From the NCBI RefSeq assembly GCF_019456655.1, contig NZ_CP080332.1, positions 1,240,001 through 1,304,000 on the forward strand: a stretch of 64,000 nucleotides of DNA. Direction: 5' to 3'. The stretch is from Mycolicibacterium diernhoferi (lineage in GTDB: Bacteria; Actinomycetota; Actinomycetes; Mycobacteriales; Mycobacteriaceae). This document shows, one piece after another, positions 1-64,000 of the stretch (the first letter of the stretch is position 1; each line of letters starts with the position of its first letter). The position numbers and the translations under genes were made by a program. The notes below the pieces were generated by a model, which saw only the letters and a list, made by a program, of their open reading frames with translations, was not told the DNA's origin and did not search any database.

Positions 1-776
1 AGCCCGACCGGTTCGTTGGCCAGCAGCGCCAGATCGCGGCGGGCCTGCGCGGCGATGCGTTCCGGGGAGACCTCGGCGCCTTCGCCGACTATCCGCAGAG
101 TCGACGCGGCGGTGTCGTGCACCAGCGCCATGTGCTCGAGTTCGTGGTCGCGCACGGCCGCCGCGATCGCGTCCCGCAGGGCGGCGTCGCGGTTGTCGGC
201 CCGCGCCTGGTCGACGCGGCGTGCCACCGTCCGTGCGGTCAGCACCAGCACCGTGGTCACGACCCATTCGACGGCCAGCATGGGGACGAGCATCGGAATG
301 CGGATGACCTCCGACCACCCGACGACATCCGACCACCCGACGACCTGCGCACAACCGACCATGTAGGAGGCGGTGATCGCCACTGCCGCCGGAAAGCTGA
401 TCTTCGGCGGGTAGGCGATGGCGCAGGTGACCACGGCGACCCCGGCGATCACCTGCGGTACCGAGTTGGTGTAGAGCAGCTGCGGGTCGGTGCCGAAGAT
501 GGGAATCCCCGCCGCGACGGCCAGCACGTAGCCGAAATCGATGAGCCGGGCCGTCGTCGACCGGGACCTGGTCACCAGCCGGTAGCAGGACCAGCCGGCC
601 AGGAGGCCCAGGGCCACCAGACCGATGTTCGATTCGGGCGTGTTCGGCAGCAAAAGCGCACTGATCGAGGCGACGAACGTGACCGTGTTGAGCAGGATGA
701 CCGAGACGTCCTGGGCGCGCGCGATCACCTGCTGCTCAGACACATGAACCGTTGGGTTGTGGCCGCGCTCGAGCAC
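1..776 (-). CDS. sensor histidine kinase, partial at the window edge (N-terminal part)
   Basis: I read this protein by reverse-complementing the window start. It has about five hydrophobic helices in its first ~150 residues, then a charged linker (AREVD-like, rich in Arg/Asp) and a dimerisation/phosphoacceptor segment LVHDTAASTLRIVG. That HDT..ST arrangement is typical of actinobacterial two-component kinases that lack a periplasmic sensor loop. The ATP-binding domain lies outside the window. Two GTG starts are possible: one at 776, giving an N-terminus MLERGHNPTVHVSEQQ, and one at 743; neither has a convincing ribosome binding site. The sensed signal is unknown. Its cognate response regulator, if linked, would lie to the left of the window. 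Confidence 0.65.
   Translation of the reverse strand, partial: MLERGHNPTVHVSEQQVIARAQDVSVILLNTVTFVASISALLLPNTPESNIGLVALGLLAGWSCYRLVTRSRSTTARLIDFGYVLAVAAGIPIFGTDPQLLYTNSVPQVIAGVAVVTCAIAYPPKISFPAAVAITASYMVGCAQVVGWSDVVGWSEVIRIPMLVPMLAVEWVVTTVLVLTARTVARRVDQARADNRDAALRDAIAAAVRDHELEHMALVHDTAASTLRIVGEGAEVSPERIAAQARRDLALLANEPVG
310..345. repeat. 18-base in-frame tandem duplication inside the kinase gene
   Basis: Two adjacent 18-base units (310-327 and 328-345) differ only at the last base. On the coding strand they encode the repeated hexapeptide VVGWSD / VVGWSE near the end of a membrane helix of the histidine kinase. The length is a multiple of three, so the frame is kept. Confidence 0.85.
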
Positions 777-793
777 AAGTAATTATGTACTCG

Positions 794-827
794 ATGTCCG
801 TGGCAAAGTCAGTCAATTGGCGGACAT
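794..827. promoter_or_regulatory. inverted repeat ATGTCCG-N20-CGGACAT between divergent genes
   Basis: ATGTCCG at 794-800 is mirrored by CGGACAT at 821-827 in the 124-base gap between the leftward kinase gene and the rightward SHOCT gene. The position suits an operator, but the spacer is long and no regulator is identified. Confidence 0.25.
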
Positions 828-900
828 TGCCAGATAGATCACGTGCGCCCGGGCGGTGGCCGTGCTACGGGTCGTCCGGTGACACGAGGGGGAGTGACCG

Positions 901-1722
901 GTGTTGTGGCGTTACGTGAAGGCCCAGAGCATGGTGCTGCTGTGTGGTGGTCTGGTCGGGCCGATCTTTCTGGGGGTCTACTTCGCCACCGGTCAGGACC
1001 CGCTGATGAGGTGGATGTTCTGGACCGGTCTGTTGGTCACGGCCATCGACGTGCTCGCCGCGTTGGCGCTCGCCGGTTACGGAGCCGACGCGCAGGCGAA
1101 GTCCGCGCACCTGGAAGCGCACGGCGTGCTGGGGCTGGCACAGATCCTCGGCATGGCCGAGACGAACACCCGGATCAATGACCGGCCGGTGGTAAAACTC
1201 AGCCTGCGTATATCGGGGCCGGGGCTGGCGACCTTCGACGCCGAGGACCGGGTGATCGCCGACGTGACCCGGCTGGGCGTGTTGACCGCGGGCCGACTTG
1301 CGGTGCTGGTCGATCCCGCGACCGGTCGGTTCCGGATCGATTGGGAACGCAGCAGTTTGATCACCGGGCAGATGCCCGCGACGTTCGCGATCGCCGAGGA
1401 CGACGCGACCTATGACCTGACCGGGCAGGTCGAGCCGCTGATGGAGATCCTGCAGATCCTCAAGGCCAACGGAATCGGCATGACCAGCATGGTCGACCTG
1501 CGGAACAACCCCGTCGCCCGCGGGCAGGTGCAGGCGGTGGTCCGCCGGGCGGCCGCGCAGTGGGCCCAGCATGCGCCGCCGCCGGCCGCGGTCCACCTGC
1601 CGCCGACGTCGGAGGTCAGTACGGCACGGCGACTGCAGGAACTGGAGACGTTACGGGCCACCGGGGCGATCTCGCAGGACGAGTACACGGCGAAGAGGCA
1701 ACAGATCATCGCCGACCTGTAA
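901..1722 (+). CDS. membrane protein with C-terminal SHOCT domain
   Basis: The 273-residue product has two transmembrane helices near the N-terminus (about residues 8-30 and 37-58), a cytosolic beta-rich middle with no motif I recognise, and a C-terminal SHOCT segment (about 242-270: RLQELETLRATGAISQDEY and on). SHOCT is a short oligomerisation domain common in actinobacterial membrane proteins. The GTG start at 901 is chosen because a purine-rich GAGGGGGA lies about 8 bases upstream. The gene diverges from the kinase and is followed on the same strand by the antiporter. Function is unknown. Confidence 0.7.
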   Translation: MLWRYVKAQSMVLLCGGLVGPIFLGVYFATGQDPLMRWMFWTGLLVTAIDVLAALALAGYGADAQAKSAHLEAHGVLGLAQILGMAETNTRINDRPVVKLSLRISGPGLATFDAEDRVIADVTRLGVLTAGRLAVLVDPATGRFRIDWERSSLITGQMPATFAIAEDDATYDLTGQVEPLMEILQILKANGIGMTSMVDLRNNPVARGQVQAVVRRAAAQWAQHAPPPAAVHLPPTSEVSTARRLQELETLRATGAISQDEYTAKRQQIIADL

Positions 1723-1807
1723 ACGAAGCCGCAACGCCGATTTCGCATTCTGGATATCGTGGCCCTGATAACGTCCGACGCATCTGTCTGGGGCCTGGGA
1801 GGATTCG

Positions 1808-3295
1808 GTGACGGATGCTGGGGGGTTCACCGCGGTCCGGCCGCCTTCGCTGCTCGATGCACTGCTTCCGCTGGGCGTGCTCGCCGGTCTGATCGCGGGT
1901 GCGCTGGCACTGTTCGGCCTTGCCGCACTGGACGGGCCGATTCAGGTGGCGCTCGTCCTGTGCTGCGCCGTGGCGGCGCTGATCGCGATGAAGAACGGAC
2001 ATCGCTGGCCCGCGGTTCAGGAGGCCGGCCAAGGTGCCCTGTCCTCGATCACCAGCGCGTTGTTCATCCTGCTCGCGGTGGGTGCGCTGATCGGAACCTG
2101 GAATCTCTCGGGAACCATTCCGACCCTGGTGTACTACGGAATTCAGGTGCTGTCCCCGGGCTTCTTCTATATCGCCGCGGCCGTCATCTGCGGGGTGGTG
2201 GCGCTGTCCATCGGCAGTTCCTGGACCACCGCGGGCACCATCGGGGTGGGTCTGGTGGGGATTGCCGTGATGGTGGGAGTATCCGCACCGATCACCGCGG
2301 GTGCGGTGATCTCCGGCGCCTATCTCGGTGACAAGCTCTCCCCGCTGTCGGAGACCACCATCCTCACCGCTCAGATGGTGAAGGTGGATCTCTACACCCA
2401 TATCCGGAGTCAGGCCTGGACGTCGATACCGGCATTCGTGTTGGCGGCCATTGTGTTTGCGGTACTCGGCGTTGCGGGACCGGCCGTGCACGACGAGGTC
2501 GCCGAGGCCGTCGAACTGGCCAAGCTCGGTGACATCTACTGGATCAACCCATGGAACCTGCTCCCGATGGTATTGCTGGCAGTGTTGTCAATTCGAAAAA
2601 CACCGGCATCGCTTGCCCTTCTGGCTTCATCCTTGTTCGCCGGTGCGCAGGCGGCGATTCTGCAACGCGATGTCATCGCCGAGTTCGTCGTAGGTTTCGG
2701 CGGCAGCAGTGATCCGATAATCGGTGGGGTGCAAGCCACTTGGAAGGCCATGGCCAACGGATTTGCCATGAACTCCGGGATCGGTGAAATCGACCAGTTG
2801 TTGTCACGCGGTGGGATGGACAGCATGCTGCTCACCATCTGGCTGATCATCGCGGCCGTCACCTTCGGCGCGCTGCTGGAGCAGTTCGGCCTACTCGACC
2901 GGATCATCCATCCGCTCATTGCATCCGCAACAACCACCGGCCGGCTCTATCTGTCGGTCTTCGCGACCGGATTCGGCCTCAATATCGTCGCCGGCGACCA
3001 GTACATCGCGCTGGTGCTGCCGAGCCGGATGTACCGGATCGAGTTCGAGCGAAGGCAATTGGCGCCTCAGAACCTGTCCCGCCTCGCGGCGGACAGCGGT
3101 ACCGTCACCTCGGCGCTGATCCCGTGGAACTCGTGTGGCGCGTTCATGAGCGCGGTGCTCGGAGTTTCCACGCTGGCCTACCTGCCTTTTGCGTTGTTCA
3201 ACATCTTCAGTCCGGTCCTCAGTGTGCTCTACGGTTTCACCGGATTCCGGATCCTGAAAACTCAATCCGATGAGGAAGCTGGGGTCGACCAGTGA
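1808..3295 (+). CDS. NhaC-family Na+/H+ antiporter-like transporter
   Basis: This is a 495-residue protein with about eleven hydrophobic helices. The segment GAYLGDKLSPLSETTIL (about residues 175-191) is the hallmark of the NhaC family of secondary antiporters. Family members exchange cytoplasmic Na+ for H+ or, in some branches, amino-acid-derived ions. The GTG start at 1808 is preceded by GGGAGGA. Its stop overlaps the start of the APC antiporter by 4 bases (GTGA), so it is probably the first gene of an operon with that permease and arginine deiminase. The context suggests it supports arginine/ornithine exchange or pH homeostasis; that role is inferred. Confidence 0.8.
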   Translation: MTDAGGFTAVRPPSLLDALLPLGVLAGLIAGALALFGLAALDGPIQVALVLCCAVAALIAMKNGHRWPAVQEAGQGALSSITSALFILLAVGALIGTWNLSGTIPTLVYYGIQVLSPGFFYIAAAVICGVVALSIGSSWTTAGTIGVGLVGIAVMVGVSAPITAGAVISGAYLGDKLSPLSETTILTAQMVKVDLYTHIRSQAWTSIPAFVLAAIVFAVLGVAGPAVHDEVAEAVELAKLGDIYWINPWNLLPMVLLAVLSIRKTPASLALLASSLFAGAQAAILQRDVIAEFVVGFGGSSDPIIGGVQATWKAMANGFAMNSGIGEIDQLLSRGGMDSMLLTIWLIIAAVTFGALLEQFGLLDRIIHPLIASATTTGRLYLSVFATGFGLNIVAGDQYIALVLPSRMYRIEFERRQLAPQNLSRLAADSGTVTSALIPWNSCGAFMSAVLGVSTLAYLPFALFNIFSPVLSVLYGFTGFRILKTQSDEEAGVDQ

Positions 3296-4740
3296 CTGCT
3301 ACCGAGGTGACCACCAGCGATCGTGACAACAAGGTCAGTCTCACCACGCTGACCGCGATGGTCGTCGGCTCGATGATCGGGTCCGGCGTGTTCCTGCTGC
3401 CGCGGCGGTTCGGTGCCGAAGCCGGCGTGGCCGGTGCGCTGATCGCGTGGACCATCGCCGGTGCCGGCATGCTGATGCTGGCCTTCGTCTTCCAGCGCCT
3501 GGCCACCCGCAAGCCCGACCTGGACGCCGGCATCTACGCCTATGCGCGGGCCGGCTTCGGGGACTATGTCGGCTTCAACTCCGCGTTCGGATTCTGGGCG
3601 TCGGCGTGTGCGGGCAACACCTCCTACTGGGTTCTGATCATGGCGACCACCAGTGCGCTGTTCCCCGCTCTCGGTGCCGGGGACACGGTCCTGGCGGTGA
3701 TCTGCTCATCGATCGGGGTGTGGTTGTTCTTCTACCTGATCATTCGCGGCGTCAAGGAGGCGGCGATCATCAACCGGATCGCCACCTTCGCCAAGATCGT
3801 GCCGATCCTGGTGTTCATCGTGATCGCCCTGATCGCCTTCAAGGCCGACGTGTTCGCCGGGAACTTCTGGGGCGGGGACGGAAACTATTCTGCGAGTTCG
3901 TTGTTCGAACAGGCCAAGGGCACCATGCTGATCACGGTGTTCGTGTTCCTGGGTATCGAGGGTGCCAGCGTGTATTCCCGCTTCGCCCGCAAGCGCGAGG
4001 ATGTGGGCAGGGCCACCGTCATCGGTTTCCTGTCCGTGCTCGCGGTCTTCATGCTCGTCACACTGTCCTCCTACGGGGTCATGACCCAGTCCGAACTGGC
4101 CGGCGTCGCCCAGCCGGCTATGGCATCGGTCCTGGAATCCGTTGTCGGCGAATGGGGTTCGGTATTCATCCGGGTCGGTGTGATCCTCTCGGTGTTGGGG
4201 GCCTATCTGGCCTGGACGTTGATGGCCGCCGAGATCCTCTACATTCCGGCGAAAGCCAAGGACATGCCCAAGTTCCTGGCGAAGGAGAATGCCAACGGTG
4301 CTCCGGTTCCGGCGTTGGTGATGGCCGGTGGTCTGGTGCAGTTGCTCCTGATCCTGCTGCTGTTCACTTCCGAGGCGCTGGATTTCATGCTCGACCTGAC
4401 GGCCGCGCTGGCGCTGATCCCGTATCTGCTGGCCGCGGCGTACGCCCTCAAGTTGACCCTCACCCGGGAGACCTACGGGGACCGGCGGTCGCTGGTGCCG
4501 GACATGGTGATCTCCGCGGTGGCCACGATCTACACCCTGTTCTTGGTGTACGCGGCCGGCTGGGACCACCTGCTGCTGTCCTGCATCCTGTACGCCCCCG
4601 GTGCGCTGCTGTACTGGAAAGCACGTCGGGAGAACAACGTTCGAGTGTTCACCCCGGCTGAGGCCGTGCTGTGTGCCGTCATCGTGGCGGGCGCAGTGGC
4701 CGGCGTCATCTTCCTGATCACCGGCGCGATCGCAATCTGA
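3292..4740 (+). CDS. APC-family basic amino acid antiporter (arginine/ornithine type)
   Basis: The 482-residue protein has about twelve transmembrane helices and the APC-superfamily first helix [12 protein letters not shown] (about residues 25-36), the substrate-amine binding loop. Family members of this length (ArcD/YdgI type) exchange external arginine for internal ornithine. It starts at GTG 3292 inside the 3' end of the antiporter gene and is followed 11 bases later by arginine deiminase, which fits a role in delivering arginine to that enzyme. Substrate assignment rests on the neighbour rather than on residues I can read. The symbol arcD would be reasonable but the exact subfamily is unverified. 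Confidence 0.8.
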
Positions 4741-4751
4741 GAGGACTCGAA

Positions 4752-6002
4752 ATGACCACCCAACCGTCTGCCTCCTACGGGGTGCACTCCGAGGTCGGCA
4801 CGCTGCGCAAGGTGCTGGTCTGCTCGCCGGGGCTGGCCCACGAGCGGCTCACCCCGACGAACTGCGACGACCTCCTGTTCGACGATGTGCTCTGGGTGCA
4901 GAATGCGCGGCGCGACCACTTCGACTTCATGGACAAGATGCGTGACCGCGATGTCGAGGTCGTCGAGTTGCACGAACTGCTGACCCAGACGATGCAGATC
5001 CCCGAGGCCAAGGCCTGGCTGCTGGACCGCAAGATCGTGGCCAACGAGGTCGGTCTCGGGCTCGTCGACGACACCCGGGGCTTCCTGGATTCCCTGGAGG
5101 CGCGCAGGCTCGCCGAACTGCTGATCGGCGGGATGTCCACCCGGGACCTGCCCAGCGATATCCGGTCCGGCTACCGGGCGTTGGCGCGCGAGGACTCCGG
5201 CGTCACCGAGTACCTGATGCCACCACTGCCGAACACGCTCTACACCCGCGACACCACCTGCTGGTTCTACGGCGGCCTGACCCTGAACCCGCTGTACTGG
5301 CCGGCCCGTCACGACGAGACACTGCTGATGAAGGCCATCTACGAATTCCACCCCGACTACGTGGGGTCCACGGTGTGGTGGGGAGATCCGGAGAAGTCCT
5401 GGGGGTTGGCCACCATCGAGGGTGGGGACGTCCTCATCCCGGGTAATGGCGTGGTGCTCATCGGGATGAGTGAACGCACATCGCGCCAGGCCATCACCCA
5501 GGTGGCCGCCGAACTGTTCGCGCAGGGGGCCGCCGAGAAGGTGATCGTGGCCGGCATGCCGAAACTGCGCGCGGCCATGCACCTGGACACGGTGTTCACC
5601 TTCGCCGACCGGGACGTGGTGACCATCTACCCCGACATCGTGGACAACATCGCCCCGTTCACCCTGCTGCCCAGCGACCGGGACCCCGGGATCGAGGTGG
5701 TCGAGGAGGACAAGCCGTTCACCGAGGTGGTGGCCGCCGCATTGGGCCTGGCGGAGCTGCGGATCGTGGAGACCGGAGGCACCCGGTACGACTCGGAACG
5801 ACAGCAGTGGGACAGCGGCAACAACCTGGTCGCCGTCGAACCCGGCGTCGTGTTCGCCTATGACCGCAACATCCACACCAACTCGCTGCTGCGCAAGGCG
5901 GGGGTCGAGGTGATCACCATCGTGGGCGCCGAACTGGGCCGCGGGCGCGGAGGTGGGCACTGTATGACCTGCCCGATCCTGCGGGACCCGGTCAGCTTCT
6001 AG
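4752..6002 (+). CDS. arcA: arginine deiminase
   Basis: This enzyme hydrolyses L-arginine to citrulline and ammonia in the cytosol, the first step of the arginine deiminase pathway. The 416-residue length is normal for the family. The C-terminus carries GGGHCMTCP with the catalytic cysteine at residue 404. The N-terminal [16 protein letters not shown] and the FTRDT-like motif (LYTRDTTCW, about residue 165) are also characteristic. The ATG at 4752 follows GAGAGGA. It lies 11 bases after the APC antiporter gene, so import and deimination are probably co-transcribed. No ornithine carbamoyltransferase or carbamate kinase is present nearby, so the ATP-yielding half of the pathway is not encoded here. 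Confidence 0.92.
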
Positions 6003-6017
6003 TTGCGCGGGGATTAC

Positions 6018-6031
6018 TAGAACACGTTTCA
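6018..6031. promoter_or_regulatory. KstR-like operator overlapping the SDR promoter
   Basis: TAGAACACGTTTCA fits the known KstR consensus TnnAACnnGTTnnA exactly. A -10-like TAGCCT at 6041-6046 places the box over the -35 region, as expected for repression. KstR is the TetR-family regulator of sterol catabolism in mycobacteria. Site identity is a consensus match only. Confidence 0.6.
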
Positions 6032-6043
6032 GTTGACTGCTAG

Positions 6044-8131
<2,088 letters not shown>

Positions 8132-8135
<4 letters not shown>

Positions 8136-8992
8136 GAATACACCTCCAGCGTGCAGCATTTGACGGACCCGCCGCCCTTGAGCAGCTCGGACAGGTCCAC
8201 ACCGATGGGCTCGAATCCGGCGGCGCGCAGCTGATCGGCGAAGCCGGTGGCCCCGGCCGGCAGCACCACGTGGCGCCCGTCGGACACCGCGTTGAGGCCG
8301 AGCACGAAGGCGTCCGCGGAGCCGACCTCGATGGCGGTGGGGAACATCTCGCGCAGCACGGCCACCGCGTCCGCGGTGAACGCCGGCGGGTAGTAGGCGA
8401 TGGTGGCGGGTTCATCGCTGAGCACGGTGAGCGCGGTGTCGAGGTGGTAGAAGCGCGGGTCGACGAGTTCCAGGCTGGTGACCGGCAGGCCGGTGAGCTC
8501 GGCGATCTCGTCGTGCGCGCGTCGGTCTGTCCGAAAACCGTGGCCGGCCAACACTGTTGACCCGGCGACCAGTAGATCGCCCTGGCCTTCGTTGTGGTGG
8601 CGGGTGCGCTCGGGGTGCCAGCCCGCCGCCGTCATCCAGGCCGCGTAGGCGTCGGCCTCGGCGGCGCGCTGGGGGAAGGTGAAGTGCGCGAGCACTGCGT
8701 GACCGTCGACGATCAAGCCGCCGTTGGCCGCGTAGACCATGTCCGGTAGCCCGGCGACGGCGTCCACCAGGTCGACGGTGTGGCCCAGGTCGATGTAGGT
8801 CGCGCGCAGCGTCTCCCACTGCCGCAGTGCGAGATCCACATCGACGGGCACGCTGGTGTCCATCCACGGGTTGATGGCGTACTCGACGGCGAAGTGGCGC
8901 GGCGCGGTCATGGCGAAGTGCCGGGCACGTGCCCGGCGAACCGGCCCCCGGGCGCAGGCAGGAGCGGCGGCGGTGAGATCGGAAACCGTCAT
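8132..8992 (-). CDS. ddaH: dimethylargininase (amidinotransferase-fold hydrolase)
   Basis: This is a 286-residue member of the pentein superfamily. Such enzymes hydrolyse the guanidinium group of methylated arginines, or of arginine, to give citrulline. The C-terminal GGGSVKCCTLE holds the nucleophilic cysteine (residue 279 or 280). NPWMDTSVPVD near residue 42 and PRFYHLDTAL near residue 171 fit the family, the latter carrying the catalytic histidine. It is the first gene of a two-gene minus-strand operon with rocD, a common pairing in actinobacteria, and diverges from an Lrp/AsnC regulator. Whether the substrate is dimethylarginine or arginine cannot be read from the sequence. Confidence 0.82.
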
Positions 8993-9037
8993 GACCCTGA
9001 CGGTATTGGCCGGCTACGCTGCAATCAATCGCCGACC

Positions 9038-9066
9038 ATTGCGTCTATGGTGTGTATCTATTGCGT
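9038..9066. promoter_or_regulatory. direct repeat ATTGCGT, 22-base phasing, in the ddaH-lrp divergent promoter
   Basis: ATTGCGT occurs at 9038-9044 and again at 9060-9066, two helical turns apart, in the 119-base gap between the divergent ddaH and Lrp-family genes. Lrp-type octamers often bind such phased sites. This is a candidate only. Confidence 0.3.
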
Positions 9067-9111
9067 GAAAGATCAGAAGTCGACGATCTGTTGTTCAAGG
9101 AGGCCGAATCG

Positions 9112-9552
9112 ATGGACGAAACCGACGAGCGCATCCTGGCCGAGCTGACCGACGATGCCCGGGCCACCTTCGCCGAGATCGGCGAGCGGGTGAACCTGTC
9201 CGCTCCGGCCGTCAAGCGCCGGGTCGACCGCATGGTGGAACGCGGGGTGATCCGCGGGTTCACCGCCGTCGTCGATCGCAATGCGCTGGGCTGGACCACC
9301 GAGGCCTATGTGCAGGTCTACTGCCAGGGCACCATCGCCCCCAGCGCGCTGCGCCAGGCCTGGGTGGACATCCCCGAAGTGGTCAGCGCCGCCACGGTGA
9401 CCGGCACCGCCGACGCCATCCTGCACGTGCTGGCCCGCGATATGCGCCACCTCGAGGACGCGCTGGAACGCATCCGGGCCAGCGCCGACATCGAACGCAG
9501 CGAGAGCATCGTGGTGTTGTCCAACATCATCGAGCGCGGCACTGACCGGTGA
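9112..9552 (+). CDS. Lrp/AsnC-family transcriptional regulator
   Basis: The 146-residue protein has an N-terminal winged helix-turn-helix (MDETDERILAELTDDARATF, then LSAPAVKRRVDRM as recognition helix) and a C-terminal RAM ligand-binding domain. Lrp/AsnC proteins sense amino acids and often control an adjacent divergent operon. The ATG at 9112 is preceded by AAGGAGG with 7 bases between, which rules out longer in-frame starts. The likely target is the divergent ddaH-rocD operon, possibly with arginine or ornithine as effector; this is inferred from position. Confidence 0.85.
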   Translation: MDETDERILAELTDDARATFAEIGERVNLSAPAVKRRVDRMVERGVIRGFTAVVDRNALGWTTEAYVQVYCQGTIAPSALRQAWVDIPEVVSAATVTGTADAILHVLARDMRHLEDALERIRASADIERSESIVVLSNIIERGTDR

Positions 9553-9602
9553 GAATGGGGTAGGCGGGCACAACGCGACGGTCATCGTGTAAGAAGACCC
9601 AC

Positions 9603-10784
9603 GTGACAACTAATGGTGGAATCGTCATTGTCGGTGGTGGGTTGGCTGCAGCCCGGACCGCCGAGCAGTTGCGTCGCGCCGAATACGCCGGATCTATCAC
9701 CATCGTCAGCGACGAGCAGCACCTGCCGTACGACCGGCCGCCGCTGTCCAAGGAAGTCCTGCGCAACCCGGACCACGATGTGGTGCTCAAGCCGCAGGAG
9801 TTCTACGACGAGAACAACATCACGCTGCGCCTGGGAGCGGCGGCGCAGTCGGTGGATCCCGCGGCGAAGGTGCTGACCCTGGCCGATGGCTCGACGCTCG
9901 GGTACGACGAGCTCGTCATCGCGACCGGTCTTGCCCCCAAGCGCATTCCATCCTTCCCGGACCTGGAGGGCATCCGGGTGCTGCGCTCCATCGGGGAGAG
10001 CGCCGAGCTGCGTGAGCACGCCGCGACCGCCCGGCGTGCCGTCATCGTCGGTGCCGGTTTCATCGGCTGTGAGGTGGCCGCCAGCCTGCGCCAACTCGGT
10101 GTCGACGTGGTGATCGTCGAACCGCAGCCGACCCCGCTGGCCTCGGTGCTCGGCGAGCAGATCGGGTCGTTGGTCACCCGCCTGCACCGGGCCGAGGGCG
10201 TGGATGTGCGCTGCGGTGTCGGGGTCGCCTCGGTGGCCGGCACGGACAAGGTCGAGAAGGTCGTGCTCTCCGACGGCACCGAACTGGACGCCGACATCGT
10301 CGTCGTCGGGATCGGTTCGCATCCGGTCACCGGCTGGCTGGAAGGCAGCGGCATCGCGGTGGACAACGGCGTCGTGTGCGATGACGCCGGGCGGACCAAC
10401 GTCGAGCACGTGTGGGCCATCGGTGATGTGGCATCCTGGCGCTCCGAGGTCGGACACCAAGTGCGCGTCGAGCATTGGAGCAACGTCGCCGAGCAGGCGC
10501 GGGTGCTGGTGCCGGCGATCCTGGGGCAGGAGCCGGGCAGCCCGGCGATCTCGGTGCCGTACTTCTGGAGCGATCAGTACGACGTCAAGATCCAGTGCCT
10601 AGGCGAACCGGCCGCCGACGACGTGGTGCACCTCGTGGAGGACGACGGCCGTAAGTTCCTGGCCTACTACGAACGCGACGGTGTCGTCACCGCCGTGGTC
10701 GGTGGCGGGATGCCCGGCAAGGTGATGAAGGCCCGCGGCAAGATCGCCTCGGGCGCCGCCATCACCGACGTCCTGCCCTCTTAG
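9603..10784 (+). CDS. FAD-dependent ferredoxin reductase-like oxidoreductase
   Basis: This is a 393-residue pyridine-nucleotide-disulfide-type flavoprotein. IVIVGGGLAAARTAEQLR (residues 7-24) is the FAD-binding motif, IVGAGFIGCEVAASLR (about 147-162) the NAD(P)H-binding motif, and VWAIGDVASW (about 271-280) the second FAD contact. It resembles the reductases that feed electrons through ferredoxin to cytochrome P450s. It is the apparent counterpart of Rv0688, which lies beside the mycofactocin SDR gene in M. tuberculosis. Here the arginine genes rocD-ddaH-lrp separate the two. The three P450 genes at 19929-23918 have no reductase of their own, so this protein is a candidate partner. Confidence 0.85.
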   Translation: MTTNGGIVIVGGGLAAARTAEQLRRAEYAGSITIVSDEQHLPYDRPPLSKEVLRNPDHDVVLKPQEFYDENNITLRLGAAAQSVDPAAKVLTLADGSTLGYDELVIATGLAPKRIPSFPDLEGIRVLRSIGESAELREHAATARRAVIVGAGFIGCEVAASLRQLGVDVVIVEPQPTPLASVLGEQIGSLVTRLHRAEGVDVRCGVGVASVAGTDKVEKVVLSDGTELDADIVVVGIGSHPVTGWLEGSGIAVDNGVVCDDAGRTNVEHVWAIGDVASWRSEVGHQVRVEHWSNVAEQARVLVPAILGQEPGSPAISVPYFWSDQYDVKIQCLGEPAADDVVHLVEDDGRKFLAYYERDGVVTAVVGGGMPGKVMKARGKIASGAAITDVLPS

Positions 10785-10837
10785 CGATTTCGGCGCGCTG
10801 ACGTTCGCAAAGTGAACGTGAGCGCGCCGAAATCGCT
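10783..10837. terminator. long hairpin between convergent genes, probable bidirectional terminator
   Basis: A 24-base arm (10783-10806) starting AGCGATTTCGGCGCGCT pairs with 10814-10837 with one mismatch across a 7-base loop. It begins within the stop codon of the flavoprotein gene and ends 13 bases before the stop of the convergent VOC gene, so it can serve both. There is no U-tract. The GCGATTTCGGCGCG core looks like a dispersed intergenic element. Confidence 0.6.
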
Positions 10838-10850
10838 AGTGCTGGCCTCC

Positions 10851-12128
10851 CTAGTGTTGGCCCAGGTAGAACCGGCCGCCCTGATCGTCGGCGCACAACG
10901 CGGACTTGCCGTAGGGCTGGGTAGAGGGTTCCTCGACGATCACGCCGCCGGCCGCCCGCACCCGGGCCACCGCGGCATCGATGTCCTCGACCGTCCACAT
11001 CGGCACCGTCGAGGGTTGCGCCGAACCGCCGGCCATCCCCGCCATCGGCTGCGATCCCTGTACGGCCCAACCATCCTGGACACGGCCGGGTTCGAACGTC
11101 CAGTACAGCACCCGGCTGTAGAACGCCCGGAAGGCGGCGGAGTCCTCGACGAGATAGGTGATGTAGGACAGCTCGCCCGGCCCGGCCCCGTTCAGCGGTG
11201 GCCGCGGGGTTCCCGCGGTATCGCGGTACACCGCGAACGGTGAGCCCTGCGGATCGGTGGCGTCGAGCACCGTGCCGAACTCGCGGCGCTGCGGTTCGCC
11301 GACCGTCCCGCCGCCGGTCAGGATCGCCTCGCGAGCGGCATCGAGATCATCGACGGCGTAGCAGCAGAACAGCGTGCTGAGGCCCGGGGTCTCGAAAATG
11401 CCCATCGACAGCGCGGATTCGCTCGGCGGTACCACGTGGTGCCCCTCGAACGACCAGCCGAGCACCTGTGCGTAGAAGCGCTTGGCGCGCGCGGCGTCCG
11501 GGGTGTTGATCGACACGTAGCCGATGTCGCCGTGCTGGATCAGCAGCGGCGCACCGGTGATCGGGCCGGACAGCATCCACCGGTGCCCGGACGGATCGAG
11601 AATCGTCGCCCCGCGCGACCCGTGACTCTCGTGCGCCTCTTGCAGCACCGTGGCGCCGCGGTCCCGGGCGCGCCGCAGCGCCGCATCGGTATCGTCGACG
11701 GCAAGCATCAGGCTGACGGAGACGGACTGCGGGGCAGGCGCTTTGAGGCCGAGCTCCGGGTACTCGTCGGCCAGGTAGAGGATTCCGCCGCCGACGGACA
11801 ACTCGGCGTGCCCGACCCGCCCGTCGTCCATCAGGATCGGGGCGCCGACGAGGCTGGCCCCCAGTGCGTCGATGTACCAGTCGATCGCGGTGCGCGCATC
11901 CGGTACCGACAGATATGGGATGGCCGCCGGGCGCGGTGCCGCGGTGCCGGTCGAGTTCAGTTCTGTGATGGCGGTATCGGTGCCACTCATGACAACTCCT
12001 GACGTATTGGCGGGCAGGGAGAGGGCCGACTCCAGACGGGCGCGCAGCCGGGCCGCGAACGCCGGATCGGGGGTGATCGGTTGGTCGCCGCCACGCAGCA
12101 CGGCCAACGGATCGTGCGAGTTGTTCAC
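10851..12128 (-). CDS. triple VOC-domain (glyoxalase/bleomycin-resistance fold) protein with sigma-linked N-terminal segment
   Basis: The 425-residue product has three vicinal-oxygen-chelate domains in series: about residues 65-190 (AIPYLSVPDARTAIDWYIDA and on), 195-305 (GDIGYVSINTPDAARAKRFY and on) and 315-425 (GELSYITYLVEDSAAFRAFY and on). VOC proteins form paired-repeat metal- or ligand-binding folds; no enzymatic role can be assigned here. Residues 1-40 (VNNSHDPLAVLRGG, then PDPAFAARLRARLESAL) form a separate helical segment. The GTG at 12128 overlaps the stop of the upstream sigma gene (GTGA), so the two are translationally coupled. An internal ATG before SGTDTAI would drop the N-terminal segment. 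Confidence 0.75.
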   Translation of the reverse strand: MNNSHDPLAVLRGGDQPITPDPAFAARLRARLESALSLPANTSGVVMSGTDTAITELNSTGTAAPRPAAIPYLSVPDARTAIDWYIDALGASLVGAPILMDDGRVGHAELSVGGGILYLADEYPELGLKAPAPQSVSVSLMLAVDDTDAALRRARDRGATVLQEAHESHGSRGATILDPSGHRWMLSGPITGAPLLIQHGDIGYVSINTPDAARAKRFYAQVLGWSFEGHHVVPPSESALSMGIFETPGLSTLFCCYAVDDLDAAREAILTGGGTVGEPQRREFGTVLDATDPQGSPFAVYRDTAGTPRPPLNGAGPGELSYITYLVEDSAAFRAFYSRVLYWTFEPGRVQDGWAVQGSQPMAGMAGGSAQPSTVPMWTVEDIDAAVARVRAAGGVIVEEPSTQPYGKSALCADDQGGRFYLGQH

Positions 12129-12649
12129 GGCCGCCCTCCTTCCGGTGCCGGGTAATGGGATCTGAAGGCGCGGCGGGCGCGTACCAGCAGGGTTTCGGTG
12201 GCGTGCACGGTGCGTCCGATCAGTTCGGCGCACTCGCCGACCGTGCAGTCGTCGAGGTAGCGCAGCGCCAGCACGGTGCGATGGTGTTCGGGCAGCCGGG
12301 CCAGCACCGCCTCGGCGACGATGCGGTCCAGTTCGGCGTCCCATTCGTCGACCGGGTCGGTCGGCTCCGGCGGTTCGGCCACCGGGTCGCTGAAGTGAGC
12401 GTGCCCGCGCCGGTAGTGGTCGGCGAGTTTGTGCCGGGCCACCCCGAGCAGCCAGGGCACCGTCATCGGCGGCGGTGCCGGCTTGCGTGCCGCGTCCATG
12501 GCGGCCAGGAAGGTCTCCGAGGTCAGATCCTCGGCGACCGCCCGGTCACCGCAGCGCCGGCCGAAGTACCCGTACACGATCGGCAAGGCCTCGTCGTAGA
12601 GCTCCAGCAGCTCCCGAGGGGCATCGCGGTGACCCGATTCGACGCTCAC
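12125..12649 (-). CDS. ECF-type RNA polymerase sigma factor
   Basis: About 174 residues carry sigma region 2 (YDEALPIVYGYFGRRCGD and AEDLTSETFLAAM, with WLLGVARHKLADHYR as region 2.4) and region 4 (LPEHHRTVLALRYLDDCTV, then the helix-turn-helix ELIGRTVHATETLLVRARRA). It directs polymerase to a dedicated promoter set that cannot be read here. The GTG at 12649 is preferred because AAGGGT lies close upstream and nothing before it resembles sigma region 2. It is translationally coupled to the VOC protein and no recognisable zinc anti-sigma gene is adjacent, so the VOC protein is the most likely partner. Confidence 0.82.
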   Translation of the reverse strand: MSVESGHRDAPRELLELYDEALPIVYGYFGRRCGDRAVAEDLTSETFLAAMDAARKPAPPPMTVPWLLGVARHKLADHYRRGHAHFSDPVAEPPEPTDPVDEWDAELDRIVAEAVLARLPEHHRTVLALRYLDDCTVGECAELIGRTVHATETLLVRARRAFRSHYPAPEGGRP

Positions 12650-12745
12650 ACCCTTATCGTCGCCGACCGGGGCCGAACTCCGGCACCCCAATTTCTCGCG
12701 GTTTGTGGAGTCTTGCCCGAATGGCTCCGGGTAAGACTCCGCAAG

Positions 12746-13336
12746 TCACAGGTCGGAGAGGCCGCGACCGACCACGTCGAAGGATTCACCCAGCAGGTCG
12801 TGCAGGGACGCCGATTCGTCGGCCAGCCACTGCTCGTAGGCGGTCAGGGCCACGCCCAGCAGGGACCAGGCGACCGTCTGCGGGACAAGTCCGTCGGGTT
12901 CCTCGCCACGCCGGCGGGCCACGAATTCTGCGACGACGCCGCGCCAGCCGGCATACATGGTCATCGAATGTGCCTGTAGCGCATCGGTTCCCAAGATGAG
13001 GCGCATCCGCTGGCGGTGCCGTTCCTTGTCGTCGAACTCGTTGAACGCCAGCAGTGCGGTGCGCAGGGCCTCGCCGATGCCCATCTGCGGGTCGGCCTTG
13101 GCCAGTAGCGCCCGCATCAGGTTCAGGTGGGCGTCGAAGTCGCCCCAGGGGATGGCGTTCTTGGACGGGTAGTAGCGGAACAGGGTGCGCCGCGCGATCC
13201 CGGCCGCCCGGGCGACATCGTCGACGCTCACCTCGTCGAAGCCGCGACTGGCGAACAGGTCCAGGGCGACGGCGGTGATGTGGTCCTGCGTGGTGGACGG
13301 CCGGCGGCCGACACGATGTCCGGACACCTGCGTCAT
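12746..13336 (-). CDS. mftR: mycofactocin system TetR-family regulator
   Basis: This is a 196-residue TetR-family repressor. The helix-turn-helix occupies about residues 18-62 ([20 protein letters not shown], then [20 protein letters not shown]). That last stretch, with YYPSKN, is typical of MftR. The C-terminal helical domain binds the effector; published work on MftR reports long-chain acyl-CoAs as inducers. The ATG at 13336 has AGGTGG about 5 bases upstream; a TTG one codon earlier is less likely. It diverges from mftA across a 100-base promoter region. Confidence 0.9.
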
Positions 13337-13370
13337 CAACCCACCTCTTCCATTCCTGCACTCGATGCCA

Positions 13371-13411
13371 TATTCTTGCGAGCCGGGTCACAAATGTCGA
13401 GAGCCTGACCC
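13371..13411 (+). promoter_or_regulatory. mftA promoter/operator region with hyphenated inverted repeat
   Basis: A -10-like TATTCT (13371-13376) is followed by GGGTCA (13385-13390) and its mirror TGACCC (13406-13411), 15 bases apart. The repeat would sit just after the transcription start, a suitable place for MftR binding between the divergent mftR and mftA genes. Neither the start site nor binding has been shown from sequence. Confidence 0.4.
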
Positions 13412-13436
13412 ATTACAGCCCAGAAAGGTGCGATTC

Positions 13437-13532
13437 ATGGACCAGAATCAGCAGGTCGAGACCGAAGCTCAGCTCGTCACCGAGTCCCTCGTCGAAGAGG
13501 TCTCGATCGACGGTATGTGCGGGGTTTACTGA
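13437..13532 (+). CDS. mftA: mycofactocin precursor peptide
   Basis: This 31-residue ribosomal peptide ends in IDGMCGVY, the invariant mycofactocin precursor C-terminus. MftC, with MftB, decarboxylates the last tyrosine and joins it to the preceding valine; MftE then releases the modified dipeptide and MftD oxidises it. The acidic N-terminal leader (VETEAQLVTESLVEEV) is the recognition part. A GAAAGG lies 9 bases before the ATG. The stop codon is 2 bases from the mftB GTG, so translation of the two is coupled. Confidence 0.97.
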   Translation: MDQNQQVETEAQLVTESLVEEVSIDGMCGVY

Positions 13533-13534
13533 TC

Positions 13535-13834
13535 GTGACCGCACCCACTGCTGATGCAGTGGCGTTCGACCCCGATCGCGGCTGGCGGCTGCACCACCAG
13601 GTGGCGGTGCGGCCGGAGCCGTTCGGGGCGCTGCTGTACCACTTCGGTACCCGCAAGCTGTCCTTTCTCAAGAATCGGACGATCCTCGACGTGGTCAACT
13701 CGCTGGACGAGCACCCGAGTGTCCGATCCGCTTGCCGCGCCGCCGGAATCGACGACGACGCCCAAGCTCCCTATCTACACGCGCTGAGTGTGCTGGTGAA
13801 ATCCCACATGCTGGTCGCGAAGGAGACCGAATGA
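13535..13834 (+). CDS. mftB: mycofactocin biosynthesis chaperone
   Basis: This 99-residue RiPP-recognition-element (PqqD-like) protein binds the MftA leader and presents it to MftC. The family pattern is visible: WRLHHQVAVRPEPFGALLYH, then FLKNRTILDVVNSLDEHPSV and a C-terminal helix. The GTG at 13535 is 2 bases from the mftA stop. Its stop overlaps the mftC ATG by 4 bases, consistent with equimolar translation of the partners. Confidence 0.95.
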   Translation: MTAPTADAVAFDPDRGWRLHHQVAVRPEPFGALLYHFGTRKLSFLKNRTILDVVNSLDEHPSVRSACRAAGIDDDAQAPYLHALSVLVKSHMLVAKETE

Positions 13835-15051
13835 CCGCCGTATTGCCGCCGGTAAAGGCCCCGGCCCCGGTCAAGGTGCCCCGTCTGGTCGAGCAGTTCG
13901 AGCACGGGCTGGACGCCCCGATCTGCCTCACCTGGGAACTGACCTACGCCTGCAACCTGTCCTGCGTGCACTGCCTGTCTTCCTCGGGTAAGCGTGATCC
14001 CCGTGAGCTGAGCACAAGGCAGTGCAAGGACATCATCGACGAGCTCGAGCGCATGCAGGTGTTCTACGTGAACATCGGCGGCGGCGAACCGACGGTGCGG
14101 TCGGACTTCTGGGAGTTGGTCGACTACGCGACCGAACACCATGTCGGCGTGAAGTTCTCCACCAACGGTGTGCGCATCGACAAGAAGGTGGCCGCGAAGC
14201 TGGCCGCCAGCGACTACGTCGACGTGCAGATCTCGCTGGACGGCGCGACCGCCGAGGTCAACGACGAAGTGCGCGGTCCGGGCTCGTTCGCGATGGCGAT
14301 CCGGGCGCTGGAGAACCTGCGCGAGGCGGGCTTCAAGGACGCCAAGATCTCGGTCGTGGTGACCCGCCAGAACGTGGACCAGCTCGACGAATTCAAGGCG
14401 CTGGCAGACAATTACGGCGCCACCCTGCGCATCACCCGGTTGCGGCCGTCCGGTCGCGGGGCCGATGTGTGGGATGACCTGCATCCCACCCCGGTACAGC
14501 AGGTCCAGCTCTACGACTGGCTGGTCGCCCACGGTGAGGGCGTGCTCACCGGCGATTCCTTCTTCCACCTGTCGGGTCTGGGGGAGCCGGGCGCGCTGGC
14601 CGGGCTGAACCTGTGCGGCGCGGGCCGGGTGGTCTGCCTGATCGACCCGGTCGGTGACGTGTACGCCTGCCCGTTCGCGATCCACGACAAGTTCCTGGCC
14701 GGAAACATCCTGGAGGACACCGGGTTCGGCACCGGGTTCAAGAACGTCTGGCAGCGCTCCCCGCTGTTCCAGGAACTGCGCGAACCGCAGTCCGCCGGCG
14801 CCTGCAGCGGCTGCGCGCACTACGACGCGTGCCGGGGTGGCTGCATGGCGGCCAAGTTCTTCACCGGTCTGCCGATGGACGGCCCGGATCCCGAATGCGT
14901 GCAGGGCTACGGCGAACCCGCCCTGGCCGCCGAACGGGAGAAGCCCAAGTCCAGCGTCGACCACTCCCGGTCCGGTGGTCGCAAAGGTCCGATCCCGCTC
15001 AAACTCCTCACCGTCCCGCCCAAGAAGTTCTGTAACGAAAGTCCTGTGTAG
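13831..15051 (+). CDS. mftC: mycofactocin radical SAM maturase
   Basis: This radical S-adenosylmethionine enzyme acts on the C-terminal Val-Tyr of MftA, first by oxidative decarboxylation and then by carbon-carbon bond formation. The 406-residue protein has the [4Fe-4S]-SAM motif C41-NLS-C45-VH-C48, GGGEPTVR about 35 residues on (the SAM-binding GGE loop), and a C-terminal SPASM domain with further cysteines (CLIDPVGDVYACPFA, CSGCAHYDACRGGC, and one near PECVQGYG) for auxiliary clusters. The ATG at 13831 overlaps the mftB stop. Longer upstream starts in the same frame run through mftB and are rejected. Confidence 0.97.
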   Translation: MTAVLPPVKAPAPVKVPRLVEQFEHGLDAPICLTWELTYACNLSCVHCLSSSGKRDPRELSTRQCKDIIDELERMQVFYVNIGGGEPTVRSDFWELVDYATEHHVGVKFSTNGVRIDKKVAAKLAASDYVDVQISLDGATAEVNDEVRGPGSFAMAIRALENLREAGFKDAKISVVVTRQNVDQLDEFKALADNYGATLRITRLRPSGRGADVWDDLHPTPVQQVQLYDWLVAHGEGVLTGDSFFHLSGLGEPGALAGLNLCGAGRVVCLIDPVGDVYACPFAIHDKFLAGNILEDTGFGTGFKNVWQRSPLFQELREPQSAGACSGCAHYDACRGGCMAAKFFTGLPMDGPDPECVQGYGEPALAAEREKPKSSVDHSRSGGRKGPIPLKLLTVPPKKFCNESPV

Positions 15052-15054
15052 ATC

Positions 15055-16239
15055 ATGGCCCGCGATACCTGGTTCGAGACCGTTGCCATCGCCCAACAGC
15101 GTGCGAAGAAACGGCTGCCCCGCTCCGCCTACTCCTCGCTGATCTCGGCCAGCGAGAAGGGGCTGACGGTGTCCGACAATGTCGAGGCATTCGGCGAACT
15201 GGGCTTCGCTCCGCACGTCATCGGTGCGACCGAGAAACGTGAGATGGCGACAACGGTGATGGGGCAGGACATTTCGATGCCCATCATCATCTCGCCGACC
15301 GGTGTGCAGGCCGTGGACCCGGACGGTGAGGTCGCGGTCGCCCGCGCCGCCGCGGCTCGTGGGACTGCCATGGGTTTGTCGTCGTTCGCCAGCAAGCCGA
15401 TGGAGGAAGTGACCGCGGTCAACGACAAGATCTTCTTCCAGATCTACTGGCTGGGCAGTCGCGACGACATCCTGGCGCGGATGGAGCGGGCCCGGGCGGC
15501 CGGCGCCAAGGGCCTGATCCTGACCACCGACTGGAGCTTCAGTCACGGCCGGGACTGGGGCAGCCCCAAGATCCCGGAAAGCATGGACCTCAAGACGATG
15601 GTGAAGATGTCCCCGGAGGTCATCACCAAGCCGCGCTGGTTCTACAGCTTCGCCAAGCATCTGCGTCCGCCCGACCTGCGGGTTCCCAATCAGGGCCGCA
15701 AGGGCGAACAGGGCCCGACCTTCTTCGAGGCCTATGGGCAATGGATGGGCACCCCGCCGCCGACCTGGGAAGACGTCGCCTGGCTGCGCGAGCAGTGGGG
15801 CGGACCGTTCCTGCTCAAGGGCATGGTGCGTGTCGACGACGCCAAACGCGCTGTGGACGCCGGTGTTTCGGCGATCACGGTGTCCAACCACGGCGGCAAC
15901 AACCTGGACGGCACCCCGGCGGCGATTCGCTGCCTTCCGGCCATCGCCGACGCCGTCGGCGACCAGGTCGAGGTTTTGCTGGACGGTGGCATCCGGCGCG
16001 GCAGCGATGTGGTCAAGGCCGTCGCGCTCGGGGCCCGTGCGGTGATGATCGGGCGCGCCTACCTGTGGGGCCTGGCGGCCAACGGCCAGGCCGGTGTGGA
16101 GAACGTCCTCGACGTTCTGTCCGGGGGCATCGACTCGGCGCTGCGCGGCCTGGCCAAGTCCTCGATCCACGATCTGACGCCCGAGGACATTCTGATCCCC
16201 GAGGGGTTCACCCGCACGCTCGGAGTGCCGAAAGCCTGA
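15055..16239 (+). CDS. mftD: FMN-dependent pre-mycofactocin synthase
   Basis: This is a 394-residue member of the FMN-dependent alpha-hydroxy-acid dehydrogenase family, often mis-annotated as L-lactate dehydrogenase. Published work shows MftD oxidatively deaminates the MftE product to give the redox-active alpha-keto amide. Family motifs seen are SNHGGNNLDG with the catalytic His (about residue 281), DGGIRRGSDVVKAVALGA, and MIGRAYLWGLAANGQAG. It lies 3 bases after the mftC stop. Confidence 0.95.
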   Translation: MARDTWFETVAIAQQRAKKRLPRSAYSSLISASEKGLTVSDNVEAFGELGFAPHVIGATEKREMATTVMGQDISMPIIISPTGVQAVDPDGEVAVARAAAARGTAMGLSSFASKPMEEVTAVNDKIFFQIYWLGSRDDILARMERARAAGAKGLILTTDWSFSHGRDWGSPKIPESMDLKTMVKMSPEVITKPRWFYSFAKHLRPPDLRVPNQGRKGEQGPTFFEAYGQWMGTPPPTWEDVAWLREQWGGPFLLKGMVRVDDAKRAVDAGVSAITVSNHGGNNLDGTPAAIRCLPAIADAVGDQVEVLLDGGIRRGSDVVKAVALGARAVMIGRAYLWGLAANGQAGVENVLDVLSGGIDSALRGLAKSSIHDLTPEDILIPEGFTRTLGVPKA

Positions 16240-16255
16240 TACGCCCTGAGGCAGG

Positions 16256-16303
16256 CGTGACTGACGTGACGGGCGTGACCGGTTGTCCGCCGAGTGACGG
16301 ACA
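16256..16303 (+). promoter_or_regulatory. 9-base-phased CGTGAC repeats and hairpin in the mftD-mftE gap
   Basis: CGTGAC recurs at 16256, 16265 and 16274, exactly 9 bases apart, and is followed by the stem TGTCCG (16284-16289) / CGGACA (16298-16303) with an 8-base loop. This is the only sizeable gap (112 bases) in the mft operon. It may hold an internal promoter, a processing site or a partial terminator. Confidence 0.4.
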
Positions 16304-16351
16304 CCGCGGAAATCAATTGCTTCGCATGCGCCAACAATCGGTGCATGCCAG

Positions 16352-17095
16352 GTGAATTCGGCCTACCATCGGCGGGTGCCTACACCCGGGGAACTCGGCA
16401 GCATGACGTCGAGTGGACTGCTCGGCACGTCAGCTGTCGGGCATCCGGCGCTCCTGGTGCCGCTCGGGTCGACCGAGCAACACGGACCGCACCTCCCGCT
16501 GGACACCGACACCCGGATTGCGACCGCCGTGGCCCGGGCCACAGCCGCCCGCCTGGGCGCGGACTGGCTGCTGGCGCCGGCGCTCGGCTACGGGGCCAGC
16601 GGAGAACACGAGGGGTTCGCCGGCACCGTGTCCATCGGAACTGCGGCCCTGCGGTTGCTGCTGCTGGAGTACGGCCGCTCGGCGTGTAACTGGACGCCGC
16701 GGCTGGTCTTCGTCAACGGTCACGGCGGCAATGTGGAGGCGCTGGCCGAGGCGGTGGCCCTGCTGCGTGCCGAGGGCCGCGACGTCGGCTGGACATCGTG
16801 CATGGTGGCGGGCGCGGATGCGCACGCCGGGCATACCGAAACGTCTGTTTTGCTACATATTTCACCCGACGTCGTGCGCAGCGAGGCGGTGGTGGCCGGA
16901 AACAGCGCGCCACTGGTCGACCTGATGCCCGCCCTGCGTGCCGGTGGGGTCGCCGCGGTCAGCGCCGTCGGGATCCTCGGGGATCCGACGACGGCCACCG
17001 CTGCCAACGGGCAGCGGTATTTCGCCGACATGGTCGATGGATGCGTCCGTCGCGTGCTGGCCTGGACTCCGAACGGGCGCGGGATGCTGGCATGA
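16352..17095 (+). CDS. mftE: mycofactocin precursor peptidase
   Basis: This is a 247-residue creatininase-family metallopeptidase that cleaves the modified C-terminal dipeptide (AHDP) from matured MftA. Metal-site motifs are visible: [15 protein letters not shown] (about residues 40-54; Glu, His, Asp ligands) and VNGHGGN (about 121-127). The GTG at 16352 gives the N-terminus [10 protein letters not shown], which I recall for MftE homologs; GTG 16376 is an alternative. Its stop overlaps the mftF start by 4 bases. Confidence 0.92.
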
Positions 17096-18501
17096 CGGGG
17101 CCGCGGCTTCCGGACGGATTCGCCATTCAGGTGGACCGCAGGGTGAAGGTGCTGGGTTCGGGGTCGGCATTGCTGGGCGGCTCGCCGACCCGGCTGCTGC
17201 GGCTGGCGCCGGTCGCCCAGACCATGATCGACGGTGGCCGCCTCGAGGTGCACGACGCACTGTCCGCGCAGTTGGCACGCACCCTGCTGGACGCCACCGT
17301 CGCGCATCCGCGGCCGCCCTGCGGGCCGTCGCACCATGACGTGACCGTGGTCATTCCTGTGCGCGACAACGTGATCGGTGTGAGCAGGCTGGTCCGGTCG
17401 CTGCGCGGGATGAAGGTGGTGGTGGTCGACGACGGGTCCGCCGAACCGCTGCAGGTGTCCGACTTCGACGGCGCGCTCTGCGACGTGCGGGTGCTGCGGC
17501 ACCCCCGCAGCCGGGGCCCGGCGGCCGCCCGCAACACCGGCCTGCGGGCCTGCGACACCGACTTCGTGGGCTTCCTGGACTCCGATGTGGTGCCCCGGCG
17601 CGGCTGGCTGGAGGCGCTCCTCGGGCACTTCTGCGATCCGGCCGTGGCGCTGGTGGCGCCCCGGATCGTGAGCCTGCGCGAGCCGGAGAACCTGGTGGCC
17701 CGGTATGAGGCGGTGCGCTCGTCGCTGGACCTGGGGATGCGGGAGGCGCCGGTGGTGCCTTACGGCCCGGTCTCCTATGTGCCGAGTGCGGCCATCATCT
17801 GCCGGCGCAGCGCACTGACCGAGGTGAGTGGCTTCGACGAGACGCTGCGGTCCGGCGAGGACGTCGACCTGTGCTGGCGGCTGGTGGAGGCCGGGGCCCG
17901 GCTGCGCTACGAACCGATCGCGCTGGTCGGCCACGAACACCGCACCCGGCTGCGGGAGTGGTTCCAGCGCAAGGCTTTCTACGGACAGTCGGCGGCTCCG
18001 CTGGCCGTGCGGCACCCGGGCAAGACCGCGCCGATGGTGGTGTCGCGCTGGATGCTGCTGCTGTGGTTCCTGGTGGCCACCCGGTCCCGGGTGGGGTACT
18101 TCCTCGCCGCGGTGGTCGCGGTGCTGTTCGGCAAGCGGATCGCCGGGTCGCTGGAGTCCACGGAGACCGGGCGCCGGGAGGTGGCCGCGGTGGCTGCCCA
18201 CGGGGTGTGGGGCGCGGCGCTGCAGGTGGCCGCCGCGATCTGCCGGCATTACTGGCCGGTGACGCTGGTGCTGGCCGTGGTGTTCCCGCGCTGCCGGCAG
18301 GTGGTGCTGGCCGCCTCGGTGCTCGACGGGCTGGCCGACTGGGCGAAACGCCGGCACGGCACCGAGGACGAGCACCGGGTCGGGCCGCTGAGCTACCTGA
18401 TGCTCAAGCGCCTCGACGACGCCGCCTACGGGCTGGGGCTGTGGACCGGTGTGCTGCGCGAACGCCACATCGGGGCCCTCAAACCGCAGATCCGAAGCTG
18501 A
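17092..18501 (+). CDS. mftF: mycofactocin glycosyltransferase
   Basis: This is a 469-residue family 2 glycosyltransferase, known to add an oligoglucose chain to pre-mycofactocin. An N-terminal ~80-residue segment resembles a mini peptide-binding region. The GT2 core follows: [10 protein letters not shown] (about 83-92), VVVDDGS (about 106-112), FLDSDVVPR with the metal-binding DSD (about 162-170), and [11 protein letters not shown] (about 257). Two or three hydrophobic helices near the C-terminus suggest membrane attachment. It overlaps mftE by 4 bases and is followed 9 bases later by mftG. Confidence 0.93.
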
Positions 18502-18510
18502 TCCTCGGCG

Positions 18511-19902
18511 GTGCTAGCCCTCGACGTCGTCCGCAGTGACGTCCTGATCATCGGTGCCGGCAGCGCTGGTTCGGTTCTGGCCGAACGCCTTTCCGTGGAT
18601 GCCGACCGCCGCGTGGTGGTCTTGGAAGCGGGTCCGCAAGCCCTCCCGTCACGGCCGGGCGATGCCCATCTGGTGCCGATCGGACCCGACAGTGCGGTGG
18701 CCGCGCGCTACCCCGCGGTGCTGACCGGGGAACCGCGCCGGGAAGTGGAGCTGGTGCGCGGCGCCGTGGTGGGCGGGTCCGGTGCGATCAACGGCAGCTA
18801 CTTCTGCCGCGGGCTGCCCGCGGATTTCGACGGCTGGGCGATCCCCGGCTGGTCCTGGGCCGACGTGCTGCCGCACTTCCGGGCGATCGAGACCGATCTG
18901 GACTTCACCGGGCCGCTACACGGTGCCGACGGGCCGATCCCGGTCCGACGGGTCCGCGAATTCAGCGCCGGTACAGAACAATTCGTCCACCGCGTGCTGG
19001 GCGTCGGGTTCGGTTGGATCGACGACCTCAACGGCGGGGGCCCCTTCGAGGGGATCGGTGCGTTGCCGCTCAATGTCGAGGGCGGCGCCAGGATCGGCCC
19101 GGGAGTGGCGTTCCTGCGTCCCGCGTTGACCCGGCCGAACCTGAGCGTGCACCCGGGCACCCGGGTGCAGCGGATCCTCTTCTCCGGGCAGCGTGCGGTC
19201 GGCGTGGATGCGCATGGGCCGGCGGGCCCGGTGCGCCACATCGCCGAACGGATCGTGCTGTGCGCGGGTGCGATCGGTACCGCACAGCTGCTGATGGTGT
19301 CCGGATGCGGCCCGGCGGACGTACTGACCGCGGCCGGGATCGCGGTGCAGGCCGACCTGCCGGTCGGCGCGCAGTTCGGTGACCATCCGGAATGGGTGCT
19401 CCCGGTCGACTGGCCTGCGACCGGCGGGCGGACTCCGCTGGAGGCGGCCCTGTCGGTGGATGGTGTGGAGATCCGTTTGTACACAACGGGTTTTGCGCAG
19501 ATGACCGGGGAGTCGCCGTCGGACCCCCCGCACATCGGGGTGGCCCTCATGCGGCCGCGAGCGCGCGGGCGCCTCACCGTGCACTCGGCCGATATCGCGG
19601 TACCCCCGCGTATCGAGCATCACTACGACACCGTCGCCGAGGACGTCGGCGCGCTGGAGCGCGGCGCCGCGCTGGCCCGCGAGATCGCCGGAGTCGTTGA
19701 CCGCGAAGCGAACTGGTCGACCACCCAACATCTGTGCGGGACGGCCCCGCTGGGGACGGTCCTCGATCCGCAGTGCCGGGTGCGCGGGGTCGACGGCTTG
19801 TGGGTGGTCGACGGGTCGATCATGCCGGTGCCGCCATCTCGGGGTCCGCACGCCACCATCGCGATGATCGGGCACCGCGCGGCGGAGTTCCTGGCCTCCT
19901 GA
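18511..19902 (+). CDS. mftG: mycofactocin-associated GMC family oxidoreductase
   Basis: This is a 463-residue glucose-methanol-choline oxidoreductase. The FAD motif DVLIIGAGSAGSVLAERLS is at residues 10-28, GGSGAINGSYFCRG (about 89-102) is the GMC signature, and VDGSIMPVPPSRGPH near the C-terminus carries the active-site region with the final His. Published work proposes that MftG re-oxidises mycofactocinol and links it to the respiratory chain. It starts at GTG 18511, 9 bases after mftF, and closes the mft operon. Confidence 0.92.
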   Translation: MLALDVVRSDVLIIGAGSAGSVLAERLSVDADRRVVVLEAGPQALPSRPGDAHLVPIGPDSAVAARYPAVLTGEPRREVELVRGAVVGGSGAINGSYFCRGLPADFDGWAIPGWSWADVLPHFRAIETDLDFTGPLHGADGPIPVRRVREFSAGTEQFVHRVLGVGFGWIDDLNGGGPFEGIGALPLNVEGGARIGPGVAFLRPALTRPNLSVHPGTRVQRILFSGQRAVGVDAHGPAGPVRHIAERIVLCAGAIGTAQLLMVSGCGPADVLTAAGIAVQADLPVGAQFGDHPEWVLPVDWPATGGRTPLEAALSVDGVEIRLYTTGFAQMTGESPSDPPHIGVALMRPRARGRLTVHSADIAVPPRIEHHYDTVAEDVGALERGAALAREIAGVVDREANWSTTQHLCGTAPLGTVLDPQCRVRGVDGLWVVDGSIMPVPPSRGPHATIAMIGHRAAEFLAS

Positions 19903-19928
19903 ACCGCCCGGGCGCCGGGTGCCGCTAG

Positions 19929-21194
19929 CTAGCGCAGCGAGTACCGGATCGGCAGGTGCTTGAGGCCGCCGACGAAGGTGGTGGCCGAGTACTCCGGCAC
20001 GCCCGCCAGTTCGATGGACTCCAACCGCGGCACCAGCTCGGTGAACAGGCTGTTCAGCTCCATCCGGGCCAGCGCGGCGCCCAGGCAGAAGTGCACGCCG
20101 TAACCGAAGGACAGGTGCTTGTTGGGGTCACGGGCGACATCGAACGTGAAGGGGTTCTCGAAGATGTCCTCGTCGCGGTTGGCCGAAACATAGGACAGCA
20201 GCACGGACTCGCCCTTGGGGATCGGCACGCCGCGTACCTCGGTGTCGCGGGTGGCGGTCCGCATGAACTCCTTGACCGGGGTGGACCAGCGGATCATTTC
20301 CTCGACCGCGGTGCCCATCAGGTCCGGATGCGCCTTGAGCCGGGCCAGCTGATCGGGGTGCTCGACCAGCGCGCACAGCCCACCGGAGATGGCGTCCTTG
20401 GTGGTGTCATGGCCGGCGCTGGCGACGATGACGTAATAGGACAGTGTGTCCATATCCGACATCAGCTCACCGTTGATCCGGCCGTTGGCGATCGCCGAGG
20501 CCAGGTCGTCGGTGGGGTTGGCGCGCCGTGACGCGGTCAGGGCCGAGAAGTAGGTGAAGAAGTCCAACAGCACGGCCATGATGTCTTCTGTGCCGCCCTC
20601 ACCGCGTTGATGCTCGGCGTCCTCGCCGCCGAACATCTCCTGAGTCAGCTTGAGCATCCGCGGGAAATCCTCCTCGGGCAGGCCGAGCAGCGAGAGGATG
20701 ACGTACAGCGGGAAGTTGATCGCGACCTCGGTGACGAAGTCGCACTCCGGACCGATCTCGGCCATCCGGTCGACATAGCGCTTGGCCAGTTCGTCGACGC
20801 GTACCTTGAGATCGCGCATGGCCTTGGGGCGGAACCAATCCACACCGATCTTGCGGATGTCGCGATGATGCGGATCATCCATGTGGATCAGCGTGCGCAG
20901 ACCGACGCCGGCCTCCTGATCGGCCTTGACCCGGTCCTCGACCTCGGCCTGCAGCAGCAGCGGGCGCGGCTCGCTGAGCCAGAGTTCGTTGTCGCGCTCG
21001 ATCGCCATGATGTCGGCGTGCTTGGTCACGGCCCAGAAGGGGCGGTACGGCGGAACGTCGACCCAGGTCACCGGCTGATTGGCGCGCAGCCAGGCCAGTG
21101 AGCTGTGCAGCCGGTCATTGTCGGTGTAGGCGACGGGTTCCGCCAGCACCCGGCCGTGCTCGCTGGAGTGGCGGTGGATGGTCGGCGTGCTCAC
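19929..21194 (-). CDS. cytochrome P450 monooxygenase, paralog 1
   Basis: This is a 421-residue soluble bacterial P450. The heme-binding loop FGYGVHFCLGAALARME has Cys370 as iron ligand. The I-helix oxygen-activation motif is ASAGHDTTKDA and the K-helix is EEMIRW (ExxR). It hydroxylates an unknown substrate using ferredoxin and ferredoxin reductase. GTG 21194 is preceded by AGGAG at 6 bases. It is one of three closely similar genes in a row on the minus strand, each with its own upstream inverted repeat. No ferredoxin gene is adjacent. Family number is not assigned; the sequence looks nearest to mycobacterial CYPs acting on large hydrophobic substrates, a weak inference. Confidence 0.9.
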   Translation of the reverse strand: MSTPTIHRHSSEHGRVLAEPVAYTDNDRLHSSLAWLRANQPVTWVDVPPYRPFWAVTKHADIMAIERDNELWLSEPRPLLLQAEVEDRVKADQEAGVGLRTLIHMDDPHHRDIRKIGVDWFRPKAMRDLKVRVDELAKRYVDRMAEIGPECDFVTEVAINFPLYVILSLLGLPEEDFPRMLKLTQEMFGGEDAEHQRGEGGTEDIMAVLLDFFTYFSALTASRRANPTDDLASAIANGRINGELMSDMDTLSYYVIVASAGHDTTKDAISGGLCALVEHPDQLARLKAHPDLMGTAVEEMIRWSTPVKEFMRTATRDTEVRGVPIPKGESVLLSYVSANRDEDIFENPFTFDVARDPNKHLSFGYGVHFCLGAALARMELNSLFTELVPRLESIELAGVPEYSATTFVGGLKHLPIRYSLR

Positions 21195-21219
21195 GTGGAA
21201 CTCCTTGCGACGGAGAGAA

Positions 21220-21235
21220 CTTGACAGGTGTCATG
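21220..21235. promoter_or_regulatory. P450 operator copy 1 (CTTGACAGGTGTCATG)
   Basis: The core TGACAGGTGTCA (21222-21233) is a perfect inverted repeat except for the central dinucleotide. It lies 26 bases before the paralog 1 start. Its outer bases are less symmetrical than in the other two copies. Confidence 0.65.
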
Positions 21236-21309
21236 GGAAAGTGTGCGCCATATCGTTGCGCGCGGAAAGGGTTTCGAAAGGACTGAGGACTTTAGTCCCC
21301 GGGATCGGG

Positions 21310-22563
21310 CTATCTGATCGTGTACCGGATCGGCAGATGCTTGAGCCCGCCGACGAAGGTGGTGGCCGCCAATTGCGGCGCGCCGGCCAGCTCGATGGAC
21401 TCCAGCCGCGGGATCAGTTCGGAGAACAGGCTGTTCATCTCCATCCGGGCCAGCGCGGCGCCCAGGCAGAAGTGCACGCCGTAGCCGAACGCGACGTGCT
21501 TGTTGGGGTCGCGGCCGACGTCGAAGCGGAACGGGTTCTCGAAGACCTCCTCGTCCCGGTTGCCCGAAACGTAAGCAAGATAGACGGATTCGCCCTTCTT
21601 GATCGGTACACCACGCACCTCGGTGTCCTCGGCGGCGGTGCGCATGAACTCCTTGACCGGCGTCGTCCACCGGATCATCTCCTCGACCGCGGTGCCCATC
21701 AACTCGGGGTCCCGGCGCAACCGGTCGCGCTGATCGGGGTTCTCGATCAGCGCGAGCAGCCCGCCGGAGATGGCGTCCTTGGTGGTGTCGTGGCCGGCGC
21801 TGGCGACGATCACGTAGTAGGAGGCGGTGTCGACATCCGACAGTGGCTCATCGTCGATGCGGCCGTTGGCGATCGCCGAGGCCAGATCGTCGGTGGGCTG
21901 TGCTCGCCGCGACGCGGTCAGCTGGCCGAAGTAGGTGAAGAAGTCGATCAGGATCGCCAGTTGCTCCTCGGGCGACTTGCCGCGCTTGTTGTACTCCTCG
22001 TCGTCCCCGCCGAACATCTCCTGGGTGAGCTGGTGCATGCGGGGAAAGTCCTCCTCGGGCAGACCCAGCAGCGACATGATGACGTACAGCGGGAAGTGCA
22101 CCGCGATGTCGGTGACGAAATCGCATTCCGGGCCGATGTCGCGCATCTTGTCGACGTACCGCTTGGCGAGCTCGTCGACGCGGACCTTGAGATCGCGCAT
22201 GGCCTTGGGGCGGAACCAGTCCGCGCCGATCTTGCGGACGTCCCGGTGGTGCGGATCGTCCATGTGGATCAGGGTGCGCAAGCCCATGCCGGCCTCGAGC
22301 TGCTGCTTGCCGAGATCGTCGGCCGCTGCGGTGGCCAGCAGCGGCCGGGGTTCGGACAGCCACAGGTTGTTGTCGCGCTCGATCGCCATGATGTCGGCGT
22401 GCTTGGTGACCGCCCAGAACGGGCGATAGTGCTGCGACTCCACCCGTGCCACCGGCTGATGGGCCCGCAGATGAGTCAGGGCCGCGTGCAGCCGGGCGTC
22501 ATCGGCGTAAGCGGCGGGGTCGACGAAAACCTTGGCCGCTTCATCCATGGTGGGCGCGCTCAT
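21310..22563 (-). CDS. cytochrome P450 monooxygenase, paralog 2
   Basis: This 417-residue P450 has heme ligand Cys366 in FGYGVHFCLGAALARMEM, I-helix ASAGHDTTKDA and ExxR EEMIRW. The stretch HADIMAIERDN and the C-terminus TTFVGGLKHLPIRY are shared almost unchanged with paralog 1, which supports a tandem duplication. The ATG at 22563 is chosen over a GTG at 22575 because AGGAG precedes it by 4-5 bases. A TAGACT -10-like box lies just upstream of its operator copy. The substrate is unknown. Confidence 0.9.
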   Translation of the reverse strand: MSAPTMDEAAKVFVDPAAYADDARLHAALTHLRAHQPVARVESQHYRPFWAVTKHADIMAIERDNNLWLSEPRPLLATAAADDLGKQQLEAGMGLRTLIHMDDPHHRDVRKIGADWFRPKAMRDLKVRVDELAKRYVDKMRDIGPECDFVTDIAVHFPLYVIMSLLGLPEEDFPRMHQLTQEMFGGDDEEYNKRGKSPEEQLAILIDFFTYFGQLTASRRAQPTDDLASAIANGRIDDEPLSDVDTASYYVIVASAGHDTTKDAISGGLLALIENPDQRDRLRRDPELMGTAVEEMIRWTTPVKEFMRTAAEDTEVRGVPIKKGESVYLAYVSGNRDEEVFENPFRFDVGRDPNKHVAFGYGVHFCLGAALARMEMNSLFSELIPRLESIELAGAPQLAATTFVGGLKHLPIRYTIR

Positions 22564-22585
22564 GGGACTCCTCACACAGGCAGTT

Positions 22586-22601
22586 CTTGACGGGCGTCAA
22601 G
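22586..22601. promoter_or_regulatory. P450 operator copy 2 (CTTGACGGGCGTCAAG)
   Basis: This is a 16-base inverted repeat with seven paired bases per arm, 22 bases before the paralog 2 start. On the minus strand a -10-like TAGACT ends 3 bases before it, so the repeat covers the expected transcription start. Confidence 0.7.
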
Positions 22602-22664
22602 TTCAGTCTATGTGAGGAGTGCCACATCATGTGCCGGAATCGGTTCCGGCACACAGCCCGTCGG

Positions 22665-23918
22665 TCAGCGCACCGAGTAGCGGATCGGCAGGTGCTTGAG
22701 TCCGCCGACGAACGTCGTCGCCATGAACTTCGGGTCCCCGGCCAGCTCGATGGACTCCAGGCGGGGGATCAGCTCGGTGAAGAAGCTGTTGATCTCCATC
22801 CGGGCCAGCGCGGCGCCCAGGCAGAAGTGCACGCCGTAGCCGAAGGACAGGTGCTTGTTCGGGTCGCGGGCGACGTCGAACTTGTCCGGATCGGCGAAGA
22901 TCTCCTCGTCCCGGTTGGCCGAGACGTAGGACAGCAGGACCGACTCGCCCTCCTTGATCGGCACGCCGCGCACCTCGGTGTCGCGGGTGGCGGTGCGCAT
23001 GAACTCCTTGACCGGAGCGGTCCAGCGGATGATCTCCTCGGTCGCGAGCGGCATCAGGCCCATGTCGTTCTTGAGGCGCGCCAGCTGATCCGGGTTCTCG
23101 GTCAGGGCCAGCAGGCCGCCGGAGATGGCCGCGCTGGTGGTGTCGTGGCCCGCGCTGGCGACGATCACGTAGTACGACAGGCAGTCGACGTCGTTGAGGT
23201 ACTCACCGTCGAGCTTGGCGTTGGCGATCGCCGAGGCCAGGTCCTCGGTGGGGTTGGCCCGGCGGTCGGCGGTCAGCTTGGTGAAGTAGTTGAAGAAGTC
23301 CAGGATGACGGCGCTGAGCTCCTCCGCGGACTTGCCGCCGCGGCCCAACTCATCGTCGTCATTGCCGAACATCTCCTGGGTCAGCTTGAGCATCCGGTCG
23401 AAATCCGACTCCGGCAGGCCGAGCAGCGACAGGATCACGTACAGCGGGTAGTTGACCGCGACCTCCTGGACGAAGTCGCACTCCGGACCCTTCTCGACCA
23501 GCCTGTCCACGTAGACCTTGGCCAGCTCGTCGACGCGCTCCTTGAGTGCGCGCATCGCCTTCGGGCGGAACCAGTCGGCACCGATCTTGCGGATGTCGCG
23601 GTGCAGCGGGTCATCCATGTGGATCAGGGTGCGGATGCCACCGCCGGCGGCCAGGTTGGCCTTGGCCAGATCGTCCTTCTCCTTGGTGATCAGCATCGGC
23701 CGCGGGGCGTTGATGAAGAGCTCGTTGTCGCGCTCGATCGCCATCACGTCGGCATGCTTGGTGATCGCCCAGAAGGGGTAGTAGCCGGGCGCATCGACGT
23801 AGGCCACCGGGGTTTCCGCCCGCAGCCGGGCCAGCGCGGCGTACAGCCGCGCCTCCTCTGCGTACGCCCTCGGTTCGGCCAGCACCTTGGCAGCTTCGTT
23901 GATGACAGGTGTGCTCAT
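22665..23918 (-). CDS. cytochrome P450 monooxygenase, paralog 3
   Basis: This 417-residue P450 has Cys366 as heme ligand (FGYGVHFCLGAALARME), I-helix ASAGHDTTSAA and ExxR EEIIRW. It is the most divergent of the three in the N-terminal third (ELFINAPRPMLITKEKDDLA) and in the I-helix, where TTSAA replaces TTKDA, so substrate preference may differ. ATG 23918 has GAGGT upstream. It is the promoter-proximal gene of the trio but each gene keeps its own operator copy, so they may form three units. It diverges from the carboxylesterase gene. Confidence 0.9.
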   Translation of the reverse strand: MSTPVINEAAKVLAEPRAYAEEARLYAALARLRAETPVAYVDAPGYYPFWAITKHADVMAIERDNELFINAPRPMLITKEKDDLAKANLAAGGGIRTLIHMDDPLHRDIRKIGADWFRPKAMRALKERVDELAKVYVDRLVEKGPECDFVQEVAVNYPLYVILSLLGLPESDFDRMLKLTQEMFGNDDDELGRGGKSAEELSAVILDFFNYFTKLTADRRANPTEDLASAIANAKLDGEYLNDVDCLSYYVIVASAGHDTTSAAISGGLLALTENPDQLARLKNDMGLMPLATEEIIRWTAPVKEFMRTATRDTEVRGVPIKEGESVLLSYVSANRDEEIFADPDKFDVARDPNKHLSFGYGVHFCLGAALARMEINSFFTELIPRLESIELAGDPKFMATTFVGGLKHLPIRYSVR

Positions 23919-23938
23919 GAGACCTCACTCGGACAAGA

Positions 23939-23954
23939 CTTGACGGGTGTCAAG
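23939..23954. promoter_or_regulatory. P450 operator copy 3 (CTTGACGGGTGTCAAG)
   Basis: This 16-base inverted repeat sits 20 bases before the paralog 3 start. A TACAGT box lies 2 bases upstream on the minus strand. It also lies in the divergent promoter region shared with the carboxylesterase. Confidence 0.7.
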
Positions 23955-24054
23955 ACACTGTAGGTGATCGGAGCCACCGCAGCGCGTAGCGGATCGGCGG
24001 TGGCGAGGACCGCACGGCCGGATTGCGGGAAATTCTCGTCAGTAAGCTCGTGCG

Positions 24055-25650
24055 GTGCTCTCTGCGTCCCGTCTCGACCGATGCGTGCCGGCACTGCTGA
24101 TGGTCTTGATGCTCGTAGTGGGCTGTGGTCGCGACGGTGCCGATTCCGCGGTCTCGCTGCCCCCGGACCCGTCCGTGGTGACCACCACCCTGGGAATGGT
24201 GCAGGGCGTGGCCACCCTGGACAAACGGCATTTCGCCGGCATCCCGTACGCGGCCCCGCCGGTGGGACCGTTGCGCTGGCAACCACCGCAGCCGGCGGTG
24301 CCCTGGACCGGAGTGCGTGACGCGACCAAGATCGGGCCGCACTGCGTGCAGGACGGGGACAGTGAGCCGGAGGCGGGCCGGCTGACCGACGAGGACTGCC
24401 TGACCCTCAATGTCTGGACGCCGCCGCCGGCCGATGAACTCCGCCCGGTGATGGTGTGGTTGCACGGCGGCGCGTTCGTCAACGGCAACGGCGCGATGTA
24501 CGACTCGCGCTGGTTCGTCGACCGCGGCGACATCATCGTCGTCACGCTCAACTACCGGCTCGGCGCGCTCGGGTTCCTGGCCCACCCGGCGCTCGGACCG
24601 GCCGGGGCGGTCGGCAACTACGGGCTGGCCGACCAGCAGGCCGCGCTGCGCTGGGTGCGCGACAACATCGCGGCCTTCGGCGGCGACCCGGACAAGGTGA
24701 CCATCGCGGGGGAGTCCGCGGGCGGCATGTCGGTCTGCGATCACCTGGTCGCGCCGGACTCCCAGGGGCTGTTCCGCGCGGCGATCATCCAGAGCGCACC
24801 GTGCCAGGCGCAGCTGGCGCTGCCGGAGGTCGAACGTATCAGCGAGGACTATGCGCGCGAAGTCGGTTGCGGTGATCCCGTGACCGCCGCGGCCTGCCTG
24901 CGCGCGCTGCCGGACTACAAACTGCGAAACCCGGTGTGGTACCACCGGATCGGCGAGGACACGCTCAGCGGTCCGGTGTACGGCACGACCGTCCTGCCCG
25001 AGGATCCGATGGTCGCCCTGCGGGACGGGCGGGGCGCCGACGTGCCCGTGCTGATCGGCAGCAACCGCGACGAGTTCACCCTGTTCACCGCGCTGCAGTA
25101 TCTGCGGCAGGCCCGGCAGTACGCGGCCGGTGAATATCCCGAACTGCTGGCGGACACGTTCGGTCCCCACGCGGCGGCCGTCGGCGCCCGATATCCGTTG
25201 GACCGGTACGGCGGCAGTGCGGCGTCGGCGTACGCGGCGGCGGTGACCGACGGCGTGTTCTCCTGCGTGGCCGACTCGATGGCGGCCGAACTGGCCACCG
25301 TCAACGACGTGTACGCCTACGAGTTCAACGACCCGAACCCGCCGACCCCGGAACCCATGCGCAACTTGCCCTTTCCGGTCGGGGCCAGCCACTCCCTGGA
25401 ACTGCGTTATCTGTTCGACGTCGGCGGTGCACCGCCGCTGAACCCCGCTCAGCAGGAGTTGTCGAACCAGATGATCGACTACTGGGCGAGTTTCGTGACC
25501 GACGGAGTGCCCACCGCGCCCGGGGCGCCGGAATGGCCGGCGGTCAGCGGTGCCGGTCCGTGGATGTCGCTGCGACCCGACGGCAGTCGGGTGGTGACCG
25601 ACTTCGGCACGCAGCATCAGTGCGAGTTCTGGGACGAGATCACCCGCTGA
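24055..25650 (+). CDS. type B carboxylesterase, predicted lipoprotein
   Basis: This 531-residue alpha/beta-hydrolase of the carboxylesterase/cholinesterase family has the nucleophile elbow GESAGG (about residues 221-226), the oxyanion segment VWLHGGAFVNGNG (about 136-148) and EDCLTLNVWTP (about 112-122). The N-terminus has a hydrophobic signal ending in a lipobox VVGC (Cys at about residue 24), so it is probably exported and anchored to the outer face of the membrane. A TAAGCT box ends 6 bases before the GTG, which indicates a leaderless transcript. The ester substrate is unknown. Confidence 0.87.
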   Translation: MLSASRLDRCVPALLMVLMLVVGCGRDGADSAVSLPPDPSVVTTTLGMVQGVATLDKRHFAGIPYAAPPVGPLRWQPPQPAVPWTGVRDATKIGPHCVQDGDSEPEAGRLTDEDCLTLNVWTPPPADELRPVMVWLHGGAFVNGNGAMYDSRWFVDRGDIIVVTLNYRLGALGFLAHPALGPAGAVGNYGLADQQAALRWVRDNIAAFGGDPDKVTIAGESAGGMSVCDHLVAPDSQGLFRAAIIQSAPCQAQLALPEVERISEDYAREVGCGDPVTAAACLRALPDYKLRNPVWYHRIGEDTLSGPVYGTTVLPEDPMVALRDGRGADVPVLIGSNRDEFTLFTALQYLRQARQYAAGEYPELLADTFGPHAAAVGARYPLDRYGGSAASAYAAAVTDGVFSCVADSMAAELATVNDVYAYEFNDPNPPTPEPMRNLPFPVGASHSLELRYLFDVGGAPPLNPAQQELSNQMIDYWASFVTDGVPTAPGAPEWPAVSGAGPWMSLRPDGSRVVTDFGTQHQCEFWDEITR

Positions 25651-25659
25651 GCGCGAGGG

Positions 25660-26130
25660 TCAGGCCGGCGTCACCCAGCAGGTGATGTCGGCGTGCACGA
25701 CCTCGGTGCCGTCCCGGTCGGTGATCGCGACCGGCACCACCACCTCGGTTCCCTCGGTGACGGCGTCGAAGTCCGGTGGGGTGAACTCGGCCACCGCGCG
25801 CAATGAGCTGGTCGCCTTGGCCAGGTACTGCACCGTCATACCCTTCGGGATCCAGCGGTGGCTGGTGGGCACGGTGGCCTCCATCGCCATGCCCATCGCC
25901 ACCTCGGCCGCGTTGCACGAGGCGATGGCGTGCACGGTGTGCAGGTGGTTGTGGACGTAGAACCACTTCGGCACCGTGACCTCGGCGCGGCCCGGTTCCA
26001 TCAGCACCACGTGGGGCAGAACCGAGGTGAAATAGGGGACCCGCGCCATGGCCGCCGCCGAGAACAGCCGGCTGCCCAGCGGCTTCGTCGACAACTGCTG
26101 CCAGGCGCGGTAGGTCGGACTCTGTGACAT
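25660..26130 (-). CDS. DUF4442-type hotdog-fold protein (thioesterase-like)
   Basis: The 156-residue protein fits the DUF4442 group of hotdog folds, relatives of PaaI-type acyl-CoA thioesterases. Features are LMEPGRAEVTVPKWFYVHNHLHTVHA (only the type of stretch is noted; the HNHLHTVHA part is the likely active-site helix start), NAAEVAMGMAME and PKGMTVQYLAKA. The ATG at 26130 is chosen because a TAAGAT box ends exactly 7 bases upstream, as in leaderless mycobacterial genes; the longer frame upstream would cross the palindrome. Function in acyl-CoA or lipid metabolism is only inferred. Confidence 0.72.
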   Translation of the reverse strand: MSQSPTYRAWQQLSTKPLGSRLFSAAAMARVPYFTSVLPHVVLMEPGRAEVTVPKWFYVHNHLHTVHAIASCNAAEVAMGMAMEATVPTSHRWIPKGMTVQYLAKATSSLRAVAEFTPPDFDAVTEGTEVVVPVAITDRDGTEVVHADITCWVTPA

Positions 26131-26134
26131 CGGG

Positions 26135-26160
26135 CCGATCTTACTCGCGAGTAAGATCGG
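26135..26160. promoter_or_regulatory. 26-base perfect palindrome over the DUF4442 promoter
   Basis: Positions 26135-26147 are the exact reverse complement of 26148-26160, centred on TTACTCGCGAGTAA. The minus-strand -10 box TAAGAT (26138-26143) is inside it, so a bound repressor would block that promoter. The symmetry also puts a TAAGAT on the plus strand, pointing toward rpsJ. Confidence 0.7.
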
Positions 26161-26305
26161 GTGGATCCCGGCCGCAGCCGCCGACCGGCCGCAAACCCTC
26201 TCCGATGACGTCGGAAAAAGAGGCAGTTCTGGGTACCCTCGCGAGCGGGATATGCCCCCTGTTCGGCACTGCGTCGGTGAGCCTCCAAGCTGCTCAAATG
26301 GGAAT

Positions 26306-26334
26306 TTGGAGGACGCCGCGATCTGAGGCATACT
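26306..26334 (+). promoter_or_regulatory. probable S10 operon promoter
   Basis: TTGGAG (26306-26311) and CATACT (26329-26334) are separated by 17 bases. The same AATTTGGAG -35 context with 17-base spacing recurs before rplN. Predicted start is near 26341. Confidence 0.6.
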
Positions 26335-26340
26335 GTTCGG

Positions 26341-26607
26341 GTTGCCTTGAGCCGGGTTCTCCCGGCCGCGGGCATCCGACCGGCGCCCTTGACGGGCGCA
26401 CCCGGTCCCTACCTCGATCGCGACAATTTATCGACGCGGACGAATGTGCGTAAGGGCGACACACCCGAGCGCGGGGGTCGGTGAACCAGAGACAGGTAAA
26501 CAGCGGCGGCACAGCCTGCGCGCGCACCGGGATACCGGGCGCGTGCACTGGCCAGACCAGGACAAGGGGCCCAACCATGGGCCCGCTAGTAGTGAGGTAG
26601 GAGAAGC
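26341..26607 (+). other. long 5' leader of the S10 operon, about 267 bases
   Basis: No supported gene lies here. The leader would contain hairpins CCGGG-TTCT-CCCGG (26352-26365), GCGCCC-TTGAC-GGGCGC (26383-26399) and GGGCCC-AACCAT-GGGCCC (26567-26584), the last about 10 bases before the rpsJ ribosome binding site. A leader of this length before a ribosomal-protein operon is compatible with feedback control by a ribosomal protein; no known leader family is recognised. Confidence 0.4.
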
Positions 26608-26913
26608 GTGGCGGGACAGAAGATCCGCATCAGGCTCAAGGCCTACGACCATGAGGCTATTGACGCCTCGGCGCGCAAGATCGTTGAGACGGTCACCCGT
26701 ACGGGAGCAAGCGTGGTCGGCCCGGTGCCGCTGCCGACCGAGAAGAACGTGTACTGCGTTATCCGGTCCCCACATAAGTACAAGGACTCGCGGGAGCATT
26801 TCGAAATGCGGACCCACAAGCGCCTTATCGACATCCTCGACCCGACGCCGAAGACCGTTGACGCCTTGATGCGCATCGATCTGCCGGCCAGTGTCGACGT
26901 CAATATCCAGTAG
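26608..26913 (+). CDS. rpsJ: 30S ribosomal protein S10
   Basis: This 101-residue protein has the S10 sequence throughout ([17 protein letters not shown], then [20 protein letters not shown]). It is a head protein of the small subunit and also the NusE transcription antitermination factor. The GTG start at 26608 has AGGTAGGAG upstream. It is the first gene of the S10 operon and its leader carries a hairpin just before the ribosome binding site. Confidence 0.98.
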
Positions 26914-26927
26914 GAGATACCCGAGAA

Positions 26928-27581
26928 ATGGCTAGAAAAGGCATTTTGGGCACGAAGCTGGGCATGACGCAGGTGTTCGACGAGAACAACAAGGTCGTCC
27001 CGGTCACGGTCGTCAAGGCCGGCCCGAACGTTGTGACGCGCATCCGGACGCCGGAACGCGACGGCTACAGCGCCGTGCAGCTCGCCTACGGCGAGATCAG
27101 CCCGCGCAAGGTGAACAAGCCGGTTGCCGGTCAGTTCGCCGCCGCCGGCGTGAACCCGCGCCGCCACCTCGCCGAGCTCCGGCTCGATGACGAGGCCGCC
27201 GCCGGTGAGTACGAAGTCGGCCAGGAGCTGACCGCCGAGATCTTCGCCGACGGCGCTTACGTCGACGTGACCGGCACCAGCAAGGGCAAGGGCTTCGCCG
27301 GCACCATGAAGCGCCACGGCTTCGCCGGTCAGGGCGCCAGCCACGGTGCACAGGCCGTGCACCGTCGTCCCGGCTCCATCGGTGGCTGCGCCACCCCGGG
27401 CCGCGTCTTCAAGGGCACCCGCATGTCGGGTCGCATGGGTAGTGACCGCGTCACCACCCAGAACCTGAAGGTCCACAAGGTCGATGCCGAGAACGGCGTG
27501 CTGCTGATCAAGGGCGCCGTCCCCGGGCGCAACGGTGGACTCGTCGTGGTCCGCACCGCGATCAAACGAGGTGAGAAGTAA
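26928..27581 (+). CDS. rplC: 50S ribosomal protein L3
   Basis: This 217-residue large-subunit protein starts [18 protein letters not shown] and has the L3 signature with the loop that reaches the peptidyl-transferase centre ([15 protein letters not shown]). Its stop shares one base with the rplD start (TAATG), which implies coupled translation. Second gene of the S10 operon. Confidence 0.98.
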
Positions 27582-28228
27582 TGGCTCTCAAGCTTGACGT
27601 TCACACTCCGGATGGCAAGAAGGACGGTTCTGTAGAACTTCCTGCTGCCCTCTTCGATGTGGAACCCAACATTGCGCTGCTGCATCAGGTCGTGACCGCG
27701 CAGCTGGCCGCCAAGCGTCAGGGCACGCACTCGGCCAAGACACGCGCAGAGGTGTCCGGTGGCGGCAAGAAGCCGTACCGCCAGAAGGGCACCGGCCGCG
27801 CCCGTCAGGGTTCGACCCGCGCACCGCAGTTCACCGGTGGTGGCGTCGTGCACGGCCCGAAGCCGCGTGACTACAGCGAGCGCACCCCCAAGAAGATGAT
27901 CGCCGCCGCCACCCGCGGGGCGCTCTCGGACCGGGCGCGCAACGACCGCATCCACGCAATCACCGAACTGGTCAGCGGGCAGGCCCCGTCGACCAAGGCG
28001 GCGAAGGCGTTCCTGGAGAGCCTGACCACCAACAAGAACATCCTGATCGTCATCGGCCGTAGCGATGAGGTCGGCGCCAAGAGCGTGCGCAACCTGCCGA
28101 ACGTTCATGTTCTCCCGGCGGACCAGCTCAACGCGTACGACGTGCTGCACGCCGACGACGTGATCTTCAGCGTCGAGGCACTGGATGCGTACATCAGCTC
28201 CAATACCAAGCAGGAGGTGTCAGCCTGA
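27581..28228 (+). CDS. rplD: 50S ribosomal protein L4
   Basis: This 215-residue protein has the conserved basic loop [19 protein letters not shown] that enters the peptide exit tunnel. In other bacteria L4 represses its own operon by binding the leader; the long S10 leader here makes that worth considering. It shares one base with both rplC and rplW (TGATG). Confidence 0.98.
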
Positions 28229-28530
28229 TGGCGACCGTGACTGACCCCCGCGACATCATCCTGGCCCCGGTCATCTCGGAGAAGTCGTACTCGCTGATCG
28301 AGGACAACGTGTACACGTTCGTCGTGCACCCGGACTCGAACAAGACGCAGATCAAGATCGCGATCGAGAAGATCTTCTCCGTGAAGGTCGACTCGGTGAA
28401 CACGCTCAACCGCAACGGCAAGCGCAAGCGGACCCGCAGTGGCTACGGCACGCGCAAGAGCACCAAGCGCGCCATCGTGACCCTGGCCGCGGGCAGCAAG
28501 CCGATCGACTTGTTCGGAGCGCCGGCCTAA
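28228..28530 (+). CDS. rplW: 50S ribosomal protein L23
   Basis: This 100-residue protein has the L23 features [20 protein letters not shown] and the basic extended loop [17 protein letters not shown]. It lies at the tunnel exit and is the docking site for trigger factor and SRP. It overlaps rplD by one base and ends 30 bases before rplB. Confidence 0.98.
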
Positions 28531-28560
28531 CGGCGGGCAGAGAGACTCAGGAACTAAGAA

Positions 28561-29397
28561 ATGGCAATTCGCAAGTACAAGCCGACGACCCCCGGTCGTC
28601 GCGGTGCCAGCGTCTCCGATTTCGCCGAGATCACTCGCGACCATCCGGAGAAGTCGCTGGTTCGTCCGCTGCACGGCACGGGTGGACGTAACGCGCACGG
28701 CCGCATCACCACGCGGCACAAGGGTGGCGGGCACAAGCGTGCCTACCGCCTGATCGATTTCCGTCGCCACGACAAGGACGGTGTCGACGCCAAGGTCGCT
28801 CACATCGAGTACGACCCCAACCGCACCGCGAACATCGCGCTGCTGCACTACCTGGACGGCGAGAAGCGCTACATCATCGCGCCGCAGGGTCTGAAGCAGG
28901 GCGCCATCGTGGAGTCGGGCGCCAACGCCGACATCAAGCCGGGTAACAACCTGCCGCTGCGCAACATCCCGGCCGGTACCGTCATCCACGCCGTGGAGCT
29001 GCGTCCCGGTGGCGGGGCCAAGCTGGCCCGCTCGGCCGGTGTCAGCATCCAGCTGCTCGGCAAGGAAGGCTCCTACGCCACGCTGCGTATGCCGTCCGGT
29101 GAAATCCGTCGCGTCGATGTGCGCTGCCGCGCCACCGTCGGCGAGGTCGGCAACGCCGAGCAGGCCAACATCAACTGGGGTAAAGCCGGCCGTATGCGGT
29201 GGAAGGGCAAGCGCCCCACCGTCCGTGGTGTCGTGATGAACCCGGTCGACCATCCGCACGGCGGTGGTGAGGGTAAGACCTCCGGTGGCCGCCACCCGGT
29301 GAGCCCGTGGGGCAAGCCCGAGGGCCGCACCCGCAAGCCCAACAAGGCGAGCGACAAGCTCATCGTCCGTCGCCGGCGCACCGGCAAGAAGCGCTAG
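28561..29397 (+). CDS. rplB: 50S ribosomal protein L2
   Basis: This is a 278-residue universal L2 with the C-terminal [17 protein letters not shown] loop near the peptidyl-transferase centre (His in DHPHGGG) and basic ends. Fifth gene of the S10 operon, with a short 30-base gap before it. Confidence 0.98.
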
Positions 29398-29408
29398 GGA
29401 GTAAAGCG

Positions 29409-29689
29409 ATGCCACGCAGCCTGAAGAAGGGCCCGTTCGTCGACGACCATCTCTTGAAGAAGGTCGACGTCCAGAACGAGAAGAACACCAAGCAGGTCAT
29501 CAAGACCTGGTCGCGCCGTTCGACCATCATTCCCGACTTCATCGGCCACACCTTCGCCGTCCACGACGGTCGCAAGCACGTGCCGGTGTTCGTCACCGAG
29601 GCCATGGTCGGCCACAAGCTGGGCGAGTTCGCGCCCACCCGTACGTTCAAGGGTCACATCAAGGATGACCGGAAGGCGAAGCGCCGGTA

Positions 29690-29690
<1 letters not shown>
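29409..29690 (+). CDS. rpsS: 30S ribosomal protein S19
   Basis: This 93-residue protein starts [18 protein letters not shown] and ends in the basic [16 protein letters not shown]. It sits in the head of the small subunit with S13. The ATG at 29409 follows GGGAGTAAAG; a longer frame from 29307 overlaps rplB and is rejected. Its stop shares a base with rplV (TAATG). Confidence 0.98.
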
Positions 29691-30984
<1,294 letters not shown>

Positions 30985-30986
30985 AC

Positions 30987-31403
30987 ATGCTGATTCCCCG
31001 CAGGGTCAAGCACCGCAAGCAGCATCACCCCAAGCAGCGTGGCACCGCCAGCGGCGGCACCTCGGTGAGCTTTGGTGACTACGGCATCCAGGCACTGGAG
31101 CACGCCTACATCACCAACCGGCAGATCGAGTCCGCTCGTATCGCCATCAACCGGCACATCAAGCGTGGCGGCAAGGTGTGGATCAACATCTTCCCGGACC
31201 GCCCGCTGACCAAGAAGCCCGCCGAGACCCGCATGGGTTCCGGTAAGGGTTCGCCGGAGTGGTGGGTGGCCAACGTGAAGCCCGGACGTGTGCTGTTCGA
31301 GCTGAGCTACCCGGATGAGAAGATCGCGCGTGACGCGCTCACCCGCGCAATCCACAAGTTGCCGATCAAGGCACGCATCGTGACTCGAGAGGAGCAGTTC
31401 TGA
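30987..31403 (+). CDS. rplP: 50S ribosomal protein L16
   Basis: This 138-residue protein starts [18 protein letters not shown] and has [19 protein letters not shown], the L16 loop near the A-site tRNA elbow. It is 2 bases after rpsC and shares one base with rpmC (TGATG). Confidence 0.98.
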
Positions 31404-31636
31404 TGGCAGTGGGAGTTACGCCTGGCGAACTGCGTGAGCTCACCGAAGAGGAGCTCACCACTCGCCTGCGCGAATCGAAGGAAGAGCTGTTCAACCTGCG
31501 CTTCCAGATGGCGACCGGTCAGCTGACCAATAACCGGCGCCTGCGTGTCGTGCGCCACGAGATCGCACGGGTCTACACCGTGCTGCGTGAACGTGAACTG
31601 GGTCTGGCCGCCGGACCCGTTGGTGAGGATTCGTAA
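31403..31636 (+). CDS. rpmC: 50S ribosomal protein L29
   Basis: This 77-residue protein is a two-helix coiled coil typical of L29 ([55 protein letters not shown]). It lies near the tunnel exit beside L23. The short C-terminal tail ([10 protein letters not shown]) is not conserved. It ends 2 bases before rpsQ. Confidence 0.97.
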
Positions 31637-31638
31637 AA

Positions 31639-31935
31639 ATGGCAGATACCAAAGGCCCCAACCACACCCCGGCCACCGAGAAGCCGCGCGGGCGTCGTAA
31701 GACGGCCATCGGCTACGTGGTGAGCGACAAGATGGAAAAGACCATCGTGGTCGAGCTGGAGTCGCGCAAGAGCCACCCGCTCTACGGCAAGATCATCCGG
31801 ACCACCTCGAAGGTCAAGGCGCACGACGAGAACGGCGACGCCGGCATCGGCGACCGCGTCTCGCTGATGGAGACCCGTCCGACCTCGGCGACCAAGCGCT
31901 GGCGTCTGGTCGAGATTCTCGAGAAGGCGAAGTAA
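31639..31935 (+). CDS. rpsQ: 30S ribosomal protein S17
   Basis: This 98-residue S17 has an OB-fold core ([20 protein letters not shown], then [23 protein letters not shown]) and an N-terminal extension of about 18 residues. It is the last gene of this half of the ribosomal cluster. In many bacteria rplN follows directly; here about 11 kb of unrelated genes intervene. Confidence 0.98.
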
Positions 31936-31959
31936 GAGAAGCCTTCAGCTGCTATCGGA

Positions 31960-31991
31960 CCCCCGGTGACCGTGTCCACGGTGACCGGGGG
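31960..31991 (+). terminator. strong hairpin after rpsQ, probable S10 operon terminator
   Basis: A 15-base stem (31960-31974 with 31977-31991) has one mismatch and a 2-base loop, and begins 25 bases after the rpsQ stop. It is not followed by a U-tract, which is common for mycobacterial terminators. It would separate the ribosomal operon from the downstream glycan genes. Confidence 0.65.
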
Positions 31992-32195
31992 TTCGTGCAT
32001 TCCGGGCCCGATGTCGCGTTCGGGCGTGTCGCTCACCAAGATTCGCCGAAATGCCTCGGTGCGGGAGATCTGGCGCGACAGCGCCGTTGTTCGGATCGGT
32101 ACGGCCTTTGCCGTCGGTCGGCGACACGGGCAACTGCTTCCCGGTTCACGTTCCGGAAGTTTGCCCGCCCGCCCGCGTGGCCTAACATCGCGCAC
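31992..32195 (+). other. intergenic stretch before the glycan operon
   Basis: I see no gene here. Near its right end TAACAT (32183-32188) lies exactly 7 bases before an ATG at 32196, which fits a leaderless mycobacterial promoter for the small ORF and the operon that follows. Confidence 0.45.
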
Positions 32196-32288
32196 ATGAG
32201 CGTGGCGGCGGCGTCGGCTATTTCGCTTCCGCGCTGCGGCGAGGAGCGCCTGATCCATGGGCCGGTACTCGCCCCGCGTGACGCGTGA
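32196..32288 (+). CDS. possible leaderless 30-residue leader ORF
   Basis: The ORF begins MSVAAASAISLPRCGEERL and stops at 32286-32288, where TGATG joins it directly to the ATG of the next gene. A -10 box ends 7 bases before its ATG, so a leaderless transcript could be translated from the very first base and carry ribosomes onto the membrane-protein gene, which has no good ribosome binding site of its own. It has one cysteine and no repeated regulatory codons. It may be a translational coupling device rather than a functional peptide. Confidence 0.4.
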   Translation: MSVAAASAISLPRCGEERLIHGPVLAPRDA

Positions 32289-33796
32289 TGGCCACGGCGA
32301 CCACACCGGCTCCGTCCAAGCCGGCCGCCGCGCTGACCCGTTACTACGAGGTACACCCGCTCTACCGACTCGGCCTGCGCTGGCTGCTGATCGGTGCACT
32401 GACCGCGCTGGCGTTCCACGACACGTTCATCAGCCTGGCCGTCACCACCCGCGAGGGCGGCATAGGTGGCTACGTCTGGACGGTGCCGTTGGTGGCGGGA
32501 CTGGTCGCGATCAGCGTCAGCCGGCGCAAGCGCACCGAACTGCCCATCCACGACCGGCAGACCGACATCATCGTCGGCAGCATCGGTCTGGGCATGGCGT
32601 TGCTGATCCAGGCGGCGTTGCTGGAGCGCTACGCGCTGTACTTCCACCTGCTGCGCCTCGACGTCATCGCGGCCTGGCTGTTCGTGGCGAGTTGTTGTGT
32701 GGTGCTGTTCGGGCTGCGGCCGGTGATCCGATTCGCCTGGGTGTGGGCGATGTTCGCGCTGGCGTTCTCGCTGCCCTACTACCTGGCGGTGATCCTGCTC
32801 GGCGGAGGGAAGTTCGCCGCGGGTGCGGTCACCCTGCTGATCGCGGCCATCGGCACCGGCACCGCGGTGGGGCGGACATTCCGTCGCGGTGTGATCGGAT
32901 CCTTGCGGGCCTGGGTCTTCGGGTTCGCGGTACTCGTCGCGATCTGGTGGCTGTTTCCCGATGCTCCGGTGCTGGTCTATCAGCAGGTGCCCGCGGTGGC
33001 GGCGATCAGCGTCGTCGGCACCGTCATGTACCTGCAGGCCCGCCGGGGCGTGCCCAAACGGCTGCTCGACCGCAAGGTGGAACCGCTGGCCGCCAAACAG
33101 GTCTGGGCCGGTGTGCCGCTGGTGGTGGCGGTGGCGGTGGCGCTGTCACTGTGCAGCCTGCCGACCCAGACGAGCACCGTGAAGATCAGCCGACCCAGCC
33201 CGGACACCCTGGTGCAGGGCCGGCCGTTGGATCCGCCGCCGGGCTGGAAGGTGATCGAGCAGCAGGAGTTTCCGCAGGTGCGCCGACTCTACGGAGACGG
33301 TGCGGTGTTGGTCCGCCAGTACATGCTGGCCGAATCCGGGAACCCGGACTGGGACAAGCTCTCCCGGCCACGGACCATCGTGGTCGACAGCATCGTGAGC
33401 AGGCGGCCGTTCTCCTTCGGCACCATCCCCGCCCGGGTGCTGTACGGCCTGACCAGTGCGCGGATCAGTGCGCCGCGACTGATCGACCTCGACATGGGGG
33501 TACACGGCCGGTTGACGTCCGTGGTGGACGACAGGCTGCTGGTCACCTGGAACTCCGTGCAGTTCGCCTGGGGTGATGACAATCTGGCGCAACGGGTGAC
33601 GGCGTTCGCCGTCGACAACCACGATCCCGACGCGCCCTTCCCGACCCCGTCGACGAGCGTGGCGTCCAATATCCAGACCTTGATCACCTTGCTGTTCCGC
33701 GGCAACGCGGTGCTCGACCAGCGGACACCGTCGTTCAAGGACGAGGACCTGCTGCGAACCTTCACCAGGGCACTGGTGGCCGGACAATTCCGATGA
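32288..33796 (+). CDS. polytopic membrane protein of the glycan operon, function unknown
   Basis: About 502 residues. Residues ~25-300 form about eight transmembrane helices. The remaining ~200 residues are soluble and probably outside (starting STVKISRPSPDTLV, with PPPGWKVIEQQEFPQVRRLY). The layout, a membrane domain with a conserved Arg after a helix (LFGLRPVIRFAW) plus an extracytoplasmic C-terminal domain, loosely recalls exosortase/EpsI pairs. However, the exosortase active-site Cys-Ser-Gly motif is absent, so I do not assign that function. The ATG at 32288 overlaps the small ORF stop; GTG 32285 is an alternative. First main gene of an operon with BcsB-like, GT2 and GT-C proteins. Confidence 0.7.
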   Translation: MATATTPAPSKPAAALTRYYEVHPLYRLGLRWLLIGALTALAFHDTFISLAVTTREGGIGGYVWTVPLVAGLVAISVSRRKRTELPIHDRQTDIIVGSIGLGMALLIQAALLERYALYFHLLRLDVIAAWLFVASCCVVLFGLRPVIRFAWVWAMFALAFSLPYYLAVILLGGGKFAAGAVTLLIAAIGTGTAVGRTFRRGVIGSLRAWVFGFAVLVAIWWLFPDAPVLVYQQVPAVAAISVVGTVMYLQARRGVPKRLLDRKVEPLAAKQVWAGVPLVVAVAVALSLCSLPTQTSTVKISRPSPDTLVQGRPLDPPPGWKVIEQQEFPQVRRLYGDGAVLVRQYMLAESGNPDWDKLSRPRTIVVDSIVSRRPFSFGTIPARVLYGLTSARISAPRLIDLDMGVHGRLTSVVDDRLLVTWNSVQFAWGDDNLAQRVTAFAVDNHDPDAPFPTPSTSVASNIQTLITLLFRGNAVLDQRTPSFKDEDLLRTFTRALVAGQFR

Positions 33797-33821
33797 CAAC
33801 AGAACAGGAAGTCGATTCCAG

Positions 33822-35795
33822 GTGTATTCAGGTCTGACCAGGACGTTGCCGAACAACCTCTCCAGGCGCGCGTTGCCGTTGTTGGCCGCCACCCTGGTCG
33901 CCGCGGTGACGGCGCTGCCGGGTGTGGCCCTCGCCGCGCCGGAAGACGAGTTGTCACTCGCCAATTCGCCGACGCTGAGCCTGCGGACGATCGGGATGGA
34001 TTCCACCATCTCGCTGTACGGCATCCAGGGATCCCAGACCCTGTCGATACCCGTACAAGCCGGCCTGGTGCCCACCGAACTCGCCGCCACGGTGGCCCTG
34101 CCGGTCAACGCGCTCGGCGGCACGCTGGAGGTCAGCCAGGACGAGCGGATCATCTCCCGGGTGCCGCTTCCCCCGGACCGGGAGCCGGTGACCATCCCGC
34201 TGGCCGGCGCACGGATCGTGGACAACGCGGTCACCGTGCTGGTCCGCAGCTATCTCGACCTGCCCGAGGGCTACTGCGTGTTCGACGCCAACAACCCGCT
34301 GCGCCTGACCGGCGCCGAGATCCGCTACGCCGGACAGGAGATCGCGCCCACCACGATCGCCGACTTCCTGCCGCCGGTACTGCAGCGGTTGACCGTGGCC
34401 GTCCCACCCAGCCCGTCGCAGGCCGAATCCGACGCCGCGGTCCGGCTGGCCACGGCCATCGTCGCCCGCTACGGCACCCAACGCCCCGAGGTCGACATCA
34501 TCTCGACCGACGGTCCGCAGGTGCGGCCACCGGTGCCGTTGGAACGCCAGATCGTGATCCGCGAGGGCGGCTCGGCGGGGCTCAGCCTGCAGGGCCCCCA
34601 CGCCGTGCCGGCCCTGCTGATCTCGGGGACGGCCGGGGATCTCGGGAACCAGACCCGGCTGCTGTCCAGTGATCTCGCGCAGCTGGCGGTGCAGTCCAAG
34701 GCCGTGGCCGGACCGCTGTCGACGGTCCCGCAGCTGCCCAGCGACCGGACCACGATCCGCAAGCTGGGACAGCCCGGCGTCAACGCCACCGACGTCGCCA
34801 ACCCGCGGGTCATCGTCCCGCTCGACCAGACCAGGATCGGGCGTTCGGTGCAGGGCGTCCGGGTGCACCTGCAGGGCTCCTACACGCCGCTGCCCGCCGG
34901 GATGGCCGGGCAGGTCACCGTCGGGGTGTCGGGGGAGACGGTGGCACGGTGGGCGACCGAACCCAGCGGCCAGATCGACCGCTGGATCGAGGTGCCCGAG
35001 CGGTTGGTGCAGCGCTACACCAACCTGGACATCGCCGTGCAGGCCGCCGGGGACACCGGCCGGTGCGGGGAGTTCCAGCCCATCACCCTGACCATCGACG
35101 GCGAGTCCGCGGTGGAAACCACCCGGGCCGACCCGCCCGCCCAACTCGGCTTCCAGGCGCTGCCGCAGGCGCTGATGCCGCGCATCGAGGTCGGCATCGA
35201 CGGGGAGGGCGACGAGGGCCTGGAGGACCTGCGTCGCGCCGTGCGCATCGTCACCGGCCTGCAACGGTTGAGCAGCCTGCCGTTCGATACCGCGGTGGTA
35301 TCCCGCGATGCGGCGCTCGCCTCATCGAATCCGGCGATCGTGATCAGTTCGGACGGCTGGAACGACGACCGGGTCGCGCTGCCGGTCGAGGTGAACTCCG
35401 ACGGTGTGATCACCGTCGAGAATGTGGACGGCAGCGGCACTTCCAGCACGCTGGCGCTCGACCCGGCCGTCGGGTTCGGGTCGCTGCAGGTGACCTACAG
35501 CGGGGGCAGGACCCTGCTGGTCGCCACCTCCAGCAAGGCCCCCGCCGAACTCGACCGGCTGCTCAGCTGGCTGGACGCCGATGCGGGTCGCTGGTCGGGA
35601 CTGACCGGGGACGCCGTGGTGGCCATGCCCGGGCGCGAACCCGTCCAGCTGACGACGCCGGCCGCCGAGCAGGCCGTCGCCGCCGGGGACCGCAAGACGC
35701 TGTACCTGGCCATCGGTGTGGGTGCGCTCGCACTCGTGGCCCTCGGTACGTCGGCGGTCATCCTGCGCCGCAGGCGGTCCCGGGAGCAGCAGTGA
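33822..35795 (+). CDS. BcsB-like exported, membrane-anchored protein
   Basis: The 657-residue protein has a signal peptide (hydrophobic core LPLLAATLVAAVTALPGVALA, cleavage likely after ALA) and one C-terminal transmembrane helix followed by RRRRSREQQ. The arrangement and beta-rich repeats (LPVNALGGTLEVSQDERIIS, VRVHLQGSYTPLPAGM) resemble BcsB, the extracytoplasmic partner that guides nascent cellulose and activates BcsA. Its stop overlaps the start of the GT2 gene by 4 bases, exactly the pairing expected of a BcsA/BcsB complex, though in B-then-A order. The GTG at 33822 has AGGAAG about 10 bases upstream. Confidence 0.65.
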   Translation: MYSGLTRTLPNNLSRRALPLLAATLVAAVTALPGVALAAPEDELSLANSPTLSLRTIGMDSTISLYGIQGSQTLSIPVQAGLVPTELAATVALPVNALGGTLEVSQDERIISRVPLPPDREPVTIPLAGARIVDNAVTVLVRSYLDLPEGYCVFDANNPLRLTGAEIRYAGQEIAPTTIADFLPPVLQRLTVAVPPSPSQAESDAAVRLATAIVARYGTQRPEVDIISTDGPQVRPPVPLERQIVIREGGSAGLSLQGPHAVPALLISGTAGDLGNQTRLLSSDLAQLAVQSKAVAGPLSTVPQLPSDRTTIRKLGQPGVNATDVANPRVIVPLDQTRIGRSVQGVRVHLQGSYTPLPAGMAGQVTVGVSGETVARWATEPSGQIDRWIEVPERLVQRYTNLDIAVQAAGDTGRCGEFQPITLTIDGESAVETTRADPPAQLGFQALPQALMPRIEVGIDGEGDEGLEDLRRAVRIVTGLQRLSSLPFDTAVVSRDAALASSNPAIVISSDGWNDDRVALPVEVNSDGVITVENVDGSGTSSTLALDPAVGFGSLQVTYSGGRTLLVATSSKAPAELDRLLSWLDADAGRWSGLTGDAVVAMPGREPVQLTTPAAEQAVAAGDRKTLYLAIGVGALALVALGTSAVILRRRRSREQQ

Positions 35796-37294
35796 CCACG
35801 ACCGGGGGTCCGCGGGAGATCTTCGACGCCCACACCGTCACTCCCGAGCAGCAGGCGTACGCACTCGACCGGGCGATCAACGGGCTACGCGACGACGATC
35901 CCCGCCAGTCCGCATCCAAACCGCTGTTGGGTTGGCAGAAACCGGTTCTGCTCAGCCTGCTCGCGGTGCTCATCGCGCTGGCGGTCTTGTGGCCCGAGCA
36001 GACCGCGGTGGGGCTGATCGGATTCTGCACGCTGGCCTACCTGCTGACCCTGGGGGACCGGGTGCTGATCTTCCGGCGGGGCCTGGCCTCGCGGCCGATC
36101 GTCGTCCCCGACGAGGTGGCCCGGGCCATCCCCGACGACGAGCTGCCCGCCTACACGATCCTGGTGCCGGCCTACAACGAACCCGAGGTGGTGGCCGACC
36201 TCATCGGCGCGATGGATTCGCTGGACTATCCGCGGGAACGCCTGCAGGTGCTGCTGCTGTTGGAGGCCGACGATCAGGTGACCATCGACGCGGCGAAGGC
36301 GTGCGGTGAATCCGATGTCATCACCATCCTGCTGGTGCCGCCGGCCGAGCCGCGGACCAAACCCAAGGCGTGCAACTACGGGCTGCACTTCGCCACCGGC
36401 GACGTCGTCACCATCTTCGATGCCGAAGATCTGCCCGAGCCGCTGCAGCTGCGCCGGGTGGTGGCCGCGTTCCGGGACCTGCCCGACGATGTCGCCTGTG
36501 TGCAGGCCAAACTCGTCTACCACAACGGTCACCAGAACCTGCTGACGGCGTGGTTCACCGCCGAGTACGGGCTGTGGTTCGGCTACCTGCTGCCTGGCAT
36601 GATGGCCAGTTCGTCCCCGATCCCGTTGGGCGGCACCTCGAATCACCTGCGTCGCGGCCTGCTACAGGGGATCGGCGCATGGGATCCGTTCAACGTCACC
36701 GAGGACGCCGATCTGGGGCTGCGGATCGCCGCACACGGATACCGCACCGCCGTCATCGATTCGTACACGCTGGAAGAGGCCAACAGTGACCCGATCAACT
36801 GGATCCGTCAGCGGTCCCGTTGGTACAAGGGTTATCTGCAGACCTGGCTGGTGCACATCCGCCGGCCGCTGAAGCTGTACCGGACCCTCGGTCTGCGCAG
36901 TTTCATCCGGTTCACACTGGTGCTGGCCGGCACACCGATCATCGCGGTGCTGAATCTGCTGTTCTGGTTCATCACGGTGCTGTGGTTCCTCGGGCAACCC
37001 GCCGTGGTCGGTGACCTGTTCCCGGATGTCATCTATTTCCCCGCGCTGGTCGCCATGATCATCGGCAACTTCACCGTGGTGTTCATGAACCTGATCGCGC
37101 TGCGTGAGGACGACCGATCCGATCTGCTGGTGCCCGCCCTGACCGTGCCGCTGTTCTGGTTGATGATGAGCGTCGCCGCGGCCAAGGGCTGCTACCAGAT
37201 GATCCGCCAGCCCTCGTTCTGGGAGAAGACCTTTCACGGGCTGTCCGAGAAACCCGACGAGACGACCGTGCACCAGGCGGCCGGTCCGCGATGA
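35792..37294 (+). CDS. processive family 2 glycosyltransferase, cellulose-synthase-like (BcsA-type)
   Basis: This is a 500-residue membrane GT2. Two helices near residues 50-90 precede the catalytic domain: YTILVPAYNEP (about 120-130), LLLEADD, VTIFDAEDLPEP (substrate/metal aspartates, about 207-218), VTEDADLGLR (catalytic TED, about 302) and IRQRSRWYKGY (QxxRW, about 334), then about four helices. The TED and QxxRW motifs mark processive synthases that extrude the polymer. No PilZ domain follows, so direct cyclic-di-GMP activation is not expected. The DAED motif differs from classical cellulose synthase and resembles other polysaccharide GT2s. The polymer is unknown. It overlaps both neighbours by 4 bases. 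Confidence 0.85.
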   Translation: MTTTGGPREIFDAHTVTPEQQAYALDRAINGLRDDDPRQSASKPLLGWQKPVLLSLLAVLIALAVLWPEQTAVGLIGFCTLAYLLTLGDRVLIFRRGLASRPIVVPDEVARAIPDDELPAYTILVPAYNEPEVVADLIGAMDSLDYPRERLQVLLLLEADDQVTIDAAKACGESDVITILLVPPAEPRTKPKACNYGLHFATGDVVTIFDAEDLPEPLQLRRVVAAFRDLPDDVACVQAKLVYHNGHQNLLTAWFTAEYGLWFGYLLPGMMASSSPIPLGGTSNHLRRGLLQGIGAWDPFNVTEDADLGLRIAAHGYRTAVIDSYTLEEANSDPINWIRQRSRWYKGYLQTWLVHIRRPLKLYRTLGLRSFIRFTLVLAGTPIIAVLNLLFWFITVLWFLGQPAVVGDLFPDVIYFPALVAMIIGNFTVVFMNLIALREDDRSDLLVPALTVPLFWLMMSVAAAKGCYQMIRQPSFWEKTFHGLSEKPDETTVHQAAGPR

Positions 37295-38973
37295 CGATGG
37301 GTCTGGGTGGTTCGGACCGCAGACTGAAGGTCACCATCTTCTTCGTCTGCCTGGTGGTCTACATCGGCGTCGGATACTGGTTGCAGGTCCGGCAGGGCTA
37401 CCTCATGGGCGACACGCTGTCGCGGGTGGCCTCCACCCAGGCCGTGCTGTTCAGCCGGGACCCGCACCTGGCCGCGCTGGGATTCATCTTCACCCCGGTG
37501 GCGGCGATGGTGCAGATCCCGGCCGTCCTGCTCAGCCCGGTGTTCCCCGATCTCGCCGGACGTGCACTGTCCGGATCGCTGATGTCGGGACTGTTCATGT
37601 CCGGCGCGGTGGTGCAGATCTTCAGTATGGGCGCCGATCGCGGTCTGCCACGCGGATATTCGCTGACCATCACCGCCCTGTTCGCGCTGAACCCGATGAT
37701 CGTCTTCTACGGCTCCAACGGGATGAGCGAGGCCCCGTTCATCTTCTTCATGACGTGGGCGGTGCGCAGGCTGATCAAGTGGATGGTCGATGACGACGTC
37801 CACCATCTGGTGACCGCCGGCGGGGTGGCGATGGGACTTGCGTACCTGACCCGCTACGACGCGTTGGCCTCGGTCGGCGCGGCGGGGTTGGTCGTCGGCC
37901 TCACCACTTACCTGCGGGCCCGGTCCGCGCCGCGGGTGCACCGCGCGGTGATGGACGTGCTGATCGTGAGCGGACCCGGGATTCTGGCGTTCCTCGGCTG
38001 GGCCGCGGCCGGCTGGCTGATAACCGGTGAGGCGTTCGCCCAGTTCACTTCTCAGTACGGCAACGCAGCGATCATGGAACAGTCGGGTGCGGCCGCACCG
38101 ACCGCGGTCGAGGCGGTGAGCTTCTCCGCCGTGTGCATCATGTTCCTCGCACCAACCCTGTTGCCGCTGGCGTTGTGGGTGCTCATGCGGCGGTGGGGCA
38201 GGCCGAACTGGCAGATGATGGTGGTGCCGCTGGCGGTGTTCGGGGCGGTGCTCGCGTTCCAGGCGCTCAGCTACGCGCAGGGGTCCACGTTCGGGTTCCT
38301 CCGGTTCTTCATCATCGCGATACCGATGGCGGCGACCCTGGCGCTGCTGGGTGTGCCCGACGGCGTGATGGCCCGGTCCAAACGGCCCGGCAAGTGGGCG
38401 ACGGTCACCGACCCGGCTCCCGAGCGCGCTTCGGTGACAACGTATGTGGCGGTTGCGGCAACCTTCGCGGTCGGCATCCCGGTCACCGTGTTCGGCATGT
38501 CCCAGCCCGACTATGCCCCGCAGGAGTACGCTCTGGCGGCGGTGCTCGCACCCGACCCCGACGGCGTCAGCGAGCGTGCGGCCACCGAACAGCGCATTGC
38601 GCGGACCTTCGCCACCGAGCGCCGGATCGCGGAATATCTGCAGACGTTGGATCTGCCGGACAGTTCGGTCATCACCGACACCGTGTACGGGTTCGGGGTG
38701 ATCGCCGCCTCCGATCGGCCGAAGGTGTTCGTCATCCCGTCCGATCCGGACTTCACCGAGTTGCTCAACGATCCGGCGGCAAACGGTGTCCGGTACCTGC
38801 TGGCCGTGCCGCCGACCGGCCGGGGCACCGCTGACGCGCTCAATCTGCGCTACCCGACGCTCTACGATACCGGGGCCGAGGTGGCGACGCTGGAGTTGGA
38901 GATCCCCAACGACGGTGACGGGCAACCGGATTGGCGGCTGTACCGGGTGTCCGAACCGTCGGATCCGGAGTAG
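37291..38973 (+). CDS. GT-C-like polytopic membrane protein (putative lipid-linked-sugar glycosyltransferase)
   Basis: The 560-residue protein has about ten to twelve helices and an extracytoplasmic C-terminal domain (from about residue 410). The first loop contains YLMGDTLSRVASTQAVLFSRDP, an acidic motif placed like the catalytic loop of GT-C enzymes (ArnT/PMT type). GLAYLTRYDALA follows later, as in such proteins. GT-C enzymes transfer sugars from polyprenyl carriers on the outer face of the membrane. The start overlaps the GT2 stop by 4 bases. It could decorate or cap the polymer. Specific activity cannot be inferred. Confidence 0.65.
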   Translation: MTMGLGGSDRRLKVTIFFVCLVVYIGVGYWLQVRQGYLMGDTLSRVASTQAVLFSRDPHLAALGFIFTPVAAMVQIPAVLLSPVFPDLAGRALSGSLMSGLFMSGAVVQIFSMGADRGLPRGYSLTITALFALNPMIVFYGSNGMSEAPFIFFMTWAVRRLIKWMVDDDVHHLVTAGGVAMGLAYLTRYDALASVGAAGLVVGLTTYLRARSAPRVHRAVMDVLIVSGPGILAFLGWAAAGWLITGEAFAQFTSQYGNAAIMEQSGAAAPTAVEAVSFSAVCIMFLAPTLLPLALWVLMRRWGRPNWQMMVVPLAVFGAVLAFQALSYAQGSTFGFLRFFIIAIPMAATLALLGVPDGVMARSKRPGKWATVTDPAPERASVTTYVAVAATFAVGIPVTVFGMSQPDYAPQEYALAAVLAPDPDGVSERAATEQRIARTFATERRIAEYLQTLDLPDSSVITDTVYGFGVIAASDRPKVFVIPSDPDFTELLNDPAANGVRYLLAVPPTGRGTADALNLRYPTLYDTGAEVATLELEIPNDGDGQPDWRLYRVSEPSDPE

Positions 38974-39015
38974 TGGATCGGTGCGCTCGGCGTGGGCGCG
39001 CGGCACGCGGTGTCC

Positions 39016-39034
39016 CCGGCGTCAATAACGCCGG
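39016..39034 (+). terminator. short hairpin after the glycan operon
   Basis: CCGGCGT-CAATA-ACGCCGG forms a 7-base stem 42 bases after the GT-C gene stop and about 55 bases before atsA. It may end the glycan operon or act as an operator for atsA. No U-tract follows. Confidence 0.35.
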
Positions 39035-39088
39035 TGCTCGTCCTCGCGCGGGTGTACTCTCCGTGCGTCCGTCAAACCGGGAGGTCCG

Positions 39089-41455
39089 ATGACAGCAGGG
39101 TCCCAGAGCAAGACGTTCCAGGGCAAGATCGCCACCGACATCCGAGACTCGGAACCGGACTGGGCGCCGTATGCCGCGCCCACCGCACCCGAGGGGGCTC
39201 CCAATGTCCTCTATCTGGTCTGGGACGACATCGGCATCGCGACCTGGGACTGCTTCGGCGGACTCGTGCAGATGCCGGCCATGAGCCGGATCGCGGACAA
39301 AGGTGTGCGGCTGTCGCAGTTCCACACCACCGCGCTGTGCTCGCCGACCCGGGCCGCACTGCTCACCGGTCGTAACCCCACCACCGTCGGGATGGCCACC
39401 ATCGAGGAGTTCACCGACGGATTCCCGAACTGCAACGGACGCATTCCGTACGAGACCGCGCTGTTGCCGGAGGTGCTGGCCGAGCGTGGCTACAACACCT
39501 ACTGCCTGGGCAAGTGGCACCTGACGCCGTTGGAGGAATCCAATCTGGCCGCCACCAAACGGCACTGGCCGCTCGGGCGGGGCTTCGAACGGTTCTACGG
39601 ATTCCTCGGCGGCGAGACCGACCAGTGGTACCCGGACCTGGTGTCGGACAACCACCCGACCGTGCCGCCGGCCACCCCCGAGGACGGGTACCACCTGTCG
39701 AAAGATCTGGCGGACAAGACGATCGAGTTCATCAAGGACTCGAAGGTGATCGCCCCGGACAAGCCCTGGTTCTCCTATCTGTGCCCGGGCGCCGGGCACG
39801 CACCGCACCACGTCTTCCAGGAGTGGGCCGACAGGTACGCGGGCACGTTCGACATGGGTTACGAGCGCTACCGCGAGATCGTGCTGGAGAACCAGAAGCG
39901 GATGGGGCTGGTGCCGGCGGACACCGAGCTCTCCCCGGTGAATCCCTACTCCGATGTCACAGGCCCCAATGGTGAACCCTGGCCGGCCCAGGACACCGTG
40001 CGGCCGTGGGACACCCTCGACGACGACGAGAGGAAACTGTTCTGCCGGATGGCGGAGGTGTTCGCCGGCTTCCTGTCCTACACCGACGCCCAGATCGGCC
40101 GCGTCCTGGACTATCTGGAAGAGACCGGCCAGCTCGACAACACCATCGTGGTGGTCATCTCCGACAACGGCGCCAGCGGGGAGGGCGGCCCCAACGGTTC
40201 GGTGAACGAGAGCAAGTTCTTCAACGGCTACATCGACACCGTGGAAGAGAGCATGCGGTTCTTCGACGTCCTCGGTGGCCCGCAGACCTTCAACCACTAC
40301 CCGATCGGGTGGGCCATGGCGTTCAATACGCCGTACAAGTTGTTCAAGCGCTACGCCTCACACGAGGGCGGCATCGCCGACAGCGCCATCATCTCCTGGC
40401 CGGCAGGGATCGATGCGCACGGCGAGATCCGGGACAACTACGTCAACGTCAGCGACATCACCCCGACGGTGTACGAGCTGCTCGGTGTCACCCCGCCCGA
40501 CGAGGTTCGCGGCATCGCACAGAAACCGTTGGACGGCACCAGTTTTGCCGCCACCTTGAGGGATGCCGGCGTCAAGCCGGACAAGGACACCCAGTTCTAC
40601 TCGATGCTGGGGACCCGCGGTATCTGGCATGACGGGTGGTTCGCCAACACCGTGCACGCGGCCAGCCCGGCCGGCTGGGGCCACTTCGACGACGACCGGT
40701 GGGAGCTCTTCCACATCGAGTCCGACCGCAGTCAGTGCCACGACCTGGCGGCCGAACGGCCGGAGAAACTGGAAGAGCTCAAGGCGCTGTGGTCGGCCGA
40801 AGCCGCCAAGTACAACGGACTGCCGCTGGGTGACCTCAACATCTTCGAGACACTGGGCCGCTGGCGGCCCTACCTCTCCGGGGAACGCACCAGCTACGTC
40901 TACTACCCGGACAACTCCGAAGTGGGCAGCGGCGCGACGCCGGAGATCCGGGGCCGGTCGTTCTCCGTGTTCGTGGAGGTGAACGTGGAGGCGATCGGCG
41001 CCGAAGGCGTGCTCTACAAGCACGGGGCCGGCCACGGTGGGCACGCGCTGTTCATCCAGGACGGACGGCTGTGCTACGTCTACAACTTCATGGGGGAGGA
41101 CGAGCAGACGGTGTCCTCGACCGACGCGGTGCCGCTGGGCAGCCACATCCTCGGTGTCCGCTACGAACGCACCGGCACCGTCGAGAACAGCCACACCCCG
41201 CTCGGGGACGTGTCGCTCTACGTGGACGGCACGGTGGTCGGTGCCCGCAGCGGTGTGCGCGCCCACCCGGGCAGCTTCGGCCTGGCCGGCGCCGGCATCA
41301 AGGTGGGCAGCAACCCCGGCCAGGCGGTCTGCAGCGCGTACCGGGCGCCCTACCCCTTCACCGGTGGGACAATCGCCAAAGCGGTGATCGACATCTCCGG
41401 CGCGCCCTACCTCGACGTGGAGCGTGACCTGGCACGGGCGTTCGCGAAGGACTGA
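39089..41455 (+). CDS. atsA: arylsulfatase
   Basis: This 788-residue type I sulfatase hydrolyses sulfate esters. The signature C84-SPTRAALLTGRNP contains the cysteine converted to formylglycine, here by the FGE encoded two genes downstream. WDDIGIATWDCFGG supplies metal-binding aspartates, and GKWHL and ISDNGAS are further active-site segments. No signal peptide is seen, so it may be cytosolic. ATG 39089 follows GGGAGG. It is the counterpart of Rv0711, also located between rpsQ and rplN. Confidence 0.93.
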   Translation: MTAGSQSKTFQGKIATDIRDSEPDWAPYAAPTAPEGAPNVLYLVWDDIGIATWDCFGGLVQMPAMSRIADKGVRLSQFHTTALCSPTRAALLTGRNPTTVGMATIEEFTDGFPNCNGRIPYETALLPEVLAERGYNTYCLGKWHLTPLEESNLAATKRHWPLGRGFERFYGFLGGETDQWYPDLVSDNHPTVPPATPEDGYHLSKDLADKTIEFIKDSKVIAPDKPWFSYLCPGAGHAPHHVFQEWADRYAGTFDMGYERYREIVLENQKRMGLVPADTELSPVNPYSDVTGPNGEPWPAQDTVRPWDTLDDDERKLFCRMAEVFAGFLSYTDAQIGRVLDYLEETGQLDNTIVVVISDNGASGEGGPNGSVNESKFFNGYIDTVEESMRFFDVLGGPQTFNHYPIGWAMAFNTPYKLFKRYASHEGGIADSAIISWPAGIDAHGEIRDNYVNVSDITPTVYELLGVTPPDEVRGIAQKPLDGTSFAATLRDAGVKPDKDTQFYSMLGTRGIWHDGWFANTVHAASPAGWGHFDDDRWELFHIESDRSQCHDLAAERPEKLEELKALWSAEAAKYNGLPLGDLNIFETLGRWRPYLSGERTSYVYYPDNSEVGSGATPEIRGRSFSVFVEVNVEAIGAEGVLYKHGAGHGGHALFIQDGRLCYVYNFMGEDEQTVSSTDAVPLGSHILGVRYERTGTVENSHTPLGDVSLYVDGTVVGARSGVRAHPGSFGLAGAGIKVGSNPGQAVCSAYRAPYPFTGGTIAKAVIDISGAPYLDVERDLARAFAKD

Positions 41456-42141
41456 TGACGGGTTTTCGAGCGGCGGCGATGGTGGCGGTGTTGCTGGCTG
41501 CCCCGGTGCTGGGTGGGTGCGCCAGATCGAGCCACGGCACGCCGGTCGCGGCCAGGGCCGGCACCGGGACGACCGAACCCGGCCAACCGGGGAACGCGTC
41601 CGCTCACCCCGACTTCGGGGTGGTGCCCACCACCGGCAACGCCCCGGTTCGCGCCGGCGCCGTCACCTGTGGGCCCGAGCGACGCCCGAGGATCGGCCTG
41701 GTGGCCAAGGTCTCCGATCCGGCGGCCCCGGTCATCACCGTCGCCGTCCCGGACGGCTGGTCGATGCAGGGCGGGGCCGGTGACGTCGGCGCCCGCTTGC
41801 AGGGCCCCGACGAGATGTCGGCGACGGTGCGCATCGCGGCCACCACCCTGGATCCGCAGCAGGCCTTCGCCGAGTACGCCGGCGCGCTGACGGAGGATTC
41901 GGCGGTGAGCGCACTGAGCGTGCTGCCCGCCCAGCTGTGCGACTACAGCGGTCAGAAACTGCTCGGCACACTCTCGGACACCCCGGCCGAGTCCAAACAG
42001 TTCGTCGACCGCGTCGTACACGTGTGGACCGCCGGCGGCGACTACCTGGTCTCGGTGCACGCCGAGGCGCCCGCGGGCGCACCCGGGTTCGACTCTGCCG
42101 CAACACAAGTGACCGACGATTTCGAGGTGAAGATGCCGTGA
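41455..42141 (+). CDS. predicted lipoprotein, function unknown
   Basis: The 228-residue product begins with a lipoprotein signal (VAVLLAAPVLGGC, lipidated Cys at about residue 22), then a Gly/Pro/Thr-rich linker and a globular domain from about residue 60 (VTVAVPDGWSMQGGAGDVGA, RIAATTLDPQQAFAEYAGAL). The fold resembles LpqN/LpqT-type mycobacterial lipoproteins, an uncertain comparison. It overlaps atsA by one base and FGE by 4 bases, so it is co-expressed with the sulfatase system and may act with it at the cell surface. Confidence 0.75.
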   Translation: MTGFRAAAMVAVLLAAPVLGGCARSSHGTPVAARAGTGTTEPGQPGNASAHPDFGVVPTTGNAPVRAGAVTCGPERRPRIGLVAKVSDPAAPVITVAVPDGWSMQGGAGDVGARLQGPDEMSATVRIAATTLDPQQAFAEYAGALTEDSAVSALSVLPAQLCDYSGQKLLGTLSDTPAESKQFVDRVVHVWTAGGDYLVSVHAEAPAGAPGFDSAATQVTDDFEVKMP

Positions 42142-42995
42142 CGGTCACCGAGCTGGTGGACCTGCCCGGTGGTTCCGCCACGTTGGGTTCGACCGGTTTC
42201 TACCCGGAGGAAGCGCCGGTGCGCACCGAGCGGGTCGGCCCCTTCGCCATCGAACGCCACCCCGTCACCACCGCCCAGTTCGCGGCCTTCGTCGCCGGCA
42301 CCGGATATCTGACCGTGGCGGAGCGTCCGCTGGACCCGCGGCTGTATCCCGGTGTCGCCGAGAACGACCTGCAGCCCGGTGCGATGGTGTTCCGGCCGAC
42401 CGCGGGTCCGGTGGATCTGCGGGACTGGCGGCAGTGGTGGGACTGGGCCCCCGGGGCCAGCTGGCGCCACCCGTTCGGCGCGGGCAGCACGGGTGCGCCC
42501 GACCATCCGGTGGTGCAGGTGGCCTATGCGGATGCGCTGGCCTACGCGCAGTGGGCGGGACGCCGGTTGCCCACCGAAGCCGAGTGGGAGTACGCGGCCC
42601 GCGCGGGTGCGGACTCCACCTATCCGTGGGGCGAGGACGTCGCACCGGCGGGGGAGTTGATGGCCAACACCTGGCAGGGGGGCTTCCCGTACCGCAACGA
42701 CGGTGCGCGGGGCTGGGTCGGAACCTCACCGGTCGGGACGTTCCCGGCGAACGCATTCGGACTGGTCGACATGATCGGCAACGTCTGGGAGTGGACCTCC
42801 AGCGAGTTCACCGGCCGGGTGCGTAACCCCTGCTGTCTGCCCGCCGACGACCCGAGCGTCAGCCAGGCGCTCAAGGGGGGCTCCCATCTGTGCGCCCCGG
42901 AGTACTGTCACCGGTACCGTCCGGCGGCACGGTCCCCGCAGTCCCGGGACACCGCCACCACCCACATCGGGTTCCGCTGCGCCGCGGACCTCTGA
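42138..42995 (+). CDS. formylglycine-generating enzyme (sulfatase activator)
   Basis: This is a 285-residue FGE-sulfatase-domain protein that oxidises the sulfatase active-site cysteine to formylglycine using oxygen and copper. Visible features are LPGGSATLGSTGFYPEEAPV at the start, RLPTEAEWEYAARAG (about 135-149), GNVWEWTSSEF (about 213) and KGGSHLCAPEYCHRYR with the catalytic cysteine pair (about 252-267). The GTG at 42138 overlaps the lipoprotein stop. Its client is presumably AtsA. Confidence 0.93.
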   Translation: MTVTELVDLPGGSATLGSTGFYPEEAPVRTERVGPFAIERHPVTTAQFAAFVAGTGYLTVAERPLDPRLYPGVAENDLQPGAMVFRPTAGPVDLRDWRQWWDWAPGASWRHPFGAGSTGAPDHPVVQVAYADALAYAQWAGRRLPTEAEWEYAARAGADSTYPWGEDVAPAGELMANTWQGGFPYRNDGARGWVGTSPVGTFPANAFGLVDMIGNVWEWTSSEFTGRVRNPCCLPADDPSVSQALKGGSHLCAPEYCHRYRPAARSPQSRDTATTHIGFRCAADL

Positions 42996-43028
42996 ACTCC
43001 CGTGCCGGTGGGGTGAAACCGCAGCAAT

Positions 43029-43057
43029 TTGGAGCATTCCAGCTTGTCACCTAGACT
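43029..43057 (+). promoter_or_regulatory. probable spc operon promoter before rplN
   Basis: TTGGAG (43029-43034) and TAGACT (43052-43057) are 17 bases apart, with AATTTGGAG as in the rpsJ promoter. Predicted start is near 43064, leaving a ~120-base leader before rplN. Confidence 0.65.
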
Positions 43058-43185
43058 TGCTGGGTTGCCTGGGGCAGACCTCGGTTCTCTTCGTGTGAGA
43101 AAACCCTGCGTGCTCTCGGGGCGACAAGACCGCGTACGTCCAGGTCGGTATCTGGCGTGCATACAAAACCAGGTCAGGAGATCGA

Positions 43186-43554
43186 GTGATTCAGCAGGAA
43201 TCGCGGCTGAAGGTCGCCGATAACACGGGTGCCAAGGAGATCTTGTGCATCCGCGTTCTCGGTGGTTCAGCGCGACGCTATGCCGGCATCGGCGACATCA
43301 TCGTGGCGACCGTCAAGGAAGCCATCCCGGGCGGCAACGTCAAGCGTGGAGATGTCGTCAAGGCCGTCGTGGTGCGCACCGTCAAGGAACGCCGTCGCGC
43401 CGACGGCAGCTACATCAAGTTCGACGAGAACGCCGCCGTCATCATCAAGGCGGACAACGACCCGCGTGGCACCCGCATCTTCGGGCCCGTCGGCCGCGAA
43501 CTGCGTGAGAAGAAGTTCATGAAGATCGTTTCGCTCGCCCCGGAGGTGCTGTAA
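43186..43554 (+). CDS. rplN: 50S ribosomal protein L14
   Basis: This 122-residue L14 starts [20 protein letters not shown] and has the beta-barrel segment [20 protein letters not shown]. It contacts L19 and the 30S subunit at an intersubunit bridge. The GTG at 43186 has CAGGAGA upstream. First gene of the second ribosomal operon in this window. Confidence 0.98.
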
Positions 43555-43872
43555 ATGAAGGTGCACAAGGGTGACACCGTCCTCGTCATCTCGGGCAAGG
43601 ACAAGGGCGCCAAGGGCAAGGTCATCGAGGCCTACCCGACCCGCGAGAAGGTTCTCGTCGAGGGCGTCAACCGGATCAAGAAGCACACCGCTGCGTCGCA
43701 GAACGAGCGTGGCGCATCCTCGGGCGGCATCGTCACGCAGGAAGCGGCCATCCACGTCTCCAACGTGATGGTGATCGACTCCGACGGCAACCCCACCCGC
43801 ATCGGCTACCGCGTCGACGAGGAGACCGGCAAGAAGGTTCGGGTCTCCAAGCGCAACGGCAAGGACATCTGA
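43555..43872 (+). CDS. rplX: 50S ribosomal protein L24
   Basis: This 105-residue protein has a KOW motif at the start ([20 protein letters not shown]) and is an early assembly initiator of the large subunit. It starts immediately after the rplN stop and ends 2 bases before rplE. Confidence 0.98.
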
Positions 43873-43874
43873 GA

Positions 43875-44447
43875 ATGACCACTGTAGAAAACGCCGCCAA
43901 TGTGCAGCCGCGGCTGAAGCAGCGCTACCGCGAGGAAATCAAGGACGCGCTCAACAAAGAGTTCAACTACGACAACGTGATGCAGATCCCGGGCGTGGTG
44001 AAGGTCGTCGTGAACATGGGTGTCGGTGACGCCGCCCGCGACGCGAAGCTGATCAACGGCGCGGTCAACGACCTCGCCCTGATCACCGGCCAGAAGCCCG
44101 AGATCCGCAAGGCCCGCAAGTCCATCGCCCAGTTCAAGCTGCGCGAGGGTATGCCGATCGGCGCCCGCGTGACGCTGCGCGGCGACCGGATGTGGGAGTT
44201 CCTGGACCGCCTGGTCTCGATCGCCCTCCCGCGTATCCGCGACTTCCGCGGCCTGAGCCCCAAGCAGTTCGACGGCAGCGGTAACTACACCTTCGGGCTC
44301 TCCGAGCAGTCGGTGTTCCACGAGATCGACGTGGATTCCATCGATCGCCCCCGCGGCATGGACATCACCGTCGTCACCACGGCGACCAACGACGACGAAG
44401 GACGAGTGCTGCTGCGGGCCCTCGGCTTTCCGTTCAAGGAGAACTGA
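43875..44447 (+). CDS. rplE: 50S ribosomal protein L5
   Basis: This 190-residue protein binds 5S rRNA. Signatures are [20 protein letters not shown] and [20 protein letters not shown]. Its N-terminus ([20 protein letters not shown]) is a few residues longer than in E. coli. It is followed 3 bases later by the S14 gene. Confidence 0.98.
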
Positions 44448-44450
44448 GCA

Positions 44451-44636
44451 ATGGCAAAGAAGGCTCTGGTCAACAAGGCCAACAAGAAGCCGAAGTTCGC
44501 AGTGCGCGGGTACACCCGGTGCAACCGGTGCGGCCGTCCGCACTCGGTGTTCCGCAAGTTCGGCCTGTGCCGGATCTGCCTGCGCGAGATGGCGCACGCG
44601 GGCGAACTGCCCGGTGTCCAGAAGTCCAGCTGGTAA
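44451..44636 (+). CDS. rpsZ: 30S ribosomal protein S14, zinc-binding type
   Basis: This is a 61-residue short S14 with two CxxC pairs (CNRCGRP and GLCRICLRE) that bind zinc, the C+ form. Many mycobacteria also have a zinc-free S14 elsewhere that replaces it in zinc starvation; none is present here. A 69-base gap separates it from rpsH. Confidence 0.98.
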
Positions 44637-44705
44637 CCAGCATTCATTACTGATTAACACGGTAGGCCCGAAGGGAACCGCCGCGAGGAAGGTGAACCGG
44701 CTGTC

Positions 44706-45104
44706 ATGACGATGACCGATCCCATCGCAGACTTCTTGACTCGTCTGCGTAACGCCAATTCGGCGTATCACGACGAGGTGACTCTGCCGCACTCGAAGAT
44801 CAAGGCCAACATCGCCGCGATCCTCAAGGAGCAGGGCTACATCTCCGATTACCGCACCGAGGATGCCCGCGTGGGCAAGTCCCTCGTGGTGCAGTTGAAG
44901 TACGGCCCCAGCCGTGAGCGCAGCATCGCCGGCCTGCGCCGGGTGAGCAAGCCCGGTCTGCGTGTCTATGCAAAGTCCACCAATCTGCCTAAGGTGCTCG
45001 GCGGCCTGGGCGTGGCGATCATCTCCACGTCCTCGGGTCTGCTCACCGATCGCCAGGCATCTCGACAAGGCGTGGGCGGCGAAGTCCTCGCTTACGTCTG
45101 GTAG
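44706..45104 (+). CDS. rpsH: 30S ribosomal protein S8
   Basis: This is a 132-residue primary 16S-binding protein with [20 protein letters not shown] at the start and the C-terminal [19 protein letters not shown] (TDReAR-type motif). In E. coli S8 is the translational repressor of the spc operon. The 69-base upstream gap contains GAGGAAGGTG close to the start. Confidence 0.98.
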
Positions 45105-45116
45105 GGGAACAAAAAC

Positions 45117-45656
45117 ATGTCGCGTATTGGAAAGCAGCCGGTCCTGGTTCCTGCCGGGGTCGATGTGACCATCACTGGTCAAAACGTTTCGGTCAAGGGC
45201 CCCAAGGGGACCCTGGCCCTGGATATCGCCGAGCCGATCGAGGTTTCGCGTAACGACGAAGGCGCCATCGTGGTGGTCCGCCCCGACGACGAGCGGCGCA
45301 GCCGTTCGCTGCACGGGCTCACCCGCACCCTGGTGGCCAACCTGGTCACCGGTGTGACCGAGGGCTACGTCCGGAAGATGGAGATCTACGGCGTCGGTTA
45401 CCGCGTGCAGCTCAAGGGTTCCGACCTGGAGTTCGCACTCGGCTACAGCCACCCGGTTCTCATCGAAGCGCCCGAGGGCATCACTTTCACGGTGGAAACA
45501 CCCACGAAGTTCTCCATCTCGGGCATCGACAAGCAGAAGGTCGGCCAGATCGCCGCGGTGATCCGTCGTCTGCGTCGCCCCGACCCGTACAAGGGCAAGG
45601 GCGTGCGGTACGAGGGTGAGCAGATCCGCCGCAAGGTCGGAAAGACAGGTAAGTAA
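45117..45656 (+). CDS. rplF: 50S ribosomal protein L6
   Basis: This 179-residue protein starts [20 protein letters not shown] and ends with [20 protein letters not shown], the L6 signature near the sarcin-ricin loop. It follows rpsH by 12 bases. Confidence 0.98.
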
Positions 45657-45658
45657 CG

Positions 45659-46072
45659 ATGGCTACCACGAAAACTGACAGTGCAGCCGCGAAGAGGCTG
45701 CCGGTGGGGCAGAACATCTCCGAGACCCGGCGCAACGCGCGTCTGCGCCGGCATGCCCGGCTGCGGAAGAAGGTCGAAGGCACCGCCGACACCCCGCGCC
45801 TGATGGTCAACCGCTCGTCGCGGCACATCCACGTCCAGCTGATCGACGATCTCGCCGGCGTCACCGTCGCCGCGGCCTCGTCCATCGAGCCCGACGTGCG
45901 TGCGGTCGACGGCGACAAGAAGGCGCAGAGCGTGCGCGTCGGTCAGCTGATCGCCGAGCGTGCCAAGGCTGCCGGAGTCGAGACGGTCGTGTTCGACCGT
46001 GGCGGCTACACCTACGGTGGCCGGATCGCCGCGCTGGCGGATGCCGCGCGTGAAGGCGGGCTGAAATTCTGA
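45659..46072 (+). CDS. rplR: 50S ribosomal protein L18
   Basis: This is a 137-residue 5S-rRNA-binding protein. The core starts about residue 20 ([20 protein letters not shown]) and ends with [20 protein letters not shown]. The ~18-residue N-terminal tail is an actinobacterial extension. It follows rplF by 2 bases. Confidence 0.98.
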
Positions 46073-46097
46073 TGACTGTTAACGAGAGGACTGCATG

Positions 46098-46766
46098 ATG
46101 GCCGAGCAGGCTGGCGCCGGTTCGGCGCAGGACAATCGCGGTGGCCGCGACGATCGGGGCGGCCGTGGCCGTCGCGACGATCGTGGCGGCCGGGGTCGCG
46201 GCGATGACCGCGGCGAGAAGAGCAACTACATCGAGCGCGTCGTCACCATCAACCGCGTCTCCAAGGTGGTCAAGGGTGGTCGGCGCTTCAGCTTCACCGC
46301 TCTGGTCATCGTCGGTGACGGCAACGGCATGGTCGGCGTCGGCTACGGCAAGGCCAAGGAAGTTCCGGCCGCCATCGCCAAGGGCGTCGAAGAAGCTCGC
46401 AAGAACTTCTTCCGGGTGCCGCTGATCGGCAGCACCATCGTGCATCCGGTGCAGGGTGAGGCCGCGGCCGGTGTCGTGATGCTGCGTCCGGCAAGCCCCG
46501 GTACCGGTGTCATCGCCGGTGGTGCCTGCCGTGCCGTGCTCGAATGCGCCGGGGTGCACGACGTCCTGGCCAAGTCGCTGGGTAGCGATAACGCGATCAA
46601 CGTGGTGCACGCCACCGTCGCGGCGCTCAAGATGATCCAGCGGCCCGAAGAGGTGGCGGCCCGTCGCGGGCTGTCCATCGAGGATGTGGCGCCGGCCGGC
46701 ATGCTCCGGGCCCGGCGCGAGAGCGAGGCGCTGGCCGCCAGTGCCGCGCGTGAGGGGTCGGCGTAG
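46098..46766 (+). CDS. rpsE: 30S ribosomal protein S5
   Basis: This 222-residue S5 has an N-terminal tail of about 35 residues rich in RGGRDDRG repeats, then the dsRNA-binding-like domain ([20 protein letters not shown]) and the C-terminal domain with [19 protein letters not shown]. The repeat-rich tail is a mycobacterial feature absent from E. coli. Two consecutive ATGs occur; the second (46098) has better spacing to AGAGGA. Confidence 0.97.
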
Positions 46767-46768
46767 TC

Positions 46769-46948
46769 ATGGCAGAGCTGAAGATCACCCAGGTGCGCGG
46801 CACGATCGGCGCACGCTGGAAGCAGCGCGAAAGCCTGCGGACGCTGGGGCTGCGGAAGATCCGCCAGTCCGTCGTCCGTGAGGACAATGCTCAGACCCGT
46901 GGTCTGATCAAGACCGTGCATCACCTCGTCACGGTCGAGGAGGTCTAG
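46769..46948 (+). CDS. rpmD: 50S ribosomal protein L30
   Basis: This 59-residue protein has the L30 pattern [31 protein letters not shown] and [19 protein letters not shown]. It lies 2 bases after rpsE and 5 bases before rplO, and is too short for length-filtered gene calls. Confidence 0.97.
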
Positions 46949-46953
46949 GAATC

Positions 46954-47397
46954 ATGAGTGTCATCAAGCTTCACGACCTGAAGCCGGCCCCCGGGTCGAA
47001 GACCAAGAAGACCCGCGTCGGCCGCGGTGAAGGCTCCAAGGGTAAGACCGCGGGTCGCGGCACCAAGGGCACCAAGGCCCGCAAGAACGTCCCGTCGACG
47101 TTCGAGGGTGGCCAGATGCCGATCCATATGCGGCTCCCGAAGCTCAAGGGCTTCAAGAACCGCTTCCGGGTGGCCTACGAGGTCGTCAACGTCGGCGATA
47201 TCGCCAAGGCGTTCCCGGAGGGCGGCACCATCGGTGTCGACGAACTGGTGGGCAAGGGTCTGGTTCGCAAGAACACCCTGGTGAAGGTCCTCGGCGACGG
47301 CAAGCTGTCCGTCAAGGTCGACGTCACCGCCAACAAGTTCAGCGGCAGCGCCCGCGAGGCCATCACCGCCGCCGGCGGTTCGGCCACCGAACTGTAG
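46954..47397 (+). CDS. rplO: 50S ribosomal protein L15
   Basis: This 147-residue protein starts [20 protein letters not shown] with the glycine/lysine-rich region [20 protein letters not shown] and the L15 segment [20 protein letters not shown]. Last gene of the spc-type operon, followed by a clear terminator. In many bacteria secY comes next; here it is about 8 kb away. Confidence 0.98.
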
Positions 47398-47412
47398 AAC
47401 GCACCACGTCAG

Positions 47413-47440
47413 AAGGCCCCTGCTCCGGCAGGGGCCTTTT
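47413..47440 (+). terminator. intrinsic terminator of the spc-type operon
   Basis: AAGGCCCCTGC-TCCG-GCAGGGGCCTT forms an 11-base stem followed by TTTT, 15 bases after the rplO stop. It also lies ahead of the convergent SulP gene end. Confidence 0.9.
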
Positions 47441-47464
47441 GCGTTGCCGGCTACCCGCCGTGCC

Positions 47465-48973
47465 TCAGTGATCCAGACCCAGCTGCCCGGACAGCCGGTC
47501 GTGGCGCTGTGCGGAATCGGAGTTCAGCCCCACGATGTCGACGTGCTTGCCGCGGGCCCGGTACTTGGTGGTGATGGCGTCCAGGGCGGCCACCGTGGAG
47601 GCGTCCCAGATGTGTGACCGCGAGACGTCGATGACCACGGAGTGCGGGTCGGCGGCGTAGTCGAACTGGTAGACCAGGTCATTGCTGGAGGCGAAGAACA
47701 GCTCGCCGGACACCCGGTAGGTGACCCTGGCCGCCTCGGCGCCCGCCCCCTCGTCGATGACGCGCTCGACGGTCATGAAGTGCGCGACCCGGCGGGCGAA
47801 GAGCACCATCGCGGTCACCGACCCGACGATGACGCCGTAGGCCAGGTTGTGGGTCACCACCGTGACGGCGACGGTGGCCAGCATGACCAGGGTCTCGCTG
47901 CGCGGCATCCGGCGCAGCGTCACCGGGTTGATGCTGTGCCAGTCGAACGTCGCCACCGACACCATGATCATCACCGCCACCAGGGCGGCCATCGGGATGA
48001 GGCCGACGACGTCGCCCAGGCCGACCACCAGGATCAGCAGGAAGATGCCGGCCAGGAAGGTGGAGATCCGGGTCCGGGCGCCCGACACCTTCACGTTGAT
48101 CATGGTCTGGCCGATCATGGCGCAGCCGCCCATGCCGCCGAAGAAACCGGTCACCAGGTTGGCCACGCCCTGACCCCAACCCTCCCGGGTCTTGTCGGAA
48201 GGCGTGTCGGTGATGTCGTCGACGAGCTTGGCGGTCATCAGCGACTCCAGCAGGCCCACCAACGCCATCGCCAGCGCGTACGGGCCCACGATCTGCAGCG
48301 TCTCCCAGGTCAACGGCACCTGCGGCAGGAACAGGGCGGGCAGGCTGGTCGGCAGGTCGCCCTGATCCGCGACGTTCGGGATGTCCAGCCCGAACACCAC
48401 CACCGCGGCGGTCAGCAAGACGATCGCCACCAGCGGCGCCGGCACCGCGGTGGTCAGTTTGGGCAGCAGGATCAGGATCAGTAGGGCGACCGCGACGAAG
48501 GGATAGACCAGCGTCGGCACCCCGAGCAGATGCGGCAGCTGGGCCGTGAAGATCAGGATCGCCAGGGCGTTGACGAAACCGACCATCACGCTGCGCGGGA
48601 TGAAGCGCATCAACCGGGCCACCCCGAGCACACTGAGCAGGACCTGCAACGCGCCCGCGAAGATGACCGCGGCGACGAAGTAGTCGACCCCGTACTCGCG
48701 GGCCAGCGGGGCGATCACCAGGGCGATCGCCCCGGTCGCGGCCGAGATCATCGCCGGCCGCCCGCCCACGATGGCGATGGTGACCGCCATGGTCACCGAG
48801 GCGAACAACCCCACCCGCGGATCGACGCCGGCGATGATGGAGAACGAGATGGCCTCGGGGATCAGCGCCAGCGCCACCACCAGGCCTGCCAGCACCTCGG
48901 TCTTGAGCCGCCGCGGGGAACGCAGGGCGCTGCGCACAGACGGAGAGTCGGCGGGACGTTCCTGAGGCGGCAT
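47465..48973 (-). CDS. SulP-family anion transporter with STAS domain
   Basis: The 502-residue protein starts with a cytosolic tail, then LKTEVLAGLVVALALIPEAI (about residue 22), the SulP signature helix, and about 12 helices. The C-terminal STAS domain (about 410-502, VVIDVSRSHIWDASTVAALD) is cytosolic. SulP transporters carry sulfate or bicarbonate, often with Na+ or H+. Sulfate is attractive given the sulfatase genes 5 kb upstream, but not demonstrated. ATG 48971-48973 is used; the frame stays open far upstream antisense to sppA, which is not coding. It is convergent with rplO. Confidence 0.87.
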   Translation of the reverse strand: MPPQERPADSPSVRSALRSPRRLKTEVLAGLVVALALIPEAISFSIIAGVDPRVGLFASVTMAVTIAIVGGRPAMISAATGAIALVIAPLAREYGVDYFVAAVIFAGALQVLLSVLGVARLMRFIPRSVMVGFVNALAILIFTAQLPHLLGVPTLVYPFVAVALLILILLPKLTTAVPAPLVAIVLLTAAVVVFGLDIPNVADQGDLPTSLPALFLPQVPLTWETLQIVGPYALAMALVGLLESLMTAKLVDDITDTPSDKTREGWGQGVANLVTGFFGGMGGCAMIGQTMINVKVSGARTRISTFLAGIFLLILVVGLGDVVGLIPMAALVAVMIMVSVATFDWHSINPVTLRRMPRSETLVMLATVAVTVVTHNLAYGVIVGSVTAMVLFARRVAHFMTVERVIDEGAGAEAARVTYRVSGELFFASSNDLVYQFDYAADPHSVVIDVSRSHIWDASTVAALDAITTKYRARGKHVDIVGLNSDSAQRHDRLSGQLGLDH

Positions 48974-49216
48974 GGGGCTCCGTTCACTACAGCACGAGAA
49001 ATCCCGACGCGCGAGGATCCGGCGGCGTTGCCGGTGAGGGGGCTGGCGGGAAACCGGGGCGGTCTGCGACAGCGCCTCCGGACGGGCCAACCCTACTCTC
49101 GGCCCCGGGCACGGTTCCAACGCGCGGCATCCCCGATCGTGAAACCTCGGCGGCAGATCCGGGCCCGCACGCAGCGGTTTCACGTTCGGCGAAAATGTCG
49201 GGCCGACCTGCGCCGG

Positions 49217-49222
49217 TAGGCT
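49217..49222 (+). promoter_or_regulatory. -10 box for leaderless sppA transcript
   Basis: TAGGCT ends 7 bases before the sppA ATG and there is no ribosome binding site, the typical layout of a mycobacterial leaderless mRNA. The 255-base gap before sppA holds no gene that I can support. Confidence 0.5.
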
Positions 49223-49228
49223 CGGAAC

Positions 49229-50998
49229 ATGTTCGGATTCCTGCCCAACCTGCCCGGTCCCGACGAGCTGAAGTCCCTGGTCCGCAAGGTCGACACCGCC
49301 CGCCACCGCGGCGTACCCGACGGCTGCGTGCTCGAGCTCGATCTGCAGTCCGTGCCGCCGGAGTCCCACGGTTTCGACCCGCTCACCGTCCTTTCGCTCG
49401 GCGGCAAGCCGCTGACGCTGCGACAGACCGTCGACGCGCTGCACCGCGCCGCCGAGGACGACCGGGTGGCCGGGCTGATCGCGCGGATCCAGCTGTCCGC
49501 CGCCGCTCCCGGCCCGGTGCAGGAACTGCGGGACGCCATCGCGGCGTTCGGGAAGGTCAAGCCGACGCTGGCGTGGGCGGAGACCTACCCGGGCACCCTG
49601 TCCTACTACCTGGCCTCGGCGTTCCGCGAGGTGTGGATGCAGCCGTCCGGCACGGTCGGGTTGATCGGCTTCGCCACCAGCGCGCTGTTCCTGCGCGGCG
49701 CGCTCGACAAGGCGGGCATCGAAGCCCAGTTCGTGGCGCGCGGTGAGTACAAGTCGGCGGCGAATCTGTTCACCCAGGACAGCTACACCGACGCGCACCG
49801 GGAGGCCGATTCCGCGCTGATCGGCAGCCTGCACGCCCAGGTGTTCGCCGCGGTGGCCGACGCCCGGGGCCTGCCGGTCGAGGAGGTCAACGCGCTGGCC
49901 GACAGGGCGCCGCTGCTGCGCGACGCCGCGGTGTCGGCCAAGCTCGTCGACCGCATCGGTTTCCGGGACGAGGCCTACGCACGAATCGCCGAACTCACCG
50001 GCGCCCCCGCCCAGGCCGACGGTGACGATGCGCCGCAGCGGCTGTTCCTGTCCCGGTACGCGAAGACGAGCGGGTCCCGGCCGGCGCCGTCCATCCCGGG
50101 GCGCAAGGCCAAGCCGGGGATCGCCGTCATCACCCTGGACGGGCCGATCGTCAGCGGTCGCGGCGGGCCGCAGCTGCTCCCGATCGGGAACTCGAACGCC
50201 GGCGGCGACACCATCGCGGCGGCCCTGCGGGAAGCGGTCGCCGACGAGGACGTGTCGGCCATCGTGCTGCGGGTCAACAGCCCCGGCGGCGCGGTCACCG
50301 GGTCGGAGACCATCTGGCGTGAGGTGGTCCGGGCCACCGAGGCGGGCAAGCCGGTGATCGCCTCGATGGGCGCGGTCGCCGCGTCCGGCGGGTACTACGT
50401 GTCGATGGCCGCCGACGAGATCGTCGCCAATGCGGGCACCATCACCGGCTCGATCGGCGTGGTGACCGGCAAGCTGGTCTCCCGGCAACTCAAGGACAAG
50501 CTCGGTGTCGGCTCGGATGCGGTACGCACCAACGCGAACGCCGACGCCTGGTCGAGCAACGAGCGCTTCACCCAGGAGCAGCAGGAGCACGTGGAGGCCG
50601 AGGCCGATCTGTTCTACACCGACTTCGTGGAGCGGGTCGCCGCCGGCCGGAACCTCGGCGTCGACGCGGTCGAGGAGGTGGCGCGCGGCCGGGTCTGGAC
50701 CGGCGCCGACGCCTTGGAACGGGGCCTGGTCGACGAACTCGGTGGCCTGCAGACCGCGATCGTCCGGGCGAAGATCCGTGCGGGCCTGGCACCCGATGCC
50801 GACGTGCGGATCGTGAACTATCCGGGGTCCTCGGTGCTCGACGTGCTGCGCCCCAAGGCCTCCTCGCAGCCCGCGGCGGCGTCGGTGCCCCAGGCTCTCG
50901 GCGCCCTGCTGGGCAGCTCGGTGACCGGCATCGTCGACCAGGTGGAGCGCACCGTCACCGGCGCGCACGCACTGTGGTTGGGGGACTACCGGTTCTGA
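49229..50998 (+). CDS. sppA: signal peptide peptidase SppA (protease IV)
   Basis: This 589-residue double-domain S49 peptidase degrades cleaved signal peptides. The N-terminal repeat holds RGEYKSAANLFTQDSYT with the catalytic lysine (about residue 174), and the C-terminal repeat MGAVAASGGYYVSMAADEI with the nucleophilic serine (about residue 386). GTITGSIGVVTGKL follows. No clear N-terminal membrane helix is visible (start FGFLPNLPGPDELKSLVRK). It is the counterpart of Rv0724, which follows rplO in M. tuberculosis. Confidence 0.92.
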   Translation: MFGFLPNLPGPDELKSLVRKVDTARHRGVPDGCVLELDLQSVPPESHGFDPLTVLSLGGKPLTLRQTVDALHRAAEDDRVAGLIARIQLSAAAPGPVQELRDAIAAFGKVKPTLAWAETYPGTLSYYLASAFREVWMQPSGTVGLIGFATSALFLRGALDKAGIEAQFVARGEYKSAANLFTQDSYTDAHREADSALIGSLHAQVFAAVADARGLPVEEVNALADRAPLLRDAAVSAKLVDRIGFRDEAYARIAELTGAPAQADGDDAPQRLFLSRYAKTSGSRPAPSIPGRKAKPGIAVITLDGPIVSGRGGPQLLPIGNSNAGGDTIAAALREAVADEDVSAIVLRVNSPGGAVTGSETIWREVVRATEAGKPVIASMGAVAASGGYYVSMAADEIVANAGTITGSIGVVTGKLVSRQLKDKLGVGSDAVRTNANADAWSSNERFTQEQQEHVEAEADLFYTDFVERVAAGRNLGVDAVEEVARGRVWTGADALERGLVDELGGLQTAIVRAKIRAGLAPDADVRIVNYPGSSVLDVLRPKASSQPAAASVPQALGALLGSSVTGIVDQVERTVTGAHALWLGDYRF

Positions 50999-51061
50999 AG
51001 TGGGCCGGACCGTGTCGGCCGGGATGTTTAGCCTCCCTCAGGGTCGGGGCACTGCCTATCG

Positions 51062-52429
51062 GTGAACGCAGCGCAGCAAAGTGAGGCGGGCCCCCGTCCG
51101 GAGGTGGTCCGCAAGGCCGTGACGGCATCGGCGATCGGTAATGCCACCGAATGGTTCGACTACGGCATCTACGCCTTCGGTGTCAGCTACATCGCGGCCG
51201 CCATCTTCCCGGGGGACAGTCAGACCGCGACGCTGTTCGCCCTGATGACGTTCGCGGTGTCCTTCCTGGTCCGGCCGCTGGGCGGCTTCGTCTGGGGTCC
51301 GCTCGGCGACCGGATCGGGCGCAAACGGGTGCTCGCGCTGACCATCCTGCTGATGGCCGGCGCGACCCTGGGTGTCGGGCTGGTGCCGACCTACGCGGCG
51401 ATCGGCATCTGGGCGCCGGTGTTGATGGTGCTGCTCCGGATGATCCAGGGCTTCTCCACCGGTGGTGAATACGGCGGAGCCGCCACCTTCATGGCCGAGT
51501 ACTCACCGTCGCGCAAACGCGGATTCCTGGGCAGCTATCTGGAGTTCGGCACACTGGCCGGGCTGTCGCTGGGCGCCTGCCTGATGCTGGGCTGCTCGCT
51601 GGTGCTCGGCGAACAGCAGATGGCCGACTGGGGCTGGCGACTGCCGTTCCTGGTGGCCGCGCCGCTGGGCCTGATCGGGGTGTATCTGCGGTCCCGGCTG
51701 GACGAGACGCCGGTGTTCCGGGAACTGGCCGAGGCCGAGCAGACCGAGGAGGACACCTCCACCCAGTTCAGAGACCTGGTGACCGACTACTGGCGTCCCA
51801 TCCTGCAGATGGGCGGCCTCGTCGTCGCACTCAACGTCGTCAACTACACGCTGTTGACGTACATGCCGACCTATCTGGAGACCACCATCGGTCTGTCCTC
51901 GGACGCCTCGCTGGTGGTGCCGATCGTCGGCATGCTGACGATGATGGTTTTCCTGCCGTTCGCCGGCGCCTTGTCCGATCGGGTGGGCCGCAAACCCCTG
52001 TGGTGGTTCTCGCTGATCGGTCTGTTCCTCGCGGGGGTGCCGATGTTCATGCTGATGGGCACCGGGGTGCCCGGGGCGATCATCGGCTTCGCGGTGCTCG
52101 GCCTGCTCTACGTGCCGCAACTGGCCACCATCTCGGCGACCTTCCCGGCCATGTTCCCCACCCAGGTCCGGTTCGCCGGCTTCGCCATCTCCTACAACGT
52201 GTCCACGTCGATCTTCGGTGGCACGGCGCCGGCCCTCAACGACTGGCTGGTCAACGTCACCGGCAGCAACCTGGTCCCGGCGTACTACATGATGTTCGCC
52301 TGCGTGGTGGGCACCATCGCCCTGGTCGGTGTGCCCGAGACCGCGCGCTGCCCGATCGGGGGCACCCGGACCCCCGGTACCCCGCAGGCGCCGGCTCAGC
52401 TGGAGTACGTCGGCGGCCGGAGCGGCTAA
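51062..52429 (+). CDS. MFS metabolite:H+ symporter (ProP-like)
   Basis: This 455-residue protein has 12 predicted helices. The start [20 protein letters not shown] and the loop [17 protein letters not shown] mark the metabolite:proton symporter branch of the major facilitator superfamily, which includes ProP (proline/betaine), KgtP (2-oxoglutarate) and Shi[20 protein letters not shown] is another shared motif. The substrate is unknown. GTG 51062 lies 63 bases after sppA. Its 3' end overlaps the convergent methyltransferase gene by 4 bases. Confidence 0.85.
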
Positions 52430-53343
52430 CCGCGGGGCAGGACGCCGCTGACGTAGACGATCTCGCCGAGCACGTCCTGTTCACCGAGGTCGGGGGTCGG
52501 CAGGCCGTACCGGTGGAACAGCTCGGCGCGCGGAACACCGGTCATCTGCCAACCCTTGTCGGTCAGATCGTCCGCCGCGGAACGACGTTCGCCGTGGTAC
52601 GTCAGCGACGGCATGTCCATGTCCAGCCCCAGCCGGGAGAACGTGTCGGCGGCGGCCCGGGCCCGTTCCGGGTCGAGATCACGCATGCCGGGCACGAATT
52701 CGGTGGCCACCGTGCTGCCGGGCGCGCTGAGCGCATGGATGTTGTCGAACAACCGGTCCTGCGCTTCCGGCGGCAGATAGATCAGCAGCCCCTCGGCACA
52801 CCAGGCCGTCGGCTGCTCGGGGTCCAGGCCGGCGGCGCGCATCGCGGTCGGCCAGTCCTCGCGCAGATCGATCCCGACGGTGCGCAGCGTGGCGGTGGGG
52901 GAGGCGCCCAGATCGGCCAGGGTGCGGGTCTTGAACTCGATCACCTCGGGCTGGTCCACCTCGTAGACGACGGTCCCGTCGGCCCACGGCAGCCGGTAGG
53001 CGCGTGCGTCCAGACCGGAAGCCAGGATGACGGCTTGGCGGACACCCTGCTCGCCGGACGCGAGGAAGTAGTCGTCGAAGAACTTCGTCCGCACGGCCAT
53101 CTCGTCGATGTTCGACTTCACCTGGGCCGCCGCCTGCGGCGCGACATCGGCGATGTCCAACGTGCCGTCCACCATCATGGTGAACGCCGGGATGCCCACC
53201 GCGCGCACCAGCGGCGCGGCCCACGGGTCGTTGATCAGTCCGTGCTCGTCGGTGCTGGCGACAGCGCGCCCGACGGCGACCATCGTCGCCGTCGCCCCCA
53301 CACTGGAGGCCAGGTCCCAGCTGTCGCCCTCAGTTCGTGCCAT
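52426..53343 (-). CDS. SAM-dependent methyltransferase, TIGR00027 family, paralog 3
   Basis: This is a 305-residue class I methyltransferase of the mycobacterial TIGR00027 group. It starts with the family pattern [20 protein letters not shown] and carries the SAM-binding region [18 protein letters not shown] followed by [13 protein letters not shown]. Substrates of this large mycobacterial family are mostly unknown, with leucine-carboxyl and polyketide/lipid O-methylation suggested for relatives. Last of three tandem paralogs on the minus strand, 9 bases after paralog 2. Confidence 0.85.
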
Positions 53344-53352
53344 CGCAGCCCC

Positions 53353-54282
53353 CTACGTCCGTGTCGCGGTCAGATACCCAGAATCACCGATCATCGCCGT
53401 GATCCGGTCACCGGGGGGCGGGAATCCGTTGGCCGCGTAGGCCTGCGCTGTCGGCAGCAGATCCACCTGCCAGCCCGCCGAGCCGAGGTGCTCGGCCGCC
53501 GGGGTGCGCGGCCCGGTGTAGAACAGCTCGGTCAGGTCGATGTCACTGCCGAACCGGCGGCCCCGAGCAGTCAGTTCCTTGGCCCAGTCGCCGGTGAGAG
53601 CCTTGACGTCCATGTGTTCGGTGGCCAGCGCGCTGCCCGGCGCGCTGAGCGCGGTGATGCTGTCCAGCAGCCGGTCCTGGGCATCGGGCGGCAGGTAGGG
53701 CAGCAGTCCCTCGGCGATCCACGCGGTCGGTCGCGCGGGATCGAAACCCGACTCCCGCAGCTTCGCCGGCCAGTCGTCACGCAGATCGACGCCCACCGTG
53801 CGGCGGTCCGCGGCGGGCGCGGCACCGGCCTCGGCCAGCACCCGGGTCTTGAATTCGATGACCTCGGGCTGGTCGATCTCGAACACCACCGTGCCGTCCG
53901 GCCACGCCAACCGGTAGGCGCGGGTATCCAGCCCGGAGGCCAGGATGACGGCCTGCCGGATGCCGCGTCGAGTCGCGGAGACGAGGAAGTCGTCGAAGAA
54001 CCGGGTACGCACCGCGATCTGGTGCAGCACCACATCGGGGCCGAACAGCGGGTCCTCGGCGCCCGGCCCAGTGGGTGGATCCGTCGGGCCTTCCATCTCA
54101 CCGCGGGCCACCTTCATGAAATGCGGCACCCCGACGGCCTCGACGAGCAGCGCTGCGTAGGGGTCGTGGATCAACGGGTCGGGACCGCGGCTGGCGAAGG
54201 CCCGGGTGGCGGCCACCGATGTCGCGGTGGCGCCCACGCTGGACGCGAGATCCCAGGTGTCCCCGTCGGAGCGCGTCGTCAT
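53353..54282 (-). CDS. SAM-dependent methyltransferase, TIGR00027 family, paralog 2
   Basis: This 309-residue paralog has the same N-terminal signature ([20 protein letters not shown]) and SAM region [18 protein letters not shown]. It differs by an insertion around residues 64-74 ([11 protein letters not shown]). The ATG at 54282 overlaps the stop of paralog 1 by 4 bases (ATGA), so the genes are co-translated. Confidence 0.85.
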
Positions 54283-55193
54283 CGGAGGGCGGTGAGGTAG
54301 GAGGCCTGGCCGACCTGTTGGTCCTCGTCGATGGTCGGCAGGCCCAGCCGGCCCAGTAGTTCGTTGGCCGATTGCGCGGTGGTGGCCCAGCCGAGTTCGC
54401 TCAGGTGGGTGGCCGCGTCCTTGCGGTCACCGAGGTAGACGAGTTCGCTGAAGTCCAGATCGAACCCGTGCGAGGCCCACTTGTCCTTCACCGACTGCAT
54501 CCGCTCCCGGACGGCCTCCTGGTCGAGGTCCGCGGTGCTGGGGACCGCTTCGGCGGCCACCCGGCTCCCCGGGCCGCTGTTCTCGGTGATCAGTTCGAGC
54601 AGTCGGTCCTGGGCTTCGGGTGGCAGGTACCCGAACAGTCCCTCGGCGATCCAGGCGGTCGGCGCCGTCGGGTCGAAGCCGGCCGCCCGCAACGCCGACA
54701 CCCAGTCGTCGCGCAGGTCCACCGCGACGGTGCGGCGCTCGGTCGTCGGCTGGGCGCCCAGGTCGGCCATGGTCTGGGACTTGAACTCGATCACCTCGGG
54801 CTGGTCGATCTCGAACACCACGGTGCCGGCCGGCCAGTCCAGACGGTAGGCACGGGCGTCCAGCCCGGCGGCCAGGATGACCGCCTGCCGGATCCCGGCC
54901 GCGCCGGCGTGTTCGAAGAACTCATCGAAGAACCGGGTGCGCGCGGCCATCGCGTTGGCGAACCGGGCGATGTTCATCTGCGGGTCGTCACCGAGATCGG
55001 CCTCGGTGATCTCACCGTCGACGAGTTTGGTGAAGAAATCCACGCCCACCGCGCGTACCAGGGGAGCGGCGAACGGGTCGTTGATCACCGGATCGGGCCG
55101 CGCGGATGCCATCGCGCGTGCGGCCGCCACCATCGTCGCGGTGGCGCCCACACTGGATGCCAGGTCCCAGGTGTCTCCATCGGTGCGTGCCAT
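54279..55193 (-). CDS. SAM-dependent methyltransferase, TIGR00027 family, paralog 1
   Basis: This is the promoter-proximal member of the trio, 304 residues. It carries [38 protein letters not shown] and [13 protein letters not shown]. The ATG at 55193 has AGGAGA about 6 bases upstream; an in-frame ATG 18 bases earlier lacks one. It is divergent from secY across a 265-base region. M. tuberculosis has relatives at the same place (Rv0725c, Rv0726c, Rv0731c). Confidence 0.87.
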
Positions 55194-55304
55194 GAGGTCT
55201 CCTAGACACAATTAATTAGCTTATGTAATGAACAATTCGACTGTACGCTTCGAACCTGTTGGTCGACTGAGCCCAAATCTGCGCCCCGTCCGGATAAGGG
55301 CGGC

Positions 55305-55333
55305 GCGGAGTTGAGCTGTTACTCTCGTAGACT
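55305..55333 (+). promoter_or_regulatory. candidate secY promoter
   Basis: TAGACT (55328-55333) is preceded 17 bases upstream by GCGGAG, which shares the GGAG half of the two ribosomal-operon promoters. The start would be near 55340, about 120 bases before secY. Confidence 0.35.
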
Positions 55334-55458
55334 GTTTGACGCGCGGCTCCGCTGGTGATGAACCTGCAGGTAGATTGCGCGAGACTTAACCAGACGCTGG
55401 AACGATTCCAGCCCCATTGGCACGCCGTGCGATTGAAGTCGGCTGCGCAGGAGGAAGA

Positions 55459-56787
55459 GTGCTTTCGGCTTTCATCTCGTCGCTGCGGACTGCCGACCTC
55501 AGGCGCAAGATCCTGTTCACCCTCGGGTTGGTCATTCTGTACCGCGCCGGCGCGACGCTCCCGTCGCCCGGTGTCAACTACCCGAACGTCCAACAGTGCA
55601 TCGAGCAGGTCAGTGGCGGTGACTCCGCGCAGATCTACAGCCTGATCAACCTGTTCTCCGGTGGCGCGCTGCTGCAGCTGTCGGTGTTCGCGGTCGGCGT
55701 CATGCCCTACATCACCGCGAGCATCATCGTGCAGCTGCTCACCGTGGTCATCCCACGCTTCGAGCAGCTCAAGAAAGAGGGTCAGGCCGGCCAGGCCAAG
55801 ATGACCCAGTACACCCGGTACCTGGCGATCGCGCTGGCGGTCCTGCAGGCCACCAGCATCGTGGCGCTGGCCGCCAACGGTGGCCTGATGCAGGGCTGCA
55901 GCCTGGACATCATCGACGACACCTCGATCTTCGGTCTGGTCGTCATCGTCATCGTCATGACCGCGGGCGCCGCCCTGGTGATGTGGATGGGCGAGCTGGT
56001 CACCGAGCGCGGCGTCGGCAACGGCATGTCGCTGCTGATCTTCGCCGGTATCGCGGCCCGCATCCCGGCCGAGGGCAAGGCCATCCTGGACGGCCGCGGC
56101 GGCATGGTGTTCACCTTCGTCTGCATCGGCGCCCTGGCCATCCTGGTCGGTGTGGTGTTCGTCGAGCAGGGCCAGCGCCGCATCCCGGTGCAGTACGCCA
56201 AGCGCATGGTCGGCCGGCGGATGTACGGCGGCACCTCGACCTACCTGCCGCTCAAGGTGAACCAGGCCGGCGTCATCCCGGTGATCTTCGCGTCCTCGCT
56301 GATCTACATCCCGCAGCTGGTCACGCAGCTCATCGACAGCGGTCGGGACAACCCGGGCACCGGATGGTGGAGCTCGTTCGTCGCCAACCATCTGTCCAAC
56401 CCGACCAGCCCGACGCACATCGCCTTCTACTTCGGCCTGATCATCTTCTTCACGTACTTCTATGTGTCGATCACGTTCAACCCCGAAGAGCGTGCCGACG
56501 AGATGAAGAAGTTCGGCGGCTTCATCCCGGGCATCCGCCCGGGCAAGCCCACCGCCGACTATCTGCGGTTCGTGCTGAGCCGCATCACTCTGCCGGGCTC
56601 CATCTACCTCGGTGTGATCGCCGTCCTCCCGAACGTGGTCCTGCAGGCCGGCAGCGGTGGCGCCACCCTGCAGAACCTGCCGTTCGGCGGCGTCGCGGTG
56701 CTGATCATGATCGGTGTGGGGTTGGACACCGTGAAACAAATCGAGAGTCAGCTCATGCAGCGCAACTACGAGGGCTTTTTGAAGTGA
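55459..56787 (+). CDS. secY: preprotein translocase subunit SecY
   Basis: This 442-residue channel subunit has ten transmembrane helices. It starts LSAFISSLRTADLRRKILFT and has plug/lateral-gate features and the cytosolic loop NPEERADEMKKFGGFIPGIR. The GTG at 55459 follows GAGGAAGA; the longer frame from 55417 has no such site. First gene of secY-adk-map. Confidence 0.97.
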   Translation: MLSAFISSLRTADLRRKILFTLGLVILYRAGATLPSPGVNYPNVQQCIEQVSGGDSAQIYSLINLFSGGALLQLSVFAVGVMPYITASIIVQLLTVVIPRFEQLKKEGQAGQAKMTQYTRYLAIALAVLQATSIVALAANGGLMQGCSLDIIDDTSIFGLVVIVIVMTAGAALVMWMGELVTERGVGNGMSLLIFAGIAARIPAEGKAILDGRGGMVFTFVCIGALAILVGVVFVEQGQRRIPVQYAKRMVGRRMYGGTSTYLPLKVNQAGVIPVIFASSLIYIPQLVTQLIDSGRDNPGTGWWSSFVANHLSNPTSPTHIAFYFGLIIFFTYFYVSITFNPEERADEMKKFGGFIPGIRPGKPTADYLRFVLSRITLPGSIYLGVIAVLPNVVLQAGSGGATLQNLPFGGVAVLIMIGVGLDTVKQIESQLMQRNYEGFLK

Positions 56788-56803
56788 GAGAGGGTTCCCC
56801 TAA

Positions 56804-57349
56804 ATGAGAATCGTTTTGCTCGGACCTCCCGGCGCCGGAAAAGGAACCCAGGCGGAGAAGCTCGCCGCGCAGCTCGGTGTCCCGCAGATCTCCACCGGCG
56901 ACCTGTTCCGCCACAACATCGGTGCGGGCACCCCGCTCGGTATCGAAGCCAAGAAGTACCTGGACGCCGGTGACCTGGTGCCCGCCTCGCTGACCAACGC
57001 GCTGGTCGACGATCGCATCGACCATGAGGACGCCGCGGGCGGATTCATCCTGGACGGGTTCCCGCGCTCGGTGGAACAGGCCGAGGCGCTCAAGGAGATG
57101 CTGGCCAAGCGTGGCCTGAAGCTGGACGCCGTGCTGGAGTTCCGGGTCTCCGAGGACGAACTGCTCGAACGCCTCAAGGGTCGCGGTCGCGCCGACGACA
57201 CCGAGGAGATCATCCGCAACCGGATGAAGGTGTACAACGACGAGACCGCGCCGCTGCTGGATTACTACGCCGGCGAACTCAAGACCGTCGAGGCCGTCGG
57301 CACGCTCGACGAGGTGTTCGCCCGGGCGCTGGCCGCCCTCGGCAAGTAA
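56804..57349 (+). CDS. adk: adenylate kinase
   Basis: This 181-residue enzyme interconverts ATP + AMP and 2 ADP. The P-loop [10 protein letters not shown] is at residues 7-16, the AMP-binding STGDLFR at 30-36, and the DGFPRS motif at about 81-86. The short lid (about residues 128-138) lacks the zinc-finger cysteines, as in mycobacterial enzymes. Lies 16 bases after secY. Confidence 0.97.
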
Positions 57350-57369
57350 CCGCAGATAGACCAGCAGTC

Positions 57370-58164
57370 ATGATCAACGTGCCCGGCTTACGTCGCAAGG
57401 TCGTCCCCCGCCGCAGCCCCGGCGAGTTGGACGCGATGGCCGCCGCCGGTGCGCTGGTGGCCGCGGCGCTCAAGGCGGTCCGTGAAGCCGCCGCGCCCGG
57501 TATCTCGACCGGTGAGCTGGACCGCATCGCCGAGTCGGTGATCCGCGACGGTGGCGGTGTGCCGTCGTTCCTCGGCTACCACGGTTTCCCGGCCACCGTC
57601 TGCGCCTCGGTCAACGACCGGGTGGTGCACGGCATCCCGTCCGATGCTGAGGTGCTGGTCGAGGGAGATCTGGTCTCCATCGACTGCGGGGCGATCCTGG
57701 ACGACTGGCACGGCGACTCGGCCGTCACCTTCGGGGTCGGCACCCTGATCCCGGCCGACGAACTGCTCTCCGAGGCCACCCGGACCTCCATGGAGGCGGG
57801 TATCGCCGCGATGCTGCCCGGCAACCGGCTGACCGACGTCTCGCATGCGATCGAGGTCGGCACGCACGCCGCCGAGGCGCGCGATGGGCGCAAGTACGGC
57901 ATCGTCGCCGGGTACGGCGGGCACGGCATCGGACGTGAGATGCACATGGACCCGTTCCTGCCCAATGAGGGTGCCCCCGGTCGCGGGCCCTATCTGGAGG
58001 TCGGGTCGGTCCTGGCGATCGAGCCCATGCTGACACTGGGGACCGCGAACACCAAGATCCTCGACGACGACTGGACGGTCGTCACCACCGACGGTTCGCG
58101 GGCCGCGCACTGGGAGCACACCGTGGCCGTCACCGACAACGGCCCCCGCATCCTGACGCTCTAG
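57370..58164 (+). CDS. map: methionine aminopeptidase, type I
   Basis: This 264-residue metalloprotease removes the initiator methionine. Metal ligands are visible in [20 protein letters not shown] (two aspartates), [15 protein letters not shown] (His), EPMLTL and WEHTVAVT (Glu). Mycobacteria have two such enzymes; the position after adk matches mapA (Rv0734). A weak hairpin CCTTCC-CAGC-GGAAGG lies just after the stop (58175-58190). Confidence 0.95.
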
Positions 58165-58306
58165 ATCGTCGTCGCCTTCCCAGCGGAAGGACAGGCCGTC
58201 CGAGGGGAACGCACAGCGAGTACCCAGCGATCCCACGGCTGATCGCCCTACCCTGAGTTGATCTGGGCTGGTTGCTGATCCCTGTTTGCTGAAGCCGAAG
58301 CCCGGT

Positions 58307-58334
58307 TGAACTCGATCACCACTCACGTCGTGTC
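58307..58334 (+). promoter_or_regulatory. SigL-type autoregulated promoter
   Basis: TGAACT (58307-58312) and CGTGTC (58329-58334) are separated by 16 bases and resemble the published SigL consensus (TGAACC, then CGTgtc, spacing near 18). They lie 17 bases before the chosen start, which also argues against the earlier in-frame starts at 58306 and 58330. Confidence 0.5.
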
Positions 58335-58350
58335 AGAGACGGAGGTTGGA

Positions 58351-58872
58351 GTGGACGATCCGGAGGCCGCGATGATGCGGGTTCTATACGACGAACACGC
58401 AGGCGCCCTGTGGCGATATGCCCTGCGGTTGACCGGTGACGCCGCCCGAGCGGAAGACGTTGTGCAGGAGACACTGTTGCGCGCCTGGCGGCACCCGGAA
58501 GTGACTGCCGACCCAGACCGGTCGGCCCGGGCGTGGCTGTTCACCGTCGCGCGTAATCTGGTCATCGACGACCGTCGCAGCGCACGGTTCCGCAATGAGA
58601 CCGGCACGCCCGATGTCGAAACGGTCGCCGGCGCATCCGCTGCCGGCCCCGACGAAGTGGATACGGCGTTGGACCGACTACTGATCAGCACCGCTTTGAG
58701 TGAACTGTCCCCGGACCACCGCGCGGTGATCCGGCGAGCGTATTACCAGGGATGGAGTACCGCGGAGATTGCCGACGACCTCGGGATCGCAGAGGGAACC
58801 GTGAAATCCCGACTGCACTATGCGGTGCGCGCGCTGAAACTGAATCTGCAGGAGATGGGGGTGACCCGATGA
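58351..58872 (+). CDS. sigL: ECF sigma factor, SigL ortholog
   Basis: 173 residues with sigma region 2 (MRVLYDEHAGALWRYALRLT, EDVVQETLLRAWRHPE, WLFTVARNLVIDDRRSARFR) and region 4 (LSELSPDHRAVIRRAYYQGW, then EIADDLGIAEGTVKSRLHYA). It closely matches the M. tuberculosis SigL sequence as I recall it, and the gene order map-sigL-rslA is the same. GTG 58351 has GGAGGTTGGA upstream. SigL controls cell-envelope and protein-modification genes and its own operon. Confidence 0.88.
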   Translation: MDDPEAAMMRVLYDEHAGALWRYALRLTGDAARAEDVVQETLLRAWRHPEVTADPDRSARAWLFTVARNLVIDDRRSARFRNETGTPDVETVAGASAAGPDEVDTALDRLLISTALSELSPDHRAVIRRAYYQGWSTAEIADDLGIAEGTVKSRLHYAVRALKLNLQEMGVTR

Positions 58873-59594
58873 CCGGCCTCGAGCGGACCTCCGCGGGTGA
58901 GTCGGCCGACCGGTACCTCACCTGGGATGCCAGCTACGTGCTGGGCTCGCTGTCGCCGGGGGAGCGCCGCGAGTTCGAGGCGCACCTGCAAGCCTGCCTC
59001 CGCTGCGCCACCTCGGTCGCCGAACTCACCGGGATGCCCGCACTGCTGGCGATGGTGGATCTGCAGGATGTCGAGGCGCTGGACGTCGCGGCGCCCAACC
59101 CGCCGCTGCGGCCCGCGCTGCGCGAACAGCTTCTGAACCGGGTGCGCCGGCGCCGTGAGCGCACCCGGTGGGTGACCGCGGCCGCTCTCGGCGTGGCGGC
59201 CGCGCTGCTCGTCCTCGGGCTGGTCGCGGTCATCCGGCCGGAAACCCTCGGCCTGCAACAGGGTTCACCGCAGACCGTGGCGATGCTGGAGATGAGCAAG
59301 GTCAACGACACACCGATCAACGCGAGCATCGCGATGTCCAGCTACACCTGGGGCACCCGCATCGACATGGCCTGCAGCTACGGCGACTGGGGGCAACGGG
59401 ACGTCCCCGCCCAGAATCTCGGCATGGTGGTCGTCGGCCGCGACGGCAGCCGCACCCAGATAGCGACGTGGTTGGGATTGTCCGGTGCCACCGCACTGCC
59501 CAGCGGGAACACCCCGCTGCCCGCCCGTGAGATCGCTGCTGTGCAACTGGTTTCCGCAGACGACGGGAAAGTGCTGTTGGAAAAGAACCTGTGA
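58869..59594 (+). CDS. rslA: zinc-containing anti-sigma factor, RslA ortholog
   Basis: This 241-residue membrane protein has an N-terminal cytosolic zinc-associated anti-sigma domain with H-x3-C-x2-C (HLQACLRC, about residues 38-45), one transmembrane helix (about 99-121, VTAAALGVAAALLVLGLVAV), and an outside C-terminal domain (from about 122). RslA holds SigL inactive and releases it when the cysteines are oxidised. The ATG overlaps the sigL stop by 4 bases. Confidence 0.87.
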   Translation: MTGLERTSAGESADRYLTWDASYVLGSLSPGERREFEAHLQACLRCATSVAELTGMPALLAMVDLQDVEALDVAAPNPPLRPALREQLLNRVRRRRERTRWVTAAALGVAAALLVLGLVAVIRPETLGLQQGSPQTVAMLEMSKVNDTPINASIAMSSYTWGTRIDMACSYGDWGQRDVPAQNLGMVVVGRDGSRTQIATWLGLSGATALPSGNTPLPAREIAAVQLVSADDGKVLLEKNL

Positions 59595-59665
59595 GTTCCC
59601 TGCGCGGGTGAACCCGAGCGCACTGCGTCGCGTGTCACCTGCAGAACGGGAAGGCAGGTACGCCG

Positions 59666-61345
59666 ATGGTCAGCACGCACCGAGTGGTCGACCACATCAT
59701 CGAGCAGTTGGCGGTACACGGTGTCAGTCACATCTTCGGGGTCGACGGCGCCAACATCGAGGATCTGTACGACGCCGCGGCCCTGCGCACCGATATCACG
59801 GCCGTGCTGGCCAAACACGAGTTCTCCGCCGCGACGATGGCCGACGGGTACAGTCGGGCCACCTCGGCGCTGGGGGTGGTCGCCGCGACATCCGGCGGCG
59901 GTTGCCTGAACCTGGTTGCCGGGCTTGGGGAATCACTGGCCAGCCGGGTGCCCGTGCTGGCGTTGGTGGGCCAGCCGCCCAGCACGATGGACGGGCGGGG
60001 CAGCTTCCAGGACACCAGTGGTCACAACGGTTCGCTGGATGCCTCGGCGTTGTTCGCGGCGGTGTCGGTCTACTGCCGGCGCATCCTGGACCCCGACGAC
60101 ATCGGGGCGGCGCTGCCGGAAGCGGTGGCGGCCGCCCGGTGCGGGGGACCGGCGGTGCTGTTGCTGCCCAAGGACATCCAGCAGGGCGCAGTCCAGAGTG
60201 CACCCGTCCGGGCGCCGGTGAACGGCCGCCAACTGGGTGACCCGGGCCCGATCGCCGCGCGGCTGCGACGCGCACACGGTCCGGTGACGATCATCGCCGG
60301 GGAACAGGTGGCCCGCGACGACGCGCGCGACGAACTGGAACGGTTGCGCGCGACCCTGCGGGCGCGGGTGGCCACTGTCCCGGACGCCAAGGACGTCAGC
60401 GGTGCCCCCGGGCTCGGGAGTTCCTCGGCGCTGGGCGTGACCGGGGTGATGGGGCATCCCGGGGTGGCCCGGGTGATCGCCGACAGCGCGGCCTGCCTGC
60501 TGGTGGGCACCCGGTTGTCGGTGACCGCGCGGGCCGGACTGGAGGACGCGCTGGCCACGGTGCCGGTGCTCTCGCTCGGGTGCGCGGTTCCCTACCTGCC
60601 GAGCACCCACGTCCACACCGAGGACCTGCGCGCGTCGCTACGGCTGCTGAACACGGCGCTCACCGGCACCGGGCGTCCGACCGGAATCTCGGTGCCCGAA
60701 CGTATCCCGCGCACCGAGCTGAGCCCGCCCGGCCACCACGGGCCGGGTATCCGCTATCGCGATGCGATCGACGCACTGGATCACGCGCTGCCCGACGGCG
60801 TCGATGTGGTGGTGGACGCCGGCAACAGTGGGGCGTCGGCGATCCACCGGCTACGGGCCCGGCGGGACGGGCGCTTCCTGGTGGCGCTGGGCATGGGCGG
60901 CATGGGGTACAGCTTCGGTGCGGGTATCGGCATGTGCTTCGCACGCGGCCGCCGCACCGTGGTGATCGCCGGGGACGGGGCGTTCTTCATGCACGGTCTG
61001 GAATTACACACCGCGATCCAGTACCGCCTGCCGGTCACCGTGGTGCTGTTCAACAACAATGCCCACGCAATGTGCGTCACCCGGGAACAACTGTTCTACG
61101 GCGACCGCTACAGCTACAACCGGTTCACCGCCAGCCGCCTCGGCGCCGGGCTGGCGGCCATGTTCCCGGGTCTGCCCTCGGTAGACGTCACCACTCCCGA
61201 CGCGTTGCCCGCAGCGTTGCATTCGGCGTTGGCGGCAGCGGGCCCGTCGGTGGTCAACATCGAATGTTCGGCCGACGAAATTCCCACGTTCGCACCATTT
61301 CTCACCAACCAGGAGGTCAAAGAACATGTCACTGCCCGCGCTTGA
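59666..61345 (+). CDS. thiamine-diphosphate-dependent enzyme, acetolactate-synthase-like
   Basis: The 559-residue protein has the three ThDP-enzyme domains. E52 in KHEFSAATMADGYSR is the catalytic glutamate of the PYR domain. AGDGAFFMHGLELHTA through LFNNN (about residues 435-466) is the GDG...NN Mg-ThDP motif of the PP domain. The middle domain is divergent, so FAD binding is uncertain. Family members join or decarboxylate 2-oxo acids. It begins 71 bases after rslA and its 3' end overlaps the next gene by 20 bases. First gene of an accessory cluster that runs off the window. Amino-acid biosynthesis is unlikely given the partners. Confidence 0.82.
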   Translation: MVSTHRVVDHIIEQLAVHGVSHIFGVDGANIEDLYDAAALRTDITAVLAKHEFSAATMADGYSRATSALGVVAATSGGGCLNLVAGLGESLASRVPVLALVGQPPSTMDGRGSFQDTSGHNGSLDASALFAAVSVYCRRILDPDDIGAALPEAVAAARCGGPAVLLLPKDIQQGAVQSAPVRAPVNGRQLGDPGPIAARLRRAHGPVTIIAGEQVARDDARDELERLRATLRARVATVPDAKDVSGAPGLGSSSALGVTGVMGHPGVARVIADSAACLLVGTRLSVTARAGLEDALATVPVLSLGCAVPYLPSTHVHTEDLRASLRLLNTALTGTGRPTGISVPERIPRTELSPPGHHGPGIRYRDAIDALDHALPDGVDVVVDAGNSGASAIHRLRARRDGRFLVALGMGGMGYSFGAGIGMCFARGRRTVVIAGDGAFFMHGLELHTAIQYRLPVTVVLFNNNAHAMCVTREQLFYGDRYSYNRFTASRLGAGLAAMFPGLPSVDVTTPDALPAALHSALAAAGPSVVNIECSADEIPTFAPFLTNQEVKEHVTARA

Positions 61346-61985
61346 CGATATCGTCGAACCGATCGACGGACTGATCCGCATCGAAAACTCTCCCCGGGAG
61401 AGCGCCACGCCGATCATCATGGAGATGATGCGCTCGGTGTACCCGCACGACGAGGTGTTCGGTGAATTCTGCACCGTCAACAGTTTCGTCGACTGCCCAC
61501 CGGACGAACTCTTCGACTACCTCGCCGACACCCGGTCGTTGGAGGAATGGACCTACAGTCTGCGCGGCTTCGTTCCCGCCGGGGAGCCGGGTCTGTGGCT
61601 GGCCTATGACCGATTGGGTTCGCAGACACAGATATTCACCCGCACGGTCGCCCACCGTGATGCGATGACCGTCGACTACCACTGCGCCTGGGACCAGGGC
61701 CATCATCTCTGGATGATCTATCTGATGCGGGTCGTCGACGCGCAGGTGGTCCTGAACAAGCCCGGGTCGGTGGTGCTGTGGACCAACTGTCATCATCCGT
61801 TCTACGACGAGAATCCGTACCCGGAGACCGCGCCCCCGCAGCGCCCGGTGTGGGTGGGTGACTTCTGGGACATGTTCGGGGCCGGCCACGAACTGGAGTT
61901 GCGCAACCTCAAGGCGATCGCCGAGTACCGGCACCGGCACGGCCTACCGGTCAGCCCGGCCTGGATGACCGGGGCGGACCGATGA
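61326..61985 (+). CDS. SRPBCC/START-like protein of the accessory cluster
   Basis: The 219-residue protein has a central segment CTVNSFVDCPPDELFDYLAD followed by EEWTYSLRGF, the opening beta-strand and helix pattern of SRPBCC (START-like) ligand-binding folds used by polyketide cyclases/aromatases. His- and Trp-rich stretches (DYHCAWDQGHHLWMIY, TNCHHPFY) could line a pocket or bind metal. The ATG at 61326 has CAGGAGG upstream, inside the 3' end of the ThDP gene. No known family is confidently assigned. Confidence 0.6.
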   Translation: MSLPALDDIVEPIDGLIRIENSPRESATPIIMEMMRSVYPHDEVFGEFCTVNSFVDCPPDELFDYLADTRSLEEWTYSLRGFVPAGEPGLWLAYDRLGSQTQIFTRTVAHRDAMTVDYHCAWDQGHHLWMIYLMRVVDAQVVLNKPGSVVLWTNCHHPFYDENPYPETAPPQRPVWVGDFWDMFGAGHELELRNLKAIAEYRHRHGLPVSPAWMTGADR

Positions 61986-63001
61986 ACACCACGGCGCCGG
62001 TCAGCCTGCTCGATGTCTCGACCTATCTACCCGGCGATCCCATCGGCGCCGAGTATTACGCGCAGTACGCCGAATCCGATGGTCTACGAGACAATCTCAT
62101 GTTCCGGGCTCCACGGTTGCGCCACCATGTCGGTGTCGACGAGACCGCCACCGACATGGTCGAAAGGGCCGCCGCCGGCCTGGTCGAACGACACGGCGCC
62201 GACACGCTGGCCGACATCGACGTGCTGATCACCCACACCCAACTGCCCGACATGCCGTTCTACGGCGGCGGTGGGGCGGTGGCGCACCGGCTGGGTATGA
62301 AACCGAACTGGGTGGTGGACCTGCACAACGGTGGATGCGCGGCCTTCGTGCTCGGACTCAAACTCGCGCGTAACCTGCTGGCGAGCGGGGAGGGGCGCAC
62401 CGCACTGATCGCGGTGGTGCAGAACGCCGCGGGGCAGATCTTCGACCAGCAGACGATTCGCCGCAAGGCGCAGTCCTCGGTGCCCGGCGACGGGGCGGCG
62501 GTCGGACTGGTCGCGCGGTCGGATCGATCGCCGATCCTGGATGTCGAATGCCGCACCTACGGCGAGTTCGCCGGCGATATGACCATCGCGGTGGACCCGC
62601 CCCGCAAGTGGTGGGCGGCCGGTCCGGGGGAGGGGTGCATCGGGTTCACCGAGTCCAAGATCACCAAGGTGCTGGCCCGGGGGAACCGTCAGGTGCCCGA
62701 GGTCTGCTACGCGGTGTGTGACCGGATCGGATTGGCACCCAGGGATATCGACCTCCTGGTGACCAACCAGCCCAATCGGGTGTTCCTGCGCAACTGGCGC
62801 GACGCTCTGGAACTGCCCAAGGAGAGACACCTCGACACCTTCGACGAGTGCGGCAACCTGTTCGCCGCCGGGATCCCGGTCAATCTGGACAAGGCGGTGA
62901 CCGAGGGCCGGGTCGAGGCCGGCGACACCGTGCTGATGGCCGCCTTCGCCCACGCCGGGGACTTCGCCGGCGCCGCCGCGGTCCGGTGGGGTGGGCGATG
63001 A
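61982..63001 (+). CDS. KAS III-like thiolase-fold enzyme lacking the catalytic His
   Basis: This 339-residue protein resembles 3-oxoacyl-ACP synthase III. The nucleophile Cys119 is in LHNGGCAAFVLGLKLARNLL, and Asn292 is in DECGNLFAAGIP, equivalent to the family Asn. The position of the catalytic His (HQAN in FabH) reads N262-Q-P-N265, so the His is replaced. KAS III relatives with altered triads transfer acyl groups to O, N or other nucleophiles rather than performing decarboxylative condensation. It overlaps its neighbours by 4 bases on each side. The substrate may come from the ThDP enzyme. Confidence 0.8.
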   Translation: MNTTAPVSLLDVSTYLPGDPIGAEYYAQYAESDGLRDNLMFRAPRLRHHVGVDETATDMVERAAAGLVERHGADTLADIDVLITHTQLPDMPFYGGGGAVAHRLGMKPNWVVDLHNGGCAAFVLGLKLARNLLASGEGRTALIAVVQNAAGQIFDQQTIRRKAQSSVPGDGAAVGLVARSDRSPILDVECRTYGEFAGDMTIAVDPPRKWWAAGPGEGCIGFTESKITKVLARGNRQVPEVCYAVCDRIGLAPRDIDLLVTNQPNRVFLRNWRDALELPKERHLDTFDECGNLFAAGIPVNLDKAVTEGRVEAGDTVLMAAFAHAGDFAGAAAVRWGGR

Positions 63002-64000
63002 GCCTGCCGGACGGGCCGGCCGGGCTGCGCGATGCGCTTCCCGCGGCCATCGATCCGTTGGCGCTGTCGCTCAACGAGAACCCGTTCCCCCCGCTGCCGT
63101 CGGTGCGGGCGGCACTGGTCGACTGCCTCGGCGCCGCCAACCGCTACCCGGAGTTCCTGCCGGAACGGATGCGCGCACTGATCGCCGCCCGGATCGGGGT
63201 TCGCGACGATCAGGTGGTCATCGGCACCGGCGCCACCGGGGTCATCCTGCAGGTGTTGCATGCGCTCACCGCGCCTGGAGACACCATGGTGATGACCGCA
63301 CCCACCTTCGACGGTTACCCGATCTTCGCGCAGATGGCCCGATTACGGTCGGTGACGGTGCCGCTGGACGTGCACGGGCGCCACGATCTCGACGCGATGG
63401 CTGCGGCCGCCGCCACCGCGCGGGTGGTGGTGCTGTGCCGGCCGCACAACCCGACCGGGACCATCGAGTCGGCCCAGGACATCGAGCGTTTCCTGGGCCG
63501 GGTGGGGCCGGACACCGCGGTGCTGCTGGACGAGGCGTACGAGGAGTTCCTGTCCCCGTCCGAGCGGATCGACACCCGCGAGCTGGTGTTGCGCTTCCCG
63601 AATGTGGTTGTCATCCGCACCTTCTCGAAGGCCTACGGGTTGGCCGGGCTGCGCATCGGCTACGGCTTCTGCGCACCCGACCTGGCCCGCCGGCTGTGGA
63701 CCATGCAGCTGCCGTTCGGGATCGGGCTGACCGGTCTGGTCGCCGCGGCTGCCTGCTATCGCGCCGAAGACGAACTCCGGCAACGTATCCGGACCATTTC
63801 GGTCGAGCGGCGCCGGCTGCGGACCCGGTTGTCGGCGATGGGCGTGTACAGCACCGACGCGCGGGCCAATTTCGTCTACCTCCCCGGCGGGGCGAACGGC
63901 CGCCGCGGCTGGCCCGCGGTGTTCGAGGGCACCGGGGTGCGGGTGCGTGCCTATGCCGACGGCGGGGTGCGGATCACAGTGGGAACCGAGCAGTCCACCC
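62998..64000 (+). CDS. PLP-dependent aminotransferase, class I/II (HisC-like), partial
   Basis: About 334 residues are visible; the C-terminus lies beyond the window. The protein resembles histidinol-phosphate/aromatic aminotransferases: LSLNENPFPPLPSVRAAL near the start, GTGATGVILQVLHAL (PLP phosphate loop), CRPHNPTGT, LLDEAYEEF and RTFSKAYGLAGLRIGYG with the Schiff-base lysine. In this cluster it probably aminates a ketone made by the upstream enzymes. ATG 62998 overlaps the KAS III-like gene by 4 bases. Confidence 0.85.
   Translation, partial: MSLPDGPAGLRDALPAAIDPLALSLNENPFPPLPSVRAALVDCLGAANRYPEFLPERMRALIAARIGVRDDQVVIGTGATGVILQVLHALTAPGDTMVMTAPTFDGYPIFAQMARLRSVTVPLDVHGRHDLDAMAAAAATARVVVLCRPHNPTGTIESAQDIERFLGRVGPDTAVLLDEAYEEFLSPSERIDTRELVLRFPNVVVIRTFSKAYGLAGLRIGYGFCAPDLARRLWTMQLPFGIGLTGLVAAAACYRAEDELRQRIRTISVERRRLRTRLSAMGVYSTDARANFVYLPGGANGRRGWPAVFEGTGVRVRAYADGGVRITVGTEQST

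Follow-up and report, generated by a model that had tools for sequence, protein, structure and literature searches.

Between rpsQ and atsA, Mycolicibacterium diernhoferi carries four genes that probably encode, here as in many mycobacteria and some of their relatives, a machine that makes and exports a surface sugar polymer. Sequence comparisons show that the product of the first gene, hereafter called O1, is a descendant of exosortases in which the catalytic residues have been lost. Its partners are a protein with the fold of the cellulose synthase subunit BcsB (O2), a BcsA-like glycosyltransferase (GT2) and a polytopic protein that is probably a GT-C glycosyltransferase of the PMT_2 type (GTC). 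We moderately favour the view that the four proteins form a single membrane complex for the synthesis and export of a cell-surface polysaccharide, with O1 as a structural subunit.

Gene layout, conservation and distribution

The analysed window is a stretch of 64,000 nucleotides from a genome assembled as one contig of 6.0 Mb. Four co-directional open reading frames on the forward strand lie between rpsQ (31639-31935) and atsA (from 39089), two gene names that were assigned by reading: O1 (32288..33796, 502 residues from its ATG, with an alternative GTG start at 32285), O2 (33822..35795), GT2 (35792..37294) and GTC (37291..38973). The initial annotation had described four linked genes at this place, the last three with 4-base overlaps, and both overlaps are exact, the stop of O2 and the start of GT2 sharing GTGA (35792..35795, forward strand) and those of GT2 and GTC sharing ATGA (37291..37294, forward strand). 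It had also made the block begin at 32196; this boundary is incorrect, since the ATG found there is in another frame than O1, 89 bases before 32285. A strong hairpin is predicted between rpsQ and O1 (31956..31995, forward strand; z -4.65 for 75 folded nucleotides). It possibly marks the end of the S10 operon transcript, and the cluster may therefore have a transcript of its own. A terminator scan demanding a T-run returned none between rpsQ and O1, and no promoter was recognised for the cluster.

A profile search of named genomes with O2 yielded 55 loci, and tblastn matched all four genes in 53 of them. The incomplete loci harbour O2 and O1 before a contig end cuts the sequence (L025) or O2 alone (L046). 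According to a script reading, one gene has an internal stop within its aligned stretch in 4 of the 53 (L014, L021, L048 and L050). As rpsQ is present in the same locus in 44 of the 55 cases, and as nearly all loci match the four genes, their association is beyond chance. The most frequent gene order is O2-O1-GT2-GTC (38/55), followed by O1-O2-O1-GT2-GTC (8/55) and by the O1-O2-GT2-GTC order of the window (5/55); other orders account for the last four loci. The closest named relative found is M. aurum (LT549889.1), with 84-93% identity per protein across the cluster. The dN/dS values against this species are 0.27 for O1, 0.25 for O2, 0.13 for GT2 and 0.17 for GTC, and those against loci L003 and L017 range from 0.12 to 0.32.

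Beyond Mycobacterium and Mycolicibacterium, the named owners are Williamsia, Rhodococcus, Antrihabitans, Speluncibacter and two actinomycete MAGs; rpsQ was not found in the loci of those named non-mycobacterial genera. One Kitasatospora record, which is doubtful, also appears among the owners. The O2 and O1 profiles match 22 and 15, respectively, of 394 further genomes of the class. Within the genus, the GTC profile matches 68 of 198 genomes, with several matches that are weak or fragments only (G231, G743, G814, G826, G851 and G869). The cluster had been viewed as embedded between ribosomal operons, but it is not tied to that site: the stretch examined has no rpsQ in 11 of the 55 loci, and a second, divergent set with the order O1b-GT2-O2-GTC is found elsewhere in some mycobacteria (L097, L100 and L111). 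Two further loci (L098 and L099) show the same order, their O1b genes being unlabelled by BLAST and included by position. None of the 55 named loci, collected by a pattern-limited scan, belongs to M. tuberculosis, in agreement with the initial annotation, according to which this species lacks the block; the available sections of PMC6364259 and PMC12167362 state that it has neither BcsA nor BcsB.

The exosortase descendant and its partners

O1 had been annotated as a protein of no recognised family. That view has to be revised, as O1 is homologous to exosortases both in BLASTP searches (4e-11 and 1e-8) and in an hhalign comparison with an exosortase profile (E 3.1e-38 over 477 columns). Its N-terminal half corresponds to the exosortase half and harbours an IHDRQ.D.I.G motif, and its C-terminal domain is homologous to the tail of catalytic relatives; the predicted model has a pLDDT of 86.8. 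The Cys, Arg and His that we take to be the exosortase catalytic residues are present in 32 of 32 aligned exosortases, 0 of 47 O1 rows and 0 of 5 O1b rows. No exosortase family (PF09721, TIGR04178 and NCBIfam) scores above its curated cut-off for the O1 protein of the window. Among 45 aligned O1 rows, weak NCBIfam matches correspond to TIGR04152 (10 rows, best value 0.0097), TIGR04151 (2 rows) and NF035943 (2 rows). An active-site Cys and a triad are described for ArtA in the accessible part of PMC11980579.

O2 adopts the BcsB fold over most of its length, and the solved structures that it matches are cellulose synthase BcsB proteins, which bears out its annotation as a BcsB-like protein. It has a signal-like hydrophobic stretch at residues 20-38 and a second hydrophobic stretch at residues 629-647 followed by a basic tail. 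With regard to possible exosortase targets bearing a C-terminal sorting signal, at least three basic residues are found among the last 15 in 53 of 57 O2 tails, a feature equally expected of a BcsB anchor. The match to the Pfam BcsB model is below the cut-off (13.9 vs 21 bits), PF03170 has no match in the window's own genome, and the Pfam BcsB model detects 7 of 21 aligned O2 members at E<=1; a distant homologue in locus L108 exceeds the cut-off, with 27.9 bits. The gene of O2 is adjacent to that of the BcsA-type GT2, with which O2 may work in a complex.

GT2 matches Pfam GT2 families, and BcsA chains are its best solved relatives. Its catalytic motifs (D, DxD-like, TED and QxxRW) vary little or not at all across 68 aligned rows, with TED (residues 303-305) and QRSRW (residues 340-344) conserved in 68 of 68. 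The enzyme had been described as a processive-type GT2 without a PilZ domain, and the Pfam search indeed gave no PilZ match at E<=1; no c-di-GMP domain was detected with Pfam or NCBIfam. As for GTC, its GT-C-like character is upheld through homologues but not by the window protein itself, which matches no family in Pfam or NCBIfam, and the NCBIfam matches of 26 aligned GTC rows are scattered and weak. The homologue found beside an exosortase in L152 (33% identity, E 5.9e-62) is above the PF13231 (PMT_2) cut-off. The hhalign profile comparison of GTC with the L108/L106 pair gives an E value of 3e-13; the L108 protein also exceeds the PF13231 cut-off, and its L106 counterpart matched no Pfam family. 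GTC is thus probably a GT-C enzyme by descent.

The deleted form of O1 occurs in 10 of the 15 O1-positive genomes of the class, all of which are among the 22 O2-positive ones. The remaining five (G011 and four with f20 forms) are not, and a direct search for a BcsB-like gene in these five genomes plus G687 and G472, run with no positive control, found none in seven. Twelve of the 22 O2-positive genomes are outside the O1 list, although the profile behind that list fails to detect most O1b proteins. In L129 and L152, the neighbours of the catalytic exosortase are the same GT2 and a homologue of GTC; L153 likewise has a GT2 next to a catalytic exosortase, with only 26% identity, and no GTC was seen before the contig end. 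As BcsB is found with the deleted form and was undetected with the catalytic form, our suggestion is that it was recruited while the protease function disappeared. The tree built for these proteins is a quick one whose root is unsure. We do not present the recruitment as a result, because the Cys is also missing from the f20 forms, for which no BcsB was detected, and BcsB-like genes occur alone (L093-L096) or without an exosortase relative. The latter situation is that of two other actinobacterial genomes (L106 and L108), in which BcsB-like, GT-C-like and GT2 proteins are encoded together and no exosortase relative was found. The GT2 proteins of L106 and L108 score 44.5 and 37.3 bits, respectively, for an MshE-type c-di-GMP motif (cut-off 38), and therefore such machines may be under c-di-GMP control elsewhere.

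Outside the genus, 12 loci encode a GH5-like protein next to the cluster (L040, L041, L044, L047, L048, L050, L109, L110, L129, L130, L131 and L133; L129 and L085 are one place). No such gene was found beside the clusters of L046, L052, L053, L055, L132, L134, L152 and L153, several of which are cut by contig ends, or beside the Mycobacterium clusters fetched. The window genome encodes a homologue, 55% identical, far from the cluster (G000:C1:3860386-3861408). Pfam Cellulase scores exceed the cut-off for the L130 and L133 proteins and fall short of it for those of L050, L109 and the window genome (23.4 of 23.5 for the last); the L110 and L129 proteins have no match. The annotated absence of BcsZ is correct for the window; in the relatives, the GH5-like protein may be regarded as a BcsZ analogue, by position only. 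Its presence there hints at a beta-linked backbone.

Proposed working and rival explanations

In the working that we propose, GT2 would build the polymer from an activated sugar on the cytoplasmic side and thread the chain through the membrane, as its BcsA type and motifs suggest. O2, anchored by its C-terminal helix, would receive and guide the chain outside, and GTC would add or transfer sugar units there from a polyprenyl-phosphate carrier, a reaction proposed from the class of its relatives. O1, a former exosortase that retained its N-terminal membrane half and C-terminal domain when the catalytic block was lost, would most likely be a structural subunit that docks GT2 and GTC or holds the emerging chain. 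The comparisons establish the families of O1, O2 and GT2, the fold of O2, the lost catalytic residues and the conserved gene set; we infer the class and reaction of GTC, a complex of four proteins, a long polymer, presumably an undescribed one, and a scaffold role for O1. That job might already have been done by the catalytic relatives of O1 beside the same GT2, with BcsB possibly joining while the protease function was dropped. More tentatively, and at slightly less than an even chance in our estimation, a dead exosortase would have become a structural subunit that a BcsB-type polysaccharide synthase cannot do without, its non-proteolytic role in glycan assembly predating the loss of catalysis. 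If true, such an early role would explain the frequent occurrence of exosortases in polysaccharide loci; we know of no protein targets for some exosortases in such loci.

Several observations fit other explanations. Polyprenyl-phosphate sugars are the donors of GT-C enzymes, lipid-linked glycans abound in mycobacterial envelopes, and none of the four genes was recognised as coding for an outer-envelope exporter; the system might thus build or modify a lipid-linked envelope glycan, a short chain on a polyprenyl phosphate finished by the GT-C enzyme, with O2 and O1 positioning the intermediate and no long polymer extruded. We find this unlikely, as the solved BcsB structures that match O2 come from cellulose synthases and the TED and QRSRW motifs are conserved throughout the GT2 rows. 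Still less probable is a plain cellulose synthase producing unbranched cellulose, in which GT2 would be BcsA minus its sensor and O1 and GTC incidental neighbours. All four genes are matched in 53 of the 55 loci, which argues against O1 and GTC being incidental. CelA is the best NCBIfam match of GT2 (E 6.9e-20), and the BcsA chains, the BcsB fold of O2 and the Cellulase-family neighbour in relatives point the same way, but the CelA score is 70.6 bits vs a cut-off of 699.1, the score for mycofactocin MftF is nearly as high (63.8 of 280 bits), and GT2 has no PilZ match. Moreover, for the Listeria GT2 that works with the BcsB orthologue PssD, the available text of PMC4125290 does not decide whether the product is PNAG, cellulose or another polymer.

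The most improbable of these readings is an O1 that is still an enzyme, its conserved Arg and Asp residues forming a new active site together with the C-terminal domain, for instance to transfer or anchor the finished glycan. All 47 O1 rows retain the columns of D103, R104, D139, R162, R422 and D439 (exosortase numbering), a degree of conservation that a passive scaffold would not obviously require. However, the same columns are invariant across the 32 exosortases, and hence they may represent structural or docking residues; in addition, R104 is found in 0 of 5 and D139 in 1 of 5 O1b rows. Under the structural-subunit reading, a family member with its membrane half and C-terminal domain retained but its catalytic residues lost, located beside the kind of GT2 found with its catalytic cousins, offers a way to separate protein sorting from a possible role in glycan assembly.

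Comparison with known systems

Cellulose-containing biofilms have been reported for mycobacteria, and the genes behind them are called unknown in the portions available of PMC6364259 and PMC12167362. The locus offers a testable synthase for this question, although probably not for M. tuberculosis. Judging from the parts of the sources at hand, the association of BcsB with a GT2 in Listeria and the ydaJKLMN operon in Bacillus are already known, and a review sentence (PMC6364259) attributes putative components of a cellulose synthase to M. neoaurum and M. cosmeticum. Among the matches listed for open-licence papers, none was found on this system or on exosortases at this locus; searches for XrtP, for MSMEG_1446 and for an exosortase with cellulose synthase in actinobacteria also gave no open-licence paper. 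MSMEG_1446, MSMEG_1447-1450 and MSMEG_1452 are presumably the numbers of this site. A gene-range table in the section seen of PMC4881515 mentions the MSMEG_1447-1450/1452 region.

The system of the window resembles the BcsA-BcsB cellulose synthase in the fold of O2, the D, D, TED and QxxRW motifs of GT2 and the adjacency of their genes. It differs from it in having no PilZ match and no further Bcs gene among the four, in the addition of an exosortase-derived protein and a GT-C protein, and in an O2 that is below the Pfam BcsB cut-off. B. subtilis matches the Pfam BcsB model, through what we assume to be a Yda protein. The ydaJKLMN genes form an exopolysaccharide operon (PMC13274460, in part), which, unlike our cluster, includes a potential c-di-GMP receptor, YdaK (PMC9800504, in part). 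Similarly, in the Listeria pssA-E operon, the GT2 PssC adjoins the BcsB orthologue PssD, as in the window, but the operon includes the c-di-GMP receptor PssE (PMC4125290, in part). The available portions of the Listeria and Bacillus accounts (PMC4125290 and PMC13274460) mention no exosortase relative. M. marinum epsH also codes for a mycobacterial glycosyltransferase with a BcsA-type domain hit and is tied to the biofilm matrix, but the excerpts of PMC12167362 give Rv2957 as the most similar M. tuberculosis protein and mention no BcsB partner. Finally, in the exosortase-GT2 pairs (XrtG/TIGR03111 and XrtP/NF053846), an exosortase-family protein adjoins a GT2, as does the catalytic form in L129, L152 and L153. 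The GT2 of the window scores 33.4 of 364 and 33.2 of 520 bits against the curated TIGR03111 and NF053846 models, respectively, and its system differs from these pairs by the loss of the catalytic residues of O1 and the addition of BcsB.

A second four-gene cluster and variation in gene copy number

In some mycobacteria, the same four families occur in a second cluster, in the order O1b (the divergent form of the exosortase-derived membrane protein O1), GT2 (the BcsA-like glycosyltransferase), O2 (the BcsB-fold protein) and GTC, the probable GT-C glycosyltransferase (loci L097:5172-11616 and L111:5583-12043). The neighbouring genes at both loci presumably correspond to fgd1 and pta-ackA, which they resemble by sequence. 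O1 is single-copy in the window, where it occupies the first position. Within each of nine loci (L004, L005, L006, L007, L008, L009, L011, L014 and L019), it is duplicated and flanks O2 on both sides. L006 encodes an additional O2 copy of 566 residues (L006:6169-7869), whose C-terminal end is devoid of the usual anchor and basic tail.

Dispersed genes and a doubtful record

A single BcsB-like gene without the other three cluster genes is found in the rpsQ-atsA interval of L093 (4767-6680) and L094 (6066-8114), perhaps as a remnant or a reassigned part. Other mycobacterial genomic sites also harbour single BcsB-like genes (L095:8460-10406, L096:6726-8654, L103:6641-8566 and L104:7215-9131), with those of L103 and L104 close to genes resembling polysaccharide chain-length factors. 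The window's own genome codes for a GH5-like, glycosidase-type protein (G000:C1:3860386-3861408; L140:8351-9424), 55% identical to the cluster-linked GH5-like protein of Rhodococcus L050. Because the Kitasatospora arboriphila record L041 shares 93-96% identity over about 21 kb with Williamsia muralis records, it is probably mislabelled or contaminated.

Related gene sets

L106 (3102-8707) and L108 (743-6304) combine BcsB-like and GT-C-like genes with a GT2 that begins with a c-di-GMP motif domain of the MshE type. This composition predicts a related machine that carries its own sensor. Small exosortase-like proteins adjoin a different GT2 at L087:1-2034, L088:1246-3248 and L090:997-3634. In L090, they are preceded by a short protein with a C-terminal hydrophobic stretch and a basic tail. 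In a model scan that covered L087 and L090 of these three loci, both matched the XrtP/R/S models.
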